A program made the position numbers and the translations under genes. Source: Thermostichus lividus PCC 6715 (lineage in GTDB: Bacteria; Cyanobacteriota; Cyanobacteriia; Thermosynechococcales; Thermosynechococcaceae). Taken from it: 64,000 nucleotides of DNA. Every line of letters starts with the position of its first letter. Within the stretch, counting starts at the first letter, position 1. The stretch is from assembly GCF_002754935.1 (NCBI RefSeq), contig NZ_CP018092.1, positions 1,550,001 through 1,614,000 on the forward strand, given 5' to 3'. Under the pieces are notes generated by a model. That model was not told the origin of the DNA. It searched no databases and saw only the letters and a list, made by a program, of their open reading frames with translations. Positions 1 to 64,000 of the stretch are shown here, one piece after another.

Positions 1-138
1 TAATTTGTGATCTCTGGTATCCCCGTCTCTATCCTTGAGGGTTTACTCAGTGCTGTCAAGGGGAGGGCGGACAGTACAAAAAGAGGGCGCGATCGCCCCC
101 ATTTTTACCATGCAAATAGATCGACAATGTAACAGCGG

Positions 139-591
139 CTAAGCAGCGGCCAGCAAATTCGTTAAGGGTTCCCAGCGGACGACGCGATCGCCCCCCACCT
201 CAATCACCACTTTGAACTTAGGCAAGGTCTGCGTCAACTGCGCCAAATAGGCGAATTCTTGCTTAGAGAGCTTCTTGCCATCAATCAACCACAGCACCAA
301 GCCCTTAGAATTGGGAGGCAAATGCTCAAGGTGATAGGTCACCAATGGTGGCTGGAAGTACACGCGAATAGCTTCCTTGCCGGTATGGGCGGGGCGAATG
401 CCATGCTCTTGCATCAGGTAGGCGCTGAGATCTCCTAGCCCTGGCGCACTCAAATGTAGCGTTGTATAACCCTTTGATCGCAGACGACGTTGATAGCGCC
501 CCTCAAACCCACCCTCCGGCGGCGCGAAGAGGGCTAAGGCACCTGCTGTTTCAAGGTCATTGACAAATTGATAGCCAGCCAGCAAACCCAT
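139..591 (-). CDS. ndhN: NAD(P)H-quinone oxidoreductase subunit N
   Basis: Subunit N of the cyanobacterial NDH-1 complex, which oxidises reduced ferredoxin, reduces plastoquinone and supports respiration and cyclic electron flow at the thylakoid. The 150-residue product carries the family signature GGFEGRYQRRLR at residues 27-38 and a following GLGDLSAYL segment. It has no membrane segment, as expected for a subunit of the peripheral arm. The length is typical and the start is an ATG. The gene is divergent from lpdA. The 138 bases after its stop hold a short GC hairpin followed by a T run (near 89-106) and no other gene. Identification rests on family recognition by eye. Confidence 0.93.
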   Translation of the reverse strand: MGLLAGYQFVNDLETAGALALFAPPEGGFEGRYQRRLRSKGYTTLHLSAPGLGDLSAYLMQEHGIRPAHTGKEAIRVYFQPPLVTYHLEHLPPNSKGLVLWLIDGKKLSKQEFAYLAQLTQTLPKFKVVIEVGGDRVVRWEPLTNLLAAA

Positions 592-795
592 AGTTTTTTA
601 CTCAAGTCTTGCACCTTCTTGAAGCACTTTAGCACGCCTGCTCGTCTGCAAGATGGCCTTCAAGCTATTGCGAAAGCTAATAGAACCTATGAGAGGTGTG
701 GTGTATCTAGATAAATCTGGCACTCCCCTTTGATAAGCTAGGGAAATGCAGTTGAGGCACAACTGCCGTCAACAAGTGTGCTGGGAGAATCATCC

Positions 796-2232
796 TTGAG
801 CTTTGACTACGATTTGGTCATTTTAGGTGCGGGTGTGGGCGGTCATGGTGCTGCCCTTCATGCCGTCAGCGTTGGCTTAAAAACTGCCATTGTGGAAGCC
901 TCAGACATGGGGGGCACCTGTGTCAATCGCGGCTGTATTCCCTCAAAAGCATTGCTGGCTGCCGCTGGACGGGTGCGAGAACTGCGCCAAGCTAGTCATT
1001 GGCAAGCGCTAGGCATTCAATTAGGGGCAGTTAACGTGGATCGCGCCGGTGTTGCCGCCCATGCCGATCAACTGGTGCAAAAAATCCGTGGCGACCTCAC
1101 CAACAGCCTGAAGCGGCTAGGGGTAGATATCCTCATAGGCCGTGGCAAAGTTGCTGGCTCGCAAAAGGTCAGTATTCACACCCCAAACGGGGAAAAGACG
1201 GTTACCGCAAAAGACATTATCATTGCCACCGGATCAGTGCCGTGGGTACCGCCTGGCATTGAGGTGGATGGCAAAACCGTCTATACCAGTGATGAGGCCA
1301 TTAAGCTCGATTGGTTACCGCAGTGGGTAGCCATTATTGGCAGCGGTTATATTGGCCTAGAATTTGCTGATATTTACACGGCACTGGGCTGCGAAGTCAC
1401 GATGATCGAAGCCCTCGATCAGTTGATGCCCACGTTTGATCCTGATATCGCCAAGCAGGCGCAGCGGGTTTTGATTGCCCCCCGCGATATTGAAACCTAC
1501 AGCGGGAAGCTCGCCAAGCGAGTGATTCCGGGCACGCCGGTGGTTATTGAGTTAGCCGATACCCAAACTAAAGAGGTGGTTGAGGTTCTGGAAGTCGATG
1601 CCTGTTTAGTTGCCACAGGCCGTATTCCTGCGACCGAGGATCTGGGTCTGGACTCTGTGGGGGTGAGCTTAGATCGCCGTGGCTTTATCCCCGTCGATGA
1701 CTACCTTGCCGTGACCCGTGAGGGTGAACCCGTGCCTCACCTTTGGGCCATTGGTGATGCTACGGGTAAAATGATGCTTGCCCATGCGGCTTCGGCTCAA
1801 GGCATTGCTGTGGTGGAGAGCATTGTTGGCCGTCCCTACTCTGTGGATTATCGCAGTATTCCCGCTGCGGCCTTTACCCATCCGGAGATGAGCTTTGTTG
1901 GCCTCACCGAACCCCAAGCCCGTGACCTTGGGGAAAAAGAAGGGTTTGAGGTGAAGGTGGTTCGCACTTACTTTAAGGGGAACTCTAAGGCATTAGCGGA
2001 AGGGGAGACCGATGGCTTAGCGAAGGTGATCTTCCGGGCGGATACGGGCGAGCTGTTGGGGGCGCATATTTTTGGTCTTCACGCCTCAGATCTCATTCAG
2101 GAAGCGGCTAATGCTATTCGCGATCGCCAAAGCGTGAGCCATCTTGCCTTTAATGTGCACACTCACCCCACCCTGTCTGAGGTACTGGATGAAGCCTTTA
2201 AGCGTGCCCACGAAATGATGTCCCATCCCTGA
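796..2232 (+). CDS. lpdA: dihydrolipoamide dehydrogenase (E3)
   Basis: FAD flavoenzyme that reoxidises dihydrolipoamide for the pyruvate dehydrogenase complex and the glycine cleavage system. From the chosen start the N-terminal FAD fold has [10 protein letters not shown] at residues 11-20, the redox disulfide CVNRGC at 42-47, a second Rossmann motif [11 protein letters not shown], and the C-terminal active-site HTHPTLSE. The start is uncertain: a GTG at 778 lacks a ribosome site, while a TTG at 796 sits 7 bases after GGGAGA (783-788) and gives MSFDYDLVI, the usual beginning of cyanobacterial LpdA. I therefore prefer 796 (478 residues). The next gene, an Fe-S carrier, begins 56 bases later. 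Confidence 0.94.
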
Positions 2233-2288
2233 GCTTTGCTACCATAAAAGCGGTACCCTAACATGATCCGTAACCGGAGGAGTGGGTG

Positions 2289-2642
2289 ATGACTCAAGCA
2301 ACACAGCCTGCCAAAGGAATTTTGATGACGGATGCTGCGCTACAGCACGTTTTAGAACTGCGGCAAAAACACGGTCAAGACCTGTGTCTGCGGGTCGGTG
2401 TCAAGGGGGGCGGGTGCTCAGGGATGTCCTACACGATGGATTTTGAAGACCCTGCCAATATTCGTCCTGATGATCACGTATTTGACTACGATGGCTTTAA
2501 GGTGGTCTCGGATCCCAAGAGTATGCTCTACATCTACGGCTTAGTCCTAGACTATAGCAATGCCCTCATTGGTGGTGGCTTTAAGTTTACAAACCCGAAT
2601 GCAACCCAGACCTGTGGCTGTGGCACATCCTTTTCTGCCTAA
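2289..2642 (+). CDS. A-type iron-sulfur cluster carrier (IscA/SufA family)
   Basis: Small protein that binds and passes on Fe-S clusters to target apoproteins. The three conserved cysteines of the HesB/IscA family are present: Cys43 in GGGCSGMSY, and Cys109 and Cys111 in TCGCGTSF at the C-terminus. The 117-residue length is normal. The ATG at 2289 follows CGGAGG at a proper distance; a GTG one codon upstream is less likely. The gene lies 12 bases before a TPR gene on the same strand, suggesting one transcript. I cannot tell SufA from IscA or ErpA by sequence alone, so no symbol is given. Confidence 0.92.
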   Translation: MTQATQPAKGILMTDAALQHVLELRQKHGQDLCLRVGVKGGGCSGMSYTMDFEDPANIRPDDHVFDYDGFKVVSDPKSMLYIYGLVLDYSNALIGGGFKFTNPNATQTCGCGTSFSA

Positions 2643-2654
2643 GGAGTAACTCCC

Positions 2655-3098
2655 TTGACCACTGAAACGTCGCAACCCCTGAGTGAAGTTGAGCGTCAAT
2701 TTGAAGCAGCGATCGCCCGCTATAAAGACGGTGCCCCTGCGTCGGAGCTAATTCCCACGTTTAAGGAGATTTGCCAGCGTGCCCAAAAAAGCAGTGCGGC
2801 ATGGACATGCTTGTCGTGGCTGTACCTCTTAGATGACAACCCCCCATCGGCCTACAAAGCAGCTCAAAAAGCGGTCAAACTCAACCCTGAAGATCCACAA
2901 GCCCGTATTAATCTGGCGATCGCCATGCTAGAGATGGGGAAAAAAGGGGTGCGCCCCCACATTGAACTGGCTCAAACCATTGTGGCAGCAGTTGCCGAGC
3001 TACGCCAAGAAGTCCTAGAGAATTTTGCCGATGGCCACCAACGCAAGCCAGAATGGCCAACCCTTAAGCGGGTTCAGCAGTGGGTGCTCGGAGGCTAG
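2655..3098 (+). CDS. TPR-repeat protein, cyanobacterial
   Basis: A 147-residue soluble protein with tetratricopeptide-type helices around residues 55-105, including the pattern AWTCLSWLYL and PSAYKAAQKAVKLNPEDP. TPR folds mediate protein-protein contacts; the partner is unknown. The start is a TTG at 2655 placed 8 bases after AAGGAG, with no better ATG. It is tightly packed between the Fe-S carrier and a small membrane protein, so the three are probably co-transcribed. No signal peptide is visible. Homologues are, to my knowledge, widespread in cyanobacteria, but no function can be assigned from the sequence. Confidence 0.85.
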   Translation: MTTETSQPLSEVERQFEAAIARYKDGAPASELIPTFKEICQRAQKSSAAWTCLSWLYLLDDNPPSAYKAAQKAVKLNPEDPQARINLAIAMLEMGKKGVRPHIELAQTIVAAVAELRQEVLENFADGHQRKPEWPTLKRVQQWVLGG

Positions 3099-3101
3099 GG
3101 T

Positions 3102-3371
3102 ATGGGTCGCCTGCGGGAGATTGTGAATTGGCTATTGGTGGCTGATACCTTCTTTGTGCTGGCTAGCTTTGGTTGGTTTGTCTTAGCATTGCTAGGGCGA
3201 TCGCTAGAGATTCCCTTGGGCTTTGACCTATGGTTGCGCCTGTGGAACCCCCTTTTTATGCCTGCCATTGGCCTATTGATGGCTGCTGCCTTGATCAATG
3301 GTGGCATTAGTTACGTCCAGAACCGCTGGCACCTACGCTCGGTGGGGACTGATCTGCGCCCTCGCGATTGA
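3102..3371 (+). CDS. small two-helix membrane protein, unknown function
   Basis: An 89-residue protein with two hydrophobic helices at roughly residues 9-31 and 49-69, separated by a short amphipathic loop, and a charged C-terminus. The ATG lies 3 bases after the previous stop and follows GGAGG, so it looks translationally coupled to the TPR gene. Its last 65 bases overlap the convergent 3' end of clpB on the other strand. I recognise no named family. The operon position suggests a role linked to the TPR protein, but this is inference. Confidence 0.75.
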   Translation: MGRLREIVNWLLVADTFFVLASFGWFVLALLGRSLEIPLGFDLWLRLWNPLFMPAIGLLMAAALINGGISYVQNRWHLRSVGTDLRPRD

Positions 3372-5989
3372 GCGCGGTAAAGGTCAATTGATCGTTGGCA
3401 ACATCGACTAAAATTGTGTCTCCCGATGTAAAGGTTTCCTCCAATAGCTTGATGGCGAGGGGATTTTCAATTTCCCGCTGAATTGCCCGTTTGAGGGGTC
3501 GGGCACCATAGACCGGATCAAACCCAGCCGCCACCAAGTACTCCAGCGCGGCAGCAGTTAACTCTAGGTGGATTTTTTGATCTGCCAATAAACGCTCCAC
3601 CCGTCGCAGTTGAATTTGGGCGATCTGCATGAGTTCCTGTCGCCCTAAGCCATGGAACAAAATCAGATCATCAATGCGGTTGAGAAATTCTGGGCGGAAG
3701 TACTTTTGCACGCTTTGCAGCACCCGTTGCCGCATGTGTTCGTAGCGGCTTTCATCGCTAGCCAAATCTAAAATATGCTCACTACCTAGGTTGCTGGTCA
3801 TAATAATTACCGTGTTGCGAAAATCCACGGTGCGACCTTGGGAATCCGTGATACGGCCATCATCGAGGACTTGCAACAGGATGTTAAAGACTTCCGGGTG
3901 CGCTTTTTCCACTTCGTCAAAGAGAACAACCGCATAGGGTCGGCGGCGAATTGCTTCGGTGAGTTGGCCGCCGCTATCAAACCCCACGTAGCCGGGGGGG
4001 GCACCAATCATCCGCGAGACGGCGTGCTTTTCCATGTACTCCGACATGTCAATGCGCACTAGGGCACTCTCATCATCAAAAAGCGCATCCGCAAGGGTAC
4101 GTGCTAGTTCCGTTTTACCCACCCCCGTTGGCCCTAGGAATAAAAACGACCCAATAGGACGGGCGGGGTCTTTCATCCCGGCGCGGGCGCGGCGAATGGC
4201 TGCAGCAACAGCCGCAACGGCCTCTTGTTGACCAATAACCCGCTGATGCAATACCGCTTCCAGTTGCAGGAGTTTTTGCCGCTCTGAGGCTAAGAGCTTC
4301 TGTAGCGGAATCCCCGTCCACTTGGCAACAATTTCGGCAATATCGGCATCGGTGACCTGATCTCGCAAGAAGGTGGTGCCTGCCGCTTGCAATTCTAGAA
4401 GTTGAGTCTCAGTGGCTTCGAGTTCCCGTTGTAGGGTTTCTAGGCGACCGTATTTCAGTTGAGCTGCCTTATTCAGGTTGTAGTCACGCTCCGCTTGATC
4501 AATTTGCAGCTTGACGTGATCTTCTTCCTCTTTCAGACTGTTGATGCGCTCCAAGAGTGTTTTCTCAGCTTGCCAACGCTCCTGCATGGCTTTTTGGCGG
4601 GATTGCAGTTCAGCAATTTCCGCTTCAATGCGCTGGCGGCGATCGCGAGTGGCCTGTAGGGGAGCCTTACTGAGGCTGAGATTTTCTTCCTGCTGCAGGG
4701 AGAGCTTCTCCATTTCCAGTTGCATCAGGCGGCGCTCAATACTTTCCAACTCAGCAGGCTTGGAGGTGATTTCCATCTTGAGCTTGGCCGCTGCTTCATC
4801 CACCAAGTCAATGGCCTTATCCGGCAAAAAGCGATCGCTAATGTAGCGATCCGAGAGCACGGCCGCAGCAACAAGGGCAGAATCAGTGATCTTAACGTTA
4901 TGGTGAATTTCGTAGCGATCTTTGAGACCCCGCAGAATGGAAATGGTGTCTTCCACGGAAGGCTGACCGATATACACCTGTTGAAACCGCCGCTCTAGAG
5001 CCGCATCCTTCTCAATGTGTTTACGGTACTCATCGAGGGTACTAGCACCAATACAACGCAGTTCACCGCGCGCCAGCATTGGCTTGAGTAAATTACTGGC
5101 ATCCATCGAGGAGTTTTGATTGGCACCTGCGCCCACGACGGTGTGCAGCTCATCGATAAACAGGACGACGTGGCCGTCGGAGTGAGTGACTTCGTGCAAG
5201 ACAGCCTTGAGGCGATCTTCAAAATCTCCGCGAAACTTAGCACCCGCCACTAAACTCCCCAGATCAAGGGAAATCAGGCGGCGATTTTTGAGGGATTCTG
5301 GCACATCCCCGTTGATAATGCGCTGGGCGAGTCCTTCCGCAATGGCGGTTTTTACCCACTCCTGGCTCCCCAATGAGGACAGGGTTATTTTTTGTACGAC
5401 GGGAGAGAACTTGAATGACGCGGCGAATTTCTTCATCCCGGCCAATCACCGGGTCAAGCTTGCCTTGGCGGGCTGCTTCTGTGAGGTCGCGACCGTATTT
5501 TTCAAGGGCGGCATACTTGCTCTCGGGGTTTTGGTCGGCTACTTTTTGGGCACCGCGAATGGCTTTGACACTGGCGGCTAACTGGTCGCGATCGCAGTTG
5601 AGAGCACGGAATAGCCGTTGACCAATGCGGCGATCGCCCACAAAGGCCAGCAAAATATGCTCAATGGAAATAAACTGATCCTCCTGTTCTTGGCGGAGGC
5701 GATTTGCCTCATCCAGCAGGGTATCTAAACTACGACCACAGTAGAGTTCTCCGCCTGCTGGGATGCGCGGCTGCTGCTTCGCAAAATCTATCAACCGCTT
5801 CAGCACCCAGTCGGTGTCAATATCTGCCCGCTCCAGAATCAGTTGACCCAGCCCTTCCTCTTGGAGAATGACAATGAGTAAGTGCTCTGTTTCAAGGTAT
5901 TGGCTGCGGTACTCCCGCGCCACATCCTGCGATTTGACGATCGCCTCCCATGCTTTGTCAGTAAACTTCGTTGGGTCAGTGGGTTGCAT
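3307..5989 (-). pseudogene. clpB: ClpB disaggregase, interrupted by a one-base frameshift
   Basis: AAA+ disaggregase that with DnaK rescues aggregated proteins. The N-domain begins [17 protein letters not shown]. Frame one runs to the first Walker A, GEPGVGK at residues 207-213, then goes off frame. Frame two continues exactly with [11 protein letters not shown] and keeps NBD1, the coiled-coil M domain, the second Walker A GPTGVGKTELA, Walker B VVLFDEVEKAH, and the C-terminal small domain. On the plus strand the junction is a run of five T (5349-5353); four would restore the frame and give about 893 residues, a normal ClpB length. As written no full protein can be made. The break is either a real mutation in this paralogue or a homopolymer sequencing error. 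Cyanobacteria usually carry two clpB genes; I cannot tell which this is. Confidence 0.92.
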
Positions 5990-6051
5990 AGAGATGTTTG
6001 CCGATCCTTGGGAAAGAGGTTGAGCAGCAGAATAAAGAATTATTACGCTTC

Positions 6052-6282
6052 CTAGGATACCTGTTCTACGGCAATGGTGGCGGCATCCTTGGCACGGATG
6101 GCAACCTCAGTGAGGGTGCCCACCCGCACAGCGAAGGTATCACTAAAGGGCGCACGTCGCAGTAGCGTCACGGGTTGGTTCACAGCAATGCCAAGGGCAG
6201 CTAAGCGGCGCTGCCAAGCAGCATCCCCTTCAATAGCCGTAATGCGACCGGTGCTGCCCAGTGGGAGTTGGTGTAGGTACAT
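6052..6282 (-). CDS. feoA: FeoA-domain protein (ferrous iron transport)
   Basis: A 76-residue SH3-like FeoA protein that normally modulates the FeoB ferrous iron permease at the inner membrane. Typical features are [12 protein letters not shown] near residues 6-17, RRLAALGI in the middle and a valine-rich last strand. No feoB is adjacent in this window: clpB lies downstream on the same strand and tRNA-Cys lies upstream on the other strand. It may be a stand-alone FeoA domain or act with a distant feoB. The family call is good; the transport role is inferred from the family. Confidence 0.85.
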
Positions 6283-6361
6283 AAGGCTCCTGCGGATGAT
6301 CCTCTCAGGGTACTAGCGGCGCGATCGCCGGTAAATCACTTATAATAAGAAATTGCTTTGC

Positions 6362-6433
<72 letters not shown>

Positions 6434-6558
6434 TAAACAGATAGAAAAGTAATCCTACACCTAAGTCAAGATTGGTTTACGACTGTGCCATAACGTAATA
6501 GGGGAGAGGACTAGGATGAGGGCGGCAAAAGACTCAAACCCGAACATCATACGTCTAT

Positions 6559-7875
6559 TCAGCAACGCCGCATTATGGTATTGAAGGCAGACAGGCGGAT
6601 CTTGCCTTGGGGAGTGCGAGGCAAGGTCGTGCACGATAGCCATCGCTTGGGGCATTTGTAGGCACTACACCGCTGGCGTAACCATTCCTCTAATTGCTCA
6701 GGGGTTACCTCCCCAACAGGGACATAGGCTGCCACAACCTGCTCGCCCCACGTTGGATGCGGCTCACCGTAGATGTAAATATCCTTGACCCAGCCACTGC
6801 TCAGAAGTAGGGACTCTAATTCTTCAGGGTAAATGTTTTCGCCGCCACTAATAATTTTGCGGCTGGCGCGTCCCCAAATGTAGAGGCGATCGCCGTGCCA
6901 CTCGCCGCGATCGTCGGTGCGGAACACAGGCGAGCCAAAGGGATTGGGGTAGTAACCGCGAGCCAAAGAGGTGGCTTGCACGTCTATGGTGCCATCGGTG
7001 CTAATGGTTAGGTGGGCGTGGGGTAAGCTGGAGCCACAGGAGCGATCGCCCCGCAGGAAGTCACCCGCCTTTTGCGCGCAGACCATCCCCGCCGTTTCCG
7101 TCATCCCATAGCTTAAACACAGCGGTAACCGATGGCGCTCAGCAGTGTCTAACAGAGAGTTCCACGTTGCTCCGCCGCCAATAAAAATGCCGGCTAAGCT
7201 CTGAAGCCAGGGGATTGGGGCGTCACACACTTGGTGCAACTGTCGGGGCACAAGGGATAGCCAAAGGTCTGAGTTCGGCGGCATTGGAGCGTGTTGAAGG
7301 TCTCGTAGATGGCGGGCAACGTATAGCTGCCCTCCGGTCCACAGCGATCGCAACACGGGCATGAGGCCACTGACATGGTACAGCGGCAAAATACTCAGGC
7401 AGTGGAGGGTTGACACCTGTAAATGCTGCTGCACCCCCTGCACAGCACTGTAGAGCGTCCCAAGGGTATGCATTGCCCAGCGTAATCGGCCTTGGCTGCC
7501 GCCGGTGGGAATTAAAATCATCGGTGCCCTGAAGTCTTGTGGTGTTCCCTGCGCCTCTAAAGGAGGAACCGCTCCCCATGCCTGATAGCCCCTAGGAACA
7601 ACGGTGGCCACCTGCTGCCACTCGTGTGCTTGCCACAGCGGATTGGCCAAGAGGAGGGGGGTGTCTGTACTCAGCGCTGCCAAAATGCCGCTGATAAAGT
7701 CCAGTGGCTCTGTTTCCGCCAACACCAAAAGCGATGGACGCGAGGCCAGTAACAGCGCTTGGCGATGCTCGAGGGGAAGTGCTACGGCGTGCCATGCGCC
7801 TGAATGCCCGTACCACAGCCAATCCGACGGCGGCGACGCGAGGGGGATGGGGTCAAGCGTAAGGGTTTGTAACAC
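6559..7875 (-). CDS. menE: o-succinylbenzoate-CoA ligase (phylloquinone pathway)
   Basis: Adenylate-forming enzyme that activates o-succinylbenzoate with CoA on the route to phylloquinone, the A1 cofactor of photosystem I. The 438-residue product has the ANL-family P-loop-like ILIPTGGSQG, the adenine site LSYGMTETAG, the hinge region KIISGGENIYPEEL, and the C-terminal PQGKI lysine motif. The start is a GTG at 7875; no ATG fits better. The gene is divergent from rsfS, with about 95 bases between. Other men genes are not in the window. A different acyl-CoA ligase is possible, but the short length and cyanobacterial context favour MenE. Confidence 0.85.
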   Translation of the reverse strand: MLQTLTLDPIPLASPPSDWLWYGHSGAWHAVALPLEHRQALLLASRPSLLVLAETEPLDFISGILAALSTDTPLLLANPLWQAHEWQQVATVVPRGYQAWGAVPPLEAQGTPQDFRAPMILIPTGGSQGRLRWAMHTLGTLYSAVQGVQQHLQVSTLHCLSILPLYHVSGLMPVLRSLWTGGQLYVARHLRDLQHAPMPPNSDLWLSLVPRQLHQVCDAPIPWLQSLAGIFIGGGATWNSLLDTAERHRLPLCLSYGMTETAGMVCAQKAGDFLRGDRSCGSSLPHAHLTISTDGTIDVQATSLARGYYPNPFGSPVFRTDDRGEWHGDRLYIWGRASRKIISGGENIYPEELESLLLSSGWVKDIYIYGEPHPTWGEQVVAAYVPVGEVTPEQLEEWLRQRCSAYKCPKRWLSCTTLPRTPQGKIRLSAFNTIMRRC

Positions 7876-7970
7876 ACTTTGCCTAATTTAACAGAACTAA
7901 ATCGTTAAAATCAAAGGATAGGGAGTGACTATTAGGAGAGTGCAGACTGACTATTCCACAGATACAACAG

Positions 7971-8345
7971 GTGGCCGCGATCGCTGACCCTAGCCTCAAG
8001 CTAGCATGGACTGCTGCCTACGCCGCAGACGATCGCAAGGCGGTGGACATTTGTCTTCTTGATGTAACTGGGGTGTCGTACCTCACTGACTATTTTGTCA
8101 TTGTTACGGGACTGTCTAAAACGCAGGTGCGAGCCATTTACCAAGCGGTGGAGGAGGCTGCTCAAACCCACTGCCAACGACAACCGCAGCATACGGAAGG
8201 CCAAGACAACTGTTCATGGGTGCTGATGGACTACGGGGATGTGATTGTCCATATCCAACTCCCGAAGGAACGCCAATACTATAACTTAGAAGCGTTTTGG
8301 GGACATGCCCGGCGCATCCCCTTTGAGCCGCTGGTCACCACCTAG
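7971..8345 (+). CDS. rsfS: ribosomal silencing factor RsfS (Iojap family)
   Basis: Binds ribosomal protein uL14 and blocks subunit joining under poor nutrition. The signature VSYLTDYFVIVTGLSKTQVR occupies residues 28-47 and is followed by the family features GQDNCSWVLMDYGDVIVHI and YYNLEAFWG. The written start is a GTG at 7971 without a clear ribosome site. In the same frame a CTG at 7947 lies 6 bases after AGGAGAG (7934-7940) and would add 8 residues, so a non-standard CTG start is possible. A membrane GTPase gene starts 11 bases after the stop, suggesting co-transcription. Confidence 0.9.
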   Translation: MAAIADPSLKLAWTAAYAADDRKAVDICLLDVTGVSYLTDYFVIVTGLSKTQVRAIYQAVEEAAQTHCQRQPQHTEGQDNCSWVLMDYGDVIVHIQLPKERQYYNLEAFWGHARRIPFEPLVTT

Positions 8346-8356
8346 GGACACATGCC

Positions 8357-10216
8357 ATGACGCAACTGCCATGGTGGAAGTGGTTTCTTTTGGCACTACC
8401 ACTGGTGGCGATCGCCTTGCTGGTTCTCATTGCCGCCTCGATCCAAATTCATGCGTGGGGACTAAGTTGGCTGTGGGCGGTGGTGGTGGTGGTTCTCATT
8501 CTCTGGCGGTGGGGGGTAGCCCATTGGCTGGTGGAAACCCAAGCAACGCCAGCGCTACCAGAATTGCTCAACGGTGGCGATCGCACCGCCCAAGATCAAC
8601 AGGCGCTGCAAATTCTACAGGATATTTTGGCCAAGAGTCGTGACGATGTTCCCCCGTGGGAAAATTGGCTCCTGTTTTGGCAGCGGGCACACACCCTTGT
8701 CAATGGCATTGCTCATGTGTATTACCCCAATAGTCAACGCCCATTGCTGCACATCTATGTGCCCCAAGCCTATCGCCTCCTGCGGGATACGGTGGAGGAT
8801 GTGGATCGCTGGCTGCAAACCCTCGACCCCATTTTGTCACGGGTGACGGTGGGGCAAGCGGTACGCGCCTACGAACTCTCTCGCCAATGGGCACCCGCTG
8901 CCCGCTGGGGGGTCACCGCATGGCAACTCTCCCAGTGGCTGCTGAACCCCAGCGTTGCCCTGACCAACACCCTCACTCAAGGGCAACAGCAAAAAGCCAA
9001 CCAAGCCCTAATTGCCAATTTAGGCTTAACCCTGCGCGAACAAACCCTCAAAGCCCTCGGCTTACGGGCGATCGCCCTGTACAGTGGCGCGGTTCCCTCC
9101 CTTGACCTCCCATCTCCCAGTCTTCAGACTGGCACTCTCCAAGATATCCTCGAAGAAACCCTGCCCCTCACCCGGGCTGAGACCGATCCGGTGAATGTGT
9201 TTTTGGTGGGGCGCACAGGAGCCGGCAAAAGTAGCCTCATTAATAGCTTGTTTGCGGCTCCCACTGCCGATGTTTCCCCCCTGCCCAATACCGCAGAGAT
9301 TCGCCAGTATCGTTGGCAAGCGGATTTGATGTTGTGGGACACCCCCGGCTACGAAGACATTCAGGGTGCGGATATTCAAGCTCGTCTGCGGCAACTCCTG
9401 CCACGGATGGATGTGGTGCTCCTGCTCACGCCGGCACTGGATCCTGCCCTTGCCCCAGATTTAGTGGCCTTAGACATTATTCGTCAGCAGGTTGCGGATC
9501 TGCCGATTGTGGTGGTGGTCACTCAAGTTGATCGGTTGCGCCCTTTGCGGGAGTGGGATCCGCCCTACGATTGGCAGCGGGGTAGCCGTGCAAAAGAAGT
9601 AAGTATCCGTGAGGCTGTGGCCTATCGTCAGCAGCAATTTGCCCCCTATACCCCCCATCTCTTCCCTATCGTTAATGTCACGGATGAGCGCAGGGCATGG
9701 GGGCTACCCGAGTTGAGCGATACCGTACTCCGTCTGGTCAACCCAGCAAAACAGATCCGTATGGCACGGTGGCTCAAGGATCGCCAGACCCGCCTCCATG
9801 CAGCGTCGCGATTGATCGACACCTACTGTAGCCGTATCACCACCAGCCAAGGGGTGGCAGACTTACTCAAACGACCTGTCCTGCAGTTTCTATCGACAAT
9901 GCTGACGGGGTCGCCCGCTGCGGCGTGGCTGTTGGCGGAAAAGCTGCCCCTTGAGCAGTTGCCGGTGATTCTGTGCAAGCTGCAGCTGGCCTACGAGCTT
10001 TATACCCTGCTGCAAACGCCGGGCGATCGCCTCGAAGTGACTCCCCGCTCCTTTGACCTGAGAGAGATTGCCCCCCTTGTGCTGCATACCCGTGCGCCCC
10101 TTGAGCAGGATACGTGGGCAACAGGGCACACCCTCGTTGAATACTGGAGCCAAGCCCAACCCTCGCAGTCTCTAATGGCTCGTTACAATGATTACTGGCA
10201 GCGATTTCGTGCCTAA
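8357..10216 (+). CDS. membrane-anchored GTPase (Era/HSR1-like)
   Basis: A 619-residue protein with two N-terminal membrane helices (about residues 8-30 and 34-56), a long helical linker, and a TRAFAC-class G domain. Visible G motifs are GRTGAGKSS (G1, residues 285-293), DTPGYED (G3, around 325) and TQVDRLRP (G4, around 387). The C-terminal 180 residues look helical. Such proteins occur across cyanobacteria and resemble the YcjX/HSR1 GTPases; no substrate or process is established from sequence. It follows rsfS closely and precedes a Ca2+-ATPase gene. The ATG at 8357 is the natural start. Confidence 0.85.
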   Translation: MTQLPWWKWFLLALPLVAIALLVLIAASIQIHAWGLSWLWAVVVVVLILWRWGVAHWLVETQATPALPELLNGGDRTAQDQQALQILQDILAKSRDDVPPWENWLLFWQRAHTLVNGIAHVYYPNSQRPLLHIYVPQAYRLLRDTVEDVDRWLQTLDPILSRVTVGQAVRAYELSRQWAPAARWGVTAWQLSQWLLNPSVALTNTLTQGQQQKANQALIANLGLTLREQTLKALGLRAIALYSGAVPSLDLPSPSLQTGTLQDILEETLPLTRAETDPVNVFLVGRTGAGKSSLINSLFAAPTADVSPLPNTAEIRQYRWQADLMLWDTPGYEDIQGADIQARLRQLLPRMDVVLLLTPALDPALAPDLVALDIIRQQVADLPIVVVVTQVDRLRPLREWDPPYDWQRGSRAKEVSIREAVAYRQQQFAPYTPHLFPIVNVTDERRAWGLPELSDTVLRLVNPAKQIRMARWLKDRQTRLHAASRLIDTYCSRITTSQGVADLLKRPVLQFLSTMLTGSPAAAWLLAEKLPLEQLPVILCKLQLAYELYTLLQTPGDRLEVTPRSFDLREIAPLVLHTRAPLEQDTWATGHTLVEYWSQAQPSQSLMARYNDYWQRFRA

Positions 10217-10289
10217 CGCCTGGGAAGCCCCTGCAACATTAATCCCAGAAAATAGGTAAAGATGGGAGAAGTCAGTCTCGTTCTTTGCC

Positions 10290-13096
10290 ATGGAATCATC
10301 CTCTGTGAGTCCTGCTCCCCCTTGGCACCACCTCAGTGCCGATGCTGTGATCGCTCAGTTAGGGAGCGATCGCCACCAAGGACTAAGCCATGAGGCCATT
10401 CAACAGCGACAGGCGCAGTACGGTCGTAATGAACTCATTGAAAGTGGCCGGCGACCTAAGTGGCAGATTTTGCTGGATCAGTTTCGCAATATTATGCTGA
10501 TCATGCTCCTTGTGGTGGCGGTCATTTCTGGGGTGTTAGATATTGTTGAAGCCCTCGAAGAGCAGACAATCCCGTTTCCTAAAGATGCGATCGCCATTTT
10601 AGTGGTCGTTATCCTCAACGGCATTCTTGGGTATGTTCAGGAAGCCCGCGCCGAGGACGCCTTAGCCGCCCTCAAAAGTATGGCTGCCCCCAAAGTGCGG
10701 GTGCTCCGCGAAGGAAAAATTACTGAAATTGACTCGCCAGAACTGGTGGTGGGGGATATTTTCTTTCTGGAAGCAGGGGTGAAGGTGGCTGCCGATGGCC
10801 GCCTGATCGAGGCTGTTAACCTACAAATTCGCGAAGCGGCTCTCACCGGTGAGGCAGAAGCCGCCAGTAAAAATGCTGACAAACTCTTACCAGAGGATAC
10901 AGAACTGGGCGATCGCGACAACTTGGTGTTTGCGGGTACTGAAGTCAACCAAGGGCGCGGGGTCGCTGTGGTTACCGCCATTGGCATGAACACTGAACTG
11001 GGTAAAATTGCCGCTGCCTTAGACGCCGTTGAGCAGGAACCCACCCCCCTACAAAAACGGATGACAGAACTGGGGAATCGGCTGGTGTGGATCGCCCTTG
11101 TTCTTGTGGCTGTCGTGGTTGTGGGGGGCACTCTTTACGATAGAGCCTTGTTCGGGCACCTTGTTGAAGTCTCCCTGAGTATGGCCGTCGCAGTGATTCC
11201 CGAAGGCTTGCCTGCGGTGATTACCGTCACCCTTGCCCTAGGCACCCAGCGAATGGTGAAACGCCATGCCCTCATCCGCCGCTTGCCAACCGTGGAAACC
11301 CTTGGGAGCGTCACCACGATCTGCTCCGATAAAACCGGCACCCTGACCCAAAATAAAATGGTGGTGCAGGCGATCGCCACCCCATCCTACCGCGCTAAGG
11401 TCAGCGGCCATGGCTATGATCCCACAGGCGAATTTTACGATATAAGCGCCACGAGTGCCGATGCGCTGTACGAACGCCAACTGCTGCTGCTGGCCGGTGC
11501 CTTGTGTAACGATGCGCTGCTGAAGCAGCACGCTGCCGAGTGGGTTATTTTAGGAGACCCCACTGAAGGGGCGCTGTTGCCCCTTGCCCTCAAAGGAGGG
11601 CTAGACCCCAGTGCTCTGCGGCACAATGCTGAGCGCGTGGTTGAATTTCCCTTTGATGCCGATCGCAAGCGCATGAGCGTCGTGTATCGCACCAGTTCTA
11701 TCCCCCACTTGCCAACCGATGCCCCCTATTGGATGGCCACAAAAGGTTCTCCCGAGCTAACCCTAGAGCGATGCCAATGGCAACAGGTTGGAACGGCGGT
11801 GACACCGCTGACCCCCGAGAACCGCCAACACGTTCTTGCAGCAAACAACGACTTAGCGGCGCAAGGGCTACGGGTGTTAGGACTGGCCTACCGCTACTGG
11901 GCAGAGCCACCGGCGGCTGATGCCGTTGAGTCCAGCGAACAAGATCTGGTCTGGTTGGGTTTAGTGGGCATCTTGGATCCACCGCGCCCGGAAGTCCTAG
12001 AGGCCGTGGCCACCTGCCGCACCGCAGGCATTCGCCCGATCATGATTACCGGCGATCATCAACTCACTGCCAAAGCCATTGCCAGTCAAATTGGCATCTG
12101 TAACTGGGGCGATCGCGCCCTCACCGGTCGGGACATTGAAAAATTCACCCCCGCAGAGCTGGATGCTGCCACCCTAGAGGTCAACGTCTATGCGCGGGTC
12201 TCCCCCGAACACAAGCTGCGGATTGTTAAATCCCTACAGCACCACGGTGATATTGTGGCCATGACCGGCGACGGGGTCAACGATGCCCCTGCCCTCAAGC
12301 AAGCGGATATTGGGGTTGCCATGGGCATTACAGGCACCGATGTGACCAAGGAAGCCAGCGATATGGTGCTCTTGGACGATAACTTTGCCACCATCGTTGC
12401 GGCCACAGAAGAAGGTCGAATTATTTACAGCAACATTCGCCGCTTCATTAAGTACATCCTTGGCTCGAATATTGGCGAGGTTATTACCATTGCCTCCTCA
12501 CCCCTGTTGGGCTTAGGGGGAGTGCCCTTAACTCCTTTGCAAATTCTCTGGATGAACCTTGTAACCGATGGCTTGCCTGCCCTTGCCTTGGCGGTTGAAC
12601 CCGGAGATCCCGATGTGATGAAACGCCCCCCTATCCCCCCAATGAAAGTATTTTTGGCCGCGGCTTGGGATCCTACATGGTGCGGGTTGGGCTGATTTTA
12701 GCCATCGTCAGTATTACCCTCATGGTCTGGGCCTACGGCTATACCGCCACCCATCCAGTAGAGGGGCTGGAACCCGACCGCTGGGCCACCATGGTCTTTA
12801 CGACCCTCTGCCTTGCCCAGATGGGTCATGCCCTTGCCGTGCGCTCCACAAGCCGCCTCACCCTAGAAATAAGCCCAAGGTCTAACCCCTACATTTGGGC
12901 ATCAGTCATCTTGACCACCTGTTTACAACTTTTACTGATCTATGTGCCAGCCCTGCGACGGTTTTTTGGCACTCACCTACTGTCCGCCACCGAGTTAGCG
13001 GTTTGTATTGGCTTTAGCTCCCTTGTATTTGTGTGGGTCGAGCTAGAAAAACTACTGCTACGCTTCCTGAGGAAGCGCGCCCCCCTTGAGTTGTAA
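10290..13096 (+). pseudogene. P-type Ca2+-transporting ATPase, interrupted by a one-base frameshift
   Basis: A P2-type (SERCA/PMR1-like) calcium pump. Seen in order are TGEA (residues 186-189), the ion-site motif PEGLP (304-308), the phosphorylation site DKTGT (Asp347), and the hinge TGDGVNDAP. Frame one ends with junk after VMKRPP near 12630; the second frame resumes as [12 protein letters not shown] and carries the last four membrane helices to 13096. Adding one C to the C run at 12626-12631 gives [12 protein letters not shown], close to the family's usual sequence, and a pump of about 935 residues. The break therefore looks like a one-base deletion in a homopolymer, either real or a sequencing error. 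If real, the pump lacks its C-terminal helices and should be inactive. Confidence 0.9.
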
Positions 13097-13121
13097 TGCT
13101 TTAATCGCCTGTGAACCCACA

Positions 13122-13541
13122 CTAGGTGTTGAGCACCTCTAGAATCTGGTGGCTGAGGTGGCGTAATTGCTGTTGTAGCTCTAGCAAGGGCAAGTTATTG
13201 CCACTGAAGATGCCGCCGCCAATGCTGCTAAAGCGCCACTGCTCACTCATATAACTAAAGCCAACGATGTCTAGCCCAATGGCGCGGCGCTGGGGCATCT
13301 CGGAATCGCTATAGAGGCGAATCTGCAGCAGCAGACTACGGGCTTGCCAGCGGCGGCTCCACCCAGGCAGATGGAAGCCAATGTCAATGGAGTCCGGATC
13401 CATGAGATCGCGGGTGTGGGGATCATCTGCCCATGGCTGTAAGTCTGCACGCAAATCGCCATTGCACTGCTTAAACAGGTGGACGATCGCCCCCAGTTTA
13501 CTGGCCATTTGCAGGGTAACGGCTTGCTCCGCTGCATTCAC
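13122..13541 (-). CDS. conserved-looking protein of unknown function downstream of cruA
   Basis: A 139-residue soluble protein with no family I can name. It is rich in hydrophobic beta-type stretches (SLLLQIRLYS, AIGLDIVGFSYM) and ends in a leucine-rich helix. I chose the GTG at 13541, which follows GGAG by about 8 bases and gives MNAAEQAV. A TTG at 13574 would extend it by 11 residues, and a GTG lies between. It sits directly after the lycopene cyclase-like gene on the same strand with only 35 bases between, so the two are probably co-transcribed. The Ca2+-ATPase gene converges from the other side. Confidence 0.7.
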   Translation of the reverse strand: MNAAEQAVTLQMASKLGAIVHLFKQCNGDLRADLQPWADDPHTRDLMDPDSIDIGFHLPGWSRRWQARSLLLQIRLYSDSEMPQRRAIGLDIVGFSYMSEQWRFSSIGGGIFSGNNLPLLELQQQLRHLSHQILEVLNT

Positions 13542-13576
13542 CTTTGTGTTCTCCACAACACCTTTGCTTCCCAAGG

Positions 13577-15634
13577 TTAGCGAGGAGATACGGCTTGATC
13601 AACTGCTGGGGGGGTGGCAGGAGCGGTTGCGGGCGTTAGGGGACGGTCTAGGCGCGGTTGCCCCACCGAGTAGGTAAGGGCATAGCTTTGCACTAACAAC
13701 CAGAACCAAAGGGAGGGGGCAAGGGGTTCTAACCATGGCTGAGCGTGCCGGACAAGGGGCGGCAACCAAGGGGCAAACAGCGCATGGTACACCGCATCGA
13801 GGGTGAAATTCAGGTAAATGAACAGCCAGCGCAGCAAGTCCGCGGTGCCCGCCATTTGCCAAATCCACCACAGTAGCCCCGGATTCTGCCAAGCAGCGCG
13901 CAGTGCCATCCGGTTAAAGGGCAGCCAGCCGGCGCGATCTTTAATAAAGCGATCCACCAGTTCAGGAGATTCTTGGCCGAGAATGCCAAAAAAGGTGTTG
14001 AGCATTGCATTCACGCGCTCCGGCGGCAGGGGGCGATCGCTGGGCACCATCATCCCCCGCGAAAATAGCCATGTAACCGCGGTATTACTTTGATAGGCGC
14101 GAATTTGGTTGAGGAATGGCTGTTGCACTAGATCATGGCGCAGGGCGGTATCCAGTAAGTCCGTGAGGCGCGGCAAGTTGCGCACTAGGGAGCCAAAGCC
14201 CGTAAAGACTAGAGGCGACTGCAACGAGGCGGCATCGCCAATGGCCAGCACCCGATCAACGGCAACGGCGCGATCGCCGCGATGGTGACTAAAATGGCCC
14301 GGAATGTAGCCAAAGGTGGGCTTGACCCAGGTGAGTTCCTCAAGGTTACAGCGACGATACTCTGGCAAAATGCTAAAAAAGTCTTCGTAAAGCTCTAGCA
14401 GCGACCCCGGAAACTGCGGCTCAATACGGTGGTAGTGAAACAGGTAAATGGTGCGCTCCTCCCCTGCCCCGGGAAACAACTCCCAGATTAACTGCCGCCC
14501 CCGCGAACTATCGCCATGGCTGTGGAGCACATCCCCGTAGCGGCCATCCCACACCTCTGGGGAGATCCCCTTCACAATCGCGCCAACGGTGGGGCACACA
14601 CTGTCAAAGGCACGGCCACCATTCAACTGCCGGGCAATGGGGGAGGCCGTGCCCATCGCATCAATCAGGACGCGGGCGATCGCCTGCTGCGGCGTCCCCG
14701 TGTGGCGCTGCTGTGCCTGTACCACCACGCTATTGGGGTGCACCGTTGCCCCCACAAAGTCGGTGTAGTCCCAAATTTCGCCCCCTGCTTGGCAGAGTTT
14801 TTGGCCGCACAACCGCAAAAATTTCGCCGAGTCAAGGGCAATATTCAATACCGTAGGCGTATGGAGAACAGGGGCGCGGCAATGGGCAGGGCTGGTGGCA
14901 TCAAAAAATTTGTTGAATCCATCTAAATATTCGCAGGCAATCACGCTTTCAAATTCAGCGGCGGTAAACAAGCCCAAATCAATCAGGTTCTGAAACTCCG
15001 CTCGCGAAATATTCCACTCCCGATTCATCCGGCCAAAGGGGAGCCGCTCAATCAGCAACACCCGATAGCCCAGACGGGCCATCACCGCTGCATGAACAAC
15101 CCCCAGGGCACCCCCCACGTACACCAAGTCGTAGGTGGGCGCTTCAGAGGGACTAGTCACTCGTTGCAGCACTGGCACCGGCGGGGTGGGACGCTGCACC
15201 CCGTCGCGCCAACGTTGCTCCCACCAGTAAACCCGCTCCAAGTCGGCTTCCCCGTGGGGCATCTGTTGAAAGTACTTAACCGTCAGCGGATAGCGATCGC
15301 CCAAGGCGGCAAAAATTGAGGTGCCCTGCGGCCATGGGGGCGGTACGACCGGCTGCAACGGAAATGCAGATCGGATTGCGGTGCTCAACTGTTTGACACA
15401 GGCGGCCTCTTGCGGCCATGGCTGCGTGCCCCATCGCACGACCTTGAGGTAGGTTGTCCGCTGCAAATTCCAGAAAAACACCGCCAGTTGCGTCCCATGG
15501 GGGGGCAGTTGCCAACATCCACCGCTCGGCTTCGGGGCGATCGCCCCCACCATAGGCTGAAACGTCTGCTGTAACCATGTAATGACTGCCTTGGTATCTG
15601 GTGTTGGAATCTCAGCGTAGAACAGTTCTTGCAT
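13577..15634 (-). CDS. cruA: CruA-type lycopene cyclase (FAD-binding)
   Basis: A 685-residue flavoprotein of the CruA/CruP group, which cyclises lycopene ends to beta or gamma rings in carotenoid synthesis. An N-terminal region of about 165 residues precedes the FAD fold (YDLVYVGGALGVVHAA, residues 168-183) and the group signature GRMNREWNISRAEF. Further conserved-looking blocks are PVLHTPTVLN and AIGDAASLQSPLVFTGFG. The C-terminal 150 residues hold hydrophobic helices consistent with membrane association. CruP proteins, as I know them, carry a GREQEWNIS-type version of the signature, so CruA is preferred. The start is ATG at 15634, and an unknown gene follows on the same strand. Confidence 0.68.
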   Translation of the reverse strand: MQELFYAEIPTPDTKAVITWLQQTFQPMVGAIAPKPSGGCWQLPPHGTQLAVFFWNLQRTTYLKVVRWGTQPWPQEAACVKQLSTAIRSAFPLQPVVPPPWPQGTSIFAALGDRYPLTVKYFQQMPHGEADLERVYWWEQRWRDGVQRPTPPVPVLQRVTSPSEAPTYDLVYVGGALGVVHAAVMARLGYRVLLIERLPFGRMNREWNISRAEFQNLIDLGLFTAAEFESVIACEYLDGFNKFFDATSPAHCRAPVLHTPTVLNIALDSAKFLRLCGQKLCQAGGEIWDYTDFVGATVHPNSVVVQAQQRHTGTPQQAIARVLIDAMGTASPIARQLNGGRAFDSVCPTVGAIVKGISPEVWDGRYGDVLHSHGDSSRGRQLIWELFPGAGEERTIYLFHYHRIEPQFPGSLLELYEDFFSILPEYRRCNLEELTWVKPTFGYIPGHFSHHRGDRAVAVDRVLAIGDAASLQSPLVFTGFGSLVRNLPRLTDLLDTALRHDLVQQPFLNQIRAYQSNTAVTWLFSRGMMVPSDRPLPPERVNAMLNTFFGILGQESPELVDRFIKDRAGWLPFNRMALRAAWQNPGLLWWIWQMAGTADLLRWLFIYLNFTLDAVYHALFAPWLPPLVRHAQPWLEPLAPSLWFWLLVQSYALTYSVGQPRLDRPLTPATAPATPPAVDQAVSPR

Positions 15635-15660
15635 TTTGTTTCAAATGTGCGGTAAGGGGC

Positions 15661-15688
15661 TTGACAGAGCCAAAATTTAACGTAAACT
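15661..15688 (+). promoter_or_regulatory. sigma70-type promoter for the 77-residue gene
   Basis: TTGACA at 15661-15666 and TAAACT at 15683-15688 are separated by 16 bases in the gap between the divergent cruA-like gene and the small gene starting at 15751. The match to the -35 box is exact and the -10 box differs from consensus at two positions. This is a sequence match only. Confidence 0.5.
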
Positions 15689-15750
15689 GCACTGTACTCA
15701 CTTAATAGTTTAAGAGAGTTTACAGTTTCTCAGAATTGCCCTGTTGCCCT

Positions 15751-15984
15751 ATGTATTATCCCATCCCACGGAGTTTCGAAGAAATGGCCGCCCTCAGCCA
15801 CTACCCCGTTAGTGAAGAGCTGGTCGCTGCAGCGATCGCCGGTATGATTACCATCTGCCGTGCCCAAGGCCACACCCTTGCCGATGTGCAGGCATGGGTT
15901 CTAGATGACGATGACCTACTGGATGCCAAAACTCGCCAATGGTTGAGTGATGTGGTAGAGGCGGCATGGTCGAGTGTGGGTTAA
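15751..15984 (+). CDS. small cyanobacterial protein of unknown function
   Basis: A 77-residue acidic, mostly helical protein starting at the ATG of MYYPIPRSF; an upstream TTG in frame would add five residues without support. The segment AAIAGMITICRAQGHTLADVQ and the acidic stretch LDDDDLLD stand out. A good promoter lies about 60 bases upstream. I recognise no named family. It precedes ureA on the same strand by 117 bases, which gives only weak evidence for a link to urease. Confidence 0.7.
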   Translation: MYYPIPRSFEEMAALSHYPVSEELVAAAIAGMITICRAQGHTLADVQAWVLDDDDLLDAKTRQWLSDVVEAAWSSVG

Positions 15985-16101
15985 GGGGTGGCAGACTCTA
16001 GGGCGCCGCCAAATGGGTAGGGATGCTAAGCCATACAAACATACAAAACATACAATACGTACAATAAGGCGTGAGCCTAGTGTTGATCTCTACCCTAGCC
16101 T

Positions 16102-16404
16102 ATGCAACTCTCCCCCCAAGAAAAAGATAAGCTCCTGATTTTTACAGCGGCTCTTGTGGCAGAGCGGCGCAAAGAACGCGGCCTCAAACTCAACTATCCC
16201 GAAGCGGTAGCCTACATTTCAGCCGCAATCCTAGAAGGAGCACGGGAAGGGCGCACAGTCGCCGACCTCATGAACTACGGTACCACCCTGCTGAGGCGCG
16301 ATGAGGTCATGGCAGGGGTGCCAGAAATGCTCTCAGAAGTGCAAGTAGAAGCAACATTCCCCGATGGGACGAAACTGGTGACGGTTCACACCCCCATTCG
16401 CTAG
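16102..16404 (+). CDS. ureA: urease subunit gamma
   Basis: Smallest subunit of nickel urease, which hydrolyses urea to ammonia and CO2. The 100-residue product matches UreA over its whole length, with [17 protein letters not shown] at the start, [10 protein letters not shown], and the C-terminal [14 protein letters not shown]. It stands alone here: ureC lies 3.4 kb away on the other strand, and ureB and the accessory genes are not in the window. Dispersed urease genes are common in unicellular cyanobacteria. Its stop codon shares bases with the convergent purE stop at CTAG (16401-16404). Confidence 0.97.
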
Positions 16405-16925
16405 CTCCCTTGAGCCTCCAGATAGGCCGCAGCCCCGATGGCCTGCAGGCGGGTATTTTTAGCCGTCACGGTATTCCGCAGCTGCTCGCGATAGGCGATC
16501 ACTTGGGCTAATAGCTCGGCATTATGACTTGCCAGCAGTTGCACCGCGAGTAGCCCGGCATTCTGGGCATTCCCGATCGCCACGGTGGCCACTGGGATGC
16601 CAGCGGGCATTTGCACAATCGAGTAGAGCGAATCAACGCCCTGTAAATGACGACTGGGCACCGGCACGCCAATGACGGGCAAGGGGGTCAACGCCGCAAT
16701 CATCCCCGGCAAGTGAGCCGCGCCACCCGCCCCCGCAATAATGACCTTAATTCCCCGTTGGTGGGCACCTTGGGCAAACTCCACCATCGCCAATGGGGTA
16801 CGGTGAGCTGAAAGAATGGCCACATCGTAGGGAATGGCAAACTGCTCACAAATGGCGATCGCACCGTGCATCGTCGGCAGGTCAGAATCACTGCCCATCA
16901 CAATGGCAACAACAGCGTGGGACAT
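16401..16925 (-). CDS. purE: 5-(carboxyamino)imidazole ribonucleotide mutase
   Basis: Class I PurE, which converts N5-CAIR to CAIR in purine synthesis. The substrate-site motifs [10 protein letters not shown] (residues 11-20) and LSAHRTP are present, as is the glycine-rich [14 protein letters not shown]. The 174-residue length is standard. The gene converges on ureA, sharing a 4-base overlap at the stop codons. No purK is adjacent. Confidence 0.96.
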
Positions 16926-17148
16926 GAAGATACCGTGAAGTTAAGCTGCAAATTCGACACAGTTTGTCATACTACACCGCTAAAGTTAGGATTGGTTCCC
17001 GGAAATTTGTATATTTATTGCAAAGGCTTTAATCTTCAGGGCAGTTTTCCTAAAATTCGAGTACCTTGCTGTCCCAGCTTACTCTGGAACGGCACCCCCA
17101 ACCACAAAGATTCGCTTACTGCCTACCCAAGCCGCGAGGATAGCCCCC

Positions 17149-17457
17149 ATGCCTAACGAGTTGCAAAAGTACCGTTTCGTCTGCACCCTCACCTTTGGGG
17201 ATATTTACGGTCAGGTGATTGTTTGGCTCATTGTGATTTTTATTGGTCTAGCGGCCTCCGTCACCCTCTACAATAATCCAGTTCAAGCCTTTTTAGTTGG
17301 TGGCTTAATCCTAGTGCTAACCCTCCCCTTTTTACTGTTTGCGTTTGTCACCACCTTACTTAACCATATTGAAATGCGCCCAGTGGCGGTCGGCGAAAAG
17401 AAAAAGCGTAAGGATGCTGCAGTTGCCTCCTCTGCAGGAGTGGCCCCTGCCAACTAG
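17149..17457 (+). CDS. two-helix membrane protein upstream of flotillin
   Basis: A 102-residue protein with two hydrophobic helices (about residues 21-41 and 47-70) and a basic, disordered tail beginning EKKKRKD. The family is unknown to me. It ends 35 bases before the flotillin gene on the same strand, which suggests one transcript, and small NfeD-like or membrane partners often accompany flotillins. This protein is too short and lacks the OB domain of NfeD, so it is not called as such. The ATG at 17149 follows a purine-rich GCCGCGAGGATAG. Confidence 0.75.
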   Translation: MPNELQKYRFVCTLTFGDIYGQVIVWLIVIFIGLAASVTLYNNPVQAFLVGGLILVLTLPFLLFAFVTTLLNHIEMRPVAVGEKKKRKDAAVASSAGVAPAN

Positions 17458-17492
17458 GCGATCGCCCCCATGCCACCCCCTGAGCCATCCCT

Positions 17493-19346
17493 ATGCTGTA
17501 TTGGTTAACGTTTTTAGAGACCTTACCTAGGCCAACCCTGCCAGATCCCCCCCGTCCTAGGGTTGAGACCCCTACCGCTACTGCACTGGTGGCCGAGGCA
17601 CCCCCCCTCATCGTTGGCAATCTGGGTGGGGTAGGTAGCCTGCTGGTTTTTCCGGGGTTGATTGCGGGTATTGTCATCCTTCTGTTGATGAGCATTTGGG
17701 CCTATACCCGCGTTTACGTTATTACCCCTAACAACGAAGCCTTTGTGCGCACAGGCGGTATTTTTGTTAAAAAGAAAACCGTCATTCTCAATGGTGGCTG
17801 TATTGTCTTGCCGGGGTTTCACGAGCTAACCCGGGTGCCGCTGCGGGAAATTTCCATTGATGTCGAGCGCACTGGCAAGTTAGCCGTACGCACCCAAGAC
17901 TACCTGCGGGCGGATATGCGAGTGACCTTTTACGTCTGTATTAACGCCACCGAAGAGGATGTGCTAACGGCAGCGGCGCGCCTCTCCCAAAATAATCGGA
18001 TTACCCCCGAAGATATTAAGAACGCCCTAGAAAAACGGGCCGATGATGCGATTCGGGCAGCAGCAAAGCATAAGTCTCTGGCGGAAATTGATTCGGATAA
18101 ATTAGGTTTTGCCCAGGAAGTCCTAAATTTGGTGCAACAGGATCTACAAAAAGTTGGCCTAACCCTGAACAACATTGCTATCTCGGAAGTGCAAGAGAGC
18201 GACACCTACGACGAAAATAATTTCTTTGATGCCCAAGGTGTTCGCCTGCGCACGGAAACCATTCAACGCTCGATTCAACAAAAGCGGGAGGTCGAGCTTT
18301 CGACGCGGGTGGCCATTGAGCAAAAAGAACTGGATGCGCAAAAACGCTCCCTACAAATTCAGGAAGAGCAAGAAGCGGCACTGTTGAGTCAGCGGTTGAA
18401 AATAGAAGCCCTCAAAGCCCAGCGAGAGCGGGAAATTGAAGAAGCGAAAGCCGCAGAGGCCGCCGCAACCCAGCGAGCAAAGTTGCTACAAGCACAATTG
18501 GTTGAGGAAGAAGAAATTCGCAAAAAGCTAGCGATTCGGCAGAAGGAAATTGAAGCCAGTATCGAGCTTGAGGAAAAAAATAAGCTCCTTAAGGTAACGC
18601 AAGCGCAGCAATTGCAAGAAGCAGAAATTGCCGAGATCAATCGGCAGCAACAGGTGGAGGCTAATCGTCTCCAAGCCCAAGTGATGGTGGCCGAGTCTGA
18701 ACGCTTGGCACGGCTGGCGCAGGAAGATGTGGCGATCGCCGTGGCCACCAAGAAAAAAGAAAGCCTTATGGCCGAAGCGGAGCGGGCGCGGGCAGAATCT
18801 GCGGTCACAACGGCCATCGAAGTGGAAAAAGCTGATCGCGAGAAGCATTTGGCCATTATTGCCGCAGAGCGCGAAGCGGCTGAAAAGCGCGTCCTTGATC
18901 AGAACGTGGTGGAAATTGATGTGTTCCGCCGTCGTCGCCAAGCCGAAATTGCTCAGCAGGCAGCAGAACTGGAAGCTGAAGCGATTCGCACCCTTGCCGC
19001 AGCTAACCGCGATAAAGCCATGGCCGAAGCTGCGGGGCTCGAAGCATTGCTTGCCGCCAAAAATGTCATTAGCACTGCCAACCTAACGGCGCAGGTCATT
19101 ACTAGCCTGTGGCCGGAGTTAGCAAGCCAGTTACCAGAGGTGCTCAAAGCCCTTTCCCCTCAGCCTGGGGTCATTGGGGATGCTAAGATCTACGCCTTCC
19201 CAGGGGCAAACGGTGCGGGTGCGCCAGAGATTAATAAACTGTTACTCTCCACCAGTGGGCTGGCCTTGATCAATGCTCTCTTTGAAGAGGGTAAGCTGGG
19301 GGTTTTACTGGCGCAAATTAAACGTCTATTGCAGGATGAAGCATAG
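17493..19346 (+). CDS. flotillin family membrane scaffold protein
   Basis: A 617-residue SPFH/band-7 protein. A membrane helix lies at about residues 53-75, followed by the SPFH domain (VYVITPNNEAFVRTGG onward), then a very long charged coiled coil from about residue 255 to 520 rich in Glu, Ala, Lys and Arg, then a C-terminal domain with FPGANGAGAPE. Flotillins organise membrane microdomains and oligomerise through the coiled coil. The N-terminus before the helix is proline-rich. It is preceded by a small two-helix protein gene and convergent with a TPR gene whose stop abuts its own. Confidence 0.93.
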   Translation: MLYWLTFLETLPRPTLPDPPRPRVETPTATALVAEAPPLIVGNLGGVGSLLVFPGLIAGIVILLLMSIWAYTRVYVITPNNEAFVRTGGIFVKKKTVILNGGCIVLPGFHELTRVPLREISIDVERTGKLAVRTQDYLRADMRVTFYVCINATEEDVLTAAARLSQNNRITPEDIKNALEKRADDAIRAAAKHKSLAEIDSDKLGFAQEVLNLVQQDLQKVGLTLNNIAISEVQESDTYDENNFFDAQGVRLRTETIQRSIQQKREVELSTRVAIEQKELDAQKRSLQIQEEQEAALLSQRLKIEALKAQREREIEEAKAAEAAATQRAKLLQAQLVEEEEIRKKLAIRQKEIEASIELEEKNKLLKVTQAQQLQEAEIAEINRQQQVEANRLQAQVMVAESERLARLAQEDVAIAVATKKKESLMAEAERARAESAVTTAIEVEKADREKHLAIIAAEREAAEKRVLDQNVVEIDVFRRRRQAEIAQQAAELEAEAIRTLAAANRDKAMAEAAGLEALLAAKNVISTANLTAQVITSLWPELASQLPEVLKALSPQPGVIGDAKIYAFPGANGAGAPEINKLLLSTSGLALINALFEEGKLGVLLAQIKRLLQDEA

Positions 19347-19841
19347 TTAGAGCCATGCGGCCAGAGCAGTCAGCACCCCTAACCCCAGCAAAGCAAGCCA
19401 AATAAAGGCATTGGGTAAGGGGGTTGCCGGGGGTGGTGGCTCTTGGGGCTTTGGGGATGCCGCGGCGGTCGGTTTAGGGATGCCAGCGTAGGGGGACTCA
19501 TAGGGGCGATCGCCCACCTGGGAAAGATCGGGAATTTGACTGTACCACTCAGGGCGGCGCTTGAGCTGGGGTGCCTGCAAAATAGCGAGCAATCGCCGAC
19601 CTTCCTGCCGAGTGTAGCGATCGGGATGGCGCTGTAGCTGCCGACATAGGGCTAAGGCCGCAGCCTGATCTCCTAGGGCACTGTAGGCCATCACGAGCCA
19701 AAGATGGATTTCGCCAGTGCAAACAACATTGCCCTCCGCAAGGGTTGCCGCCTGCTCCAAGAGGGTCACCGCTTTAGAATACTCCCCTTTTTCCAATGCT
19801 TGCTGCCCCCGCTGCAATAGGGCTGACACTTGATGCTCCAT
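19347..19841 (-). CDS. TPR protein with C-terminal membrane anchor, coupled to ureC
   Basis: A 164-residue protein with TPR-type helices over residues 5-95 (LLQRGQQALEKGEYSKAVTL and LWLVMAYSALGDQAAALAL), a proline-rich linker, and a single C-terminal membrane helix, suggesting a tail-anchored protein with its TPRs in the cytoplasm. Its ATG at 19841 shares one base with the ureC stop in TGATG, so translation is probably coupled to urease. The architecture is the same as the TPR gene at 61721. It may assist urease assembly or membrane placement, but this is inference. A TTG one codon upstream is an alternative start. Confidence 0.82.
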   Translation of the reverse strand: MEHQVSALLQRGQQALEKGEYSKAVTLLEQAATLAEGNVVCTGEIHLWLVMAYSALGDQAAALALCRQLQRHPDRYTRQEGRRLLAILQAPQLKRRPEWYSQIPDLSQVGDRPYESPYAGIPKPTAAASPKPQEPPPPATPLPNAFIWLALLGLGVLTALAAWL

Positions 19842-21559
19842 CAAAACAAAAAGTAGCGCTGGGCAAGGGGTAACACGGTGGCGGGTTCACAGGTGAGCAG
19901 TTCACCATCGGCGCGCACCTCGTAGGTTTCTGGATCTACCTCAATGTGGGGCAGATAATCGTTTAGTTTCAGGTCAGCTTTCCGGAGCTGGCGAATATGG
20001 CGCACCGGCAGTACTGGCTTTTGCATAGAGAGTTGTGTGGGGATATTGTTGGCAATACCCGCCTGAGACATAAAGGTCACTGAAGTGGCCGTACAACAGC
20101 CGCCGTAGGCAGCAAACATGGGCTGCATATGCACGGGCTGGGGGGTAGGAATACTGGCGTTGGCATCCCCCATTTGGGCGTAGGCAATCAGCCCTCCCTT
20201 AAGCACCAGTTCTGGTTTGACTCCGAAAAAGGCCGGTCGCCACAGGCACAGATCGGCAATCTTACCCACCTCCACCGACCCCACGTACTCCGCAATGCCG
20301 TGGGTGATGGCGGGGTTAATCGTATATTTGGCAACGTAGCGGCGAGCACGAAAGTTATCGTGGCTGGCAGCAGCATGGCTGGGGTCGCTGAGGTGCCCTC
20401 GCTGTACCTTCATTTTGTGGGCAGTTTGCCACGTGCGGATAATGCTTTCCCCGACCCGTCCCATGGCTTGGGAGTCGGAGGAGATAATACTAAAGGCACC
20501 CATATCGTGCAAAATATCTTCGGCGGCAATGGTTTCGCGGCGAATCCGAGACTCTGCAAAGGCTACATCTTCGGGAATGCTCGGGTCAAGGTGGTGGCAC
20601 ACCATTAACATATCGAGGTGTTCATCTAAGGTGTTGATGGTGTAGGGTCGGGTGGGGTTCGTGGAGGAGGGCAGCACATTAGCCTGACCGCAAACCTTGA
20701 TAATGTCGGGCGCATGCCCTCCCCCAGCACCTTCGGTGTGGTAGGCATGGATGGTGCGGTTTTTGAAGGCGGCGATGGTATCTTCCACAAACCCTGACTC
20801 GTTGAGGGTGTCGGTGTGGATGGCAACTTGGATGTCGTAGGCTTCAGCCACACTCAGGCACGTATCAATGGCTGCTGGGGTGGTGCCCCAGTCTTCATGG
20901 AGTTTGAGGCCAATGGCTCCTGCTTCCACTTGCTCGTTCAGTCCTTGGGGCTGGCTGCTATTGCCTTTGCCCAAAAAGCCGAGATTGACCGGGAAGGCAT
21001 CGGCAGCCTGTAGCATCCGATAGAGGTTCCACGGCCCAGGCGTGCAGGTGGTGGCGTTGGTGCCGGTGGCAGGGCCTGTACCGCCGCCAATCATGGTGGT
21101 GATACCACATGCGATCGCCGTAACAATTTGCTGGGGACAAATAAAGTGAATGTGGGCATCAATACCGCCAGCGGTGAGGATCATGCCTTCGCCAGCGATC
21201 GCCTCGGTGCCAGGTCCAATGATAATATCCACCCCTTCTTGGGTATAGGGATTGCCCGCTTTGCCAATCTTGGCAATTTTGCCGTCCTTAATGCCGACAT
21301 CGGCCTTGACCACCCCCCACCAATCGAGAATCACCGCATTGGTAATGACCACATCCACAGCACCCTCGGCATTAGGGATAGGGGACTGCCCCATGCCATC
21401 GCGGATCACCTTGCCACCGCCAAACTTCACCTCATCGCCATAACAGGTATAATCCTGCTCGACTTCAATGAAGAGTTCGGTATCCGCTAAGCGCAGGCGA
21501 TCGCCCACGGTAGGACCATAGGTTTCCGCATAGGCTTGGCGATCCATCCGATAGCTCAC
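19841..21559 (-). CDS. ureC: urease subunit alpha (catalytic)
   Basis: Catalytic urease subunit with the dinuclear nickel site. The metal-binding HIHF, the carbamylated-lysine segment GLKLHEDWG, the nickel-site AIHTDTLNE and the flap cysteine in MVCHHLDPS are all visible. The chosen GTG at 21559 gives [19 protein letters not shown] and sits 8 bases after GGAG, starting 5 bases after the yraN stop; a reading frame open to 21613 would add 18 unsupported residues inside yraN. The product is 572 residues, the normal length. The order yraN-ureC-TPR suggests an operon. ureA is elsewhere in the window. Confidence 0.97.
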
Positions 21560-21564
21560 GGGTG

Positions 21565-21942
21565 TTACTCCACAGTAAAGGCATCTTCTAAATACTGGTG
21601 TACTCGATAGCATCCCCCCACCGGAGAGGGCTGGTACAGCACCAATGCTACATCAAAGCGACAAGGACTGTCGTGCCATTGGGGATGGGCCTGCAGAAAC
21701 TCCTGAGCGGTGCCAATGAGTTTTTGTTGCTTGCGGTGGGCGATCGCCTCGAGACCGTCAGCATCCCAATTCTGGGGGCGGCGGGTTTTTACCTCCACAA
21801 AGGCCAGCACCCCACCGGGACTGTAAGCCACAATATCTAGCTCGCCCCGACGACAGCCCCAATTGCGGGCTACGATCTGCCACTGTTGCGCCCGCAACCA
21901 CCTCACCACCGCTTCCTCGCCCCCATTGCCAATCCGACGCAT
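21565..21942 (-). CDS. YraN family (UPF0102) endonuclease-like protein
   Basis: A 125-residue protein with the Holliday-junction-resolvase-like core of UPF0102: [20 protein letters not shown] at residues 8-27, [10 protein letters not shown] containing the metal-type acid, and [10 protein letters not shown] with the E-x-K pair. The catalytic pattern is that of the PD-(D/E)XK nucleases, but activity is poorly defined in this family. It starts the probable yraN-ureC-TPR transcript and is divergent from the NTRC gene by about 80 bases. Confidence 0.9.
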
Positions 21943-22021
21943 AAACCTCTCTCCCCTTGCTTGCTCCTAGGAATCAGGCTACAATCAGATAACTCATAGT
22001 CGTTTCGAGTTTACTTTAGTC

Positions 22022-23386
22022 ATGACATCGCCACGGATTGAAAACGTTGTAATTATTGGTTCTGGGCCGGCGGGCTATACTGCGGCCATCTATGCTGCCC
22101 GTGCCAACCTCAAGCCTTTTATGTTTGAAGGCTATCAGGTGGGAGGGCTACCTGGCGGCCAACTGATGACCACCACCGAGGTGGAGAACTTCCCCGGCTT
22201 TCCCGAGGGGATTCAAGGACCAGAGTTAATGGCGCGGATGAAAGCGCAAGCCCAGCGCTGGGGCACAGAACTTGTCACTGAAGATGTGATCCAAGTTGAT
22301 TTTAACCAACGTCCCTTCCTCATTAGCTCCGCCGAGCGGCAGGTCTATGCCCATGCGGTCATCATTTGTACAGGGGCAACGGCCAAGCGGCTGCACCTGC
22401 CCGGCGAAGAGCAGTACTGGACGAAGGGGGTGTCTGCCTGTGCCATTTGCGACGGTGCCACGCCCATTTTCAAGGAGGCTGAGTTGGCAGTGATTGGCGG
22501 TGGCGACAGTGCTGCGGAAGAAGCGGTTTACCTGACCAAGTATGGCTCCCATGTCCATTTGCTGGTTCGCAGTGACAAAATGCGCGCCAGTAAGGCGATG
22601 CAAGACCGGGTGCTGGCCAATCCCAAAATTACCGTTCACTGGCATACCGAAGCCCAAGAAATTCTGGGGGATGGCCACCTGATGACGGGGCTACGGATTC
22701 TCAACAAGGCCACGGGAGAAGAGTCTCAACTGGCGGTGCGGGGGCTATTCTATGCCATTGGCCACACCCCCAATACCCAATTATTTAAGGAGTTTCTGGA
22801 ACTGGATAGTGTTGGCTATATCCTGACCCACCATGGCACCCAGACCAATGTTGCTGGGGTATTTGCCGCTGGGGATGTTCAGGATCATGAGTATCGTCAG
22901 GCGATTACGGCGGCGGGAACGGGGTGTATGGCGGCGCTGGAGGCCGAGCGGTGGCTTTCGGCACAGGGGTTGATTCAGGAGTTTCACCAGACGGTTGAGG
23001 AGGCCACGGTAACCGCACCCCCCACGCCATCCGCCTCAGCCACCGTAGAGTTTGATCCGACGGCCACAAAGCACCGCGGCAGCTATGCCCTGCGCAAGCT
23101 CTTCCACGAGAGCGATCGCCTGCTGCTGGTGAAGTACGTCTCCCCCACCTGTGGCCCGTGCCATACCCTCAAACCCATTCTGGATCGTTTGGTGGATGAA
23201 TTTGAGGGAAATGTCCAACTCGTTGAAATTGACATCACTGAGGACAGCGCCATTGCCGAGCAAGCGGGGGTCACCAGCACCCCCACCATTCAGCTGTTCA
23301 AAAATAAGGAACTGCTGGAGGTGATCGTTGGCATGAAGCCCAAAAGCCAATACCGCGAGACGCTGCAACGGTATCTGAGTGCCTGA
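22022..23386 (+). CDS. NADPH-thioredoxin reductase C (reductase-thioredoxin fusion)
   Basis: A 454-residue bifunctional redox enzyme of oxygenic phototrophs that uses NADPH to reduce 2-Cys peroxiredoxins. Residues 1-310 form the reductase, with the FAD motif [11 protein letters not shown] (residues 13-23), the redox pair CAIC, and the NADPH motif [11 protein letters not shown] linker rich in Thr and Pro leads to a thioredoxin domain from about residue 350 with the active site CGPC. The C-terminus [13 protein letters not shown] is thioredoxin-like. Its TGA overlaps the next ATG (TGATG at 23384-23388), so the TauE-like permease is translationally coupled. Confidence 0.95.
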
Positions 23387-24141
23387 TGAGCAGCCTTGAG
23401 ATACTGCTGATTGCCCTAGCGGGGATAGGGGCAGGGTTCATCAATGCCATTGCCGGTGGGGGCACCCTCATTAGCTTTCCGATCCTGATGGCGGCGGGGG
23501 TGCCGCCGATGGCAGCCAACATCACCAGCACGGTGGCATTGGTGCCGGGCTACTTGGGGGCAACGCTTGCCCAGCGGCAGGATCTGCAAGGTCAAGGGGC
23601 ACGGCTGGGGTTCCTGGTTCCCGCTAGTGTGCTGGGGGGGATCAGTGGGGGTGTTTTACTCCTGAGCACCAGTGAGCGGCTGTTTGGTTTTTTGGTTCCC
23701 TACCTCATTCTGTTGGCGGCACTCCTGTTGGCACTGCAAGACCCAGTGCGGCGCTGGCTCTTGCAACGGAGACCGCACGGGGGCGGCGGCAGGCTGGCGT
23801 GGGCGATCGCCCCGGTATTTCTGGCAGCGCTCTACGGCGGCTACTTTGGCGCAGGGCTGAGTGTGATTCTCCTAGCCACGCTGGGGATGGTACTGGAGGA
23901 TACCTTGACCCGGCTCAATGGCCTCAAACAACTCCTCGCCTTTGCGGTCAATGGGGCAGCCGCTGCATTTTTCCTCTTCTCGGGACAGGTGCTGTGGCCA
24001 GTGGTGCTAGGGATGGCGATCGCCGCTGTCACTGGGGGGCTACTGGGCGGTAAGGTAGCTCGCTTTGTTGAGCCTAGGGTGCTGCGCCTGATCGTGATTG
24101 CCGTAAGCGTCATCGTCGCTATCCTCTACCTTGTGGCCTAG
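23386..24141 (+). CDS. TauE/SafE family membrane permease
   Basis: A 251-residue protein with about eight hydrophobic helices and the N-terminal family pattern [20 protein letters not shown]. The family includes sulfite, sulfonate and other anion exporters, but substrates are known for few members. Its ATG overlaps the stop codon of the NTRC gene. The coupling to a redox enzyme could suggest a sulfur-compound role, which is inference. It converges on a large unknown membrane protein gene 15 bases away. Confidence 0.88.
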
Positions 24142-24156
24142 GGAGACCTCCCGCCC

Positions 24157-25644
24157 TTAAGACTGACGCCGCTGGAGATCCCGCTCAAGAGCCTGCTGTA
24201 AACTACGGGTTTGATCGAGGACGGTTTCAATCCCCTCACTGTGGGTTTGGCGGACAAAGGTAATTTTCAGTTCCTCTAGCCATGTTACCAGTAACTCCTG
24301 AATGGCTTTACCCACCTGTTCGCGCTGCATTTCTTGGATGAGGGTTTGACCAAATTTCTGCGCCAGTTGACTGACCAGCAGGGTGCCTTCGCGCGGAAGG
24401 CTGGCTTGGCTGTGGGCACTGCGCTCTATTAACCCTAGCAGGCGATCGGTAAGCTGTTTGGCAATGTCGTGCCGCCACTGAGCCGGTAGTTGCTGGAGGG
24501 CAGGAATTTCCGTCAGGCGGCGATAGGGCGGAGCTTGGCGAAACACTTGATCGACGCTGTAAGCCACCAGTGCCTCGATGTCTGGCCGCAGTTCCGGGAT
24601 CACTCGGTACAGCACCACCTGAACCATCAGGGCAGCCACCTCCCCCAGTTCATCCACATCATTGCTGGCCGCCAGATCCCGGGCATGGGGGAGCCAACGG
24701 CCAAATTGTCCCCGCTGGATGGCTTTTTGAAGCTGAGTGAGCACCTGCAGAACCACCACTTCAGAAACGTCCGTGGCGATCGCCGCCACCACCCCCTGAG
24801 ACGCTTGCTCTTCGAGGCTATCTAGACAGATCACGTCCGCTTGGTCAAGGCGAATAACAACTGGGATAATCCGCAGCCATCCCCATGTCGGCGCTAACCA
24901 CCAAAAGGGGAAAAAGAGCAGGACATCGTACCAGCGCCACAGCATGGCATCCCGCCAATGGTACGCCCGATACTGGCGACTCAACCAAAAGGTACGCGCC
25001 AAAAACTCCACAAAAAACAGCAGGTTAAAGGGAATATCAATGGCATCAAAGTGGTTGATAAAATTGCCATCCTCACCGTAGGCGCGCCAATAATTGCTGG
25101 CCATCAGGGGCACAATGTGCTGCTCAAACCATCCTAGATTCTGCTGCCAGTCGTTGGCGTTGATGTAGGCCGGACTCCAAAAGCGTGAAAACGCCTGTCG
25201 AGACGAGGCCTCACGATTCCCAAATACCTTAAGCCGCATCAGGTTCTTAATGCGCTCAAGGGTGCCCGTTTTGTTGGCAAGGGCAAAGGGATCGGTGTCC
25301 ACTATAACTTCGCTGTGCCGCCGCAACTGTGCCAGTAAGGCTGCGGTGGCTGGGGCATCTACCCCCTGGGTTTCAATGGTTTGCCGCAGTTGGGCAACCA
25401 TGGCGATATACTGCTCGGTTTCGCGGTGGGGTTCAATGCCTTTAATGGGATCGTACAGTGGGGCGATCGCAAAGGGCTGAGGAACGTAAATGATGCGCTG
25501 AATCAGCGGAATGCGAACTTTCCCCAATAGCCAAAAGTCCCGTAGCGGAATATAGGTGAGGTCAAAGAGCACTAAGAGCAAGTTCACGCTGGCGATCGCC
25601 ACCATGATGCGTTCGTACGTCCGGTTGAGAGGCTTATCAAACAT
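24157..25644 (-). CDS. large membrane protein of unknown function
   Basis: A 495-residue protein. The ATG at 25644 is chosen because GGAG lies 8 bases before it; a GTG at 25650 is too close to that site. The N-terminus has one hydrophobic helix (about residues 15-35); residues 200-275 hold two or three more, with the aromatic run FFPFWWLAPTWGW. The C-terminal half is helical and soluble, with IRLDQADVICLDS and repeated Gln/Leu helices. The middle hydrophobic block is vaguely like an ion-channel domain, but I see no selectivity filter. I recognise it only as a cyanobacterial-type hypothetical protein. Confidence 0.8.
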   Translation of the reverse strand: MFDKPLNRTYERIMVAIASVNLLLVLFDLTYIPLRDFWLLGKVRIPLIQRIIYVPQPFAIAPLYDPIKGIEPHRETEQYIAMVAQLRQTIETQGVDAPATAALLAQLRRHSEVIVDTDPFALANKTGTLERIKNLMRLKVFGNREASSRQAFSRFWSPAYINANDWQQNLGWFEQHIVPLMASNYWRAYGEDGNFINHFDAIDIPFNLLFFVEFLARTFWLSRQYRAYHWRDAMLWRWYDVLLFFPFWWLAPTWGWLRIIPVVIRLDQADVICLDSLEEQASQGVVAAIATDVSEVVVLQVLTQLQKAIQRGQFGRWLPHARDLAASNDVDELGEVAALMVQVVLYRVIPELRPDIEALVAYSVDQVFRQAPPYRRLTEIPALQQLPAQWRHDIAKQLTDRLLGLIERSAHSQASLPREGTLLVSQLAQKFGQTLIQEMQREQVGKAIQELLVTWLEELKITFVRQTHSEGIETVLDQTRSLQQALERDLQRRQS

Positions 25645-25788
25645 CAGCACAACTCCATCACACCGCAGCTATTCCAGTCTCTCCTATCGCGCTGATCTTG
25701 GGCTGGCGTTACTGCCCAAAAAAATGAGGAGCGCATGGAAGTACGACCATCTGTGGCAAGATGGGGGCGATGTAGAGTTTGATCACCA

Positions 25789-26511
25789 ATGCACATCCTC
25801 ATTCCTGCGGCTGGAATGGGCAAGCGGATGGGAGCTGCCCAGAACAAATTACGCTTGAGCGTGCTAGGGCAACCGCTGCTGGCATGGACCCTACAGGCGG
25901 TTGCCGCTGTACCGGCCATTGAATGGATTGGCATCATTGGCCAGCCCGAGGATTTCCCGGTTTGGCAGACCCTCATTACCGATTTAGCCATTCCCCAACC
26001 TATCCTGCTGATCGAAGGGGGTGATACACGCCAAGCATCTGTATATAACGGCTTGCGCGCCCTGCCTACCCATGCCAGCCACGTCCTGATCCATGATGGT
26101 GCCCGCTGCTTGGCTACACCCGCCTTAATTGAGCGGTGCGTTCAGGCACTGGAGACCTATGACGGATTTGTGGCAGCGATACCTGTAAAAGACACGATTA
26201 AAATCGTGGATGCGGCTGGTGTCGTGAGCCAAACACCGGATCGCAGTACGCTGTGGGCAGCACAAACGCCGCAAGGGTTTCGGGTCGATTACCTCCTCAA
26301 CGGTCATGCCACGGCGGTAGAGCAGGGCTGGGAGGTGACCGATGATGCCGCCTTATTTGAGCGACTCGGGCACCCCGTCCACATTGTCATGGGTGAAGAC
26401 ACCAACCTTAAAATTACAACTCCCAGCGATCTCCCCCTTGCAGAGCGCATCCTACAGCATCGCTGGGAGCATGGCTTGGGTTCCCCTTATGCCAAGGTTT
26501 CAGGGCAGTAG
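25789..26511 (+). CDS. ispD: 2-C-methyl-D-erythritol 4-phosphate cytidylyltransferase
   Basis: Third step of the MEP pathway, joining CTP and MEP to give CDP-ME for isoprenoids, including chlorophyll side chains and carotenoids. The nucleotide-binding motif IPAAGMGKRMG lies at residues 5-15; HDGARC, AAIPVKDTIK and the C-terminal EDTNLKITTPSDL follow as expected. The 240-residue length is usual. The last 25 bases overlap the convergent unknown gene ending at 26487. Confidence 0.96.
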   Translation: MHILIPAAGMGKRMGAAQNKLRLSVLGQPLLAWTLQAVAAVPAIEWIGIIGQPEDFPVWQTLITDLAIPQPILLIEGGDTRQASVYNGLRALPTHASHVLIHDGARCLATPALIERCVQALETYDGFVAAIPVKDTIKIVDAAGVVSQTPDRSTLWAAQTPQGFRVDYLLNGHATAVEQGWEVTDDAALFERLGHPVHIVMGEDTNLKITTPSDLPLAERILQHRWEHGLGSPYAKVSGQ

Positions 26512-26876
26512 CCCAAGCCCTGAATAAACTGTTTGCGAAACGCCTCAATGTCATCGTAGTTGGGAGTCCCGTGGGAGACCACAGCCACTTGGTAGCGGCG
26601 CATCACATCTACCATGGGTTGTCCTGTCTCGAGTGCCCATAGTGCCATTTTCAACGAAATCCCCGGCGTGTAGGGAAACCCCAACTCGTTTAAGAAGGCG
26701 CGAAAGTTTCCTGCTTGCTCATCAGATAGGGGTGTGTGCATTTTAACCCGCACCACCCAGCCATCCACCTGATGAATTACTGTGACAAACTGAACCGGCA
26801 ACTTAGCATATTCGTGTAAGAATTGCACAACCCGCAGGGTAAGGCTGGCGTTGCTCAGGTGGTAGATGAAATCCAT
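26487..26876 (-). CDS. conserved-looking cyanobacterial protein, unknown function
   Basis: A 129-residue soluble protein that begins MDFIYHLSNASLTLRVVQFL and has an alpha/beta character, with the strand-like stretch FVTVIHQVDGWVVRVKMH and the phrase GFPYTPGISLKMALWALE. No named family was recognised. Its 3' end overlaps the ispD stop region by 25 bases in convergent orientation. The ATG start follows AGGGTCACACT. The good codon usage and length support a real gene. Confidence 0.78.
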   Translation of the reverse strand: MDFIYHLSNASLTLRVVQFLHEYAKLPVQFVTVIHQVDGWVVRVKMHTPLSDEQAGNFRAFLNELGFPYTPGISLKMALWALETGQPMVDVMRRYQVAVVSHGTPNYDDIEAFRKQFIQGLGYCPETLA

Positions 26877-26988
26877 AGTGTGACCCTCTTACCCTTACAC
26901 TTTCATTGTCGGTGACCCACCTGCCGCCGCCTAGGGGAATTCTCCGCGATCGCGTGGGGGAAACTCCCCAATCTCCCATGAGGGCTGT

Positions 26989-28170
26989 TCACGCTTGTGA
27001 CAGTCGTTTTTGCGCCGCCCCCGCAAACAGTTGGTGGGCGCTCTTGAGAATGGCAGGAATGGCTTGGCGATGGGGACTCTTGGCTAAACAGGCGCTGAGG
27101 TCTAACTGATCAACGTGAGCTGCATTAGCTCCCGGAAACCAGTGACCGCCGTTCCCGAGTAGGTTATAGCGCATACGGGCATAGTCCACCAAGTCGTAGG
27201 CTTGGGCTAAGTTCCACAGCCAAAGAATCGTAGGAATATTCACCTCGCCGGGCGTGTGGTGATAGGGGGGCAGCCCGTGGTGCCATGTATGGTACCAATC
27301 AGCGCCAAGGCGTTCAATGGCAGCCTGCTCTAGCCGCGCTACAATCGGCGGCAGCAGCATCTCGGCTTGGTTCAGTAGGCTTAAGACCTCGAGATGGGCC
27401 TCAAAGTCACTGGGGCGAGCTGCCCCCACACTGAGGGTATGCACCTGAGGATGCGAAAGACAAAAGAGATCATTAAAGACCATTGGACTCAACGGAGCGC
27501 ATAGCTGGGAAAGGCGAGGGGGTGGGTTGTACAGCATTCCCCCTTTGTCCGCAGGGCTAATGATAAAGACCCCCATATCCCGGGCGTGAGCGTCTAGAAT
27601 GGCAGGCCAATTTTGTTGGTTGATGTAGTACCAGTGCAAGTTCACGTAGTCAAACACATCACTGGCGATCGCTTGGCGAATCACCTCAAGACTGCCGTGG
27701 GTAGAAAACCCCACAAAGCGGATACGGCCTTGGGCTTGGAACTGGCGCACCACCTCCAAGCATCCCCCCGGTCGCAGTACCTGTTCAAGGTGTTCCGGTA
27801 AGTTAATGCCGTGGATGCCCAGCAAATCAATGTAATCCAGCCCCAGATTCTGCAATGAGGTTTCTAAATTCTCACGAAAGTCTCTGGCATTGGCTCGCGG
27901 CCCAACCTTGGTTTGCACAATTAGTTTTTCTCGGGGCAAGCGCGGCAAAATTTTGCCCAACTGCACTTCCGAGGTACCATAGCCACGAGCCGTTTCGATA
28001 TGGTTAATGCCGAGGTCTAAAGCTCGCTGGATAGTCGCTTCTAAATTCCGCTGATTCTCTGCCGGAATGGTGCTAGGGGGCACGTCCTGCCATGAAAATT
28101 GATAGCGCATCCCCCCACAGGAGAACACTGGCATGGCTAAATTAGTGCGACCAAAACGACGATAGAGCAT
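26989..28170 (-). CDS. aldo/keto reductase family oxidoreductase
   Basis: A 393-residue NADPH-dependent aldo/keto reductase. The barrel starts MLYRRFGRTNLAMPVFSCGG, with the GINHIETARGYGTSEVQLG segment holding the Asp/Tyr-type active site region (here Glu-Thr-Ala replaces the usual Asp-Thr-Ala), then VQTKVGP with the lysine, YIDLLGIHG, and VRFVGFSTHG. The C-terminal 100 residues extend beyond the barrel and contain a Trp/Tyr/His-rich part, resembling the longer AKR subfamily that often carries a ferredoxin-like tail, although no cysteine cluster is seen. The substrate is unknown. Confidence 0.88.
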   Translation of the reverse strand: MLYRRFGRTNLAMPVFSCGGMRYQFSWQDVPPSTIPAENQRNLEATIQRALDLGINHIETARGYGTSEVQLGKILPRLPREKLIVQTKVGPRANARDFRENLETSLQNLGLDYIDLLGIHGINLPEHLEQVLRPGGCLEVVRQFQAQGRIRFVGFSTHGSLEVIRQAIASDVFDYVNLHWYYINQQNWPAILDAHARDMGVFIISPADKGGMLYNPPPRLSQLCAPLSPMVFNDLFCLSHPQVHTLSVGAARPSDFEAHLEVLSLLNQAEMLLPPIVARLEQAAIERLGADWYHTWHHGLPPYHHTPGEVNIPTILWLWNLAQAYDLVDYARMRYNLLGNGGHWFPGANAAHVDQLDLSACLAKSPHRQAIPAILKSAHQLFAGAAQKRLSQA

Positions 28171-28301
28171 TGGACTCCCCCTTCAGAAATTCAGGCGGCA
28201 ACAAGTTCAGCAAAGACGAGTGTGGCCTCCTGTGCGAGCGCCGAGTGGCATCGGTCGCGGTGGTACAAACGGAGAGCCGTGGCCATTGAGTGCCTGCTGG
28301 C

Positions 28302-28511
28302 TCAAAGGGAACTGTCTCGCTTTTTCTTGGTGACCTGTCGCCATAGGGTTGGCACAAAGAAAATAAGAAAGGCCACCTGAGCGGTAAAGGTCCAGCCGTA
28401 GTACCGCAGTACAGGATGGAGATCAAGCTGCCCCATCACCCCCAGACTGGCCATTGTCCAAAACAGAATAAGCGCCGGCACCAGCAGGCGACGATTGCGA
28501 GAGGTAGCCAT
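28302..28511 (-). CDS. small two-helix membrane protein
   Basis: A 69-residue protein with helices at about residues 9-27 and 38-56 and a lysine-rich tail. It begins 6 bases after the stop of the DUF3318 gene upstream, so the two are probably in one transcript. The family is unknown to me. The 131 bases between this gene and the aldo/keto reductase gene hold nothing I can identify. Confidence 0.7.
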   Translation of the reverse strand: MATSRNRRLLVPALILFWTMASLGVMGQLDLHPVLRYYGWTFTAQVAFLIFFVPTLWRQVTKKKRDSSL

Positions 28512-28517
28512 CGGGGG

Positions 28518-29168
28518 TTACTGCGGTAAGGTGTCAGTTTGCAGGTTTTGCATCCGGGCTTTGGCTTTGGCGGCACTTTTTTTCAGCGCCTGTAGGCGTA
28601 GCTCATAGCGTTTGCGTTGGCGACGGTTGGGGCTTTGCTCAATGAGTAGTTTGAGGGCACTGCCCAAACTTTTGTAGGCATTGGGCAGCTCGTAGCCGAA
28701 CCGCGTGGCGAGGGCGATCGCCCGTTCATCTGCTGCGATCGCCTCCTTAAGAACTTTTTCACCGTTATTACGTTGATACAGTCGCCAGCCAGAAAAGCCA
28801 CACAGTCCCAGTGCCAGCAACAGGAGTAAACCATCCTGTACCCAGAGTTCACCCACGGCGCCACCCAAGCCAATGGCTAAGGCCGCCATTTCCCAACCGT
28901 CGCGAGGAATAGTGTCATTTTGAATCCGCGCCACCTCATGCCAAAAGAGTAAATTACGTTGATCCTTTGCCAGTTGATCCCACCGCGCTAGGTCGATCTG
29001 AATTTCCACCTCATCCTTGCCAATTTCTTCGCAGGTAATCAGAGGCGGGTTCACGCCACTGGCCGGCTCAATCATTACCCAGCTTTGCAGTTCAGGCGGT
29101 AGCAGTGCCTTGAGGCGGCGCAATTCTGCTAAGTCAGAGCGAGCCACTGAGGAAGCAGCAGAGGTCAT
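28518..29168 (-). CDS. DUF3318 family membrane protein
   Basis: A 216-residue protein matching the cyanobacterial DUF3318 pattern: an N-terminal Leu/Arg-rich segment, then LLPPELQSWVMIEPASGVNPP at about residues 18-38, a WHEVARIQ motif, two hydrophobic helices around residues 95-130, and a highly basic helical C-terminus. No biochemical role is established. The small two-helix gene follows immediately. Confidence 0.85.
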   Translation of the reverse strand: MTSAASSVARSDLAELRRLKALLPPELQSWVMIEPASGVNPPLITCEEIGKDEVEIQIDLARWDQLAKDQRNLLFWHEVARIQNDTIPRDGWEMAALAIGLGGAVGELWVQDGLLLLLALGLCGFSGWRLYQRNNGEKVLKEAIAADERAIALATRFGYELPNAYKSLGSALKLLIEQSPNRRQRKRYELRLQALKKSAAKAKARMQNLQTDTLPQ

Positions 29169-29251
29169 AGCACAGTCCTAAGATATAACGTTATTTTACA
29201 GCTTGAGAGTATCTATGAAGCTCACACCACCCGCTGACGCGAGGTAGTGGT

Positions 29252-29443
29252 GTCGGTGCTAACCTGAGAATTGAGAGTCCACAGATCACTAGCCGAGAAA
29301 TCAGGAAGGAATTTCGTGCTTTCCTAAACTCCTACTACTGGAAGCCTTTCTTCTGGAAAAGGGGTTATGGATTTGTTTCCGCTGGTGGGGCATCTCTGGA
29401 AATCCTGAAAGAGTACATTGAGAACCAGGGCTACAAGGACTAG
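29252..29443 (+). pseudogene. IS200-type transposase (tnpA) 3' remnant
   Basis: The plus strand reads, in one frame to a TAG at 29441-29443, a segment with SREIRKEFRAFLNSYYWKPF, then WKRGYGFVSAGGASLEILKE, then YIENQG. This is the C-terminal part of a Y1 (HUH) transposase of the IS200/IS605 group, including the tyrosine of the final helix (EYIENQ). The N-terminal half with the HUH motif is missing: upstream the sequence runs into the DUF3318 promoter region. An imperfect hairpin (29224-29254, CACACCAC against GTGGTGTC) abuts the truncation. This is a dead fragment. Confidence 0.75.
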
Positions 29444-29473
29444 ATCTATTGGCAATTCCGCTTTGCTCCATTG

Positions 29474-29518
29474 CCGCAACCTAACCCCACCCTGCTAAAG
29501 CGAGGATGGGGAGTGCGG
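29474..29518 (+). repeat. subterminal hairpin of an IS200/IS605 element
   Basis: CCGCA (29474-29478) pairs with TGCGG (29514-29518), and inside it CCCCA-C-CCT pairs with AGG-A-TGGGG around a short loop. The layout matches the hairpin beyond the tnpA stop at 39352-39389 in the intact element. It lies 30 bases after the tnpA remnant stop, as an element end would. From here to 29590 I see nothing else. Confidence 0.6.
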
Positions 29519-29590
29519 TCTAACTTTGTTCAACCACTCAAAAAACCGAGTTATTGCCATTTGGAATTGGTATGTTCTAAGAATATGGCG

Positions 29591-30556
29591 CTAACCTCCG
29601 ATCTGATACATGGCATGGTGAACTTCAGCAGCCCGAATCGCCGGTTTCATGCCAAGAACTTGTTGATAGGCCTCTTGTCGTGCCTGAGCATCCAGCCCTC
29701 GCAGAGCGACCCCCGCTTCTTTGAATAAACATGCCCGCAGAACCCCATCCGCCGAGAGTCGCCAGCGTGAACAGTGATGACAAAAAGGCTGCGACTCTGA
29801 GGCAATGAACCCAATCTGGGCACCACAGGCGGTGACAAAGTTAAAGGACGTGGCATCTTGGGGACGGGGCACAGGTTGCAGATCGTAGTGACCTTGGAGT
29901 TGGCGAATCATCGCTGCCGCACTGATAAATTGACTATGGGGTAGATGACAGGCATAACCAATGCGCATTAGCTCCAAAAACCGTACCTCAATCCCTAGGG
30001 ATTTTGCGTATTCCACCATCGAAACTAGCTCGTGATCGTTGACCCCCTGCATCACCACCATGTTGAGCTTGACCTGAAACCCTTCGTTCACCGCACGGGC
30101 GATCGCCCCTTTCACCACCTCCAACTGTTGTCCATGGGTAATGGTTGCAAAGGTGTGCGAATCAAGGCTATCTAAACTGATGTTCAGCCGCCGTACTCCA
30201 TACTCTGCCAACACACCTAAATAACTAGATAAACGCAGGCCATTGGTGGTCAAGCTCAAGTCTGGCACCCCCACCGCTGCTAACGCCGCGAGAATTTCAG
30301 GAAATTCTGAACGCAGCAGTGGCTCTCCCCCCGTCAGCCGCACCGCCTCCACCCCTAGGGCAACCAGTTCTGCCACAATGGTCGCGTATTCCGCCACCGT
30401 CAGGTAATGCTGTGGCGGCATAAAGGTTGCGTCTGTTGGCATACAGTACGTACAGCGCAAATTGCAGCGATCGGTAATCGAGAGACGGAGCTTGCGAATG
30501 CGCCGCTGGTGAGTATCTACAAGGTGTTGGCTTGGGGGACTGGCAACCATAACCAT
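29591..30556 (-). CDS. moaA: GTP 3',8-cyclase (molybdenum cofactor synthesis)
   Basis: Radical SAM enzyme for the first step of molybdopterin synthesis. The cluster motif CNLRCTYC (Cys31, 35, 38), TGGEPLLR, and the C-terminal second Fe-S cluster CHHCSRWRLSADGVLRAC are present, and the protein ends in Gly-Gly as MoaA does. The start is chosen at ATG 30556 (321 residues), with ATG 30550 also possible behind AGGAT; the frame stays open to 30700, but that part is IS right-end DNA. Nitrate reductase is the usual client. IS relics lie on both sides, so the native promoter may have been replaced. Confidence 0.93.
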   Translation of the reverse strand: MVMVASPPSQHLVDTHQRRIRKLRLSITDRCNLRCTYCMPTDATFMPPQHYLTVAEYATIVAELVALGVEAVRLTGGEPLLRSEFPEILAALAAVGVPDLSLTTNGLRLSSYLGVLAEYGVRRLNISLDSLDSHTFATITHGQQLEVVKGAIARAVNEGFQVKLNMVVMQGVNDHELVSMVEYAKSLGIEVRFLELMRIGYACHLPHSQFISAAAMIRQLQGHYDLQPVPRPQDATSFNFVTACGAQIGFIASESQPFCHHCSRWRLSADGVLRACLFKEAGVALRGLDAQARQEAYQQVLGMKPAIRAAEVHHAMYQIGG

Positions 30557-30561
30557 CCTGC

Positions 30562-30612
30562 GTGACATCCTCCCGACACTACCCCTACGGGTACAGGGCG
30601 GGACGTATTGCT
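30562..30612 (-). repeat. right-end relic of an IS605/TnpB element upstream of moaA
   Basis: Read on the minus strand this contains CGTCCCGCCCTGTACCCGTA, GGGGTAGTGTCGGG and AGGATGTCAC. It folds into a hairpin with TACCC/GGGTA inside a CCCG/CGGG stem. This resembles the right end that follows tnpB in many cyanobacterial IS605-type elements (from memory of the family). No tnpB is attached; tRNA-Asp lies 60 bases away. The relic ends within six bases of the chosen moaA start and supplies a GGGAGG that could serve as a ribosome site for an upstream ATG at 30568. Confidence 0.55.
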
Positions 30613-30673
30613 TCCCGAACCCCTCATTAGTTAAACCCAAGGGCAGGTTCCATTCACCTACTCTTGAGAGCAA

Positions 30674-30747
30674 CGGGACTGACGGGGCTCGAACCCGCAA
30701 CTTCCGCCGTGACAGGGCGGTGCTCTAACCGATTGAACTACAGTCCC
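30674..30747 (-). tRNA. tRNA-Asp (GTC)
   Basis: A 74-base cloverleaf. The acceptor arms GGGACTG and CAGTCCC pair fully, the anticodon loop CTGTCAC carries GTC, the T arm holds GGTTCGAGCC, and the discriminator is G, as expected for aspartate. CCA is not encoded. Confidence 0.97.
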
Positions 30748-30779
30748 AATTTTTGAGCGATCTTTAACCTAGCAAAACC

Positions 30780-32045
30780 CTACAGCGCTGTCAATACACC
30801 ATTGCGGTGAACCCCTAGCACAACCGCAATGAGATAGAGGGAGCCACACACAACCGCATGGGGAGGAGATGCCGCTAACGCCTCTAGTATGCTGCCAAAA
30901 CACCGACACTCTGCCACCTCAGGACAGCATTGGCGTGCCAGCGCAGCTAAGGTATCGAGGTCGGCGCTCTGGTGCGCAGGCACAGGCACCAGCCAGAGGC
31001 GATCGCCCCGTCGCAGAAGTTGCTGGAGAATCCCGGCGTGATCTTTGTTGGCCAGCATCCCCACCACCCAAGTCACTGTCGGCCACCCCAGTTGATCCAC
31101 GTACTGCCGCAGATAGGCGGCTGCTGGCGCGTTGTGGGCACCGTCAATCAAAAGGCCTTGCCCCTGCCAAGATAACCATTGCAGTCGCCCTGGCCAGCGG
31201 GTTTGCCCCATCCCCATTTCAATAGCCTCAGGCGCAATGGACCAACCCTGCTGTTGGAGTTCTTGCACCGTGGCGATCGCCAACGCTGAATTCACCAGTT
31301 GCATCTCCCCAGCAAGGGGCAATGGATAGTCAATCCCCCGCCAGGTTGCCCACCCGGGGCGCGCCGACCACTGAGCCGGCTCAGGCCACACCGCAGGGCA
31401 CTGTAGCTGCTCGAGGCGAGTTTGGATAACCGCTTGCGCTTCTGGTGGCACTGGTCCAATGATTGCGGGTCGGTGGGATTTGAGAATCCCCGCCTTTTCA
31501 CCGGCGATCGCCCCGAGGGTATTGCCGAGGCGCTGCCAATGATCCCAGCCAATGGAGGTAATCACACTCACCAAGGGGGGTGGGCAGACGTTGGTGGCAT
31601 CGAGCCGTCCCCCCAGCCCCACTTCGATAACCGCAATGTCCACCCGCTGCTCAGCAAAATACAGCCATGCTGCAGCAGTGACCAATTCAAACTGGCTGGG
31701 CTGGTAGGTCAGTTGGGGTAGCACCCCCTCGATCCGGCGAATCAGCGCTAAGAAATCGTCCACGGCAATTGCCGTACCATCAACGCAAATGCGCTCACAC
31801 CAACTCAACAGGTGCGGCGAGGTGTAGCGACCAGTGCGATAGCCCGCCGCCCGCAGGACACTGTCAAGGTAGGCGCAGACTGAGCCTTTACCATTGGTGC
31901 CTGCCACATGGATCAAAGGAACCCGCTCCTGCGGTGCTCCGAGGGCACTTAAGAGTTCTTGGATAGGCTCTAGCCCCAAACGCACCCCAAAACGACTGTA
32001 GGGTGCGAGGGCTGATGTAATGGCATCTGTTGACGTTAAAGGCAC
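30780..32045 (-). CDS. folC: bifunctional folylpolyglutamate/dihydrofolate synthase
   Basis: Mur-ligase-family enzyme that adds glutamate to folates and forms dihydrofolate from dihydropteroate. Visible are the ATP P-loop HVAGTNGKGSVCAYL at about residues 46-60, RYTSPHLLSWCERI, the metal-site EVGLGGRLDATN, and DGAHNAPAA in the C-terminal domain. The 421-residue length is normal. The gene lies between tRNA-Asp and the MORN protein gene, all on the same strand. Confidence 0.95.
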   Translation of the reverse strand: MPLTSTDAITSALAPYSRFGVRLGLEPIQELLSALGAPQERVPLIHVAGTNGKGSVCAYLDSVLRAAGYRTGRYTSPHLLSWCERICVDGTAIAVDDFLALIRRIEGVLPQLTYQPSQFELVTAAAWLYFAEQRVDIAVIEVGLGGRLDATNVCPPPLVSVITSIGWDHWQRLGNTLGAIAGEKAGILKSHRPAIIGPVPPEAQAVIQTRLEQLQCPAVWPEPAQWSARPGWATWRGIDYPLPLAGEMQLVNSALAIATVQELQQQGWSIAPEAIEMGMGQTRWPGRLQWLSWQGQGLLIDGAHNAPAAAYLRQYVDQLGWPTVTWVVGMLANKDHAGILQQLLRRGDRLWLVPVPAHQSADLDTLAALARQCCPEVAECRCFGSILEALAASPPHAVVCGSLYLIAVVLGVHRNGVLTAL

Positions 32046-32072
32046 AGAATGAGAGCATCCCCCAAACGAATG

Positions 32073-32831
32073 TTAGCGGGGTTCGCGGCGACCGTTCCGC
32101 CATGTTGCTACCAAGCGGGAGCCGTCGGGCAGTGTAAACACCCCTTGCCCATCGAACAGGCCATTGCGAAAATTCCCCGTATAGCTGGTGCCATCCCCAA
32201 AGGATAGCGTCCCCATTCCATGGTACTGACCCGCTTCAAATTTGCCTTCGTAGCGGGTACCATCGGCAAAAGTTAAAACGCCATTGCCATGAAACTGGCC
32301 ATTTTGGAAGTTGCCTTCGTACCGTTGACCATTGGCCAGCTCTAAAATCCCTTTGCCATTGAAGACCCCATCCACAAACCCGCCTTCGTAGCGACCCCCA
32401 TCCGCATAGGTCAGCACTCCTTGGCCATGGTAACGACCATTGCGAAACTCCCCCTCGTAGCGGTTGCCGTTAGCCATCGAGAGAATCCCTTGACCGTTAA
32501 AACGACCATTCAGGAGTTCTCCTTGGTAAGTGCTGCCATCGGGAAGGGTCATTGTCACATCCCCCGTAACCCGCTGACCTTCATAAACAGCAATTTGCGC
32601 CATCGCTGGGAGCAAAGGAAGCGTTAACACCCCCAACCCCAGCAGGGCAAGAACAAGGCTGTTGGGGGCGATCGCCCGAGGGCGGACGAGGGCAAGGCTA
32701 GGGCAACGCAAATTAGTCAGCACTGGATACTCCGAACACTTGCGGGCAATTGCAACTTTCTTAACTGGCACATGCAGCAACCTATGCAGAATTTGGGCAG
32801 TGATTCCGGTATTTTGTAATTGCTGATACAT
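32073..32831 (-). CDS. exported MORN-repeat protein
   Basis: From the ATG at 32831, preceded by GGGGAG, this is a 252-residue protein. A long basic N-terminus leads to a hydrophobic stretch and signal-type cleavage region LPLLPAMAQ (about residues 71-79), then six to seven MORN repeats of 23 residues, each with a Y-x-G-x-(F/L) and a G-x-G pair. The long leader before the hydrophobic stretch is odd; a TTG at 32711 would give a conventional signal peptide but lacks a ribosome site. MORN domains bind membranes or act as scaffolds; the role here is unknown. The gene is divergent from amt. Confidence 0.8.
32095..32545 (-). repeat. tandem 69-base units encoding MORN repeats
   Basis: Six to seven imperfect repeats of 69 bases within the MORN protein gene, each encoding one 23-residue unit. 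Recurrent elements on the plus strand are CCTTCGTA and CCATT(G/C)CGAAA-like segments. They could recombine to change repeat number. Confidence 0.7.
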
Positions 32832-32973
32832 TTGGCCGCGCTCCCCTTCAGGGATGATCAAGCAAGGAATTGCCTATATTGCTAGTTTGCGGCTCAACCC
32901 TTGGTATCCCTTAAGAGTTGAGGCTGGTGGGGGTATCTGTAAATTGTCTTCGCGTGACTGGAAAACTAAACCT

Positions 32974-34485
32974 ATGAAGCTGCGCTCTGTGTCCCGTCGT
33001 TGGTTGCGTTTGAACCATCCCTTGAGTTGTTTGCTGTACCTACCCCTGCGCCGTACCCTGCTGGTGTTTGCTGGGATGATTGGGGTGCTCTCGGCAACGG
33101 CTGCCCTTGGCCAAGATACTGCCGCCTCGAGCGATATTCCCGAAGCCGTGGCGGTGGTGCTCAATACGCTCTGGGTTCTTTTTGCAGGGGTGTTGGTATT
33201 CTTCATGAACGCGGGCTTCGGTATGCTGGAGACCGGCTTTTGTCGAGCTAAGAACGCAGTCAACCTCCTCTCAAAAAATCTCATCGTCTTTGCCCTCTCC
33301 AGCATTTCCTTTTGGTCCATTGGGTTTGCCCTCATGTTTGGGGATGGCAACGCCTTCATGGGTTTGAGTGGTTTCTTTTTGCTAGGCTCCGATAACAGCC
33401 CCGCCACGGAAAACTACAGCGGAGTTTACGACGCTCTGAGTTGGGCAGCAGTCCCCTTGTACGCCAAGTTCTTTTTCCAACTGGTGTTTGCCGGTACAGC
33501 CGCCACCATCGTCTCAGGGGCAGTTGCTGAGCGCATTAAGTTCTATGCTTTTTTTGTCTTTAGCTTGTTGTTGGTGGGGATCTCCTACCCAATTACCGGT
33601 CACTGGATTTGGGGTGGGGGTTGGTTGCAGAAGATGGGAATGTGGGACTTTGCGGGTTCAACGGTGGTTCACTCCGTCGGTGGTTGGGCGGCCTTGATGG
33701 GGGCAGCACTGCTTGGGCCGCGCTTAGGCCGCTATATGGAAGACGGCTCAGTGGCGGCGATCCCTGGCCATAATTTTGCCATTGCTACCCTTGGTTGCTT
33801 AATTTTGTGGTTAGGGTGGTTTGGCTTTAACCCGGGCTCGACCATGACCGCAGATCCACTGGCGATCGCCCACATTACGGTCGCAACCAATATGGCCGCC
33901 GCCTTTGGTGGGGTTACGGCAACGGTAGTCTCCACCTTGTACTTTGGTAAGCCGGATCTCTCAATGATCATTAACGGCATTCTGGCAGGCTTAGTCGCCA
34001 TTACTGCCCCCTGTGCCTTTGTTACCCTTGAGAGTGCCATTCTCATCGGGATCATCGCGGGTATCATCATTGTGTTTTCAGTGGTTATTGTGGATCGTCT
34101 CAAAATCGATGATCCGGTCGGTGCCATTTCCGTCCATTTGGTCAATGGTATTTGGGGCACCTTGGCGGTGGGTCTATTTGCCGATGGCCCAGGGAAGCTC
34201 TACGAAGACGGTCCCCTTAAGGGGTTACTGTGGAGCGGGGATGTGACCCAACTGTGGCATCAGTTAGTGGGAGTGCTAGCAGTAGGGGGCTTTACAGTAC
34301 TCTTTAGTACGGCAGCTTGGCTATTACTGAAGGTAACGATGGGGATTCGCGTGTCTCCAGAGGAAGAAATCGAGGGGTTGGATATTGGCGAGCACGGGAT
34401 GGAAGCCTACGCCGGGTTCCTATTCCGCGAAGAGGTCAAGGGCTTTGTGGATCTGCTGAAACGGATGTCTGGGAGTGGCCGCTAG
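32974..34485 (+). CDS. amt: ammonium transporter
   Basis: Amt/MEP/Rh-family channel for ammonium uptake. From the ATG at 32974 the 503-residue product has an N-terminal signal-like helix (about residues 25-45), then 11 membrane helices. Family motifs include [26 protein letters not shown], the signature segment around [14 protein letters not shown], and [12 protein letters not shown]. The frame is open to 32854, but those 40 residues are not Amt-like and overlap the divergent MORN gene's leader. The longer C-terminus is cytoplasmic. NtcA or GlnB control is likely from the family; I did not find a clean GTA-N8-TAC site. Confidence 0.95.
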
Positions 34486-35290
34486 GTTCCGCACTGTTGG
34501 GTTATCACTGCTGTTGGGGCTAGGCGCCGTGCTGCTGCTGAGTCCCTTAATCGTTGTGGTGTGTACCTCCGGCTGGCCTGCGGGTGCACTTCCTAGCCAA
34601 CTGCTGCCGCCTCAGGGGTGGACATGGCAGAGCTACCAAAGCGCTTGGGCGCAGGGGCATTTTATCCGTGCCTTTGCTAACTCTACCCTAGTGGCATTGG
34701 CGGTAACGGCCTGCCAGCTATTTACGTCCGCGTTGGCGGGCTACGCCTTAGCGCGCTTACAGTTTCGCGGCCAGCAGTTGATTCTGGTGCTGATGCTGGC
34801 AACGCTGGTTATTCCCTTTCAACTGCTGGTGATCCCAATCTTTTTGATCTTGAAGGCAGGCCATCTGATTAATACCTACGGCGCGTTAATTCTACCAACG
34901 GCTGCCAATGGCTTCGGGGTCTTTCTGATGCGGCAATTCTTCTTGACCTTGCCCGTGGCACTTGAGGAAGCAGCGTTCTTGGATGGCGCTAGCCGCTGGC
35001 AGGTGCTGTGGCATATTTTGCTGCCCCTGAGTCGGCCTGCCCTCGTCACGCTATTTATCTTTACTTTCATTGGCGAGTGGAATGACCTGTTTAAGCCCTT
35101 GGTGTTTACGACGAAACCGGAACTGGTGACGGTGCAGCTTGCCTTGGCGAACTTTCAGGAACAGTTTACAAATGACTGGCCGCTGATGATGGCCGCAGCC
35201 GTGATTGCTACGGTGCCGGTGATTGTGTTGTTTGCCCTTGGCCAGCGACAGTTGATTCGCGGCATTGCCACGACTGGCCTGAAGTCCTAG
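34475..35290 (+). CDS. ABC sugar-type transporter permease, orphan
   Basis: A 271-residue inner-membrane permease of the MalG/UgpE class. Six helices are seen, and the EAA loop that contacts the ATPase reads [20 protein letters not shown] at about residues 168-187. The GTG start at 34475 overlaps the amt stop by 11 bases, suggesting coupled translation. No partner permease, ATPase or binding protein is in the window, so the substrate is unknown; glycerol-3-phosphate- or trehalose-type sugars are common for the family. It is followed by the groESL promoter. Confidence 0.88.
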
Positions 35291-35351
35291 GGTGCCGTTC
35301 GGAAAACCGTACTGCAACCCGAGTTGCGATCGCCAACACCCTCTCGCTACA

Positions 35352-35378
35352 TTAGCACTCGGAGGTAGAGAGTGCTAA
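35352..35378 (+). promoter_or_regulatory. CIRCE operator of groESL
   Basis: TTAGCACTC (35352-35360), nine bases, then GAGTGCTAA (35370-35378): a perfect CIRCE inverted repeat, the binding site of the heat-shock repressor HrcA. Just upstream, TTGCGA (35324-35329) and TACATT (35348-35353) with an 18-base gap form a plausible vegetative promoter whose start would fall inside the operator. Confidence 0.95.
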
Positions 35379-35473
35379 CACCAACGTCTCGACTCCTTGA
35401 CTGCTGCGCGATCGGACAGAGCCGTGCAGCATGACGTTTACCCTTACTCTTACGATTGGGAGATCAGTACGCT

Positions 35474-35785
35474 ATGGCAGCCGTATCTCTAAGTGTTTCA
35501 ACTGTAAAGCCTTTGGGCGATCGCATTTTTGTCAAAGTCAGCGAAAGTGAAGAACGCACGGCTGGGGGCATCTTGCTGCCCGACAACGCCCGCGAAAAAC
35601 CCCAAGTGGGTGAAGTCACCGCCGTTGGCCCTGGCAAACTAAACGACGACGGCAAACGCCAGCCAATGGATGTGAAAGTGGGCGACAAAGTGCTGTACTC
35701 CAAGTATGCCGGTACCGAAGTCAAGCTAGCCGGTGAAGACTACGTTCTGCTTTCGGAAAAAGACATTCTGGCAGTGGTTGCCTAA
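35474..35785 (+). CDS. groES: co-chaperonin GroES
   Basis: Ten-kDa lid of the GroEL chamber. The ATG at 35474 gives a 103-residue protein with [18 protein letters not shown] at the start, the mobile loop [20 protein letters not shown], and the C-terminal [15 protein letters not shown]. An in-frame extension to 35456 adds six residues ahead of the normal start. A CIRCE operator lies about 95 bases upstream. groEL follows after 54 bases. Confidence 0.97.
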
Positions 35786-35830
35786 TCACTTGCCTTGCAA
35801 CATCTCATTACTGTTGAACAACTGAGGTAG

Positions 35831-37477
<1,647 letters not shown>

Positions 37478-37573
37478 TTTCTTAACGAACTAGCATCACC
37501 CATGATTCATTGCCAGTGGCAACGTAACCTGTTCCAAAGTTAGACAACTCACAACGGAATCAGGAATTAGGTA

Positions 37574-37600
37574 AAGCGGGGAGTGACTCTCCGCTTTTTT
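37574..37600 (+). terminator. intrinsic terminator of groESL
   Basis: AAGCGG-G-GAG pairs with CTC-T-CCGCTT around a TGA loop, followed by six T. It is about 95 bases after the groEL stop and just before the IS605 element. Confidence 0.85.
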
Positions 37601-37620
37601 ATTGGGCTAAAAGGGAGCAT

Positions 37621-37760
37621 TGACACTCCCACCGACTAACGTCGGGGGATTCTTACGTAGTCCACAAACGAACTCGTAAAGGCGTGAGCAAACCGCCCCT
37701 ACACAGTTCCTTGAGGCAAAGCCCCAAAGTTCTGCTTACTTTTCTGAGTAGGTTAGCTGA
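37621..37760 (-). ncRNA. candidate omega/reRNA of TnpB
   Basis: By analogy with studied TnpB systems, an RNA should overlap the 3' end of tnpB and run to the element's right end, with the guide reading on into host DNA beyond it. On the minus strand the segment includes the terminal hairpin near 37630-37643 and ends GTGGGAGTGTCAA; the bases that would form the guide start TGCTCCCTTTTAGCCC. The extent is inferred, not seen. Confidence 0.4.
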
Positions 37761-38885
37761 GGCATTAGCGTCCGCATTGACCAGCCATCCTTTGGCTGTT
37801 TGGTACAAGCCCCGTTTCACTCGTTTCCCAGATGCCTGCCACCCGTCGGGTTTTTCACCATAATTAGGTAGCTCATCCCCATCCGAGAAACTAGCTTGGG
37901 AACTATACGCTTCATCAACCTCAATAAACTCAATACCGTAATGTTGACATAGTTCTGCTATACGCTGCTTCAACCGACCTGTGGGAATAGACACAAAGTT
38001 TTGGTTGTTGACTCTGCCTAGATTAGATTCCTGTTTCTGCCCCTTATTCCAGCCAAAGATAACTTTGCCGATAGAGTGGTCTAGGCAGTAGTTGATTACC
38101 AAACGGGCGGCTTTGTTGATAGCATCTCGCATCCTGCGATTTCTTTTCTCAGTGATAGAATCTAATTGCCGAGACCAAAACCCTTGCGGTTTACCAGTTT
38201 TGAGCCTAGCCACTTGCTTGTTGTACCGCTGATTGAAAGATTTGACCTTGCGCCCATCAATGATAAAGCTATGTCCTAGATTGGTGACACAAGTAAGCCA
38301 GTTATTGACTCCATGATCAATTGCTAGAGCCTTTGCTGGGTCAAGGGGTTTGGGTTCAGGAGGCTTGACATATACCCACTCCAAGTAAAATGCTCCATTA
38401 CGAGATAGGATGCGCAATTCTTTAATGTCCTCCCACTGCAAATTGGTGGGAAATTGCACCCACAACGTATCTATTCCAAACCACGCCTTGACTTGGAGTC
38501 CAAGAGGTACTCTAACCTGCCCCTCGTGAATTTTTAGCCACTTTTTAGGATAGGCTACAGTAAACAATCCAGCCTTACGGTAAGCTGGCAGTCTTGGTTT
38601 TGCTCCTAGTCGGAGATTTGCCTTAAAACTACTTAGTGCCTCTGCTACTGATTTACAGGTCTGTTGCGCAGAAGAAACATACATTGCCATAAAGTGCTTG
38701 TTTTTGGTTCTTGTCATCTCTGCACAAAGGTTAGCGTAACTTACAAGTCGTTTCGTCTTGAAATAGACCTGTCTTGCATAGTACAGAGCGCAGTTATACA
38801 CCTTGTTAGACTGCTGACATAGGTACTCTAGAATAGGCATTAGCCCTTTGTCGTTGATGAAAACCTGTTGACATCCATATTCCAT
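37653..38885 (-). CDS. tnpB: TnpB RNA-guided endonuclease, variant without zinc finger
   Basis: A 410-residue IS605 OrfB protein. An N-terminal oligonucleotide-binding/REC-type region is followed by a split RuvC domain: Asp in LAIDHGVNNWLT, Glu in FIEVDEAYSS and Asp in WLVNADANASANLL supply the three catalytic acids. The usual CxxC zinc knuckle between the last two motifs is absent; instead there is SSQASFSDGDELPN and a basic GKRVKRGLYQTAKG. Known TnpB subgroups show this replacement, so nuclease activity remains plausible. In the element it nicks the donor joint under guidance by an RNA from the right end. It is divergent from tnpA. Confidence 0.93.
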   Translation of the reverse strand: MEYGCQQVFINDKGLMPILEYLCQQSNKVYNCALYYARQVYFKTKRLVSYANLCAEMTRTKNKHFMAMYVSSAQQTCKSVAEALSSFKANLRLGAKPRLPAYRKAGLFTVAYPKKWLKIHEGQVRVPLGLQVKAWFGIDTLWVQFPTNLQWEDIKELRILSRNGAFYLEWVYVKPPEPKPLDPAKALAIDHGVNNWLTCVTNLGHSFIIDGRKVKSFNQRYNKQVARLKTGKPQGFWSRQLDSITEKRNRRMRDAINKAARLVINYCLDHSIGKVIFGWNKGQKQESNLGRVNNQNFVSIPTGRLKQRIAELCQHYGIEFIEVDEAYSSQASFSDGDELPNYGEKPDGWQASGKRVKRGLYQTAKGWLVNADANASANLLRKVSRTLGLCLKELCRGGLLTPLRVRLWTT

Positions 38886-38931
38886 ATTTGTTGATAGGTG
38901 GTATGATAACTACAGTCATAGCATAGCGACA

Positions 38932-39335
38932 ATGAGAAAGGAAAGCCAAAAATATAATCATTACAATCATGGGGTGGGGTTAGCGATTGTCCATCTAGTC
39001 TTTTGTCCTAAGAGAAGGAAAAAGTTCTGGTGGGAGAAATAAGGGATAGACTGTTTGAGCTATGGCAGGCGTTATCCAGCGAAAAAGGTTGGCATATTAG
39101 GGCGCTTGAGATAGCCCCAGACCATGTTCACCTCTTTCTTGAAATCAAGCCTACTGACCCGATTCACTTAGTAGTAAAAGCATTTAAGGGTAGGGCATCC
39201 AGATACTTGCGACAGGAATTTCCTAGCCTGCGAAAACTTCCTAGCCTTTGGAGTAGGAGTTATTTCTTCTGCACTGCGGGAAATGCTAGCGCTGAGGTAA
39301 TCCAGAACTATATCAATGATCCACATCATTGGTGA
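38932..39335 (+). pseudogene. tnpA: IS200-type Y1 transposase TnpA, frameshifted
   Basis: The first frame starts at ATG 38932 and reads to GLAIVHLVFCPKRRKK, then goes off frame into a TAA at 39040. A second frame from 39030 continues with LVGEIRDRLFEL, the HUH metal motif DHVHLFLE, KGRASRYLRQEF, and the nucleophile region EVIQNYI (Tyr). One G missing after the A run at 39019-39023 explains the shift. Repaired, the protein is about 135 residues, the normal size for TnpA. The frameshift may be real inactivation or a sequencing error. Confidence 0.88.
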
Positions 39336-39478
39336 GCAACTAAAGTTGCTAGGTAGCTTTTCCTCCCCGTACTAAAGTACGGGGCTACCAAGCTATCCCT
39401 CTGTGTCGATTCCCTTTGTGCATACTCCACTCAAAATTCTGCTACCGCTGAAGCCTAGGCCACTAGCTCCGTCGGATT

Positions 39479-39949
39479 TCATTGCTGAGACGAGTTCGAT
39501 CCAGTTTCTTCGTGGGGTAAAAAAGGTAGGCTCTCCCACCATGTTTGATAATTTTTGGTCATTTCGTGCCACCAATCTGGGGGTTGGTTCAGGGCGTGTT
39601 GAAGGCGATCGCGTTCCTGTTCAAGGCGATGCAGGTTTTGCTCTAGTTGTTGATAGGTCGCTTCTAAGGTTGTCAACTGTTGGCTAAGGGCTTGGTGTTG
39701 CTGTTGCCAGTGGTCGCGATCGCGCAATAGGTTTTGGTTGTCGGTGCTTATTTGTTGCAGTTGTTGCCGCAGTTGAGCGCACTCAGCTTGGCATTGACTA
39801 AGTTCCCTTTGATAGCGATCGCGCTCTTTCTCAATGCGGGAGGGGTGTTGCGCCCACCGCAGGAGGGTGAATAGCAGTATTGCGGTTATCCCTATGCCGT
39901 AAAGGGTCAGGGCGAAGGAACCTTGATCAGAGAGCGTCGCCAGTAGCAT
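39479..39949 (-). CDS. membrane-anchored coiled-coil protein
   Basis: From ATG 39949 the 156-residue product has one N-terminal membrane helix (about residues 12-30), then a long Gln/Glu/Arg/Leu-rich coiled coil (residues 40-120) and a Trp-rich tail (DWWHEMTKNYQTWWESL). The frame is open upstream into the cysteine desulfurase gene, but that part is antisense-like and unsupported. It starts 10 bases after the stop of the desulfurase gene on the same strand. The family is unknown to me. Confidence 0.75.
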   Translation of the reverse strand: MLLATLSDQGSFALTLYGIGITAILLFTLLRWAQHPSRIEKERDRYQRELSQCQAECAQLRQQLQQISTDNQNLLRDRDHWQQQHQALSQQLTTLEATYQQLEQNLHRLEQERDRLQHALNQPPDWWHEMTKNYQTWWESLPFLPHEETGSNSSQQ

Positions 39950-39959
39950 AGGTGTGCCT

Positions 39960-41129
39960 TTAGCTGAGAGACATGGGAACCGCAGGCGCGATCGCGTCGG
40001 CCAGATACTGCCGCAGTACCATAACCAACCAATCGATGTCCTCGGCAGTGGTCTGGTGCCCCAACGTAATGCGGATCCCCGCTTTGGCTGTGTCCGGATC
40101 ATACCCCATGGCCAATAGGGTGCTGCTGGGCTGGGTTTGACCGCTGTGACACGCCGAGCCAGCACTAACGGCTATCCCCGCCAGATTCAGTTGGCGGACA
40201 AAGGTTTTGCCATTGAGGGGCTGACCGTGGCGATCGCGCAGGATCACACTTACATGATGGGGCAAACGCTGCCACGGATGACCAGTGAGTTCTACTTGGG
40301 GATGCATCTGCAATTGTTGCCAGAGGCGATCGCGCAGTTGAATCAGCCGTGGGTGCTCTGTCTCTAATTCCGCAGCAGCACGTTCCGCCGCAACCCCAAA
40401 TCCCACCAATGTCGGCACCGCCGGTGTGCCCGAGCGCAGCCCCAGTTCTTGGCCGCCACCGCGCAACAGAGGCTCTAGCGCTAGCCCCGAGCGCACATAG
40501 AGGGCACCGGCTCCTTGGGGGCCATAGATCTTATGGCTAGACAACGATAGTAAATCGACCCCTAAGCGCCGCACATCGAGGGGACATCGCCCAGCCACTT
40601 GCACCGCATCGGTGTGAAAGCGTACCCCCGCCTCCTGACAAATAGCCGCCAACTCAGCAATGGGTTGCAGCGTCCCCACTTCACTTTGGCCATAGATCAC
40701 TGAAACAAGTACGGTATTATCCCGTAGAGCTTGGCGCAGTTGAGCCGGTTCCACCTGCCCCCAACGATTGACCCCAAGATAGGTCACCTGCCACCCTTGG
40801 GCAGCGAGGGCAGCGGCTGGCTTAGCGATAGCCGAATGCTCAACGGCAGAAATAATCAGATGTTGTGGCGTGGAGTACTGCTGGGTGATCCCCGCCAAGG
40901 CCAAATTATCGGCTTCCGTGCCCCCCGAGGTAAAAATAATTTCGTCAGCATGGGCGTTGATTAAGGCTGCCACTTGCATCCGTGCCTGCTCTAGGGCGAT
41001 CGCCGCCCGTTGACCCCACGCGTGAATACTAGCGGGGTTTCCCCACTGCTGCTCATAGGCCGCCAGCATTGCCGCTAAGACCTCGGCACGACAGGGCGTG
41101 GTGGCACCATAGTCAAAATAAAGTTGCAT
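39960..41129 (-). CDS. cysteine desulfurase (NifS/IscS family)
   Basis: PLP enzyme that takes sulfur from cysteine for Fe-S clusters and thio-modified tRNA. From the ATG at 41129 it is 389 residues, beginning MQLYFDYGATTPCRAEVL. The PLP lysine is in LSSHKIYGPQGAG; HTDAVQ binds the cofactor; the catalytic cysteine lies in SAGSACHSG. The longer frame to 41216 lacks similarity. It belongs to the IscS-like group I desulfurases. The coiled-coil gene follows immediately. Confidence 0.94.
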   Translation of the reverse strand: MQLYFDYGATTPCRAEVLAAMLAAYEQQWGNPASIHAWGQRAAIALEQARMQVAALINAHADEIIFTSGGTEADNLALAGITQQYSTPQHLIISAVEHSAIAKPAAALAAQGWQVTYLGVNRWGQVEPAQLRQALRDNTVLVSVIYGQSEVGTLQPIAELAAICQEAGVRFHTDAVQVAGRCPLDVRRLGVDLLSLSSHKIYGPQGAGALYVRSGLALEPLLRGGGQELGLRSGTPAVPTLVGFGVAAERAAAELETEHPRLIQLRDRLWQQLQMHPQVELTGHPWQRLPHHVSVILRDRHGQPLNGKTFVRQLNLAGIAVSAGSACHSGQTQPSSTLLAMGYDPDTAKAGIRITLGHQTTAEDIDWLVMVLRQYLADAIAPAVPMSLS

Positions 41130-41221
41130 CGGTGGGCACGAATCACGGCAGATCGGGGCTGCTCGTTTGGAGTTCCCACAATGACATCCTCGGTATGCTG
41201 AGGCAGTGGCTGGCAAGTCCC

Positions 41222-41452
41222 CTACGCTAATTCTACCGGATCAGTTTCGGGGTCACGGGGGCTGCCAAAGCGTTCAATTTGCGAGAGCACCCGAATCTGA
41301 CCGGTAATAATCCCCATGGTCAGTTCCTGCATCGCCTCGTACTCAGGCGTTCCTACAGCGGTCTGCCACAGCAATTGGTTGATTTGTCGCTCTTGGCTGG
41401 GAGTGACAATGCGCGTAGCTTTGATGCGTTGGATAATGTTGACAAGGGTCAT
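41222..41452 (-). CDS. small cyanobacterial protein of unknown function
   Basis: A 76-residue helical protein starting at ATG 41452 (MTLVNIIQRIKATRIVTPSQ) and ending in a Pro/Asp-rich tail. The frame is open upstream by 33 residues, but with Cys/His-rich sequence that does not look coding. The family is unknown. It lies between aspS (divergent) and the desulfurase gene (same strand, about 92 bases). Confidence 0.7.
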   Translation of the reverse strand: MTLVNIIQRIKATRIVTPSQERQINQLLWQTAVGTPEYEAMQELTMGIITGQIRVLSQIERFGSPRDPETDPVELA

Positions 41453-41643
41453 AAGCAACTGCACTGAATTCAACTGCGCTGGCTCTACTATGGCACTGGC
41501 TGACCAAATGTAACTGTGATGGCAGCCACACGCAGGAGTGATTCCCGTCACACAGACCGTGCCATTTGGAGAGGGGAAACCGCTAAAAACCGCTAAAATA
41601 GTAAGGCTTTAGCGACTGGCCATTAGATTATCACTTGGGGTTT

Positions 41644-43437
41644 ATGCGAACGCACTACTGCGGCAATGTCCGCGTCAGCGATGTTGAGTCCACCGTTACG
41701 CTCTACGGCTGGGTCGATCGGCGTCGGGATCACGGCGGGGTGATTTTTATCGACTTGCGCGATCGCTCCGGCATTGTCCAGATTGTCAGCGATCCTCAGC
41801 GTACCCCTGAGTCGTATCAACAGGCCGATCGCCTACGCAGTGAGTACGTCATTAAGGTGGTGGGTCGCGTCAGTCAACGGCCTGCCGATTCGTTGAACCC
41901 TAAACTGGCAACGGGCGACATCGAAGTGTATGCCGATCACATCGAACTCCTCAATCCGGTGCGGCAACAATTGCCCTTTAGCATCTCCGCCGCTGAACAG
42001 GAGCAGGTGCGCGAAGAGGTGCGGCTGCGCTATCGCTACCTCGATTTGCGACGGGAGCGTATGGCCCACAACCTACAGTTACGCCATCGCGTGGTGCAGG
42101 CAATGCGCCGTTTCCTTGAAGACGAGGCAGGCTTTATTGAAGTTGAAACCCCCATCCTGACCCGCTCAACCCCAGAGGGTGCCCGCGATTATTTAGTGCC
42201 CAGCCGTGTCAACCCCGGGGAATGGTTTGCCCTACCCCAATCGCCACAGTTATTTAAGCAATTGCTGATGGTGGCAGGGTGCGATCGCTACTACCAGATT
42301 GCCCGCTGCTTCCGGGATGAAGATCTCAGAGCCGATCGCCAGCCAGAATTTACCCAACTGGACATGGAAATGAGCTTCATGGGGCAAGATGAGATCCTCG
42401 CCCTTAACGAAGCCTTAGTGTGCCACATCTTCAAGACCGTCAAAGGCATTGAGCTGCCCCGGCCGTTTCCCCGCCTCAGCTACCATGAAGCCATGGATCG
42501 CTATGGCACCGACAAACCGGACACCCGCTACGGCTTGGAACTTGTCGATGTCTCAGATTTACTCAAAGACTGTGGCTTCAAGGTCTTTAGTGGGGCGATC
42601 GCCCAAGGGGGGATTGTCAAAATTCTGCCCATTCCCAACGGCAACGATCGCATCTCCAACGTGCGGATTAAACCCGGCGGCGATCTGTTCCAAGAGGCAA
42701 CCGCCGCAGGAGCTAAGGGCTTAGCCTATATCCGTGTGCGCGACAACGGCGACATCGATACCATTGGTGCCATTAAAGACAATCTTTCGCCAGAGCAAAA
42801 GGCTGAATTACTGAAGCGCACCGGCGCACAGCCAGGCCACCTGTTGTTATTTGGGGCAGGGGAAGTAGCCACGGTCAACAAAACCTTAGATCGCTTGCGG
42901 CAGACCATTGCCCGCGAGTTTGCCCTGATTGACCCAGCGGCCATCAACCTCCTTTGGATTGTGGACTTCCCAATGTTTGAGTGGAACGCCGAGGAAAAGC
43001 GCCTCGAAGCACTGCACCATCCCTTCACCGCGCCCCATCCCCACGATTTAGACAACCTGAAAACCGCCCGTGCCCAGGCCTACGATCTGATCTACAACGG
43101 CTACGAAGTAGGGGGAGGAAGCCTGCGCATTCACCAGCCCGAACTACAACGCCAAGTATTTGAAACCATTGGCTTGGATGAGACTGCGGCACAGGAAAAA
43201 TTTGGCTTCTTACTAGAAGCGTTTGAGTTTGGCACGCCTCCCCACGGCGGCATTGCCTACGGCCTCGATCGCTTGGTGATGCTCTTGGCAGGGGAAGACT
43301 CTATTCGCGACACGATCGCCTTCCCCAAAACCCAGCAGGCTCGCTGTCTGCTCACGGGGGCACCCAGTGGTGTGGAGCCACAACAACTCAAGGAACTGCA
43401 TGTCGTGCCTGCGAAGCCACCGCGGCGTAACCCCTAA
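41644..43437 (+). CDS. aspS: aspartyl-tRNA synthetase
   Basis: Class IIb synthetase. The ATG at 41644 gives [14 protein letters not shown], the normal beginning; an upstream TTG in frame would add three residues. The OB-fold anticodon domain holds [20 protein letters not shown], motif 2 has [21 protein letters not shown], the GAD insertion follows, and motif 3 is [15 protein letters not shown]. The 597-residue length fits bacterial AspRS. The stop codon overlaps the convergent cyclotransferase gene by 4 bases. Confidence 0.97.
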
Positions 43438-43865
43438 GCTCGCAGATCCGTTTGCCGATTCCATACCCCTTCCGGCAACCATTCGCCACGCACCTGTTGT
43501 ACCATGGCCACCGACATAATGTAGCCCCACGCTGTGGTCAAGGGGGTTCGATCCAGATCATAAACAGGGATACGCTGCCGCTGGTACGCGCTACGATCCG
43601 GTGGCAACTGAGGGTAATATCCTTCAAAGTTATCCAAGCGCTCTAATAGGGTGTCGGGTGGGTTCCTAAAGATGAGGAGTTCACCATGTACCCATCCTTC
43701 CTCTAGGGTCATAGCGGGGTAGCCCATGGGTAAATGGTAAAGACGACCTTGAGCTAAGGCAGGCTGGTGGGAGTGTAACCATGGTTGGCAGAGTTTCGTA
43801 TGGGGATCATAGCCGGTCTTGAGGGTGCCATAGACAAAGAGGTAGAGAATGTCCGGTGGTGTCAT
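43434..43865 (-). CDS. gamma-glutamylcyclotransferase-like (AIG2) protein
   Basis: A 143-residue protein of the GGCT/AIG2 fold, with the YGTLK substrate loop at residues 12-16 ([13 protein letters not shown]) and the conserved acid in [15 protein letters not shown] enzymes cleave gamma-glutamyl compounds to 5-oxoproline; members of this short group are often uncharacterised. It lies 9 bases after the EgtB-like gene on the same strand. An ergothioneine or glutathione link is therefore possible, but it is inference. It overlaps the aspS stop by 4 bases. Confidence 0.85.
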
Positions 43866-43874
43866 CTTGTGCCC

Positions 43875-44992
43875 CTAGAAAACTCGTCTGACATACCGCG
43901 CTCCGGCAAAGACACCTCGGCTAGATCGCAGATACCAGTTGCGAAACGCAGATCGTTTGAGTAACGGTTGAGTGCACTCACTACCCCCCTTGAGAACGTA
44001 ATGCTCCCCATCAAAATAGGGTGTGGAATAGCCTCGGTAGGGATAGCTTTGAAATCCGGCATAGGGTGCAAAGGGGGTTTGAACCCACTCCCAAACCAAG
44101 CCAGTGTAGGGTAAACCGTGTTGGCAGGCAATTTCCCATTCCTGTTCGCTGGGTAAACGCTTCCCTTGCGAGTAACCGTAAGCTTCAGCTTCGTAAAAAC
44201 TCAAGCCCCACACCGGAGCGTGCAAATGATCATCGGGAATGGGGTAGAAGGGGGCTGTGATGCCATGGCTTTCGCGCCACTGCCACCCCGCTGCTGACCA
44301 CCATTCTGGCCGCTGGTAGCCGCCATTCTCAACAAAGTTGCGGTATTGCCCCCACGTCACGGGTGCCGCATCTATGACAAAGGGGGACTCAGCACCAGAT
44401 GAGAGGGCTGTTCATTATCTAAGGCCAGCAGATCATCTCGGCCAAGACGATACTCGCCTGCAGGTACAGCAAAGGGTGTCGTGACATCACCGATAGGCGG
44501 TGGATACCTGTTCAGCCGCCCCTGCATAGCCAAGACCATTTGCAGGGTTTCCGTGTGCTGGGCTTCGTGCTGCAATATCCACCACCACAGACGAGCCTCT
44601 TCCTGCCATTGGGACTCCGATAGCCGCCACAGGCGATCGCCCACCTCTTGGCGAATGTCTGCCAGATAGCTGAGTAACTCTGCCCGATCCGGTAGTTGCT
44701 GCCGCTCTGCTTTCGGACGACCATCCGCCGCAAACCAGTAGCGATGGCGATCGCTCACAGCGGGATGCGTGGGCTGATCCAAAAGCCACAGGGCTTCAGT
44801 AAAGCCAATATGCCCTAGATGCCAGCCCACCGGACTGTACAGGGGGTGAGGTTGGGTTCGCAGGGCTGAGTCTGGTAGATCCGCGATGAGCGCTAGGGTC
44901 TGTTGCCGCTGGTGTTGCCAAGCCTGCCAAAAGATCTCTCGCTGGTGCACGGCTAGGACTGTGCTAGAAGCAGAAATGTTGAATCCAGACAT
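43875..44992 (-). pseudogene. EgtB/SUMF1-like non-heme iron enzyme, frameshifted
   Basis: The first frame (44992 down) encodes a DinB-type helical domain with the iron-ligand-like histidines in GWHLGHIGFTEALW and LQHEAQHTETLQ, a motif of the EgtB/OvoA/SenA group. It goes off frame at LVLSPP. The second frame resumes FVIDAAPVTWGQYRNFVEN and gives the FGE-sulfatase domain with RLPSEQEWEIACQHG, VWEWVQTPF and the C-terminal SRGVFAGARYVRR. One C added at the G5 run (plus strand 44382-44386) restores a protein of about 372 residues. Such enzymes form the C-S bond in ergothioneine or related thiols. No egtD is in the window. Confidence 0.85.
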
Positions 44993-45106
44993 AAAACTTT
45001 ACGTTTCAAGGTACATGACTCATACCCGTGTCTCCAGCCGCAAATCGCAACTCCAAGGCACGATTGAGCAACGATGACTCAGTTCCAGTTGTAAATACCG
45101 CTGTCT

Positions 45107-46879
45107 TCATCCGCCCTCAGACTGTAGGGTCGCTTCCACTTGGTATTGCTCCCACAGCGATTGGTACAGTCCGGAGACAGCCACTAACTCACTATGGGTG
45201 CCCTGCTGCACAATCCGCCCCCGATCCATGACAAGAATGCGATCGCAGGTGGCGGCAGCCGCCAGTTGGTGGGAGATAAACAGTACGGTTTGGCGGCGAT
45301 CGTGCAATGCCCGCAGAATTTGACTGGCGGTTTGGTTATCGACACTGGCAAGGGCATCATCCAGCACTAAAATTGGGGCATTGACGAGTAGGGCACGGGC
45401 AAGGGCAGTGCGTTGTCGCTGTCCTCCAGAGAGGGTAATCCCCCGCTCCCCCACAAGGGTCTCGTACTGTTTGGGGAAGTTCAAGATTTCGTGGTGAATT
45501 TGTGCTTGGCTGGCGGCAGCAATTACTTTCAGTTCACTGGCCTCTGGTTCCCCATAGCGAATGTTGTTCTTGATGGTGGTGCTAAATAAAAAGCTTTCCT
45601 GAGGAACGTAGGCGATCGCCCCGCGCAGATCCGCTAGGCGTAGTCGGGTAATATCAATACCATCCAGGAAAATTTGGTTAGGGGCAATGTCCAACAAACG
45701 GGGTAAGGCACTGGCCAAGGTCGATTTGCCACAGCCAATGGGGCCAACAATGGCTACCATCTCGCCGGGCTGCACCTCAAAGGTCAGCCGATCTAAAACA
45801 GGGGTGCGGCGATTGGGATAGGTGTAGCTAAACTCCTGAAAGCGCAGATGCCCCTTCACCTGGGGCAATGACAGAGCATCGGGAGCATCCTTAATCCGTG
45901 GCTCTACACTCAAGATGGCCTCCACCCGATCGATGCTGACTTCTCCTCGCTGGTAGGTGGTAATCGTAAAGCCCAGCAGTGCCGTCGGAAAAATGAGGCG
46001 CTCTATATACAGCAGTAACGCTACAAAATCCCCGACCTGAATGGTGTTGTCGGCAATCATACGGCTGCCAAACCACAGCAAAATCAGCAGGCTAAAGCTG
46101 ACCATGCCCCCTAACAGCGGAAATAAAATATTACGGGTTTTGGCGAGGACTAGGTTATTGGCTAGCAGTTCTGCGTTTAGGCGATCAAATTGGCGTTGTT
46201 CATTGGCTTCTTGGCCATAAATTTTAATTAGGGCAATGCCGCTCATGTCCTCTTGGATCAGATCACTGAGATCCGACAGGCTTTGCTGTACCTCCAGTTG
46301 CTCTGAGCGCAGGCGATCGCTAAAGGTTTGGACAATGAACAATACCGCCGGATAGACGGCGATCGCCCCTAAACTCAACCCCGGATGAATCGCCAGCATC
46401 ATGGGTAGGGTGAAACCATAGGCAAAGAGAGTATTGACCGCACTCAGGAGGGCAAACCCCACTAAGCGGCGGATATTATCCACATCACTAGTGGCGCGGT
46501 TAATGAGGTCTCCAGCGGTATTTTCAGCAAAATAACTCGGCTCTAGCCGCAGTAGGTGCTCAAAGATGCGCTGCTTGAGGTCAAACTCAACCAAGCGACC
46601 CGCCCCAAAGATCCACAGCCGCGAAGCCATGCGAATCAACCACATCAACGAGGCCAAGCCAATCAATAGCAGGGCATAGAACACCACCCGCTGAAATTGA
46701 AATTGAGCCTGCAGCTCATCAATTGCTGTGCCAATCAGCAGCGGCAGGTACGTACCAAGCAGGTTCACCACCAATAGGGCAACCACCCCCGCCCAGATTT
46801 TAGTTTGATGGGGGCGCAGGTAATGCAGGAGACGGCGGAAGCGACTGGAACGGCCAGACTTAGGGGCAGCAATCATCAC
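45107..46879 (-). CDS. ABC exporter, fused permease-ATPase (MsbA-like)
   Basis: A 590-residue half-transporter. Six helices span about residues 20-325. The ATPase domain has Walker A GPIGCGKST, the signature LSGGQRQRTALARAL, Walker B ILVLDDALASVD (Glu replaced by Asp at the catalytic position after Asp-Asp) and the switch histidine in LFISHQL. The replacement of the catalytic Glu means this could be a degenerate site in a heterodimer. Lipid or peptide export is typical; the substrate is unknown. The gene lies 15 bases after the gene at 46895. Confidence 0.93.
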   Translation of the reverse strand: MMIAAPKSGRSSRFRRLLHYLRPHQTKIWAGVVALLVVNLLGTYLPLLIGTAIDELQAQFQFQRVVFYALLLIGLASLMWLIRMASRLWIFGAGRLVEFDLKQRIFEHLLRLEPSYFAENTAGDLINRATSDVDNIRRLVGFALLSAVNTLFAYGFTLPMMLAIHPGLSLGAIAVYPAVLFIVQTFSDRLRSEQLEVQQSLSDLSDLIQEDMSGIALIKIYGQEANEQRQFDRLNAELLANNLVLAKTRNILFPLLGGMVSFSLLILLWFGSRMIADNTIQVGDFVALLLYIERLIFPTALLGFTITTYQRGEVSIDRVEAILSVEPRIKDAPDALSLPQVKGHLRFQEFSYTYPNRRTPVLDRLTFEVQPGEMVAIVGPIGCGKSTLASALPRLLDIAPNQIFLDGIDITRLRLADLRGAIAYVPQESFLFSTTIKNNIRYGEPEASELKVIAAASQAQIHHEILNFPKQYETLVGERGITLSGGQRQRTALARALLVNAPILVLDDALASVDNQTASQILRALHDRRQTVLFISHQLAAAATCDRILVMDRGRIVQQGTHSELVAVSGLYQSLWEQYQVEATLQSEGG

Positions 46880-46894
46880 ACGTGGCTCAGTGCC

Positions 46895-47239
46895 CTAGGG
46901 GGCGTCGATAAAGGCATTGAGGTCTTCAATCAACCGGCTGAGTTCCGCCTCCGTTGTCAGGCGAATAGACTCATCCCGCACCGTTAAAAGCACCTTGGCG
47001 GCGTAGGGATTGGGCCAAATATTGGGGTTACAAAACACTTCCAAAAACACCTCGCCAACGTGTTGGTATTCCATAACGGCTTGGGGGCTGATTTGACTAC
47101 CGCTGGCCTTGGCGGTGGCGATCGCCCGCATGCCTTCCATGAGATCGTCAATTGCTGTCCGTAGGGACTGAGCCGCATCGCGGGAAAAACAGAATGCAAC
47201 CGACCCCTCTACCAGATTAATGCGAATGCGATCGCTCAT
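46895..47239 (-). CDS. small protein of unknown function upstream of the ABC exporter
   Basis: From ATG 47239, 114 residues starting MSDRIRINLVEGSVAFCFS. It looks alpha/beta, with no membrane helix. The frame runs upstream to 47380, but that leader is not convincing and has no ribosome site. It is probably in one transcript with the exporter 15 bases downstream. The family is unknown to me. Confidence 0.75.
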   Translation of the reverse strand: MSDRIRINLVEGSVAFCFSRDAAQSLRTAIDDLMEGMRAIATAKASGSQISPQAVMEYQHVGEVFLEVFCNPNIWPNPYAAKVLLTVRDESIRLTTEAELSRLIEDLNAFIDAP

Positions 47240-47595
47240 AGGTGTTGCCTTTTCACAGGGAGTTGACAGCAAAAGCACCAAGTAAAATTGACGCGCCCTA
47301 ATATTGGGGGGACACTCCTCCAGCGGTGACTGCAAGGAAGACAGGGCAAGCGCTGTAGGTATCACCTCGCGGTTGGACATCCCTGCAATCTGGCCAGTCG
47401 TTCGTGCACATAGCTATTCTGCCATAGGTTGAACCTGAGGTTTTGGGAACAGCAGTGGCCTACTGCCTGTGGCGCATCGGGTGTAAACAAAGAGTAAAAA
47501 AAAGCTAAAGCTTTCCTGCAGATAGGGTGTTTGGCTTGTCAAAGCGGAATTGGTCTTGCTACAAGGTAGCTAGTCAAGCCTAGGGTACATCCAGA
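47240..47595. other. intergenic region upstream of cydA
   Basis: 356 bases between the divergent small gene and cydA. An A-rich stretch with AAGCTAAAGCTTT lies near 47500-47520. TTGTCA near 47537 with TACAAG about 18 bases downstream is a weak promoter candidate. No coding frame, RNA gene or clear operator was seen. Confidence 0.5.
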
Positions 47596-49044
47596 ATGCT
47601 AGAGAGCTTAAATACAGTTGTGTTATCCCGCTGGCAGTTTGCCCTGACGGCAATTTTTCATATGCTCTGGCCAGTCCTCACCACGGGTATGGGCATTTAC
47701 CTAGTAGTGATAGAAGGACTCTGGCTGAAAACGAAGAACCTCACCTACTACCACCATGCCCGCTTTTGGTCAAAGCTCTACATCCTGAACTTTGGCATTG
47801 GCGTGGCCTCTGGGTTGCCGATGGCGTTCCAGTTTGGCCTGAACTGGGCACCTTTTTCCCTAGCCGTGGGGGATTTTTTTGGGACGGTTCTCGGCTTTGA
47901 AGGCACGATGGCCTTTATGCTCGAAGCCAGTTTCTTAGGCATTATGGTCTTTGGCTGGCAGCGGGTTCCGCCCCTGATGCACTGGGTGGCCACCATTTGC
48001 GTTGCCTTTGGTGCCAACCTCTCAACGTTTTGGATTCTCTCGGCCAATTCTTGGCTGCAAACGCCTGCTGGGGGTGTTTTTGTCGATGGTAAGTTCCAGG
48101 TGCAAGACTATTTCCAAGCGATCGCCAACCCTTTCATGGTCAATAGCTTTTTGCACATGTTCTTTGCCACCCTAGAAACCTCCTTATTTGTGATTGGCGG
48201 CATTAGTGCTTGGTACCTACTGCAAAATCGCCTGCCTAACTTCTTTACCAAATCCTTGAAGGTGGTTCTGGTGATGGCCTTGATTGTTGCGCCGCTGCAA
48301 ATTTTTGTGGGTCACCTGAGTGCCGAGCAAGTCTATCGCTATCAACCCGCTAAGCTGGCCGCCATGGAAGCCCAATGGGAGACCATTCCCGCCGGAACGT
48401 CCGCCAGTTGGAGTTTAATTGCCATCCCTGATGAAGCAACCCAAACCAATAAGGTGGACGTAAAAATTCCTGGCCTGCTCGGTTATTTACTGGAGCTAAA
48501 ACCCACTCTGGATAGCCCTGTGCTGGGGTTGAAGGAGTGGGCACCGAGCGATCGCCCCCACCTGATTGGTCTGATCTACTATTCCTTCCGCACCATGATA
48601 GCCATTGGCCTGTATCTTGCTGCCTTAGTGAGCGTGACGGTATTTATTTGGTGGCGCACTGGCCTTGCTGGCGATCGCCTTGGCAACTACAAATGGCTGT
48701 GGTGGGGCTGGATTTTTGCCGGACCGCTGGGCTACATTGCGGTAGAAGCGGGTTGGATTGTGCGTTGCGTCGGACGGCAGCCGTGGATTGTCTATGGCCA
48801 AATGCGCACCGCAGAGGCTGCCTCGGCCTTACCGCCTCAAGTCGTCCTGTTTTCCCTCAGCGGCCTTGTTGCACTTTACACCATCTTTTTCTTTGCCGCC
48901 CTCTTTTTTGGTAGCCGCATCATCCAGAAAGGCCCCAACGTGGCCTTGCCCGTTCCCGGCCTACGTAATGCCGAAGAACTCGAAATTCGTATCAAAATGG
49001 CAGAGCATCAGCCCGATAGTCGCCCTCTAGAAACCCAGCAGTAA
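47596..49044 (+). CDS. cydA: cytochrome bd-type quinol oxidase subunit I
   Basis: Haem-bearing subunit of the bd oxidase, which oxidises plastoquinol and reduces oxygen to water. The 482-residue product has the axial haem histidine in ALTAIFHMLWP (about residue 19), several further helices, and the family motif GRQPWIVYGQMRT at about residues 394-406. The short quinol loop (around residues 250-300) points to the cyanide-insensitive (CIO-like) branch rather than the E. coli long-loop type. cydB follows 12 bases later. Confidence 0.95.
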   Translation: MLESLNTVVLSRWQFALTAIFHMLWPVLTTGMGIYLVVIEGLWLKTKNLTYYHHARFWSKLYILNFGIGVASGLPMAFQFGLNWAPFSLAVGDFFGTVLGFEGTMAFMLEASFLGIMVFGWQRVPPLMHWVATICVAFGANLSTFWILSANSWLQTPAGGVFVDGKFQVQDYFQAIANPFMVNSFLHMFFATLETSLFVIGGISAWYLLQNRLPNFFTKSLKVVLVMALIVAPLQIFVGHLSAEQVYRYQPAKLAAMEAQWETIPAGTSASWSLIAIPDEATQTNKVDVKIPGLLGYLLELKPTLDSPVLGLKEWAPSDRPHLIGLIYYSFRTMIAIGLYLAALVSVTVFIWWRTGLAGDRLGNYKWLWWGWIFAGPLGYIAVEAGWIVRCVGRQPWIVYGQMRTAEAASALPPQVVLFSLSGLVALYTIFFFAALFFGSRIIQKGPNVALPVPGLRNAEELEIRIKMAEHQPDSRPLETQQ

Positions 49045-49056
49045 CGGCAAACTCCT

Positions 49057-50070
49057 ATGGACACCAATCCTCTAGCCCCCCTCCAGCATTTCCTGCCCCA
49101 GGTGTGGTTTTGCATTCTGGGTTTATTTCTGTTCCTCTACATTCTCCTCGATGGCTTTGATTTGGGCATTGGCATTCTGTCGCTGACCGCTAGCAGCGAG
49201 CAACGGCGGAATATCCTCATGACCAGCCTCGGCAATGTCTGGGATGCAAACGAAACATGGCTCGTGCTGATGGGGGGCTCCCTCTTTGGTGCCTTTCCCT
49301 TGGCCTACGCCACCATCCTCAATGCCCTTTACCTGCCCGCCGTCATCATGGTCGTAGGACTGATTTTGCGAGCCGTTTCCTTTGAATTTCGCGAAAACGC
49401 CAACAACAAGCGGGTATGGAACCTGACCTTTGGCGTTGGCAGTTTCTTGGCCGCCTTGGGGCAAGGGTTTGCCGTAGGCACTGTATTTGAAGGCATTAAC
49501 GTCGATGCCGCGGGGAATTTTGCGGGCAGCATGTGGGACTGGCTGACATGGCACTCGGTTTTAGTGGCGCTGACCCTCATTCAAGGCTATGTTCTCATTG
49601 GCTCCACCTACTTAATCTACAAAACCAGCGGCGAGTTGCAGAACACCCACTATAAAACCGCCACCATTGCCACATGGACAACCTTGATCGGTGCCATTTT
49701 GATTACGATTACGGCTCCGATTTTCCATGTACAGGTGCGCGAACAACTGTTTCAGCCACCGCTGTTCTACGTTTTTGCTGCGATTCCCCTGTTGGGAGTG
49801 TTCCTCATTGCCATGCTACTGCGGAGCCTGAAGCGTCGCGAGGAATCTATGCCACTGGTCTGGACATTTCTGATTTTTCTTATGTCCTTTATTGGGCTGG
49901 GGTTTGTGATTTTTCCCAACATCATTCCCCCCAGTGTCACGATCTATGAGGCCTCGGCAGCCCCTAGCTCCCAAGTTTTTATGCTGATCTTTGTGGCCTT
50001 TTTAATTCCGATTATGCTGGCCTACAACCTCTATAACTATTTGGTATTCCGTGGCAAGGTGGTTGCCTAG
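49057..50070 (+). CDS. cydB: cytochrome bd-type quinol oxidase subunit II
   Basis: Membrane partner of CydA; 337 residues with about eight helices. It shows LFLYILLDGFDLGIGIL at residues 24-40 and the stretch GNVWDANETWLVLMGGSLFG, both hallmarks of CydB. The gene is 12 bases after cydA in one operon. The CydX-type small subunit expected in some bacteria is not seen; a different micro-ORF follows. Confidence 0.95.
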   Translation: MDTNPLAPLQHFLPQVWFCILGLFLFLYILLDGFDLGIGILSLTASSEQRRNILMTSLGNVWDANETWLVLMGGSLFGAFPLAYATILNALYLPAVIMVVGLILRAVSFEFRENANNKRVWNLTFGVGSFLAALGQGFAVGTVFEGINVDAAGNFAGSMWDWLTWHSVLVALTLIQGYVLIGSTYLIYKTSGELQNTHYKTATIATWTTLIGAILITITAPIFHVQVREQLFQPPLFYVFAAIPLLGVFLIAMLLRSLKRREESMPLVWTFLIFLMSFIGLGFVIFPNIIPPSVTIYEASAAPSSQVFMLIFVAFLIPIMLAYNLYNYLVFRGKVVA

Positions 50071-50086
50071 AGACCCACCAACTGTT

Positions 50087-50182
50087 ATGGCTACCTCCAC
50101 TAGCGTTGATCTCGATGCCCTCAAGAGAGATTGCACCCTGTGCTGCTGTTGTGAATCCGTTGAGCAAAGCTGTTTGGTATAA
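50087..50182 (+). CDS. possible Cys-rich 31-residue peptide (uncertain)
   Basis: ATG 50087 to TAA 50182 encodes MATSTSVDLDALKRDCTL followed by CCCC, then ESVEQSCLV: six cysteines in 31 residues. No ribosome site is visible, and the stop overlaps the psaX -10 box (TATAAT, 50178-50183). It lies 16 bases after cydB. It may be a chance frame. It lacks the membrane helix of CydX. Confidence 0.3.
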   Translation: MATSTSVDLDALKRDCTLCCCCESVEQSCLV

Positions 50183-50183
50183 T
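50178..50183 (+). promoter_or_regulatory. -10 box of psaX
   Basis: A consensus TATAAT 36 bases upstream of the psaX ATG. No good -35 box is found at 16-18 bases; TTGAGC at 50160 is only 12 bases away. Confidence 0.5.
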
Positions 50184-50218
50184 CAGGGTGCCGTTTTCCA
50201 TCAAAGAGGATGTCAACT

Positions 50219-50329
50219 ATGGCAACAAAGTCTGCAAAGCCCACCTACACGTTTCGCACATTTTGGGCAGTGCTCCTGCTGGCGATTAACTTCTTGGTTG
50301 CCGCATACTACTTTGGCATCCTTAAGTAA
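50219..50329 (+). CDS. psaX: photosystem I subunit PsaX
   Basis: A 36-residue single-helix subunit at the edge of the photosystem I trimer that binds a chlorophyll. The sequence begins MATKSAKPTYTFRTFW and ends VAAYYFGILK, which matches my memory of PsaX in the Thermosynechococcus PSI structure except for one residue. One membrane helix spans about residues 11-31. AGAGGA precedes the ATG by 8 bases. PsaX is found mainly in thermophilic cyanobacteria, so this gene helps place the organism. rbgA converges 7 bases after the stop. Confidence 0.95.
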   Translation: MATKSAKPTYTFRTFWAVLLLAINFLVAAYYFGILK

Positions 50330-50336
50330 TCGGTAG

Positions 50337-51197
50337 TCATTGTTCGTTACCTAAGCGGCTAGGGGGGGGTTGCTCGAGGGCGATCGCCCCTAGTTGGCCG
50401 CGGCGATAGTCCTGTAGCAGTTGCCGGGCAGCGCGCTCAAGGTTACCGTGATAGCGCTGCTGTGCAAGATCGTAAAGATAACTCTCCCCAGAGCGATCGC
50501 CCACCGCCAGATCGTAGCGATCCTTGAGCCGGTGCTCCTGTTTCAGGTCTTTGAGCAACGCCACCAGCTCCGGCGCAATGCGGCACGGATCGTAAGCTGC
50601 TTCGCCAATATCGTCACAGATGGCCAGTTTAATAGCCGCCTGCTGATCCTGCAAGTTAGCAGGCAATATCCCCGGCGCATCAAGCAACTCCAAAATGGGA
50701 GAAATACGAATCCAGCGCAGTTGTCGCGTCACTCCGGGTCGCGCCGCACTTTCAGCAACGCGCTGCTGAAGGAGTCGATTAATCAGTGCCGACTTCCCAA
50801 CATTGGGAAATCCCAACACCACAGCGCGTACCGCTCGTGCTTGCATCCCTCGCTGCTGCCGTCGTTGGTTAATAGTAGTTCCTGCTTTGAGGGCAGCATT
50901 TTGGAGCATGCGAATCCCTTGCCCCCGCTGCGCATTGGTAAAAAAAGGCACCTCGTCTTGACGACTGAACCACTGACTCCACCGTTGGCGATCGCCCTCC
51001 TGAATCATATCGACCCGATTTAGAACCAATAACCGCTGCTTCCCCCTTGCCCACTGGGCCATTTGAGGATGATGGCTGGCAAGGGGAATGCGGGCATCGC
51101 GCACCTCCAAAATGAGATCCACCTGCTTGAGCTGCTCTCGCAACGCCCGCTCCGCCTTGGCAATGTGGCCAGGATACCACTGAATTAACGAACCCAT
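50337..51197 (-). CDS. rbgA: ribosome biogenesis GTPase (YlqF/RbgA)
   Basis: Circularly permuted GTPase that helps late maturation of the large ribosomal subunit. The order of motifs is G4 LNRVD first, then G1 GFPNVGKSALINRL, then G3 DAPG, as in the YlqF family. The N-terminus IQWYPGHIAKAER is characteristic. The 286-residue length is typical. A basic C-terminus follows. Confidence 0.95.
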   Translation of the reverse strand: MGSLIQWYPGHIAKAERALREQLKQVDLILEVRDARIPLASHHPQMAQWARGKQRLLVLNRVDMIQEGDRQRWSQWFSRQDEVPFFTNAQRGQGIRMLQNAALKAGTTINQRRQQRGMQARAVRAVVLGFPNVGKSALINRLLQQRVAESAARPGVTRQLRWIRISPILELLDAPGILPANLQDQQAAIKLAICDDIGEAAYDPCRIAPELVALLKDLKQEHRLKDRYDLAVGDRSGESYLYDLAQQRYHGNLERAARQLLQDYRRGQLGAIALEQPPPSRLGNEQ

Positions 51198-51617
51198 AGA
51201 AATTGCACTCCCTTTCTTGACATAACAATAGAGCGATCGCCCATAAGTACTAGTTTTGATTGACTATTGGCAATACTTCGATACAATTAAATAGATATAG
51301 GGCTATGCAAGTAAGCATTTGATTAGAAACCTATAAACAACTCTAAAGATTGATAACTCAAACCTATAGAATAATTAAGAATCTTCAAAGCAAAAGTTAT
51401 TGCATTGGGTATCAACTAAGCTGATGCTTAAGCATAAGACCTACGACGACACAACAGACTTGCGGATGTTTGCACCATCTCGCTGAGTTTCGTATTGCTA
51501 AATTTTGCCCCAGCAGTGGGGTCAATCGTAGCGTTGCACACATATTCCATTGCAAAGGTTGCCAAGTGTAGAGGCTGCTCTCAACGGCACATTAACTGTT
51601 AAAAAGGAAAAACGTCT
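51198..51617. other. rbcL upstream regulatory region
   Basis: 420 AT-rich bases between rbgA and rbcL. A perfect 12-base palindrome ATGCTTAAGCAT lies at 51424-51435. ATTAG-AAACC-TATAA at 51322-51336 is half of a LysR-type (RbcR-like) site. AT-rich stretches near 51366-51380 could be promoter boxes. AAGGA sits at 51603-51607, 10 bases before the rbcL ATG. No gene was seen. Confidence 0.55.
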
Positions 51618-53045
51618 ATGGCCTATACGCAATCAAAATCCCAGAAAACTGGGTATCAGGCTGGGGTAAAAGATTACCGCCTCACCTACTACACACCGGA
51701 CTACACCCCCAAAGATACCGACATTCTAGCGGCATTTCGGGTCACCCCTCAGCCGGGTGTGCCCTTTGAAGAAGCGGCTGCTGCGGTGGCTGCGGAATCC
51801 TCCACCGGCACATGGACAACGGTGTGGACTGACCTCCTCACCGACTTAGATCGCTACAAAGGCCGCTGCTACGACATTGAGCCGCTGCCTGGCGAAGATA
51901 ACCAGTTCATTGCCTACATTGCCTATCCCCTCGACCTGTTTGAGGAAGGCTCTGTTACCAACATGCTCACCTCCATCGTAGGGAACGTCTTTGGCTTCAA
52001 AGCCCTGAAAGCGCTACGCCTCGAAGACCTGCGAATTCCTGTTGCCTACCTGAAAACCTTCCAAGGGCCACCCCACGGTATCCAAGTCGAGCGGGACAAA
52101 ATCAACAAGTATGGTCGCCCGCTGCTCGGTTGCACCATCAAACCGAAGCTGGGTCTATCGGCAAAAAACTACGGGCGTGCGGTTTATGAGTGTTTGCGCG
52201 GTGGTCTCGACTTCACCAAAGATGACGAGAACATCAACTCGCAACCCTTCCAACGCTGGCGCGATCGCTTCTTGTTTGTCGCCGATGCGATTCATAAAGC
52301 CCAAGCAGAAACCGGTGAAATCAAAGGTCACTACCTGAACGTTACCGCCGCCACCTGTGAAGAAATGCTGAAGCGGGCAGAGTTTGCCAAAGAACTCGAG
52401 ATGCCGATCATCATGCATGACTTCCTCACCGCTGGGTTCACTGCCAACACCACCCTTTCCAAGTGGTGCCGCGACAATGGCGTGCTGTTGCACATCCACC
52501 GTGCTATGCATGCGGTGATTGACCGTCAGAAAAACCACGGGATGCACTTCCGCGTCTTAGCCAAGTGTCTGCGGATGTCTGGGGGCGACCACATCCACAC
52601 GGGTACGGTGGTCGGCAAACTTGAAGGGGACAAAGCAGTCACCCTTGGCTTTGTCGATCTGCTGCGGGAAAACTATATCGAGCAAGATCGCTCCAAAGGC
52701 ATTTACTTTACCCAAGACTGGGCATCGATGCCCGGCGTCATGGCCGTAGCCTCTGGTGGGATTCACGTTTGGCACATGCCTGCCCTCGTGGACATCTTTG
52801 GGGATGACGCTGTGCTGCAATTTGGTGGCGGTACCTTGGGTCACCCTTGGGGAAATGCGCCCGGCGCAACCGCCAACCGCGTTGCCCTTGAAGCCTGTGT
52901 CCAAGCCCGCAACGAAGGCCGTGACCTGATGCGTGAAGGCGGTGATATTATCCGTGAAGCAGCTCGCTGGAGTCCTGAGTTGGCTGCTGCCTGCGAACTG
53001 TGGAAAGAAATTAAATTTGAGTTTGAAGCTCAAGACACGATCTAG
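51618..53045 (+). CDS. rbcL: Rubisco large subunit (Form IB)
   Basis: Catalytic subunit that carboxylates ribulose 1,5-bisphosphate in the carboxysome. The 475-residue product holds the catalytic lysine in [11 protein letters not shown], the carbamylated lysine region [29 protein letters not shown], and [13 protein letters not shown]. The N-terminus [20 protein letters not shown] and the overall sequence are almost those of Thermosynechococcus. It begins the rbcL-rbcX-rbcS operon. Confidence 0.98.
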
Positions 53046-53110
53046 AGGGTGGTAATGGGGTTCAATCGGAGCTAAGCATAAAGTTGCTGCTGCGGTTTTC
53101 CCCCACGCCT

Positions 53111-53497
53111 ATGGATGTTAAACACATTGCCAAACAAACCAGTAAAACCCTGATTAGTTACCTTACCTATCAGGCGGTGCGGACGGTAATTGCCCAGCTT
53201 GCAGAGACTGATCCACCGCGATCTCTGTGGTTGCAGCAATTTACCAGTCGTGAAAATGTTCAAGATGGCGAGCGCTACCTTGAGGCACTCTTTCGCGAGC
53301 AGCAGGATTTGGGCTTTCGTATTCTTACGGTGCGAGAGCATTTGGCAGAAATGGTGGCAGACTACTTACCGGAAATGCTGCGTACCGGCATCCAGCAGGC
53401 GAACCGACAGCAACGCTGCCAGCAATTAGAGCGGATGACCCAAGTGTCAGATGTCTCGGTTGAGGGCAGCCCACCCCCTGAATCAACAACCGACTGA
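53111..53497 (+). CDS. rbcX: Rubisco assembly chaperone RbcX
   Basis: Helical homodimer that binds the C-terminal tail of RbcL during assembly of the L8 core. The ATG at 53111 gives 128 residues beginning [20 protein letters not shown]; a start at 53084 would add nine non-conserved residues. The four-helix core ([36 protein letters not shown]) is typical and the C-terminal 25 residues are Ser/Pro-rich and disordered. Confidence 0.96.
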
Positions 53498-53535
53498 ATG
53501 CGATTGATTGTCCTTGTTTTTTGATTGAGGAACCT

Positions 53536-53892
53536 ATGAAAACATTACCCAAAGAGCGTCGCTACGAAACCTTTTCTTACTTGCCGCCGCTGAGTGATGC
53601 CCAGATTGCGCGGCAAATTCAGTACACCATTGAGCAAGGCTACCACCCCTGCGTCGAGTTCAACGAAAGCTCTGATGCTGAAATCCGCTACTGGACCATG
53701 TGGAAGTTGCCCCTGTTCAACTGCACCAGCCCCCAAGAGGTACTCAACGAGGTGCAGCAGTGCCGCTCGGAATACCCCAACTGCTACATTCGTGTTGTGG
53801 CTTTTGACAACATTAAGCAGTGTCAGGTGATGAGCTTTATCGTCCACAAACCCAATCAGGGCAATAGTGGTTATAGCGGCTACCGTTACTAA
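53536..53892 (+). CDS. rbcS: Rubisco small subunit
   Basis: 118 residues from the ATG at 53536: [20 protein letters not shown], the usual cyanobacterial start. The conserved [10 protein letters not shown], the [20 protein letters not shown] segment and the tail [14 protein letters not shown] are present. An intrinsic terminator 35 bases downstream closes the operon. Confidence 0.98.
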
Positions 53893-53926
53893 TCCCTAGC
53901 CCTATTACTACCTGCTTAAAACGGCA

Positions 53927-53960
53927 AAGCCCCCAGTCTGAGCATGGGGGCTTATTTTTT
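53927..53960 (+). terminator. intrinsic terminator of rbcLXS
   Basis: AAGCCCCC (53927-53934) pairs with GGGGGCTT (53946-53953), followed by a T-rich tail. Confidence 0.88.
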
Positions 53961-54005
53961 GCTCTAGGTTTTTGGCTCTAGGTGCTCATTCTCTCCCTAG
54001 AATTA

Positions 54006-55064
54006 CTAGAGGGCGTTACCACGGGGGAGTACCTCTTCGGGGAAGACTAGGTTTTCATGGGGTTGGTCTTGCGGCGCCATCCACGCCCGAATCCCTTCGT
54101 TCAACAGAATGTTCTTGGTGTAGAACGTCTCGAACTCAGGATCTTCAGCCGCACGAATCTCTTGCGAAATGAAGTCGTAGGAGCGCAGGTTCACCGCTAG
54201 CCCTACGACTCCAATCGCACTCATCCACAGACCTGTCACTGGCACAAACAGCATAAAGAAGTGTAGCCAGCGCTTGTTCGAGAAGGCAATCCCAAAAATT
54301 TGGCTCCAGAACCGGTTCGCCGTCACCATCGAATAGGTCTCTTCCGACTGGGTGGGGGTAAAGGCACGGAAGGTACTGGCCCCTTCCCCATCCTGGAACA
54401 GGGTATTTTCAACCGTCGCACCGTGAATGGCACACAGTAGGGCACCCCCCAGCACCCCGGCAACCCCCATCATGTGGAAGGGGTTCAAGGTCCAGTTGTG
54501 GAACCCTTGGAAGAATAGCAAGAACCGGAAAATCGCCGCTACCCCAAAACTAGGCGCAAAGAACCAGCCCGACTGCCCCAGTGGGTAAATCAAAAAGACA
54601 CTCACAAATACGGCAATCGGCGCACTAAAGGCAATGGCGTTGTAGGGGCGAATGCCAACCAAGCGGGCAATTTCAAACTGCCGCAGCATAAAGCCAATGA
54701 GGCCAAAGGCACCATGGAGGGCAATAAACGTCCACAGGCCTCCCAGTTGACACCAGCGGGTAAAGTCCCCTTGGGCTTCGGGTCCCCACAGCAGCAGCAG
54801 GGAGTGTCCCATACTGTTGGCCGGGGTCGAGACTGCCACGGTCAGGAAGTTACAGCCTTCCAAGTAGCTGGAGGCTAAGCCGTGGGTGTACCACGAGGTT
54901 ACAAAGGTGGTGCCGGTCAGCCAACCACCCAGGGCAAGGTAGGCACAGGGGAACAGCAGGATGCCTGACCAGCCCACAAACACAAATCTGTCGCGCTTGA
55001 GCCAGTCGTCGAGAATGTCGAACCATCCTCGCTCCGCTGGCGCACGTCCGATTGCTATTGTCAT
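54006..55064 (-). CDS. psbD: photosystem II D2 protein, stand-alone copy
   Basis: D2 reaction-centre protein; 352 residues starting [20 protein letters not shown] at 55064, preceded by GGAG at a good distance. Five membrane helices and the usual [31 protein letters not shown] and [17 protein letters not shown] segments are intact. psbC, which normally overlaps psbD, is not next to it, so this is probably the second, stress- or light-induced copy. The frame is open upstream to 55163, but that is leader. TTGAAA near 55195-55200 could be the -35 box. Confidence 0.97.
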
Positions 55065-55196
55065 GGAATTAAACTCCACAAAGATAATACCGGGTTCGCG
55101 CTTGGCTGCACCTTTAGGTTGCCCTAAAGATAAAGTGAGCGCCAAGTTTACGAATCTTAACAACGCTTTTAATCTAGCAAAGGTCGTTTTGAGATT

Positions 55197-55703
55197 TCAA
55201 CTGCTGGCTTGGGATGACTGGCTCTGCGCCAATTGCCAAAGGGGGGCACCACTCAAGCGGCAAATGCGCCAGTCAGGTAACACCTCAGCACCAATGCCTT
55301 CATAAAAGGCAATGGCGGGATGGTTCCACTCAAGGACACTCCACTCTAGGCGGCCATAGTGGCGATCGCGGGCAATACGAGCCAGTGCTCTGATCAAAGC
55401 GATGCCAACTCCTTGGCGGCGATAGGTGGGCAGCACAAACAGATCTTCGAGGTAGAGTCCCGGTCGGGTCAAAAATGTGGAGTAGGTGGTAAAGAACAGG
55501 GCATAGGCAATCCCTTGGCCGTGGCTTTCAGCGAGGAGGGCTTCCGCGTAGGGGCGATCGCCAAACAGGTGCTCCCTTAGCTGCGCAACGGTGCCACTGA
55601 CGCTATGGCTTAGATGTTCGTAGGCAGCTAGGTCTTGAATCAGGCGAAATAGAGTCGGTACATCGGCGGGGGCAGCCGCACGAATCTGGAATGCTAAGGA
55701 CAA
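55197..55703 (-). CDS. GNAT family N-acetyltransferase
   Basis: A 168-residue GNAT enzyme using acetyl-CoA. The TTG at 55703 lies 9 bases after GGAG and gives MSLAFQIRAAAPADVP, the normal beginning of the fold; the frame runs to 55799 but overlaps the ABC gene upstream. The CoA-binding motif A is PTYRRQGVGIALIRALARIA, and ENHPAIAFYEGIGAE-like motif B (here WNHPAIAFYEGIGAE) follows. The substrate is unknown (diamine or thialysine acetyltransferase-like). The gene is tandem to the ABC ATPase gene. Confidence 0.85.
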   Translation of the reverse strand: MSLAFQIRAAAPADVPTLFRLIQDLAAYEHLSHSVSGTVAQLREHLFGDRPYAEALLAESHGQGIAYALFFTTYSTFLTRPGLYLEDLFVLPTYRRQGVGIALIRALARIARDRHYGRLEWSVLEWNHPAIAFYEGIGAEVLPDWRICRLSGAPLWQLAQSQSSQASS

Positions 55704-55734
55704 GGCAGAGACTCCGTCTATCCGGTGGGGTAGT

Positions 55735-56457
55735 TCATAATAAAGCAGAAGCGACGGCAGAGTTAGGTATATTTGGCACATCAGAGCGAATCTGGCCATC
55801 GCGAAAGTGAATGATGCGTCGCGTAATACTAGCTACGTCTGGCTCATGGGTAACCATGACAACCGTCATCCCAGCAGCATTCAACTGACTAAAAATATCA
55901 AGGATTTCAATAGTTGTTTGACTATCAAGGGCACCCGTTGGCTCATCAGCTAACAGCAACAATGGCTGATTGACAATGGCACGGGCGATCGCCACACGTT
56001 GCTGTTGTCCCCCAGATAGTTGATTTGGGCGGTTATGTAAGCGGTGCCCCAGTCCTACCTTTTCCAGCGCCACAATCGCTCGCTCCCGTCGTTCTTTGGG
56101 GGGAACTTGGGCATAGATCATCGGCAGCATCACATTTTCCAGCGCTGTCAGTTGCCCCAACAAATGGAACTGCTGAAACACAAAGCCAATTTTGGCATTA
56201 CGGATATGCGCCAATTCATCATCCGTGAGCCGCGAGACATCTTGACCATCCAGAAAATACTTACCAAAGGTGGGTCGATCCAAGCAGCCGATAATGTTCA
56301 TCATCGTGGATTTGCCAGACCCTGAGGCCCCCATAATGGCAGCGTATTCTCCGTGCTGGATTTGGAGGTCAATGCCATTGAGCGCACGCACTTCTGTTTC
56401 ACCTTGACCATAGATTTTCTGTAAATGCTCAAGACAAATCAGAGGAGGTGTGCTCAT
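55735..56457 (-). CDS. ABC transporter ATPase (MacB/LolD-type)
   Basis: A 240-residue ATPase with Walker A GASGSGKST, signature LSGGQQQRVAIARAIV, Walker B LLLADEPTGALDS, and switch histidine in MVTHEPD. The N-terminal pattern CLEHLQKIYGQGETEVRALN is that of MacB, LolD or FtsE-like ATPases that work with a separate FtsX-type permease. No permease is next to it: an ISL3 element lies 155 bases upstream and may have separated them. Confidence 0.92.
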   Translation of the reverse strand: MSTPPLICLEHLQKIYGQGETEVRALNGIDLQIQHGEYAAIMGASGSGKSTMMNIIGCLDRPTFGKYFLDGQDVSRLTDDELAHIRNAKIGFVFQQFHLLGQLTALENVMLPMIYAQVPPKERRERAIVALEKVGLGHRLHNRPNQLSGGQQQRVAIARAIVNQPLLLLADEPTGALDSQTTIEILDIFSQLNAAGMTVVMVTHEPDVASITRRIIHFRDGQIRSDVPNIPNSAVASALL

Positions 56458-56611
56458 GAGCCGGTTGAATTGAATGCAACTATTACAAATTGTAGCGGGA
56501 CTCCTTGGCCTAGTTACCGATGCATCAACTCACCCTTTCACGGGGGCAGTTTTGAGCACAGGGCTTATACGCATCACCAGTTGATAAATGCCATAGGCGA
56601 TCCAAGGCCCC

Positions 56612-57896
56612 GGCTCTATCGTCCGAGTTATGCTTAATCAATAGCTAAATGCCAGCAAATTAAGCAACGTAACTGAAAATTGTCAAAGTTCCTGAACCCA
56701 TAACCTGACCGCTTGATCAGCTTCAATTTATTGTTAATACCTTCAACAACACCACTATTTGTGTGATTATCAAAATAGGCGGTGACTTCACCAAACCACC
56801 GACAAATTGTTCTTACGCTCTCTTGAAAAGAATCCTGAGCTTGAGCTAACCAATCGAGCAATTGAAAGGTTCCATCTTTCCAATCTTTTGCTTGCTCAAA
56901 GATGGCTCTAAACGATTCCTTCTCCTGATGCATTCGAGTCAGACTTGGCGCTACTTCTCGAATTTCTTCCAGTTTTGCTTTTTGCTTCTGAGTTAGATTT
57001 TCCTCCGGCTTGAGTAATGCATATTTACTTTGTTTGAGCGCGGCTGCAATCTGGGCTTTCTGGACTTCATTTACCGTCTGCTCATTCGCTTTACAAATAC
57101 TTTGTCGAGCCTTATCCAATTCCTGATTCACAATGTTTATAACATGAAATCGGTCGGCAACCACCGTAGCATTCGGTAGGAGTTTATGAACCAAACTTTT
57201 ATAGTTTCCAGACAGGTCAATGCTCACCTCAATAATTTGATTGAGTACTGCTGCTCCCCATGCCTCAAGCACTTGCCTCACATCTTCCTGCTTGCGAGAA
57301 GGCGCAAAGGCAAGGGGAATTCGCCGCTCTAAATCGACCAAAACAACTATGTAATCTCCTTATCCTTTACCTAAGGAAATCTCATCTATACCTAATCGTT
57401 TTACTGAACTCACATCGACGTGGAGTTTTTTTTACTGACATACTGTACCATTGACCATACTTCTTCATCAGTGAGACCATTTGAAATTGCAACATTATGA
57501 ATGTTGCTGTGCAAAACCTGTTGCACGATTGACTGAGCAAATCGATCCGTTTGCTTGCGACGATTGCCGATGAAATCGAGCGTTTCACTGAATGGCTTAC
57601 CACAAGTTCGACACTTAAACTGGCGACGATTGATCTTAAGAAATACGGTTCGTCCACTGATGCTTAAATCTCGCACTAGATACCAATGATTCTGGTGTAA
57701 ATGACAACTTTTTTGTTTGCAACGTGGGCAAATCGCCTCGGTTGTCTTTGCTTCCACTATAAGAATCAATTCTCCCGCAACATCGGTATAATCTTCAACC
57801 TCAATTCCAAGTAGGTTGAGTAGCTCAGTTAGAAGTAGCTGCATATCTTAGATTTCGTATAGCATGTTACATTAGCATACCAAGTCCGATAGACCC
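56612..57896 (-). mobile_element. decayed ISL3-family insertion sequence
   Basis: About 1.29 kb, with imperfect terminal inverted repeats: left GGCTCTATCGTCCGAGTTAT (56612-56631) and right, read on the minus strand, GGGTCTATCGGACTTGGTAT. They match at about 70 % of positions. The flanking eight bases do not repeat, so the target duplication has been lost or altered. The transposase is broken twice (see the pseudogene). Confidence 0.8.
56634..57844 (-). pseudogene. ISL3 transposase, frameshift plus nonsense
   Basis: The 5' part (57844-57410) has a zinc-ribbon-like ICPRCKQKSCHLHQ and FKCRTCGKPF followed by the helix-turn-helix; it goes off frame at an A8 run (plus T8 at 57426-57433), where one more base is needed. 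Downstream frame two reads RLGIDEISLGKG, then a TAA (57362-57360) where a Gln codon is expected, then VDLERRIPLAFAPS. The DDE acids are in GIDEIS, IDLSGNYKS and VVEGINNK. The product ends RCLICWHLAID. Two lesions make inactivity likely. Confidence 0.88.
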
Positions 57897-57972
57897 TTTG
57901 AAGTTTCAAACAGTACCTGTTCCCCTCTAATTCATAGCTCCATTCAGCAATGCCTTCTGTGCAACGCCCGAA

Positions 57973-58818
57973 TTAGTGGTTCTCCATCACCTCCAGTAAA
58001 GCGTCCCATAGCCGTTGGCTAACGGATCCCGGGCAGGGGAGCAGAGTTTCATCCACTTGGCGAATGGGCATCAGTAAGCGCACAGAGGAGCTTAAAAACG
58101 CTTCGGAAGCGCTGGCCAAGTCCGCTGGGGTGAGAATGACCTCACGATGGGGTACCTCTAGCTGTTGCAAAATTTCTAATAGGGTGGCGCGGGTAATGCC
58201 GTGGAGAATGCCGACGCTAGGGGGAGGGGTTTCCACCACCCCAGCCCGCACTATCCAAACATTACTGGTGGTGGCCTCGGTGATCTGGCCTGCCCCGTTC
58301 AGCAGCAGGGCATCATCAAATCCATGTTGCTGCGCCTCTAGGAGCGCCAAGATATTGTTCAGGTAATTGCCAGTTTTAGCAGCAGGGTCAAGGGCTTCAA
58401 TACTGGTGCGTTGGCGCTGGGCAATGGTTAAACGCACTCCCGCCGAGTTGAAATGGGGTTCGGGGGCGATCGCCATCAGGACAATGAGCAATCGCGGCTG
58501 GGTCGTCGGTTCAGGGCACAGGCCAATCCGTTGGTCCGCTCCCCGGGTCACCACAATGCGAATATAGTACTCCCCTTTAGGGGCAGCGGCTAAGGTACGC
58601 TCAACCTCCCTAATAATATGGGCATCGTCCCAAGGCACCGCCATGTATAGGTAAGCTGCCGACGCTCGCAGGCGAGCCAGATGATCTAGCAAGGCAAAGG
58701 GAACACCATGGTAGGTACGAATCACTTCATAGACGCTATCCCCGTAGAGAAACCCGCGATCTAAAACAGAAATGCTAGCTTCGGTACTGATAACACCGTC
58801 AAGATTAAATAGCAGCAC
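57973..58818 (-). CDS. class IV PLP aminotransferase
   Basis: A 281-residue fold-type IV enzyme (branched-chain, D-amino acid or aminodeoxychorismate lyase group). The pattern VLDRGFLYGDSVYEVIRTYHG lies at residues 19-39, the PLP lysine is in PAAKTGNYLNNILAL, and the Glu-binding region is QITEATTSNVWIV. I cannot tell IlvE from PabC or a D-amino acid transaminase. It lies next to the DUF1825 gene upstream by 12 bases. Confidence 0.87.
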   Translation of the reverse strand: MLLFNLDGVISTEASISVLDRGFLYGDSVYEVIRTYHGVPFALLDHLARLRASAAYLYMAVPWDDAHIIREVERTLAAAPKGEYYIRIVVTRGADQRIGLCPEPTTQPRLLIVLMAIAPEPHFNSAGVRLTIAQRQRTSIEALDPAAKTGNYLNNILALLEAQQHGFDDALLLNGAGQITEATTSNVWIVRAGVVETPPPSVGILHGITRATLLEILQQLEVPHREVILTPADLASASEAFLSSSVRLLMPIRQVDETLLPCPGSVSQRLWDALLEVMENH

Positions 58819-58830
58819 AGCAGCAATGTC

Positions 58831-59154
58831 CTAGAGTTGGCGCTCTACCTCGGCCTTCATGCGCTCAAGCGTTTGATGCATCTGATCAAACATTGCTTGA
58901 GCTGACAGCCCAAACTGACTCAACTGGGTTTCTAGCTGCTTGACCGTCATCTGCGCCATAAAATCATCGGATAGCTCAAACCGCTTCATAAAGATACGGT
59001 AGCGCTCCATCAATTCTTCCATTTTTTCGATGTAGATTTTTTTGCCTTCACGGTCAAATTTGCCGTACTCAGAGCCAAGCTGCATTAACTGCTGGTAATC
59101 CAGAAACAGGTTTTGCGCCTCTTGCTGAACAATTTCTGAATCAAAAAATCCCAT
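58831..59154 (-). CDS. DUF1825 family protein
   Basis: A 107-residue helical cyanobacterial protein starting at ATG 59154 (MGFFDSEIVQQEAQNLFLDY). The frame runs further to 59178, but the ATG matches the family. Its middle helix contains EKMEELMERYRIFMKRFELS. Found across cyanobacteria, with no assigned role. It is followed 12 bases later by the class IV aminotransferase gene. Confidence 0.9.
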   Translation of the reverse strand: MGFFDSEIVQQEAQNLFLDYQQLMQLGSEYGKFDREGKKIYIEKMEELMERYRIFMKRFELSDDFMAQMTVKQLETQLSQFGLSAQAMFDQMHQTLERMKAEVERQL

Positions 59155-59254
59155 AGTGGTTTCTGCCCGACACAGCAATCAATGGAGTTTATCCTTAAGT
59201 GCTAAAGAGTTGGCAATACGGGTGGTGACCGTTTAGTCCTCTGCTGGCATTCTA

Positions 59255-60298
59255 TCAAACTCCCCTGAGGCAAGTATGGGCGGGAAAACCGATCTTGCCG
59301 GTGGTGGTCAGCTCTTGTGCCCAATGGATTGCTGCGAGGAGGCTGCGGGGGTCGGCAATGCCCTGACCGGCAATATCAAAGGCAGTGCCATGATCGGGAG
59401 AGGTGCGAATAAAGGGCAGCCCAATGGTGGTGTTCACCGCGTCATGAAAGGCTAGCATCTTGACTGGAATCAGACCTTGATCGTGGTAGAGGGCAAGGTA
59501 GGCATCGTAACTGGGGTGCTGAGAGGGGGTGCCCCACCATGCGTGCGCCGCACCAATCCAGAGGGTATCCGGTGGCACAGGTCCAACAATTTCAACGTGG
59601 GGGTACTGTTGCTGAGCCCTTGTTAACCACGGGATGAGCCAGTCCACTTCTTCGCGGCCAAGATGCCCCTGCTCGCCACTGTGGGGATTGAGGCCAGCAA
59701 CGGCAATGCGCGGCTGTGCTAATCCCCGGTGGTGCTGCAAAAAACTGACAAGTAACTCTAGTTTCTGGGTTAACAGGGCTGGGGTTAAGTGATGCGGCAC
59801 TTGGGACAGGGGAATATGGGTTGTAGCCAGCAGGGTCGTGAGTACCCAGTGGGTTTGGGGCGATCGCCCCAAAAAGAGCATCCCCACCTCAGAACCACCC
59901 GTATGGCAAGCCAGAACCTCCGTTTGGCCAGAGTAATCATAGCCGGCTGCGTGCCACAACGCCTTACTAATGGGTGCGGTCACAATACCCGCCACCGTTC
60001 CAGTTTTAGCAGCAGCAATGGCGGTTTCTAGGTAAGCAAAACTCATTGCCCCCGTTGCTGAGCTGGGGTAGCCGGGACGTACATTGGAGATCAGGGGATG
60101 ATCCCATACCTGTAGCAGGGCTGGATGCACAACGGCTTGACCGCGCTGGCTGAGCCAACCGTAGGTGTCCTCAAGGAGGGAGCGACTGCCACTGATAAAA
60201 AACTGGCCTAACGCCTCAGGAGGGAAGTGCGCTAGGGCTTTGAGAACAATTTCAGCGCCAATGCCAGCGGGATCCCCAAGGGTAATGGCGAGAGCCAA
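59255..60298 (-). CDS. pdxA: 4-hydroxythreonine-4-phosphate dehydrogenase
   Basis: NAD enzyme of pyridoxal phosphate synthesis via the DXP route. The TTG at 60298 directly follows the rpsA stop and uses AGAGG inside the rpsA end as ribosome site, giving MALAITLGDPAGIGAEI, the usual start; the frame stays open upstream inside rpsA without meaning. GLNPHSGEQGH, YHDQGLIPVK and FIRTSPDHGTAFD are diagnostic. 347 residues. Translation is probably coupled to rpsA. Confidence 0.93.
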   Translation of the reverse strand: MALAITLGDPAGIGAEIVLKALAHFPPEALGQFFISGSRSLLEDTYGWLSQRGQAVVHPALLQVWDHPLISNVRPGYPSSATGAMSFAYLETAIAAAKTGTVAGIVTAPISKALWHAAGYDYSGQTEVLACHTGGSEVGMLFLGRSPQTHWVLTTLLATTHIPLSQVPHHLTPALLTQKLELLVSFLQHHRGLAQPRIAVAGLNPHSGEQGHLGREEVDWLIPWLTRAQQQYPHVEIVGPVPPDTLWIGAAHAWWGTPSQHPSYDAYLALYHDQGLIPVKMLAFHDAVNTTIGLPFIRTSPDHGTAFDIAGQGIADPRSLLAAIHWAQELTTTGKIGFPAHTCLRGV

Positions 60299-60299
60299 G

Positions 60300-61283
60300 C
60301 TATGCCTCTTGTAGCATGGGTTCAGCAGCGTCTTCGTCGGTGGCTGCGGGGAGGTCGTCAGTCTCTTGTTCTGCCATAGCCGCTTGCTGTTGTTGCAGGA
60401 GTTGCTGACGGTAGCGAGCGGCCATTTCCTCCGCTTTCTCATAGACTAACTGCGGATTTCTGACCATGTCGCCCGGCTCTGGCTCTAACTGTTTGGTGGA
60501 GAGGGAGATACGTCCGCGCTCAGCATCGAGATCAATGATCATCACCTTCAACTGATCATTGACATTGAAGACACTGTGGGGCGTATCAATGTGATCATGG
60601 GAGATTTCGGAGATGTGGAGCAGGCCACTGACCCCGCCGATGTCAATAAAGGCACCGTAGGGCTTAATACCCCGCACCGTCCCAACCACTACTTCGCAGA
60701 CTTCCAGCTTGTTCATCTTACGTTCAACAAGGGCACGGCGATGACTGAGGACAAGGCGGTTGCGCTCTTCATCCACTTCTAGGAATTTTAGGGGGAGCTC
60801 CTCACCGACCAGTTCTTCTTTGTTGACACGGGTACTAATGTGGGAACCGGGAATAAAGCCTCGCAGCCCTTCAATGCGCACTAAGGCACCGCCACGATTA
60901 GTGGCAAAGACCTGAGAGCGCACCGTGGCATCTTCAGCCTGAAGCTGGCGTACCCGCTCCCATGCCCGCATGTACTCAATGCGACGGATGGAAAGGGTAA
61001 GTTGCCCTTCTTCGTTTTCATCCGCAAGAATGAAAAACTCCCGGGTTTCATTGGATTGCAGGACTTCTTCGGGGCTATCGATGCGGTTGATTGACATTTC
61101 TTGAATGGGGATGTAGGCCGCAGTTTTTGCGCCTATGTCAATCAGGGCGCCTTTTGGCTCGATGCTAAAAACTGTCCCTGCTACAATATCGCCGGGATTG
61201 AAATGATAGTCGTATCGGTCGAGTAAGGCTGCAAAATCAGCGTGCGTAAAGCCCACATCTAACGTTTTTTCCTGATTGACCAT
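60300..61283 (-). CDS. rpsA: 30S ribosomal protein S1 (cyanobacterial short form)
   Basis: Three S1 RNA-binding domains, at about residues 30-100 (GDIVAGTVFSIEPKGALIDI), 115-185 (GGALVRIEGLRGFIPGSH) and 195-270 (GTVRGIKPYGAFIDIGGVSG). The 327-residue length is that of the short S1 of cyanobacteria and plastids. The C-terminus is Gln/Glu-rich. pdxA follows with one base between. A long leader lies upstream. Confidence 0.96.
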   Translation of the reverse strand: MVNQEKTLDVGFTHADFAALLDRYDYHFNPGDIVAGTVFSIEPKGALIDIGAKTAAYIPIQEMSINRIDSPEEVLQSNETREFFILADENEEGQLTLSIRRIEYMRAWERVRQLQAEDATVRSQVFATNRGGALVRIEGLRGFIPGSHISTRVNKEELVGEELPLKFLEVDEERNRLVLSHRRALVERKMNKLEVCEVVVGTVRGIKPYGAFIDIGGVSGLLHISEISHDHIDTPHSVFNVNDQLKVMIIDLDAERGRISLSTKQLEPEPGDMVRNPQLVYEKAEEMAARYRQQLLQQQQAAMAEQETDDLPAATDEDAAEPMLQEA

Positions 61284-61412
61284 GCGAGTATGTTCCTAGC
61301 TCCTTTAACGAAAATTAAGATGTATAGTGAGTTCTCAAGCGGGCAGAGTGGGTGCCATACGCAATGATACCAGCGATCGCTCGAACACTTTCTGACTGGA
61401 TCTATAATAGTA

Positions 61413-61640
61413 GCCTAGAGTTCCCGTATTGGCTAGGCACGTCAGAAAAATCCTGCTGCGTCCAGTAAATCAACTGGAGTGGTAGGAGAGCGTGTCCCTT
61501 ATCGGAAGAAAAAGGTGCTGAGGATCGCGGCAGCCGTTGAGATAAGTGCAACGGCGGGCTAGCACTTGGGGTGCATGGGGTGGATGCCAGCTGGCTCCTG
61601 ATCGTTGAACCCGTCGGTCAATCCGTGTCACCCAAGACTC
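61413..61640 (+). ncRNA. candidate structured RNA divergent from rpsA
   Basis: No protein is convincing in the 437 bases between rpsA and the TPR gene. A TATAAT (61403-61408) on the plus strand is followed by a chain of hairpins: GCCTAG/CTAGGC (61413-61437); TCCAG/CTGGA nested in TCCT/AGGA (near 61450-61490); GTGCT/AGCAC enclosing CCGTTG/CAACGG (61515-61565); CTTGGG/CCCAAG (61565-61637). 6S RNA is one possibility, but I cannot identify it. The mirror-strand reading could instead be an rpsA leader. Confidence 0.4.
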
Positions 61641-61720
61641 AACACTGGCTTGCAATATCCCCTGTTTCCTATGTCCTGTTTAAGGTCAAATGTCAGGTTT
61701 GTTGTTGAAATCACTGTGCT

Positions 61721-62170
61721 ATGGCTCGCCAAGAACCAGACTTTAGGGTTGATCCCCGCTTTATTGCGGGGGTGGCGGCTCTAAACCGCGGGGATTATTT
61801 GCTGGCGATCGCTGCATTTGAGGCGGTCATCGCCCAGTATGGTGTGCAGCGAGAGGGGTTAAAGGCACATTTGCACCTCATTAAAGCCTATACCCACACC
61901 CAACAGTGGCCAGAGGCGATCGCCCTGTGTCAGTTTCTCACCCATGCTGGGCATCCCCGCATCCGTGCATGGGCACGCAAGTATCTCCCAGAACTCGAGG
62001 CGCACCGCGACGAGGAACCCACCTCCCCGAATTTGCAGCTCACCGTTCCACGGCTATCCTCTGGCCACATTCAGCTTCGACCGGTGTCACGGGGGTATCT
62101 TTGGGCGAGCCAAGGGATCACGATCGCTGTGCTAGCAGGGCTAGTGTACGTCGTTATTTTGGGGGAGTAA
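61721..62170 (+). CDS. TPR protein with C-terminal membrane helix
   Basis: A 149-residue protein with TPR-type helices (FIAGVAALNRGDYLLAIAAF and LHLIKAYTHTQQWPEAIAL) and a single C-terminal helix (ITIAVLAGLVYVVIL). Its architecture matches the TPR gene coupled to ureC at 19347-19841, although sequence similarity is low by eye. An M48-like membrane protein gene starts within 30 bases, suggesting a two-gene unit. Confidence 0.85.
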   Translation: MARQEPDFRVDPRFIAGVAALNRGDYLLAIAAFEAVIAQYGVQREGLKAHLHLIKAYTHTQQWPEAIALCQFLTHAGHPRIRAWARKYLPELEAHRDEEPTSPNLQLTVPRLSSGHIQLRPVSRGYLWASQGITIAVLAGLVYVVILGE

Positions 62171-62199
62171 CCTATCTGACAGGGCTACCTAACGATACC

Positions 62200-63795
62200 G
62201 TGGCGCTGTTGCGAGGCTGGGAAGGGGCGATCGCCGCGGCATTGGTCATCTTTTTGGGCGTGCTCCTCTTTGGTTTTAGCAGTGCTCTTTGGTCTGTTGT
62301 CCTGAGCTATGGGTATGGGCTGCGCCCCGTTAGTTTGAATGAATTAAGGGAGTACAGCCCTGATGCAGTGGCTCTCATGGACACTCTGCCATGGTCGTGG
62401 TGGCAACCCCGCCCCCAACTGCGCTGCATCATCACCACTGCCCCCCTGATTTTTAGCTATGGTCGCTGGCAACGACGGGTTGTCGTGAGCGAGGGGTTAC
62501 TGCGAACTGCCACCTCAGAGGAATTGGCGGCACTCTTGGCGGTGGAACTAGCACAACTGCGACAGGGGTTGAATACACTGATGGCACCTCTTGTCCTAGC
62601 GCTGCAATGTCCCTACGCGGTGTACGACCGATTGAGTCGCTGGGGCGATCGCTGGGCACCGCCCTACGGTCAGGGTTGGGGGCGGCGATGGGGGGCAATA
62701 ACCCTATACGCTTGTTGCGCACTGCTCAGTCAAGGGAGTTACCTTGTCTTTCGGGGGCTGGAAATGCTCTTGTTTTGGACAAATCAACTGCGGCAGTACT
62801 ACAGCGATCGCCAAGGAGCGGCGATGGCGGGTAACCCCAACACCTTAGTGCTGGCATGGCTACGGTTGATGCACGCCACCGCCCAAACGGTGAGCACCCA
62901 AGGCAGTATTGGCGGGGCTCTAGAATCGCTGCGGCTGCTGCTGCCCTTGAACCCAACCCAGGCCGCCCTCTGGGGTGACCAACCCCTCGACTGGGGGGCG
63001 ATCGCCCGCTGGGATGGGGATCACCCGCTCCGACACTGGTTCCGCTGTACCTCCTCCCATCGCCCGTTGGGGCTGCGGCTGCGAGCTTTGATGTCCTATA
63101 GCCGTCGCTGGCAGCTACCCTGCTTACTCTTGGTGTCGCCCCAACCCTTACCTCCCTTACAGCGCGGTTGGCTGCAGTTGACCCCCCTTTGGGGCGCGAT
63201 CGCCGGTGGTCTGCTAGCCCTACTTTTAAGTGGCATCGGCCATTTTGCCGTCCGGGTTGGGCGAGTGGGGGCAGCCCTTTGGTGGCTCACCGATTGGCAG
63301 ACCCTAGGCCTAGGGCTTAGCAGTATTGGTGTTGGGCTAGGGTTGTTCCTGCGCATCAATGCCTACTACCCTCCCTTGGGCGATCGCCCAGAACCCGCGA
63401 CCCTAGGGCAACTGCTGCACCGCTCCCTTGCTCTGCCCCTCGACAGCACGCCTGTTCGGCTAGAGGGTCGGCTGTGTGCTGTCACCGGTCTAAGAAATGG
63501 GTTGGGGCAGCACCTGTGGTTACAAACAGCCAATGGCCTTTGGCTACTGCGCTGCTATAAATCATGGGGCGCTGCTTGGCCAATTGTGCAGCCACAACTG
63601 TTAAAACAGCTTCAGAACCGCTCTGTTGTGGTTGAAGGTTGGTTTCGGCGGGGCACCATCCCCACCGTAGAAGTTGCCACATGGCAGTGCCCAGACCTCA
63701 AACAAACACAGCAGTGGGGGGCACCTTACTGGGCTGTAGGGGTTGCAACCCTATGGGTGCTTTACGGCCTCATCACCATCCTCGGCTGGTTGTGA
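62200..63795 (+). CDS. M48-like membrane protein lacking the zinc ligands
   Basis: From a GTG at 62200 (531 residues); a CTG at 62176, 8 bases after GGGGGAG, is an alternative start. It has hydrophobic helices near the N-terminus and two more after about residue 335. The core follows M48 (HtpX-like) peptidases: VVVSEGLLRTATSEELAALL, but where HELGH is expected the sequence is VELAQ (62541-62555), and the third-ligand Glu of the E-Y-x-A-D motif is Gln/Tyr in RQYYSDRQGA. It is probably a pseudo-protease. The C-terminal part (about residues 395-500) looks like an OB-type domain. It is coupled with the TPR gene upstream. Confidence 0.75.
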   Translation: MALLRGWEGAIAAALVIFLGVLLFGFSSALWSVVLSYGYGLRPVSLNELREYSPDAVALMDTLPWSWWQPRPQLRCIITTAPLIFSYGRWQRRVVVSEGLLRTATSEELAALLAVELAQLRQGLNTLMAPLVLALQCPYAVYDRLSRWGDRWAPPYGQGWGRRWGAITLYACCALLSQGSYLVFRGLEMLLFWTNQLRQYYSDRQGAAMAGNPNTLVLAWLRLMHATAQTVSTQGSIGGALESLRLLLPLNPTQAALWGDQPLDWGAIARWDGDHPLRHWFRCTSSHRPLGLRLRALMSYSRRWQLPCLLLVSPQPLPPLQRGWLQLTPLWGAIAGGLLALLLSGIGHFAVRVGRVGAALWWLTDWQTLGLGLSSIGVGLGLFLRINAYYPPLGDRPEPATLGQLLHRSLALPLDSTPVRLEGRLCAVTGLRNGLGQHLWLQTANGLWLLRCYKSWGAAWPIVQPQLLKQLQNRSVVVEGWFRRGTIPTVEVATWQCPDLKQTQQWGAPYWAVGVATLWVLYGLITILGWL

Positions 63796-63796
63796 T

Positions 63797-64000
63797 ATGC
63801 ACATTTCCCAAGCTCAATTACGCCACCTCAAAAATTGTCCGCGCCAGTTTCAGTACCGCTACTTGAACCGCTTAGGGTTACCAGACAGCCTCAGCAGTGC
63901 TCAACACCTTGGCCGTGAGTTCCACCGCCTGATGCAGCAGCATTTCCACGGCTTAGATATTCACCCTCTTCTAGAGGCTCAACCGACTTTGCGGGAATGG
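63797..64000 (+). CDS. PD-(D/E)XK nuclease-like protein, 5' part
   Basis: A partial gene; the reading frame continues past the window end. From ATG 63797, the start MHISQAQLRHLKNCPRQFQY matches the N-terminal pattern of RecB-like PD-(D/E)XK family proteins (CPRxFQYxY), followed by RLGLPDSLSSAQHLGREFHR. The catalytic acids would lie beyond the window. It begins 1 base after the M48-like gene's stop. Confidence 0.72.
   Translation, partial: MHISQAQLRHLKNCPRQFQYRYLNRLGLPDSLSSAQHLGREFHRLMQQHFHGLDIHPLLEAQPTLREW

Follow-up and report, generated by a model that had tools for sequence, protein, structure and literature searches.

The 437 bases at 61284-61720 of the window, the 64,000-nucleotide stretch of the Thermostichus lividus PCC 6715 genome analysed here, are very probably a composite of two unrelated parts: the promoter and 5' untranslated region (UTR) of rps1, followed by genome-private sequence containing a decayed ISKra4 core. 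The first part, 61284 to about 61438 read on the minus strand, is a housekeeping-type promoter with a short rps1 5' UTR; the translation start region at the end of this UTR is strongly conserved. The second part, from about 61439 to 61720, is private to the genome of Thermostichus lividus PCC 6715, and its core is a decayed insertion sequence (IS) of the ISKra4 family. The majority of the stems noted earlier fall in this second part. The region is ordinary in kind, a promoter and leader beside transposon debris.

The boundary between the two parts can be placed by comparison with relatives. The whole region was searched in 58 genomes, including that of the window. All 10 other genomes of the genus, Thermosynechococcus, match only its first 153-156 bases, at 88-96% identity, and have no counterpart of 61439-61720. 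In G012, a member of the same family, bases 1-167 of the region match at 72%. Averaged over the 11 other sequences, identity to the window is 0.81 at 61404-61423, 0.59 at 61424-61443 and only 0.39 at 61444-61463. On its other side, the region directly adjoins the start of rps1 at 61283. The features are collected in Table 1.

Table 1. Features of the region and its two neighbouring genes, in window positions.
Feature	Position	Strand	Remarks
rps1 (rpsA-like), 30S ribosomal protein S1, 327 aa	60300-61283	-	NCBIfam NF005639, 642.9 bits (cut-off 460)
Translation start region GGAGCTAGGAACATACTCGC before the S1 ATG	61284-61304	-	A of AGGAG at 61304; conserved AGGA
Predicted rps1 5' UTR, about 117 nt	61284-61400	-	from the distance to the conserved -10; transcription start inferred
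rps1 -10 element TACTAT	61407-61412	-	TANNAT in 12/12; overlaps plus-strand TATAAT 61403-61408
rps1 -35-like element TAGCCA	61430-61435	-	spacing of 17 nt to the -10; present in 12/12 (11 genus genomes plus G012)
Hairpin	61451-61487	+	z -4.30 for 61440-61500; G-U pairs; lies across the likely end of the IS remnant
ISKra4-family IS remnant	61484-61655	-	transposase C-terminus 61530-61652; outer end approximate, from alignment
7-bp stem GCCGTTG/CAACGGC	61533-61555		inside transposase codons RCTYLNG
TPR-like protein gene, 149 aa	61721-62170	+	weak Pfam TPR matches

The nature of the private part follows from the product encoded at its core. The minus strand of 61530-61652 matches the last 40 positions (382-421 of 422) of the transposase model NCBIfam NF033572 (E 4.1e-9) with 36 bits, a score below the whole-protein cut-off of 205, as expected of a fragment. 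Over 39 residues this product shares 62% identity with the transposase L017 of G053, a genome of the same class. G053 has four copies of 61534-61623 at 74-75%; three retain a 303-aa frame and the fourth is broken into shorter frames. The copy tested, L017, passes the ISKra4 transposase model with 281.7 bits against the cut-off of 205. Transposase matches at E 0.001 occur in 12 of the 39 genomes searched, that of the window included, and in none of the 10 other genomes of the genus. Within its own genome, 61556-61645 has a 90% copy elsewhere; this genome holds two ISKra4 transposase fragments and no full transposase, and no intact one was found in the genus. The remnant itself is not an intact ISKra4 element and has one probable end only, near 61484. 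The earlier note saw no plausible protein in the region, which is wrong in one sense, as a degraded transposase C-terminus is encoded here. The conserved protein frame in relatives that it had named as evidence against its own RNA readings does exist for the insert part, in the form of a dead transposase.

The second fragment, in L002 at 1000-2300 (about 1508760-1510060 of contig C1 of the same genome), is a truncated ISKra4 C-terminus that begins at the same codon as the window copy. The surroundings of L002 contain pieces that recur in this genome, with 22 matches including itself. A MITE-like family was considered and rejected, there being just two partial copies in the genome, with unlike flanks. 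Judged by eye, the 7-bp stem inside the remnant can still form on the transposase strand of all four G053 copies with the help of G-U pairs, and it is broken in more distant ISKra4 relatives. It was therefore rejected as a conserved RNA hairpin and regarded instead as a side effect of the RCxYLNG codons.

The promoter is defined by its conservation upstream of rps1. The S1 strand reads TAGCCA-N17-TANNAT in 12 of 12 sequences, from the 11 genomes of the genus (the window included) and G012, and the distance from the end of this pattern to the S1 ATG is 115-124 nt in all of them; G019, also of the same family, is without it. The pair has the 16-18 nt spacing of a sigma-70-type promoter and matches the consensus at only 8 of 12 positions. 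This count, made by eye, is below the limit of 9 used in a simple sigma-70 scan, which is why the scan, finding no site of 9/12 or better in the region, missed the pair. A simple scan for terminator-like sites also found none in the region. Given the conserved -35/-10 pair, rps1 would be transcribed on the minus strand from a start near 61400. The part of the literature covered by our search contained no mapped transcription start for Thermosynechococcus rps1.

The earlier note had reported a consensus -10 box on the plus strand. The hexamer is present, and it overlaps the rps1 -10 region; it reads TATAAT in 2 of the 12 sequences and TACAAT in 10. A plus-strand promoter for a divergent gene was rejected, as TACAAT is kept in G012, whose neighbour is not divergent, and the rps1 promoter therefore accounts for the hexamer. 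A plus-strand protein in the conserved block was also rejected, despite a stop-free frame of 51 codons in 9 of the 11 genus genomes. This frame overlaps the rps1 promoter. Following a one-base indel, few if any frames are free of stops in the window genome and in G010 (in the window, each of the six frames has at least two), and in G012 none is.

The earlier note described the region as highly structured and proposed, as one of two readings, a plus-strand RNA gene; such a gene, possibly 6S-like, would be transcribed from the TATAAT at 61403. The clustering of self-complementary segments was borne out: five exact 6-7 bp stems lie in 61401-61630, against a dinucleotide-shuffle mean of 1.0, and 3 of 500 shuffles reach five. 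Five stems are also reached by 7 of the 278 tiles of 230 nt that cover the window, and the surplus becomes weak when stems are counted in all 437 nt, with at least as many in 56 of 500 shuffles. The region as a whole is not highly structured, with a fold z of -1.36 on the plus strand and -0.60 on the minus strand. Among 11 pieces folded, two stand out, both on the plus strand of the genome-private part: 61440-61500, for which none of 200 shuffles was as good (the minus strand has z -0.72), and the longer 61440-61560 around it (z -3.19, with all 200 shuffles folding less well).

The TATAAT, the local stems and the fold of 61440-61560 speak for the plus-strand RNA gene, which is nevertheless extremely improbable. 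The sequence downstream of the TATAAT is private to one genome, the core of the insert is transposase coding sequence on the opposite strand, and the hexamer belongs to the rps1 promoter. In G003 only about 65-70 bp separate the conserved block from the start of mscL, which also counts against such a gene. The Rfam covariance search proposed in the earlier note gave no match at the gathering threshold in 61284-61720, neither to 6S RNA nor to tmRNA nor to any other family; the only matches up to E 10, isrD with 14.3 bits and c4-a1b1 with 13.3 bits, stay far below their thresholds. The second copy in this genome, the G053 copies and L014 were likewise without an Rfam match. Elsewhere in the window, 21118-21404 on the plus strand matches Rfam RF02514 (5' ureB sRNA) at full length with 117.2 bits; this match is antisense to the urease alpha-subunit gene (19841-21613, minus strand), and for that reason it most likely reflects conserved coding sequence rather than an sRNA.

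The hairpin within 61440-61500 could be regarded as functional, serving for instance as an insulator or as an RNA end signal between divergent genes. Its low fold z and the G-U pairs that favour the plus strand are in line with this, whereas the lack of a T run and of any relative, in its own genome or above noise in the 58 searched genomes, argues against it, and we consider a function very unlikely. The arms may have met by chance, since the hairpin spans the probable IS end.

The gene beyond the insert is not a regular neighbour of rps1. Relatives of the TPR-like gene lie away from rps1 in 10 of 10 other genus genomes, and the neighbour of rps1 is mscL in G003, a response regulator gene in G010 and a peroxiredoxin gene in G012. 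The IS debris therefore lies at a rearrangement breakpoint.

The other proposal of the earlier note was a long regulatory leader of the S1 gene. Part of it stands, for 61284 to about 61400 only: all 11 genus genomes and G012 share the block made up of promoter and leader. The length does not, the leader being about 117 nt and not 437. A structured leader occupying all 437 bases, with its promoter far upstream, would fit the position directly upstream of rps1; the conserved promoter at 61407-61435, the absence of the upstream sequence from every other genus genome and the unremarkable minus-strand fold leave it hardly credible. As for structure, sister genera have leaders with covarying helices, described below, and within the genus neither strand shows covariation or unusual folding. 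The alignment across genus genomes that the earlier note recommended yielded no covariation on either strand. For 13 leaders from the genus and its two nearest relatives, the sense alifold z is -0.65 (50 of 200 column shuffles are as good), in a set of which 11 are too alike to show much, and the antisense z is +0.27. On either strand, the 127 nt nearest to rps1 fold less stably than shuffles do on average (z +1.09 and +1.48).

Conservation of the leader is concentrated at its front end. Of 109 cyanobacterial rps1 loci collected, 107 begin with ATG, and thinning these to below 70% ungapped identity left 59. AGGA stands 6-11 nt before the ATG in 53 of these 59, and GGAG stands 5-20 nt before AGGA in 40. 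The window reads GGAG-CT-AGGAACATACTCGC-ATG, and its GGAG is therefore nearer than in those 40 loci. Mean information over the 59 loci is 0.76 bits at -1 to -20, 0.08 at -41 to -60 and 0.05 at -100 to -120. Judged from these alignments, cyanobacteria in general conserve the front end of rps1 strongly. The conservation extends to about -16 and includes a G at -2 and a C at -1, which on alignment evidence exceeds what AGGA by itself would need. Ribosomes would accordingly be expected, from this conservation, to enter at GGAG-CU-AGGAA before the rps1 ATG.

Leaders of rps1 in sister genera of the same family look structured, as suggested by compensatory change. In 13 such leaders (set A2), 19 cells are changed on both sides against a shuffle mean of 8.0, and none of 500 shuffles is as high. 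The helix 63-70/89-96 has compensatory changes in six of its eight pairs. The A2 helices are 84.5% paired against 36-45% in slid controls, a comparison that leans toward these helices because they were laid out by eye on the same alignment. A trimmed set of 12 leaders agrees with this. The alifold z is -4.4 in sense (0 of 200 shuffles) and -3.9 in antisense (3 of 200); as the antisense value is also low, the choice of strand depends on the helix 63-70/89-96, where 10 G-U cells against 4 A-C cells favour the mRNA strand. Upstream of rps1 in L122-L137, the leader of these sister genera carries, in addition to the covarying helix, a conserved CUCCU that is able to pair with AGGAG. A covariance model built from the sister-genus leaders (R2) matches one place each in 12 of the 29 genomes of the order, exactly the 12 training genomes, and none of the 11 genus genomes. 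Its only independent match is weak (20.9 bits, E 0.0038) and lies at the leader of L131, which had been left out of the model. The window leader is not matched, and the best match in L109 (6.3 bits) lies outside the leader.

A second type of leader was found in 17 more distant loci (set A1), which share GGUGUAGGC-NGCAC...GUGC...UACAUC, then AGGAGG, before rps1. The model R1, trained on these 17 sequences chosen by eye, has exactly one match per genome in 69 of 388 cyanobacterial genomes at E 0.01, a count from which some matches may be missing because stricter filters were used; the two weakest have E values of 0.003 and 0.008. In all 30 of the 69 loci that were fetched, of which at least 7 are identical in motif to training sequences, the start of rps1 lies 29-38 nt downstream on the same strand (distances by subtraction). 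The covariation is slight, and the case for the R1 element is therefore one of sequence conservation and of occurrence only at rps1. In the R1 hits (L147:1408-1467, L195:1405-1462, L218:1501-1558 and others) a conserved GGUGUAGGC...UACAUC hairpin is followed by AGGAGG, some 30-40 nt ahead of the rps1 ATG. A usual Shine-Dalgarno sequence would lie closer to the start codon, and this AGGAGG may serve as a standby or decoy site. A leader of the GGUGUAGGC type occurs, for example, in Oscillatoria sp. PCC 10802 (L197). The window leader fits neither structured type, R1 or R2; with R1 its best score is 5.2 bits (E 1.3, filters off), and the 11 genus genomes have no R1 match. Rfam 15 at the gathering threshold matched none of 12 relatives' loci, among which both types are represented. 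No description of a cyanobacterial rps1 leader was found in the literature searched, which consisted mostly of papers outside subscription, and the novelty of these leaders is unproven.

What these elements do can be read in two ways. On the first reading, free S1 would bind the rps1 leader, compete with ribosomes and so damp its own synthesis. Such feedback is plausible because it is described for gamma-proteobacteria and because relatives carry conserved elements at the same place, and by analogy we give it nearly an even chance. The compensatory changes in sister-genus leaders and the second conserved hairpin type, unique to rps1, count for regulation. The genus leader, which shows no covariation, folds worse than shuffles (z +1.48) and matches neither structured type, counts against it, and the AGGAG near the ATG of the window leader counts against S1 feedback. 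On the second reading, which has about an even chance, the conserved block is a promoter and ribosome binding site only, through which S1 does not regulate itself. The genus leader shows neither structure nor covariation, and both the -35/-10 and the start-region patterns would follow if nothing more than a promoter and a start site were conserved; the reach of the start-region conservation to about -16, with the G and C next to the ATG, and the structured leaders of relatives speak against this restriction. Returning to S1 control, we tentatively suggest, at somewhat less than even odds, a general scheme for cyanobacteria. They would control S1 synthesis through the rps1 leader, by a start region read by S1 throughout the phylum and by lineage-specific folded modules upstream, of which there are at least two types and Rfam 15 matched neither. 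Thermosynechococcus would have a minimal, weakly folded version, and this is what the window would carry, with the scar of an insertion sequence close upstream of the -35.

Comparison with known systems places each part of the region. The remnant shares with ISKra4-family insertion sequences the last 40 positions of the transposase model and differs from them in being a fragment only. The leader belongs, like those of other ribosomal protein genes (for example, the 20 in the consulted part of PMC7247131), directly to a ribosomal protein gene. The two structured cyanobacterial rps1 types would be of the ribosomal-protein-leader kind, whereas in the window leader no structure was found. In the portions available, PMC7247131 does not contain the terms 'S1 leader' or 'cyanobacteri' and has 'ribosomal protein S1' as a word start twice, PMC6847405 has S1 only in its reference list, and PMC2864571 does not contain 'rpsA' or 'protein S1'. 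The closest parallel is rpsA of gamma-proteobacteria, where, according to the sections of PMC10931766 consulted, S1 feedback acts through the conserved translation start region and is abolished by a canonical Shine-Dalgarno sequence. The window shares with it, as far as those sections describe it, a conserved start region directly before the S1 gene and S1 as the expected ligand. The gamma-proteobacterial region has a specific fold and is without a canonical Shine-Dalgarno sequence (PMC10931766, same sections), whereas the window has AGGAG and AGGAA and no fold was found. Two cyanobacterial groups carry conserved, apparently folded rps1 leaders, which could be a switch for self-control. If S1 binds these folded leaders, the gamma-proteobacterial type of S1 feedback would be directly testable in cyanobacteria by reporter fusion.
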